10,477 bases of DNA from Acidobacteriaceae bacterium. GTDB lineage: Bacteria > Acidobacteriota > Terriglobia > Terriglobales > Acidobacteriaceae. The notes under the pieces were generated by a model, which was not told the origin of the DNA, ran no database searches, and was given only the letters and a program-made list of their open reading frames with translations. This document shows positions 1-10,477 of the stretch, piece by piece. Location: assembly GCA_003165855.1 (NCBI GenBank), contig PMXH01000404.1:1-10477 (forward strand). The letters run 5' to 3'. The number at the start of each line of letters is the position of its first letter. Within the stretch, counting starts at the first letter, position 1. The position numbers and the translations under genes are program-made.

Positions 1-24
1 CTGGCCACTGATCACTGGCCACTG
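1..24. repeat. Short direct repeat (10-bp unit, two copies)
   Basis: The 10-mer CTGGCCACTG occurs at 1-10 and again at 15-24, separated by ATCA, so the period is 14 bp. The second copy and the spacer overlap the last codons and the stop of the minus-strand gene at 12-428. The array may continue to the left, outside the window. It looks like a small tandem repeat at a gene end rather than a mobile element. Confidence 0.5.
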
Positions 25-428
25 TGCACCAACTTCGCCTCAGCTCTAGCTTCGTGCAGCACGTCGACGGGAACTTCTCTAAGCCTCACGTCAAACTGAA
101 ACATCGGAGTCTCAACCCCACGACCCCAGCGCGCCACTTCCCAGTGTGCGCGCACGAACTTCACGTCGGGATGCGCCGTCAGGTCGAGCAATAGCGGAGA
201 CTGTCCGCAATAAAACTTCTGCGGAAACGAGAGAACCGCTTTTGCACCCCAGGCCGCGCCGTCCGCCGAACCGTAGACGCTGATATCGAGCGACTCCTGC
301 TCGATGATCTTCGTGATTTCGAGAGTCGCCAAAAATACGCGGCTGGCTGCGCCGCTCACCTCGACGGTGGGGCCGTCTCCCTTTGCGTTGACCGTGGTCT
401 TTTCAGCAACAAGAAAGGTTTCAATCAT
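12..428 (-). CDS. Conserved-looking hypothetical protein, small and beta-rich
   Basis: This encodes 138 residues that I do not recognise as a named family. It has no signal peptide, membrane segment or cysteine pair; the only cysteine sits in the FYCGQSP segment near residue 75. Alternating hydrophobic stretches (VSGAASRVFLATLEI, LDISVYGSADG, KAVLSFPQKFY, KFVRAHWEVARWG, MFQFDVRLREV) predict a mostly beta protein, probably a single small beta-sandwich in the cytoplasm. ATG at 428 is the natural start. There is no clear Shine-Dalgarno site, but an extended -10 box lies 9 nt upstream. The stop overlaps a short repeat. It is the last gene of a four-gene minus-strand run, 44 bp after the VOC gene. 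Its coding reality rests on a clean start, a full-length frame and reasonable composition. The function is unknown. Confidence 0.7.
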   Translation of the reverse strand: MIETFLVAEKTTVNAKGDGPTVEVSGAASRVFLATLEITKIIEQESLDISVYGSADGAAWGAKAVLSFPQKFYCGQSPLLLDLTAHPDVKFVRAHWEVARWGRGVETPMFQFDVRLREVPVDVLHEARAEAKLVHSGQ

Positions 429-437
429 AACGAGAGA

Positions 438-446
438 ATTCTACCA
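438..446 (-). promoter_or_regulatory. Extended -10 promoter element, probable leaderless start
   Basis: On the minus strand TGG-TAGAAT fits an extended -10 element. The box ends 9 nt before the ATG at 428, so a transcript would begin 2-3 nt before the start codon. No good -35 is seen at 16-18 bp. This is a candidate by sequence match only. Confidence 0.4.
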
Positions 447-472
447 AAATCGGCGTTGTAGCCCCCGATCCT

Positions 473-1375
473 TCATTCCGACGGATGCGGCCCGGTAAAT
501 TCCGAGCAGCACGGCTTCTCCACCGGCTTGAACTCCATGAGCTCGATCCGCGAGAGATTGGGATCAAACAAGTTGAGCTGCCACTTCCCGTCCTTGCCCA
601 TCTGCGCCTTTTCCTCGCCGTGTGCTTTCCAACCGTGAGCTTCGAGAATGGCCTGCGCTTTCTTCATATCCACAACGCCCAGCGAGATGTGGTTCATCAC
701 ACCGGTCAGCCGCAAATCAGGATGTTCGGGCTGGTTCAGCATATATTCCAGCCAGTCCGTGCCATCCGGAACTTGCATCGCGACCCAGTCGGTCTCAGTG
801 GGCTTCATTCCTCCGTGCCAGTAGAGGCGAAATCCAAGCAGGTCGCGGTAGAAGTGATCTTCCGCGTCGCGGTTGTAAACCAGAAATCCCGCATGAATCA
901 TGTGCTGCGAAACCGCGGAATCAGGCGGCACGGCCGCTTTACCCTTGCCTCGCTCCACAAACTCGATGCGATGCCCTTCCGGGTCGGCCATGGCAAAGCT
1001 CAGACTATGCCCCGCATGTCCCTCGATCGCCGCCACCTTCACGCCTTTCGCAACCAGATACCTGCGCAGCGCGATGATGTTGTCGGTGGCGAAGGCCACG
1101 TGATCCATCCGGTCGGTCGCATTGGGATCGGGCGCGGCGCTGTAGCCAATCCACTGCCGGCCCACCATGTATCTCAGCAGCCCGCCAGACTCCACCGGCG
1201 CCGCGGAAGCCAGGCCGAGCGTGCCGCCGTAAAGCTTTTTTACTTCCTCCAGTTGAGTGGTGTAGAAGGAAACGTGATCAATCCCCGTGATGCGGGGCCT
1301 GTGGACAGGATGGGTTTGCGCGGGGGCACAAACTGCAAGGGCCCCGAAGGCAAGCAGGGAGAAGAGCTTTTTCAT
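473..1375 (-). CDS. Exported two-domain VOC (glyoxalase/dioxygenase-fold) protein
   Basis: The product has 300 residues. Residues 1-20 are a signal peptide with a probable cleavage at the APAQ-T region, so it should act in the periplasm or outside. Two vicinal-oxygen-chelate domains follow, at about 31-141 (GIDHVSFYTT to HRIEFVE) and about 158-282 (HAGFLVYNRD to RIELMEF). The usual VOC metal ligands appear in both: H34, H92 and E138 in the first; H161, E210, H229 and E278 in the second. Both domains could therefore hold a metal, as in glyoxalase I or extradiol dioxygenases. The substrate cannot be told. An extra CC pair lies at 289-290 in the C-terminal tail. It sits 51 bp downstream of the hydrolase gene and 44 bp upstream of the small unknown gene. 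The ATG at 1375 starts right at the signal peptide. Confidence 0.85.
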   Translation of the reverse strand: MKKLFSLLAFGALAVCAPAQTHPVHRPRITGIDHVSFYTTQLEEVKKLYGGTLGLASAAPVESGGLLRYMVGRQWIGYSAAPDPNATDRMDHVAFATDNIIALRRYLVAKGVKVAAIEGHAGHSLSFAMADPEGHRIEFVERGKGKAAVPPDSAVSQHMIHAGFLVYNRDAEDHFYRDLLGFRLYWHGGMKPTETDWVAMQVPDGTDWLEYMLNQPEHPDLRLTGVMNHISLGVVDMKKAQAILEAHGWKAHGEEKAQMGKDGKWQLNLFDPNLSRIELMEFKPVEKPCCSEFTGPHPSE

Positions 1376-1385
1376 GACGTACCCG

Positions 1386-1416
1386 ATTCTAGCGCGAGCC
1401 AGCCTTGGACGCTCAA
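1386..1416 (-). promoter_or_regulatory. Candidate promoter of the VOC gene
   Basis: Minus-strand TAGAAT (1386-1391) lies 10 nt upstream of the ATG at 1375. A partial -35, TTGAGC (1411-1416), lies 19 bp further up, which is longer than ideal. Transcription would start within about 3 nt of the start codon. It overlaps the gap to the upstream hydrolase gene, so the VOC gene may be transcribed on its own as well as by read-through. Confidence 0.4.
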
Positions 1417-1426
1417 TTACCCGTTG

Positions 1427-2233
1427 CTAGAGTCGCTCCAGAAACTGCCGCAGCAGCCTGCCGGCTTCTTCCGGTTGCTCCCAGGGCGAGTAATGGCCGG
1501 CTTTCGGAATCACGCGCAACTGGCTGCCGGAAATATGCTGCCGCATCAGCTCGGCTTCATTCACGCCGGTCAGCATGTCTTCCTCTCCGGTTACGAGCAG
1601 CGTGGGCACATTGATGGTCTTCAATGTATCCACCGAGTCGGGACGCTCCGCCATGCCACGCTGAACTTGCGCCACGTCCTCGGGCGACATCTTTCTCATC
1701 ATGTTCAACGCGCCAGCGACCAGGTCAGGCCGTGTTTCCCGCGTGCTCCTGCCCAGGAGCCGCGGAATCATGCTCTCGAAAAACGGCTCGGTGCCGCGTT
1801 CGAGGACGTCGTTCGCCGCCTGCAGCCGTCCAGTTCGGGCTTCCGCAGAGTCGGCAGGCGCTTTCGTATTGCAGAGACCGAGCGCCGCCACTCGACCCCG
1901 ATGTCTTCGCCAGAACTCGAACAGCGCATATCCGCCAATCGACACTCCAACCAGCGGAGCGCGGCCGATATCGGCATCGTCCATCACACGGGCGAGGTCG
2001 GCTGCGTGTTTGTCCATTGTGGCCGGACCTTGGCCCACGCCGGAATCTCCATGGCCGCGCAGATCGGGAAGAATGACGCGGTAGCGCGTGGCCAGAACCT
2101 GAGCCACCGGCAGCCAAAATTCATGATTCGCGGGAAAAGGATGCAGCAGAACTACCGGCGGGCCCTCGCCCAGCACCCGAAAGAAGATCTCCGCGTCATC
2201 GCTCTTGATTTGGTGGGAGTCCATGCTCTGCAT
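1427..2233 (-). CDS. Alpha/beta-fold hydrolase
   Basis: The product has 268 residues and the full alpha/beta-hydrolase layout: oxyanion-hole strand VVLLHPFP (27-34), the DLRGHGDSG segment (57-65), nucleophile elbow GVSIGG with S98, acid D219 in VTGEEDM, and H247 in KAGHYS. Length and motifs match soluble esterase/pimeloyl-ester-hydrolase-like members, but the substrate is not predictable. There is no signal peptide, so it is cytoplasmic. Two ATGs are possible, 2233 and 2224 (three residues later); neither has a strong ribosome-binding site. It lies 52 bp after the PspC gene and before the exported VOC gene, all in one direction, so co-transcription is possible. Confidence 0.9.
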   Translation of the reverse strand: MQSMDSHQIKSDDAEIFFRVLGEGPPVVLLHPFPANHEFWLPVAQVLATRYRVILPDLRGHGDSGVGQGPATMDKHAADLARVMDDADIGRAPLVGVSIGGYALFEFWRRHRGRVAALGLCNTKAPADSAEARTGRLQAANDVLERGTEPFFESMIPRLLGRSTRETRPDLVAGALNMMRKMSPEDVAQVQRGMAERPDSVDTLKTINVPTLLVTGEEDMLTGVNEAELMRQHISGSQLRVIPKAGHYSPWEQPEEAGRLLRQFLERL

Positions 2234-2285
2234 GCGCGAGATTCAATCACAAATGATCTGCATCCCGCTTTCAGGGGCCGTCAGA

Positions 2286-2600
2286 TTACGAATTCGTCAC
2301 GCGCTGTGCTCCTGCCGGCGCCGTCAGCAACAGCGGCTCTTCCGGCATCACGATCCAGGCGATGGGATAAGCGAGCAATCCTATACCCGTCATGAAGGAT
2401 GCGAGCAACCACATCAGCCGGACTAAGACCACGTCAATATCAAAGTACTCGGCGAAACCCAGGCAGACGCCCGCAATCTTGCGTCCCTGCCGCGGCCGCA
2501 CCAGCCGTTTGCGAGCTACCGACGCGCCCACGCGAATGCCGCAATAAGCACAAACCGCCGCATCGTCCTGAATCACTTTGCCGCAATAGTTGCAATACAT
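2286..2600 (-). CDS. PspC-domain membrane protein with N-terminal zinc ribbon
   Basis: The product has 104 residues. Residues 1-22 form a zinc ribbon with two CxxC pairs (C3/C6 and C17/C20). A PspC domain follows (about 31-90), with the family's RKIAGVCLGFAEYFDID motif and a hydrophobic hairpin (about 58-84) ending in MPEEP. PspC proteins are small inner-membrane proteins linked to the phage-shock or envelope-stress response. Here the ribbon would face the cytoplasm and could bind metal or a partner. The start is well supported: GAGGG at 2608-2612 lies 7 nt before the ATG at 2600. It heads the minus-strand run and is divergent from the antitoxin gene at 2689. No other psp genes (pspA/B/F) are in view. 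Confidence 0.9.
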   Translation of the reverse strand: MYCNYCGKVIQDDAAVCAYCGIRVGASVARKRLVRPRQGRKIAGVCLGFAEYFDIDVVLVRLMWLLASFMTGIGLLAYPIAWIVMPEEPLLLTAPAGAQRVTNS

Positions 2601-2640
2601 AGCTGTGCCCTCAACCGCCCTCTACAAGACTGTACGTAAG

Positions 2641-2680
2641 TTTAGCCCGAAAGTTCCTTCCACTCCCGGTTCGTGCTAAA
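2641..2680. promoter_or_regulatory. Imperfect inverted repeat, candidate antitoxin operator
   Basis: The arms are TTTAGCCCGAA (2641-2651) and TTCGTGCTAAA (2670-2680), matching at 10 of 11 positions with arm centres 29 bp apart. The right arm overlaps the putative -10 box of the vapB-like gene. VapB antitoxins commonly bind inverted repeats over their own promoter, so this is a natural operator candidate. It lies in the divergent gap and could also affect the PspC gene. Confidence 0.45.
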
Positions 2681-2682
2681 GT
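2674..2682 (+). promoter_or_regulatory. Candidate extended -10 box of the vapB-like gene
   Basis: TGC-TAAAGT has the TGn extension. The box ends 6 nt before the ATG at 2689, so the mRNA would be leaderless or nearly so. No convincing -35 is present, and the ATG has no Shine-Dalgarno site. Confidence 0.35.
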
Positions 2683-2688
2683 TTGGTC

Positions 2689-2934
2689 ATGGAGATTAGG
2701 GTCAATGTTCCCGACGAACTGGCTACGCAGGCACAAGCGCGCGGCGTGCCGGTGAAGGTTTATGTCGAAGAACTTCTGGCCCATCAGTTGGCAGTAACCC
2801 CGGCTGGAGGCAGGCAATTGCGAACACCGGAACAGATTCGCGCTTGGCTCGATTCATTAGCGCAGTTCTCCGACAAGATTCCGCCGCTGCCCGACGCTAT
2901 CTCCCGTGAATGGATATATCAGGACCACGACTAG
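2689..2934 (+). CDS. vapB: VapB-type antitoxin (ribbon-helix-helix-like)
   Basis: The product has 81 residues. The N-terminus (MEIRVNVPDEL followed by a helix, residues 1-35) looks like a ribbon-helix-helix DNA-binding unit. The C-terminus (about 45-81: RTPEQIRAWLDSLAQF, IPPLPD, EWIYQDHD) has the Trp/Pro/acidic tail typical of antitoxins that wrap around PIN-domain toxins. Its stop is directly followed by the toxin's start (TAG-ATG, no gap), the translational coupling expected of a toxin-antitoxin pair. A frame extension to TTG at 2683 exists, but the ATG fits the beta-strand start better. An inverted repeat over the promoter may serve autoregulation. The partner toxin is broken, so this antitoxin may now be an orphan. 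Confidence 0.75.
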   Translation: MEIRVNVPDELATQAQARGVPVKVYVEELLAHQLAVTPAGGRQLRTPEQIRAWLDSLAQFSDKIPPLPDAISREWIYQDHD

Positions 2935-3249
2935 ATGGCCATCGCCGCGTGTTTAGTCGACACGAATATTCTGCTCCGTATAGCGAGGCGTTCCGATCCG
3001 CAACACAAAGTCATTGATGCCGCTTTCGCCAAATTGGCTTTAGAAGGCACAATTCTGCTCTACACGCACCAAAATATCGCCGAATTGTGGAACGTGATGA
3101 CACGGCCCGTGACCCGCAATGGCTTTGGGTTGGCGGCAGCCGAGGCTGAACGCGAAGTCCGCGTGATCGAGGCCGGCATGAGCCTTTTGCCAGACAGCGA
3201 GGCTATCTATCGGGAGTGGCGCAGGATCGTCGTGTACTCGTTTTCCAGC
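2935..3249 (+). pseudogene. vapC: VapC-like PIN-domain ribonuclease toxin, truncated
   Basis: About 105 residues match a PIN-domain toxin: CLVDTNILLR with the first catalytic aspartate D9, and NIAELWNVMTRP with E50. Homology fades after REWRRIVVYSFSS, where related toxins continue with a YSVSG-HDA-LVA stretch and a final FN-DF motif carrying the third and fourth acidic residues. Those are absent in all three forward frames. The frame stays open to 3690 only because it then runs antisense through the 3' part of the TPR gene, giving an unrelated Arg/Pro/Ser-rich tail. Loss of the second half of the active site implies a dead nuclease. The break lies 10-25 bp before the TPR stop codon, so a deletion or recombination joined the two. 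The exact break point is approximate. Confidence 0.7.
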
Positions 3250-3265
3250 CCGATCAGACGCCCCC

Positions 3266-4528
3266 TCACTCTCGATAGGCTTCCCGGATGTGCGCCCGAG
3301 CTGTTTCCGCAGGAGGAGTGCTGCCGTTTTCGGCTAGGACGGTCTGATACTTCTTCATCGCCAAATCGCGCTTCTGCAGCAGGTCGTACATTTCGCCGGC
3401 GGCGAGGTTGGCCTTCTGCAGCGTCTCCGGGTCGGCGTCCGGAGCTTCACTTACCAGTTCATACGCGGCCACGGCTCCGGCATAATCTTTCTGGCTGCGC
3501 AGTAGCTCACCCAAGCCCCAAGCCGCCATTTCATAGTGCAGGGCGCCATACTTCCCTTCCCGGCCGTTCTGCCACACTTTCCGATAGCCCGCCGCAGCCT
3601 CCTGCGCGTGGCCGCCTGCACGCTGCAGGTTCGCTTCCTCCAGCGGAAATAAATAATTCCTGGAATAACGTGCTGCCAAATCGTGCATGAGGACGCGCGC
3701 CTCGTCGAAGCGGTGCTCGCGCCGCAGGAACAGGCTCAGCACGACTCTCGCGTCGACGCTGTTTTCTCCCTTGCTATCGGCTACCTCGCGCAGGTATTCG
3801 AGACCTTTTTCTTTCGTCCCGCTCAGTCCCACCAGCGCCACTGCGGCCTTCACGCTCCAGGGCAGGCTGCCCATTACGTAATTGTGAGTGCCCACGACCA
3901 GTTTCGCGTCCACGTAGCGAGGATCGAGTTCGAGCACGCGTTCGTGGTCATGGCGCGCGCCCACAGCGTTGCGCAGAGCGGAGAACCAGGCTCGCTCCAC
4001 CAGCGCCGTATACAGCGCAAACTGCGCCCGGGTAACGCCGCGGGCGTAGAGTGCGTCCACGTTGTTGGGATTCGCCTTGAGTTGCTGCTCTTCGAGGTTC
4101 TCGGCGCGCTCGACCAGTTGTTTGATCCGGTCCTTCACCTGGGGATCGGCGGTCCGGTGCGCCTGGCCGATGAAGCTGTCGTTGGCATATTCGCCGGTGT
4201 TCATTGCGCCCATGCGATAAAGCTCGCGCATCAGAACTGTGGTCAGAAGATGATTTACCGCGGAAGGATCGCTGGGCCGCCGATCCATGATCTTTTCAAA
4301 CTCCTGGATTGAGCGGTCATAATCCAGGTTGTAGAAGTGGTCGAAGGCGGCATCGACCAGCGGATCGTGCTCGGCAGAAGCGGCTTGGGCTGGATTCGGG
4401 GTGCTTCCCGCTACAGCGTGGGTTTGAGCGTCGCCCCGCATCGACAGCAGCCAGAAGAAGACGAGGCATAACAGCGCTCTCTGTTGAACTAAGCGTTTCA
4501 CCGATGTCAGGCTCGACTGCATCCCCAC
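3266..4528 (-). CDS. Exported TPR-repeat protein, function unknown
   Basis: The product has 420 residues when started at GTG 4528. AGGG, 6 nt upstream of the GTG, favours this start; ATG at 4522 is the alternative, with GGTGGGG directly before it. Residues about 14-35 are a signal peptide ending GDAQ, so the protein is probably periplasmic or extracellular. The mature part is alpha-helical with tetratricopeptide-like repeats: about 56-90 (AAFDHFYNLDYDRSIQEFEKIMDRRPSDPSA), 157-205, 258-290, 295-325 and 333-395. Such solenoids bind protein partners; no catalytic domain is visible. A -10-like TAAAGT lies at 4548-4553 on the minus strand. The gene is divergent from the zinc-ribbon gene at 4827, and its 3' end abuts the truncated toxin. 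Confidence 0.85.
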   Translation of the reverse strand: MGMQSSLTSVKRLVQQRALLCLVFFWLLSMRGDAQTHAVAGSTPNPAQAASAEHDPLVDAAFDHFYNLDYDRSIQEFEKIMDRRPSDPSAVNHLLTTVLMRELYRMGAMNTGEYANDSFIGQAHRTADPQVKDRIKQLVERAENLEEQQLKANPNNVDALYARGVTRAQFALYTALVERAWFSALRNAVGARHDHERVLELDPRYVDAKLVVGTHNYVMGSLPWSVKAAVALVGLSGTKEKGLEYLREVADSKGENSVDARVVLSLFLRREHRFDEARVLMHDLAARYSRNYLFPLEEANLQRAGGHAQEAAAGYRKVWQNGREGKYGALHYEMAAWGLGELLRSQKDYAGAVAAYELVSEAPDADPETLQKANLAAGEMYDLLQKRDLAMKKYQTVLAENGSTPPAETARAHIREAYRE

Positions 4529-4638
4529 CGCTAACCCTGGAGTCTCTACTTTAACTGAAGTTCGTCAGAGCACGGGACGAACCAAAGGCGTCATCGGACA
4601 CCGCCCGATAATTTAATGAAGATGCAGTGGTTCGGCTC

Positions 4639-4644
4639 TATAAT
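4639..4644 (+). promoter_or_regulatory. Perfect TATAAT box, probable promoter of the zinc-ribbon gene
   Basis: TATAAT at 4639-4644 has no good -35 at 16-18 bp (the sequence there is around ATGAAG), so it would need an activator or be weak. A start near 4651 would give a leader of about 175 nt before the ATG at 4827. That leader contains the hairpin at 4677-4722 and a 10-bp perfect palindrome, CAAGTACTTG, at 4747-4756. Confidence 0.4.
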
Positions 4645-4676
4645 CCCCGCAGTTAAAGGGTCAAAACTAAGGTACC

Positions 4677-4722
4677 GGGGCAAGTTTACCCGAACCTGCG
4701 GGTAATTATTGCGCGCAGCCCC
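4677..4722. other. Nested inverted repeat in the leader of the zinc-ribbon gene
   Basis: The inner stem is TTACCCG (4686-4692) with CGGGTAA (4699-4705) around a 6-nt AACCTG loop. The outer stem is GGGGC (4677-4681) with GCCCC (4718-4722). The internal loop is asymmetric (4 nt against 12 nt). There is no T-tract behind it, so it is not a classic terminator. It could be an RNA leader structure or a protein-binding site. Confidence 0.4.
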
Positions 4723-4826
4723 TTGGACTCAGGATACGAAGCGTCGCAAGTACTTGACTTGGAAATACCTTAGTGCCGAGCACACTTTGGCTGTCGGGTT
4801 GCTTTGCTGAGCCTAACGTTCTAGGT

Positions 4827-5372
4827 ATGGCTGAAGTAGTTCAAGACACGCAACAGGAGTTTTGGCGGTCTCCGACCGTGCTCGAACCGGCGATGGAGGC
4901 TGCGCTCCTGGTTGCGTCCCAGGAAATGTCACAGGCTTGTGCGGACTGCGGCACCGAGTTCATGATCGGCGCCAGGTTTTGCCATACTTGCGGCCAACCC
5001 CGTCTCCCACTCGTAACTCGTGAATCGGACGCTGCGGCGATGGCTGGCCTGTGGACTTGCAACATGGCTTGGGTACGGGCCGGCGCAGGCGTAGTAGCCG
5101 CTTCCTGGCGCAAGGTTTCCTTCCCAGACTGGCTGCACTATTTGCACTTCCATGAGATCAAGCGCTGGATAGGTCTTCCGACGGCGGCGCTGATCGCTTT
5201 CATCATCGGCTTGGGCTGCGTCGCCGGAGCCATTGGTGTCAGCCTCTTCTATCGAGCGTCGAATCTCGCGGAGTTCCAGGCGATCCAGATGTGGCGAATC
5301 GAATGGCTCCTTGCCGCCACCGCGTCGTTTGTGGCCGGAATCCTGCTGAAGAAACCCTCCGACAGCCAGTAG
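4827..5372 (+). CDS. Zinc-ribbon protein with two membrane segments, function unknown
   Basis: The product has 181 residues from the ATG at 4827. The frame is also open from GTG 4773, adding 18 residues without a better ribosome-binding site. A zinc ribbon sits at about 36-58 (ACADCG, then FCHTCGQPR: C38, C41, C52, C55). A linker and an amphipathic stretch (SFPDWLHYLHFHEIKRW) follow, then a membrane segment at about 116-141 and a second at about 158-174, ending in a short charged tail. The ribbon should be cytoplasmic with the two helices anchoring it. I do not recognise the family. It has a long, possibly structured leader and converges on thiD with 59 bp between the stops. In that gap CCAGCTGG and neighbouring short repeats might form hairpins, but no clear terminator is seen. 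Confidence 0.7.
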   Translation: MAEVVQDTQQEFWRSPTVLEPAMEAALLVASQEMSQACADCGTEFMIGARFCHTCGQPRLPLVTRESDAAAMAGLWTCNMAWVRAGAGVVAASWRKVSFPDWLHYLHFHEIKRWIGLPTAALIAFIIGLGCVAGAIGVSLFYRASNLAEFQAIQMWRIEWLLAATASFVAGILLKKPSDSQ

Positions 5373-5431
5373 ACCTGGCGTCCAGCTGGCTATCCCAAGC
5401 GCCTTTCGCCCTCGATCATCAACCCTGCGAT

Positions 5432-6292
5432 CTATGATTCGCTTCCCGAGCTCGCCGTGCGCCGCTGCTGGTGCATGCGGTAGAGATGATGGACGGGGCT
5501 GGTTCCTCGTCCCAAGGGATGACCCGCGGCAATCGCCGCCGTCACGTACGTCTTGGCCAGCAAGGTGGCTTCGGCCAATCCGCGATCCAGCGCCAAATGG
5601 CAAGCCATCGCCGTAGCGAAAGCGCAGCCTGTCCCATGCGTGGAATTCGAGCGCTGCCGTTCCGCCTTGAAGACTTCCTGCTGTACTCCGCTCTTCGTCG
5701 TGAAGCTCAACAAATCAATGGCCTTCTCCAGATGCCCGCCGGTAATCACCACGGCGGCCGAACCCATCTGATGCAGCTTTTCGGCCGCAACTCGCATTTC
5801 GTCGAGATCGTTCACCTTCAGGCCCGTAAGGATGGCCGCCTCGTCCACATTCGGCGTAATTACGTCGGCGAGAGGCAGGAGTCTATCGATGAGCAGCCTG
5901 ATTCCGGCGGCATCGAGCAGTTCCGCCCCGGAAGACGATTTGAGGATCGGATCCAGAACCACATTCGGGAACCTACTGGGCGACCCAGCCTTGCCCGCCT
6001 GGCTCAGAAAATCCACCACCGCCTTCACCACCTTCCCCGTCCCCAGCATGCCGATGTGCACCGCCGCGATTGGGATGTCGGTTGCAAGTTCTTGCAAGGT
6101 CTCGGTCACCAGCGTCGGATCGGCCGCTTCCACTCGGCGAACTCCAGCCGTCGACTGCACGGTCATGGCGGTTATGCAGGCTACTCCATAGCAGCCGTGC
6201 GCCGCGATCGTCTTTATATCGGCCGTCACCCCTGCCCCCGACGAGGGGTCAAAGCCGGCGATGGTCAGTACGACAGTTGGTTTATCAGACAT
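5432..6292 (-). CDS. thiD: Bifunctional hydroxymethylpyrimidine kinase / phosphomethylpyrimidine kinase
   Basis: ThiD phosphorylates 4-amino-5-hydroxymethyl-2-methylpyrimidine (HMP) to HMP-P and then HMP-PP for thiamine diphosphate synthesis in the cytoplasm. The 286 residues are slightly longer than usual (about 260-270). Ribokinase-fold motifs are in order: TIAGFDPSSGAGVTADIKT (10-28, substrate site), AMTVQST (42-48), HIGMLG (79-84), LDPILKSSSG (113-122), TPNVDEAAILTG (146-157), VVITGGH (181-187) and STHGTGCAFATA (217-228) with the catalytic/anion-hole cysteine C223. The last ~18 residues (QRRTASSGSES) are a low-complexity tail. ATG at 6292 follows GGACCA. A weak TATAGC box lies 7 nt upstream. 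No TPP riboswitch core is seen before the gene, and no other thi gene is in the window. Confidence 0.95.
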   Translation of the reverse strand: MSDKPTVVLTIAGFDPSSGAGVTADIKTIAAHGCYGVACITAMTVQSTAGVRRVEAADPTLVTETLQELATDIPIAAVHIGMLGTGKVVKAVVDFLSQAGKAGSPSRFPNVVLDPILKSSSGAELLDAAGIRLLIDRLLPLADVITPNVDEAAILTGLKVNDLDEMRVAAEKLHQMGSAAVVITGGHLEKAIDLLSFTTKSGVQQEVFKAERQRSNSTHGTGCAFATAMACHLALDRGLAEATLLAKTYVTAAIAAGHPLGRGTSPVHHLYRMHQQRRTASSGSES

Positions 6293-6681
6293 TGGTCCAG
6301 CTATAGTCCAGCCCGCATCCGGAACAAAACGTCGAAAATTTTCTCTCTGCGGGCTATGCCCGTTGTACCTAAAATGCTGCGAATAAACAACTTAGAAAGG
6401 ATTTACTCGTAAGTAACTGAATCCATTGGAGATGAAAATAGTTCTCTGGGTACGGGATCTCGCGCAGTTACTACTATGTAAACACTTAAGTCTATTGTTT
6501 TGATGGATATGTTCACCATTTCTCATGATTAACAACAAGTTACGTGAGATATCGATTACTACCACGTCACCATAGTCCACTCACTTTCGGATTGACAAGC
6601 CCCCGGAACCCCTCTACGATTTACAAACCATTAACCAAACAGCCTAGCTAGGACGACTTTTTGAGATGCGAGGAAAACTGA
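6293..6681. other. 389-bp divergent intergenic region, partly AT-rich
   Basis: This lies between the starts of thiD (minus) and rlpA (plus). The stretch about 6380-6560 is clearly more AT-rich than its surroundings. An exact inverted repeat AGTAACTG (6412-6419) / CAGTTACT (6465-6472) is present, and another GTTAC occurs at about 6539-6543. The only well-supported signal is the rlpA promoter at 6592-6620. Small frames exist (62 codons on the minus strand, 6392-6580; a 23-codon plus frame from 6432), but neither has convincing coding features. No tRNA, riboswitch or mobile element was recognised. Confidence 0.5.
6592..6620 (+). promoter_or_regulatory. Sigma-70-type promoter of rlpA-pyrF
   Basis: A perfect -35 TTGACA (6592-6597) and a near-consensus -10 TACGAT (6615-6620) are separated by exactly 17 bp. 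Transcription would start near 6627, giving a leader of about 55 nt to the rlpA ATG. It is the clearest housekeeping promoter in the window. Confidence 0.8.
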
Positions 6682-7191
6682 ATGCGACGACGTATAACTC
6701 ATGGACTGATGATCGGTCTATTGATCATCGGCCTGAGAGCAGCTCAGGGCCCGAACAACTCGGAGGCCAGTTCAGCTCCAAGTAGATCAGCCCCAATCAA
6801 ACCCGAAATCCGAAAGCCGACCGCCAAGGCCCAGCCGTATCAAGTTGGTACAGCTTCTTGGTACGGTCAGGATTTCGTCGGTAAACCCACGGCCAGCGGC
6901 GAAGACTACGACATGTTCGACATGACCGCCGCCCATCCTACTCTTCCTTTGGGAAGTTACGTGCGAGTCACCAACCTGCGCAACGGACGGGCCGTCGTGG
7001 TCAAAGTCAACGACCGGGGTCCCATCGTACCCGGCCGCATTATCGACCTGTCCTACGGCGCCGCCCAAACCCTGCAATTCGAAAAACGCGGCTTGCAGCG
7101 GGTTCGCCTGGATCTGGTGAAGCCCCGGACTCAGCATCGGCAAGTTTACGAGACCGTGGCCTTCAACCATCCCATGGCGGAACTCAAATAA
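6682..7191 (+). CDS. rlpA: RlpA-like septal/cell-wall protein (double-psi beta-barrel)
   Basis: The product has 169 residues. Residues 1-23 are a signal peptide with no lipobox cysteine, so unlike E. coli RlpA it is not a lipoprotein. A Ser/Pro/Lys-rich linker (24-53) leads into the double-psi beta-barrel (about 54-147). This holds the family signature GTASWYG, GKPTASGEDYD, TAAHPTLPLGSYVRVTN, VKVNDRGP and GRIIDLS. H85 and D111 match the two residues needed for lytic transglycosylase activity in characterised RlpA, including their 26-residue spacing, so the enzyme is probably active on stem-peptide-free glycan. There is no SPOR domain, so septal targeting by denuded glycan is not evident. AGGA at 6671-6674 supports the ATG at 6682. 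pyrF follows 19 bp later. Confidence 0.9.
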   Translation: MRRRITHGLMIGLLIIGLRAAQGPNNSEASSAPSRSAPIKPEIRKPTAKAQPYQVGTASWYGQDFVGKPTASGEDYDMFDMTAAHPTLPLGSYVRVTNLRNGRAVVVKVNDRGPIVPGRIIDLSYGAAQTLQFEKRGLQRVRLDLVKPRTQHRQVYETVAFNHPMAELK

Positions 7192-7210
7192 CCGCGCTAC
7201 ACTGCTAGGG

Positions 7211-7978
7211 ATGGAGGCAGCTCTGCCCTACCGCATCCCTGGCAGCGATCACCGGGAAAACCATCCCCAAAATCAGAATAGTGACCCGCGCCAAAAGCTG
7301 ATTGTCGCGCTCGACGTGTCCACGGCGGCAGCCGCCCAGAAGATCGTGGCGGCCGTCGGCGACTCGGCCTTCACCTATAAAGTCGGCATGCAGCTCTACA
7401 CCGCCGAAGGCCCGCAGGTCGTACGCGATCTGGTGGCCTCCGGCCGCCGCGTCTTTCTCGACCTCAAGTACCACGACATCCCCCACACCGTAGCCTCGGC
7501 GGTACACGAAGCCGCCCAGCTCGGGGTGAGCATGCTGACCGTACACGCGGCAGGCAGCGGCAAAATGCTGCGCGCGGCCGCAGACTCCGCCCGCGCCGCC
7601 AACCCGGATTTGATTGTGCTGGGCGTAACCGTGCTCACCAGCCTCGACGAACATGATCTGGAAAAAGTTGGATTTCGCGGAACCGTGCGGGATGAAGTGC
7701 TGCGCTTGTCCGCACTGGCGCTGGCCAGCGGATGCAACGGCATCGTCACCTCCGCCCGCGAAGCTTCCGTCGTGCGCGCCGAACTCGGACACGATTTCGC
7801 CATCGTAACTCCCGGCGTCCGCCCCGCCGGCAGCGCCCACGCAGACCAAATGCGCGTGGTCACCCCTGCGGGAGCGATAGCCGCCGGTGCAAGCCACATC
7901 GTCGTCGGACGGCCCATCACCGAAGCGGATGATCCGGCGGCCGCGGCTCGGGCGTTTCTGGACGAGATCAACTCCTAA
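7211..7978 (+). CDS. pyrF: Orotidine 5'-phosphate decarboxylase (PyrF, type 1)
   Basis: This enzyme decarboxylates OMP to UMP, the last step of de novo UMP synthesis, in the cytoplasm. The 255 residues carry the class 1 motifs: IVALDV (31-36, D35), YKVGM with K57, the catalytic DxKxxD in FLDLKYHDIPHT (D84, K86, D89), TVHAAG (110-115), TPGVRP (200-205, R204) and phosphate-binding VVGRPIT (231-237). The core starts near residue 28. The first ~27 residues (rich in His, Asn and Gln) are an unusual N-terminal extension, but no better in-frame ATG or GTG is seen downstream, so the ATG at 7211 stays. It is 19 bp after rlpA and probably co-transcribed. A TACACT box 7 nt before the ATG could give a second, leaderless transcript. 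Confidence 0.93.
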   Translation: MEAALPYRIPGSDHRENHPQNQNSDPRQKLIVALDVSTAAAAQKIVAAVGDSAFTYKVGMQLYTAEGPQVVRDLVASGRRVFLDLKYHDIPHTVASAVHEAAQLGVSMLTVHAAGSGKMLRAAADSARAANPDLIVLGVTVLTSLDEHDLEKVGFRGTVRDEVLRLSALALASGCNGIVTSAREASVVRAELGHDFAIVTPGVRPAGSAHADQMRVVTPAGAIAAGASHIVVGRPITEADDPAAAARAFLDEINS

Positions 7979-8000
7979 GATTGCGAAGGTGCTCATGTGG

Positions 8001-8047
8001 GGACAGCTTCCCCGAGCCCGCCCTGAGCGGAGTCGAAGGGGCTGTCC
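8001..8047. repeat. Hairpin with dispersed-repeat-like motif between convergent genes
   Basis: GGACAGCTTC (8001-8010) pairs with GGGGCTGTCC (8038-8047), with two G-T wobbles. The loop holds the 20-mer CCCTGAGCGGAGTCGAAGGG (8021-8040, its last bases in the stem). From memory, closely similar CCTGAGC-n-TCGAAGG strings are scattered through many bacterial genomes; this was not checked. The position just after the pyrF stop, facing the M20 gene, would suit a two-way terminator or a REP-like element. There is no T-run. Confidence 0.5.
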
Positions 8048-8049
8048 AG

Positions 8050-8064
8050 TCGAGCGTAGCTCGA
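8050..8064. repeat. Short perfect hairpin
   Basis: TCGAGC and GCTCGA are separated by a 3-nt loop (GTA). It follows the larger hairpin by 2 bp. A looser CCTT/AAGG pair lies just after, around 8070-8084. The rest of the gap to 8128 shows nothing recognisable. Confidence 0.4.
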
Positions 8065-8128
8065 AAGCTCCTTTCGTGAAGGCCGCCAAGCCAAGACGCT
8101 AACCCGCTCCTAGACCTTTAATCACGAA

Positions 8129-9418
8129 TCATTTCAGCAGCCCCCTCAGCACCGCCACCTCCGCCGCAATCCCGGTATGCAGCGCCGGATCCACATCCGG
8201 CGCGAACAGCGGTGAGTGATTCGACGGCAGCGTCGTCCCCGCCGCCTTGGCCTGCGCGAACTTCTCCGGGTCCGCTCCTCCCAGACTGAAGTAAAAACCC
8301 GGAATCCCCTGTTCGGTGAAGTATGAGAAATCCTCCGACGGCGTGATCGGCTCAGTGATCACAATATTCTCCCTTCCCAATGCCGCCTCCAGCACCTCAC
8401 GCAGCCGCTTCGCCAGCGCAGGATCGTTGTACACCAGGTCCGTCCCTTCATAGTGATCGATCAACGGCGGACGCGGCGCCCCCGCCGCCTCGGCTTCGGC
8501 CTTGGTGATCCGCGCAATCGCGGCCAGCACTTGCTGCCGCACTTCCGTCTTCCTTGTGCGCACCGTCAGCCCCAGCTCGGCATGGTCCGGAATAATGTTG
8601 TTCTTGGTGCCCGCCTGAATATAGCCAACCGTGACCACCGCCATTTCCCCCGGCTTCACTTCGCGCGAAACGATAGTCTGCAGCGCGAGAATGGTTCGCG
8701 CCGCAATCACAATCGGATCGACCGCCGTCTGCGGTGCCGATCCATGGCCGCCCGTGCCATAAATCGTGGTCTTTAGCGAATCCGCATTCGTGTTGTAAAC
8801 ACCGGGCGTGATACCCACCGCTCCCGCGGGAAGTTCGTTGTCCACGTGCAACGCCACAACCACGTCAGGCTTGGGAAAGCGCTTGAACAGGCCGTCTTCG
8901 AGCATCCCCTTGGCTCCGCCAATCGTCTCCTCCGCCGGCTGGCCAATCAGCATCAGAGTGCCGTGCCAGGTGTCTTTGCTGTGCGCCATGATCGTAGCCG
9001 TAGCCACGATCGCCGCCATGTGCAGATCATGTCCGCAGGCATGCGCGACCGGAACATCCCGGCCGGCATCGTCCTTGCTGTGGACCTTGCTCGCGTAAGC
9101 CAGACCTGTCTTCTCCTCCACCGGCAGTGCATCAAGTTCAGTTCGAAGCATCACCGTCGGCCCTGCCCCGTTCTTCAAGATCGCGACCACGCCAGTTCCG
9201 CCCACGTGTTCCGTCACCTCATACCCGGCATCGCGCAACCGACCGGCCAGCTTCGCCGCCGTGTGGATTTCGTGCGACGACAGTTCCGGGTTCTCATGCA
9301 AATTCAGGTACAGCGCGTGCGCCTCGGGATAGACAGCCTCGACTTCCTTGGACGCAGGAACCTGCGCATACGCCGAACCAACCAGAACCGCAAGCAGCAA
9401 AAGTCTCCCCTGTTTCAT
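8129..9418 (-). CDS. Exported M20-family amidohydrolase/peptidase
   Basis: The product has 429 residues from the ATG at 9418, chosen because a clean signal peptide (MKQGRLLLLAVLVGSAYA, cut before Q) begins there. The frame is open 29 codons further up, to 9505, but that part is not signal-like and carries the promoter. Metal and catalytic motifs of M20/HipO-type enzymes are present: HENPELSSHE (41-50), ACGHDLHM (127-134; C128, H130, H133), QPAEE (160-164), H191, dimer-domain GGHGSAP (223-229) and NHSPLF with H401. The family hydrolyses N-acyl amino acids or peptides (hippurate, IAA-amino acids, N-acetyl-diaminopimelate). The signal peptide implies periplasmic or secreted nutrient scavenging rather than biosynthesis. 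The exact substrate is not predictable. It converges on pyrF and is divergent from the HPF-sigma gene. Confidence 0.92.
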   Translation of the reverse strand: MKQGRLLLLAVLVGSAYAQVPASKEVEAVYPEAHALYLNLHENPELSSHEIHTAAKLAGRLRDAGYEVTEHVGGTGVVAILKNGAGPTVMLRTELDALPVEEKTGLAYASKVHSKDDAGRDVPVAHACGHDLHMAAIVATATIMAHSKDTWHGTLMLIGQPAEETIGGAKGMLEDGLFKRFPKPDVVVALHVDNELPAGAVGITPGVYNTNADSLKTTIYGTGGHGSAPQTAVDPIVIAARTILALQTIVSREVKPGEMAVVTVGYIQAGTKNNIIPDHAELGLTVRTRKTEVRQQVLAAIARITKAEAEAAGAPRPPLIDHYEGTDLVYNDPALAKRLREVLEAALGRENIVITEPITPSEDFSYFTEQGIPGFYFSLGGADPEKFAQAKAAGTTLPSNHSPLFAPDVDPALHTGIAAEVAVLRGLLK

Positions 9419-9427
9419 AGTCCACGG

Positions 9428-9456
9428 ATCATACCCGGCGTCATCTTCGGTGTAAA
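9428..9456 (-). promoter_or_regulatory. Sigma-70-type promoter of the M20 gene, probably leaderless
   Basis: On the minus strand, -35 TTTACA (9451-9456) and -10 TATGAT (9428-9433) are exactly 17 bp apart. The -10 ends 9 nt before the ATG at 9418, so the transcript would start 2-3 nt upstream of the start codon. This also argues against any start upstream of 9418. Confidence 0.65.
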
Positions 9457-9500
9457 CATTTCCGCCAGGAATCCCCCGTGTTGCCATTGCCCACCGGGTG

Positions 9501-9506
9501 TACAAT
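9501..9506 (+). promoter_or_regulatory. Candidate -10 box of the HPF-sigma gene
   Basis: TACAAT at 9501-9506 would give a start near 9513 and a leader of about 46 nt with the GAGG site in place. A TTGCCA at 9481-9486 is only 14 bp upstream, too close for a normal -35, so this is a weak candidate. Confidence 0.3.
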
Positions 9507-9558
9507 CGCGTTAGATAGCACTGGGTTGCACCGCTTCGTTGGCAAGCCTGAGGTGCTC

Positions 9559-10477
9559 ATGAACGTCCACATTAGTTATCGCCTTCATAAAACTCCCGCC
9601 GTAGAAAAAGACATCCAACACCAGATCGACAAACTGCAGAAACGGCTGCAAGTCTTCCGTCCTGACCTGATTCATTTGAAAGGCACAGTCGAAGAACTCT
9701 CCCCGCGCGAGGGCACAAGCGTTTCGCTCAACCTGCGCTTGCCTTCCGGACAGATGGCAGTCCAGGCCAAAGCCTCAACCGCCGCCGCCGCGGTGAAAAG
9801 TGCATTCGAAGACTTGCTGCAGCAAGTCAACAAACATAAGGAACTGTTGCGCTCCACCCACAAGTGGCCGCGCCGGAGGAATGAGGCATCGGAACGCCAC
9901 AACGCTTCCGTCCCCTTCGAGCAGACTCTGGCCGCGGTATTTCCAGCTACGGTTTCCGCCGACGACGTGCGTTCGTATGTCAACGTGAATCTTTCGCGCC
10001 TGGAACGCTTTGTGGAGCGCGAAATCTATTTTCGCGAAACCTCCGACCAGGTAGCGCCCGAGTCGATCAGCAAGGAAGAAGTGATTGACGAAACCATCGC
10101 CGCCGCCCTCGATGAGAGTCAGGAGAAGCCTGAGCGTCTTGCCCTCGAACCCTGGCTCTACCGCCTGGCTCTGAATGCGCTCGATCAGCTCTCTCGTCCC
10201 GAAGGCACCAACGGCAGCGCCGTGCGCCTGGAAGAGTCGGCCCGCAAGCAAAACGTCCGGGCCAGCGACGAGCCTGAACTGCAATTCTATCAGCCTGATG
10301 AGGCCATTACAGAAGAGACAATTATCGCTGACGACCGCGTGGCCACGCCCGAACAGATCGTCGGTTCGGACGAGATGATGCACCTCATCGCCTCCGCTCT
10401 GCTCGATGTCACCCCTGCCCAGCGCGAGGCCTTCATCCTGCACGCGGTCGAAGGTTTCGGCGTCGACGAAATCTCCG
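9559..10477 (+). CDS. HPF/RaiA (S30AE) domain fused to a sigma-70-like factor, partial at window end
   Basis: From the ATG at 9559, with GAGG at 9550-9553 five nt upstream, the frame is open for 306 codons and leaves the window. Residues 1-102 look like a hibernation-promoting-factor domain: MNVHISYRLHKTPAVEKDI, an EELSPREGTSVSLNLRLPSGQMAVQAKAS beta-region, and a closing helix KSAFEDLLQQVNKHKELL. Such domains bind the 30S subunit and stop translation. A basic/polar linker (103-118) follows. Residues about 119-213 resemble sigma region 2 (ISKEEVIDETIAAALD and WLYRLALNALDQLSR). An acidic linker (about 214-262) leads into the start of region 4 (TPEQIVGSDEMMHLIASALL, VTPAQREAFILHAVEGFGVDEIS). The C-terminal dimerisation domain of long HPF is not seen. 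The gene is divergent from the M20 gene. The HPF call is firm; the sigma call rests on motifs. Confidence 0.8.
   Translation, partial: MNVHISYRLHKTPAVEKDIQHQIDKLQKRLQVFRPDLIHLKGTVEELSPREGTSVSLNLRLPSGQMAVQAKASTAAAAVKSAFEDLLQQVNKHKELLRSTHKWPRRRNEASERHNASVPFEQTLAAVFPATVSADDVRSYVNVNLSRLERFVEREIYFRETSDQVAPESISKEEVIDETIAAALDESQEKPERLALEPWLYRLALNALDQLSRPEGTNGSAVRLEESARKQNVRASDEPELQFYQPDEAITEETIIADDRVATPEQIVGSDEMMHLIASALLDVTPAQREAFILHAVEGFGVDEIS

Follow-up and report, generated by a model that had tools for sequence, protein, structure and literature searches.

An S30AE/HPF domain joined to a sigma-like module

What does a protein do that begins as a ribosome-hibernation factor and ends like a sigma factor? 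The window analysed here (10,477 nucleotides) is the entire contig C214 of an Acidobacteriaceae genome assembled to 4.87 Mb in 610 contigs (77% complete), and its 3' end carries such a gene. The original prediction had been that a single uninterrupted frame holds both an HPF and a sigma-like part, and this reading stands: the frame starts with the ATG at 9559, is preceded by GAGG at 9550-9553 and remains open for 306 codons up to the contig end. Going by its relatives, the complete protein is expected to have about 347 aa. The features of the locus are:

9501..9506, + strand: TACAAT box inside the conserved upstream sequence GGGTGTACAAT, a possible -10 element
9550..9553, + strand: GAGG, likely ribosome-binding site, read directly; GAGG.GCT is kept before the start in relatives
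9559..10477, + strand: 5' part of the fusion gene, 306 codons, an open frame that runs off the contig end
9559..9864, + strand: S30AE/HPF module, residues 1-102 (Pfam, 35.5 bits; profile match to HPF chains)
9820..9852, + strand: basic end of the HPF helix, residues 88-98, QQVNKHKELLR, aligning with RQL.KHK..L of solved HPFs
9958..10197, + strand: sigma region 2-like module (residues 134-213) in which Asp replaces the region 2.2 Gln (ECF alignment; predicted helices)
10291..10302, + strand: residues 245-248, the family's hallmark linker motif QPDE
10369..10477, + strand: sigma region 4-like module, residues 271-306; its recognition helix falls past the contig end

Upstream of the frame, a housekeeping-type promoter could not be assigned, since the TACAAT box is present and candidate -35 elements occur only at poor spacing. 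In the predicted fold of the leader (9517-9557), AGCACT can pair with an AGGTGCT that contains the ribosome-binding site. Because this predicted fold is seen again in about a dozen of 33 folded leaders, it hints at translational control.

Pfam matched Ribosomal_S30AE to residues 9-96 of the truncated window protein (35.5 bits, cut-off 23.7), while Sigma70_r4_2 (20.0 bits) and PhyR_sigma-like (23.3 bits) both scored below their cut-offs and Sigma70_r2 gave no match to the truncated protein. NCBIfam ECF models matched residues 172-305, all far below their cut-offs. Relatives complete this picture. Several full-length ones carry S30AE and Sigma70_r4_2 in one protein, both above the curated cut-offs (for example L152, 35.2 and 34.9 bits; L151, 45.2 and 31.2 bits; L159, 32.0 and 26.2 bits), and in a further relative, L025, S30AE is slightly below its cut-off at 22.3 bits. 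Among 31 aligned relatives, at E<=0.01, Sigma70_r4_2 was found in 31, S30AE in 29, PhyR_sigma-like in 27 and Sigma70_r2 in 2. The expectation that PF02482 and both sigma models would be found was thus borne out for the HPF domain, for region 4 in relatives and hardly at all for region 2, which is recognised mainly through ECF alignment and one predicted model and not through the Pfam region 2 model.

A profile built from the 31 relatives gave as its best match among solved structures the ECF sigma 7qh5 (E 5.3e-15, positions 137-330); PhyR-type proteins were also among the matches, and the solved HPF chains 5njt and 4v8h matched positions 1 to about 105 with E of about 3e-8. The N-terminal S30AE domain and the basic KHK helix are common to the fusion and to solved HPF/RaiA (YfiA) proteins (PF02482): the helix LlrqlKKHKellR of the family aligns with 4v8h, 4hei and 5njt, KHK is kept, and the positions of K94 and L97 are nearly invariant among relatives. 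Long HPFs end in a C-terminal dimerisation domain; in the fusion this domain is absent and sigma-like modules come after S30AE in its place, and we therefore rejected a dimerisation domain as the identity of the C-terminal part. No Pfam match to a receiver domain was found in the window protein or the scanned relatives.

The predicted model of one relative, L004, contains three ordered modules, namely HPF (about 1-96), sigma 2 (about 134-212) and sigma 4 (about 271-337), separated by disordered linkers (97-129 and 214-269). With a mean pLDDT of 62.6 and a pTM of 0.31, the individual modules of this model are believable and their relative placement is not.

Close relatives were collected by scanning named genomes with peptide patterns of the window protein, an approach that reaches close relatives only. 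It yielded 27 loci, which belong to Acidobacteriaceae, to Candidatus Sulfotelmatobacter and to acidobacterial or Terriglobia MAGs, with best-segment identities to the window protein of 61-91%. Runs of N lie inside the gene in four of them (L003, L007, L013 and L027). Relatives with an unbroken frame stop at 346-356 aa and have a complete helix-turn-helix, so that region 4 is complete in the family; the 3' end of the window gene itself lies beyond the contig. There is no frameshift between residues 102 and 119, which had been named as a refutation, since the frame is shared by numerous separate contigs. These comparisons confirm that one frame encodes an S30AE/HPF domain and, after it, modules resembling sigma regions 2 and 4.

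The sigma-like part has lost promoter-contact residues

In the original prediction the tail was a promoter-recognition module. We compared 36 fusions (19 Terriglobia representatives, chosen from 41 distinct Terriglobia fusion loci, 16 from other classes, and L165, of which a contig end leaves the sigma part only) with 17 ECF controls, consisting of 10 proteins from the own genome and 7 from L144-L150, among which L144-L146 are near-copies. Eight of the 18 own-genome frames were left out of the controls by eye: L067 is short, L072, L073, L075 and L079 are response regulators, and L074, L077 and L078 belong to another ECF type.

Regions 2 and 4 of the fusions are in ECF order, both by alignment and by profile. 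However, the fusions differ from ECF sigma-70 factors (PF08281 and others) in having lost DNA-contact and region 2.2 residues and gained a linker motif. The region 4.2 helix has a mean net charge of -0.03 (-3 to 2, n=36) in fusions versus 4.18 (3 to 5, n=17) in ECFs; for region 2.4 the values are -0.09 (-3 to 4, n=35) and 3.35 (2 to 5, 17 ECFs). The p-values from the comparison of fusions with controls (7e-8 and 4e-9) count related proteins as independent. In one fusion region 2.4 carries +4, within the ECF range, and the fusion L167 is without the 2.3-2.4 stretch in the alignment. Over the whole post-HPF part, net charge ran from -18 to -1 in 19 fusions versus -7 to +13 in 10 ECFs. The region 2.2 Gln, present in 17/17 control ECFs, is found in 0/36 fusions, which have Asp (32) or Asn (4) instead, and T, S or N at the 'GTV' position of region 4.2 likewise occurs in 17/17 ECFs versus 0/36 fusions. 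The motif QPD shows the reverse distribution, with 31/36 fusions versus 0/17 ECF controls. The fusions have kept the hydrophobic cores and, in 29 of 36 cases, the last Arg of RAR in region 4.2. Since the 2.4 and 4.2 stretches, basic in ECFs, have on average lost their positive charge and no fusion retains the region 2.2 Gln, a working, promoter-reading sigma factor is unlikely on the sequence evidence, and we abandoned the promoter-recognition module as leading model.

This combination of features has a known counterpart. The PhyR sigma-like domain (PF22233) is an anti-anti-sigma mimic of Alphaproteobacteria, with NepR as its partner. The fusion shares with it an ECF fold in which the contacts to promoter and core have degenerated, and the PF22233 model matches 27/31 relatives; it differs in having HPF instead of a receiver domain and in belonging to another phylum. 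In the available part of PMC8103513, PhyR is described as correctly structured for an ECF while its promoter- and core-binding regions are degenerate.

Distribution and history in Acidobacteriota

The original prediction had allowed for uncharacterised homologues, and our survey, which covered Acidobacteriota genomes, found them. With alignment A1, among 299 genomes sampled from the class, at least 15 showed a full-length fusion, the own genome included. Four further, diverged fusions with both modules in frame (G015, G045, G006 and G281) bring the class total to at least 19/299 sampled genomes. With the wider alignment A2, at least 22 of the 396 phylum genomes proved to carry the fusion, among them members of many families beyond the class; one more genome, G500, has a fusion cut by a contig end. 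For the class of G632, at least 3/162 genomes passed E 1e-20, the only ones to do so among the matches listed. Survey counts are lower bounds, based on the first 5 or 7 candidates scored per genome among the matches listed. The fusion is thus spread in a patchy manner across Acidobacteriota, a phylum of abundant soil bacteria.

In a tree of sigma modules, a branch with 99/99 support separates the 36 fusions from the 17 ECFs. In the HPF-domain tree, Terriglobia HPFs that are short and stand alone branch from within the fusions, and well-supported branches force at least four label changes; the tree includes four of the nine long HPFs that were looked for, and several of its branches are long. 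The nested short HPFs without the sigma-like arm are L049-L059 and L109, and one of them, L053, adjoins a baeRF gene. As the sigma modules form one clade and short HPFs are nested among the fusions, the trees suggest one old fusion followed by several later losses of the arm, within the limits set by long branches and few controls.

All three modules are under purifying selection, with median dN/dS of 0.063 for HPF, 0.103 for sigma 2 and 0.165 for sigma 4, the least constrained module (165, 155 and 200 of 253 pairs, respectively, those with dS between 0.1 and 2). The low values for sigma 2 and sigma 4 indicate that the sigma-like part is not decaying.

Another S30AE gene was found in 24 of 35 fusion genomes, among them the own genome, which also encodes a separate long HPF of 209 aa. 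In the remaining 11, five of which are at least 90% complete, the fusion was the only S30AE gene found, and for this reason it is probably a main hibernation factor there. PF02482 at E<=0.001 misses the fusion in 5/35 genomes (G147, G224, G278, G143 and G418); the HPF module of the fusion is divergent in sequence.

A Balon-like gene usually lies downstream in Terriglobia

At 25 of 26 named loci a baeRF family 10 gene lies directly downstream of the fusion; at the remaining one, L009, only 316 bases are left. The same arrangement, with a baeRF gene directly downstream, holds at 9 of 11 further Terriglobia loci. When 19 fusion genomes were scanned, a baeRF10 match was found in 14 and lay beside the fusion in 13; there was none in the own genome, G236, G119, G281 or G015. 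Outside Terriglobia, a baeRF gene was found near 1 of 16 fusions read, that of L151. The nearest solved sequence to the family 10 neighbour is Balon Rv2629 (8v9k), a weak match with E 0.16, and judged by sequence the neighbour is a distant relative of this hibernation factor. Its position beside an HPF-containing gene recalls other members of the aeRF1 superfamily, since the accessible text of PMC6514570 and PMC10901736 reports baeRF/Balon genes adjoining HPF/RaiA.

Anti-sigma-type genes are seen at few loci. At L151, a 95-aa ZAS-like protein with an HxxxCxxC motif is encoded between fusion and baeRF (zf-HC2, 17.4 bits, below the cut-off of 22.2), and the order fusion, ZAS-like, baeRF is repeated in L171 of the same genus, where baeRF was judged by eye. 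The ZAS-like neighbour was seen in this genus only, and at most loci the fusion has no anti-sigma neighbour. A STAS protein adjoins the fusion at L164 (73.7 bits) and, by reading, at L166 and L172.

Other neighbours were recorded by eye. L035 and L038 have no baeRF and carry downstream a frame beginning MIHEILPVGPLQCNCSVIGDE that resembles a metallo-beta-lactamase-fold hydrolase. Outside Terriglobia, L152, L153, L155, L157, L158, L161 and L162 have an aspartate aminotransferase-like frame after the fusion, and some of these have a YhaM-like nuclease frame before it.

Other frames in the window

A PIN-domain frame at 2935-3690 (27.5 bits) covers profile positions 2-84 of 120 and continues without PIN similarity; lying antisense to a TPR gene, it resembles a toxin-type gene in decay. 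A 636-aa open frame at 485-2395 (+) is antisense to glyoxalase-like and alpha/beta hydrolase genes and is probably not a gene.

A hibernation factor with a docking arm?

As far as the literature searched goes (open-licence papers), the HPF-sigma-like fusion is a previously undescribed architecture: we found no description of it, in agreement with the original statement that no characterised protein is built this way. The fusion is mentioned neither in the available sections of PMC6514570 nor in those of PMC10901736, the latter of which list alternative sigma-70 factors among operon neighbours, and PMC11102965 contains none of the five terms on sigma or fusion that were looked for. The nearest precedent is HibA, an HPF-CBS fusion of archaea described in the accessible part of PMC13324472. 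Both proteins join an HPF/RaiA-like domain to a second module, which in HibA makes a hibernation factor; the second module is CBS in the archaeal protein and ECF-like in the bacterial one.

Our preferred reading, to which we assign a probability of about 0.48, is that the protein is a ribosome-hibernation factor whose C-terminal pseudo-sigma arm docks a partner that normally recognises sigma. From homology and the conserved basic helix, we infer that the HPF part would bind the 30S decoding region of idle ribosomes. In Terriglobia the Balon-like baeRF protein from the neighbouring gene may act alongside it by occupying the A site. The arm would be an ECF fold of regions 2 and 4, maintained by selection and stripped of its promoter-reading surface. 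Tethered to the ribosome by flexible linkers, it would dock a sigma-recognising protein in the way that PhyR docks NepR, and an anti-sigma factor is the likeliest candidate. The signal would presumably run from ribosome to partner, the quantity of idle ribosome setting how much partner is held. A more specific version of the docking reading, a ribosome-sensing switch in which the pseudo-sigma titrates an anti-sigma factor and its availability is set by the seating of HPF on the idle ribosome, strikes us as doubtful at present.

Four alternatives were weighed. The arm could instead be structural, a sigma fold that contacts the ribosome or Balon and strengthens hibernation with no link to transcription. 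The hibernation-type neighbour in Terriglobia fits this idea, HibA offers a precedent (PMC13324472, available part), and short armless HPFs nest inside the fusion clade, implying that the arm is dispensable in some lineages. However, the conserved order of sigma 2, linker and sigma 4 would then be a coincidence, as would the anti-sigma-type neighbours in a few genomes, and an acidic module is unfavourable for rRNA contact; we regard a purely structural arm as unlikely.

Docking could also involve RNA polymerase itself. Region 2.2 is the main core-binding surface of sigma, and in the fusions it keeps its shape and its acidic neighbours (DE/NE), as would be expected if the pseudo-sigma bound core without reading promoters and parked idle polymerase beside idle ribosomes. 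Yet the central Gln of region 2.2, which is important for core binding, is the very residue replaced in 36/36 fusions, making polymerase docking quite improbable.

A working ECF sigma, held or released by idle ribosomes through its HPF domain and so switching a transcription programme, would account for the collinear regions 2 and 4 and their purifying selection, for 7qh5 as the best solved match, and for the ZAS-like and STAS genes beside a few copies. Against it stand the neutralised regions 2.4 and 4.2, the loss of the region 2.2 Gln and the TACAAT box before the window gene, and we give this reading little credence. An artefact of assembly or gene calling that joined an HPF gene to a sigma gene might be suspected from the contig end that cuts the window gene and the runs of N in four relatives, but is ruled out for practical purposes, because the two parts are joined in frame in the same way on dozens of separate contigs, which come from several families and include the single-contig genomes G227 and G439.

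Hibernation is usually linked to transcription via messengers such as ppGpp. Under our preferred reading, a coupling of the two through a sigma mimic is possible, and a protein combining a ribosome-idling domain with such a mimic would directly wire hibernation to transcription control. If the partner switch were true, a sigma regulon would respond directly to ribosome idleness, with no small-molecule messenger in between.
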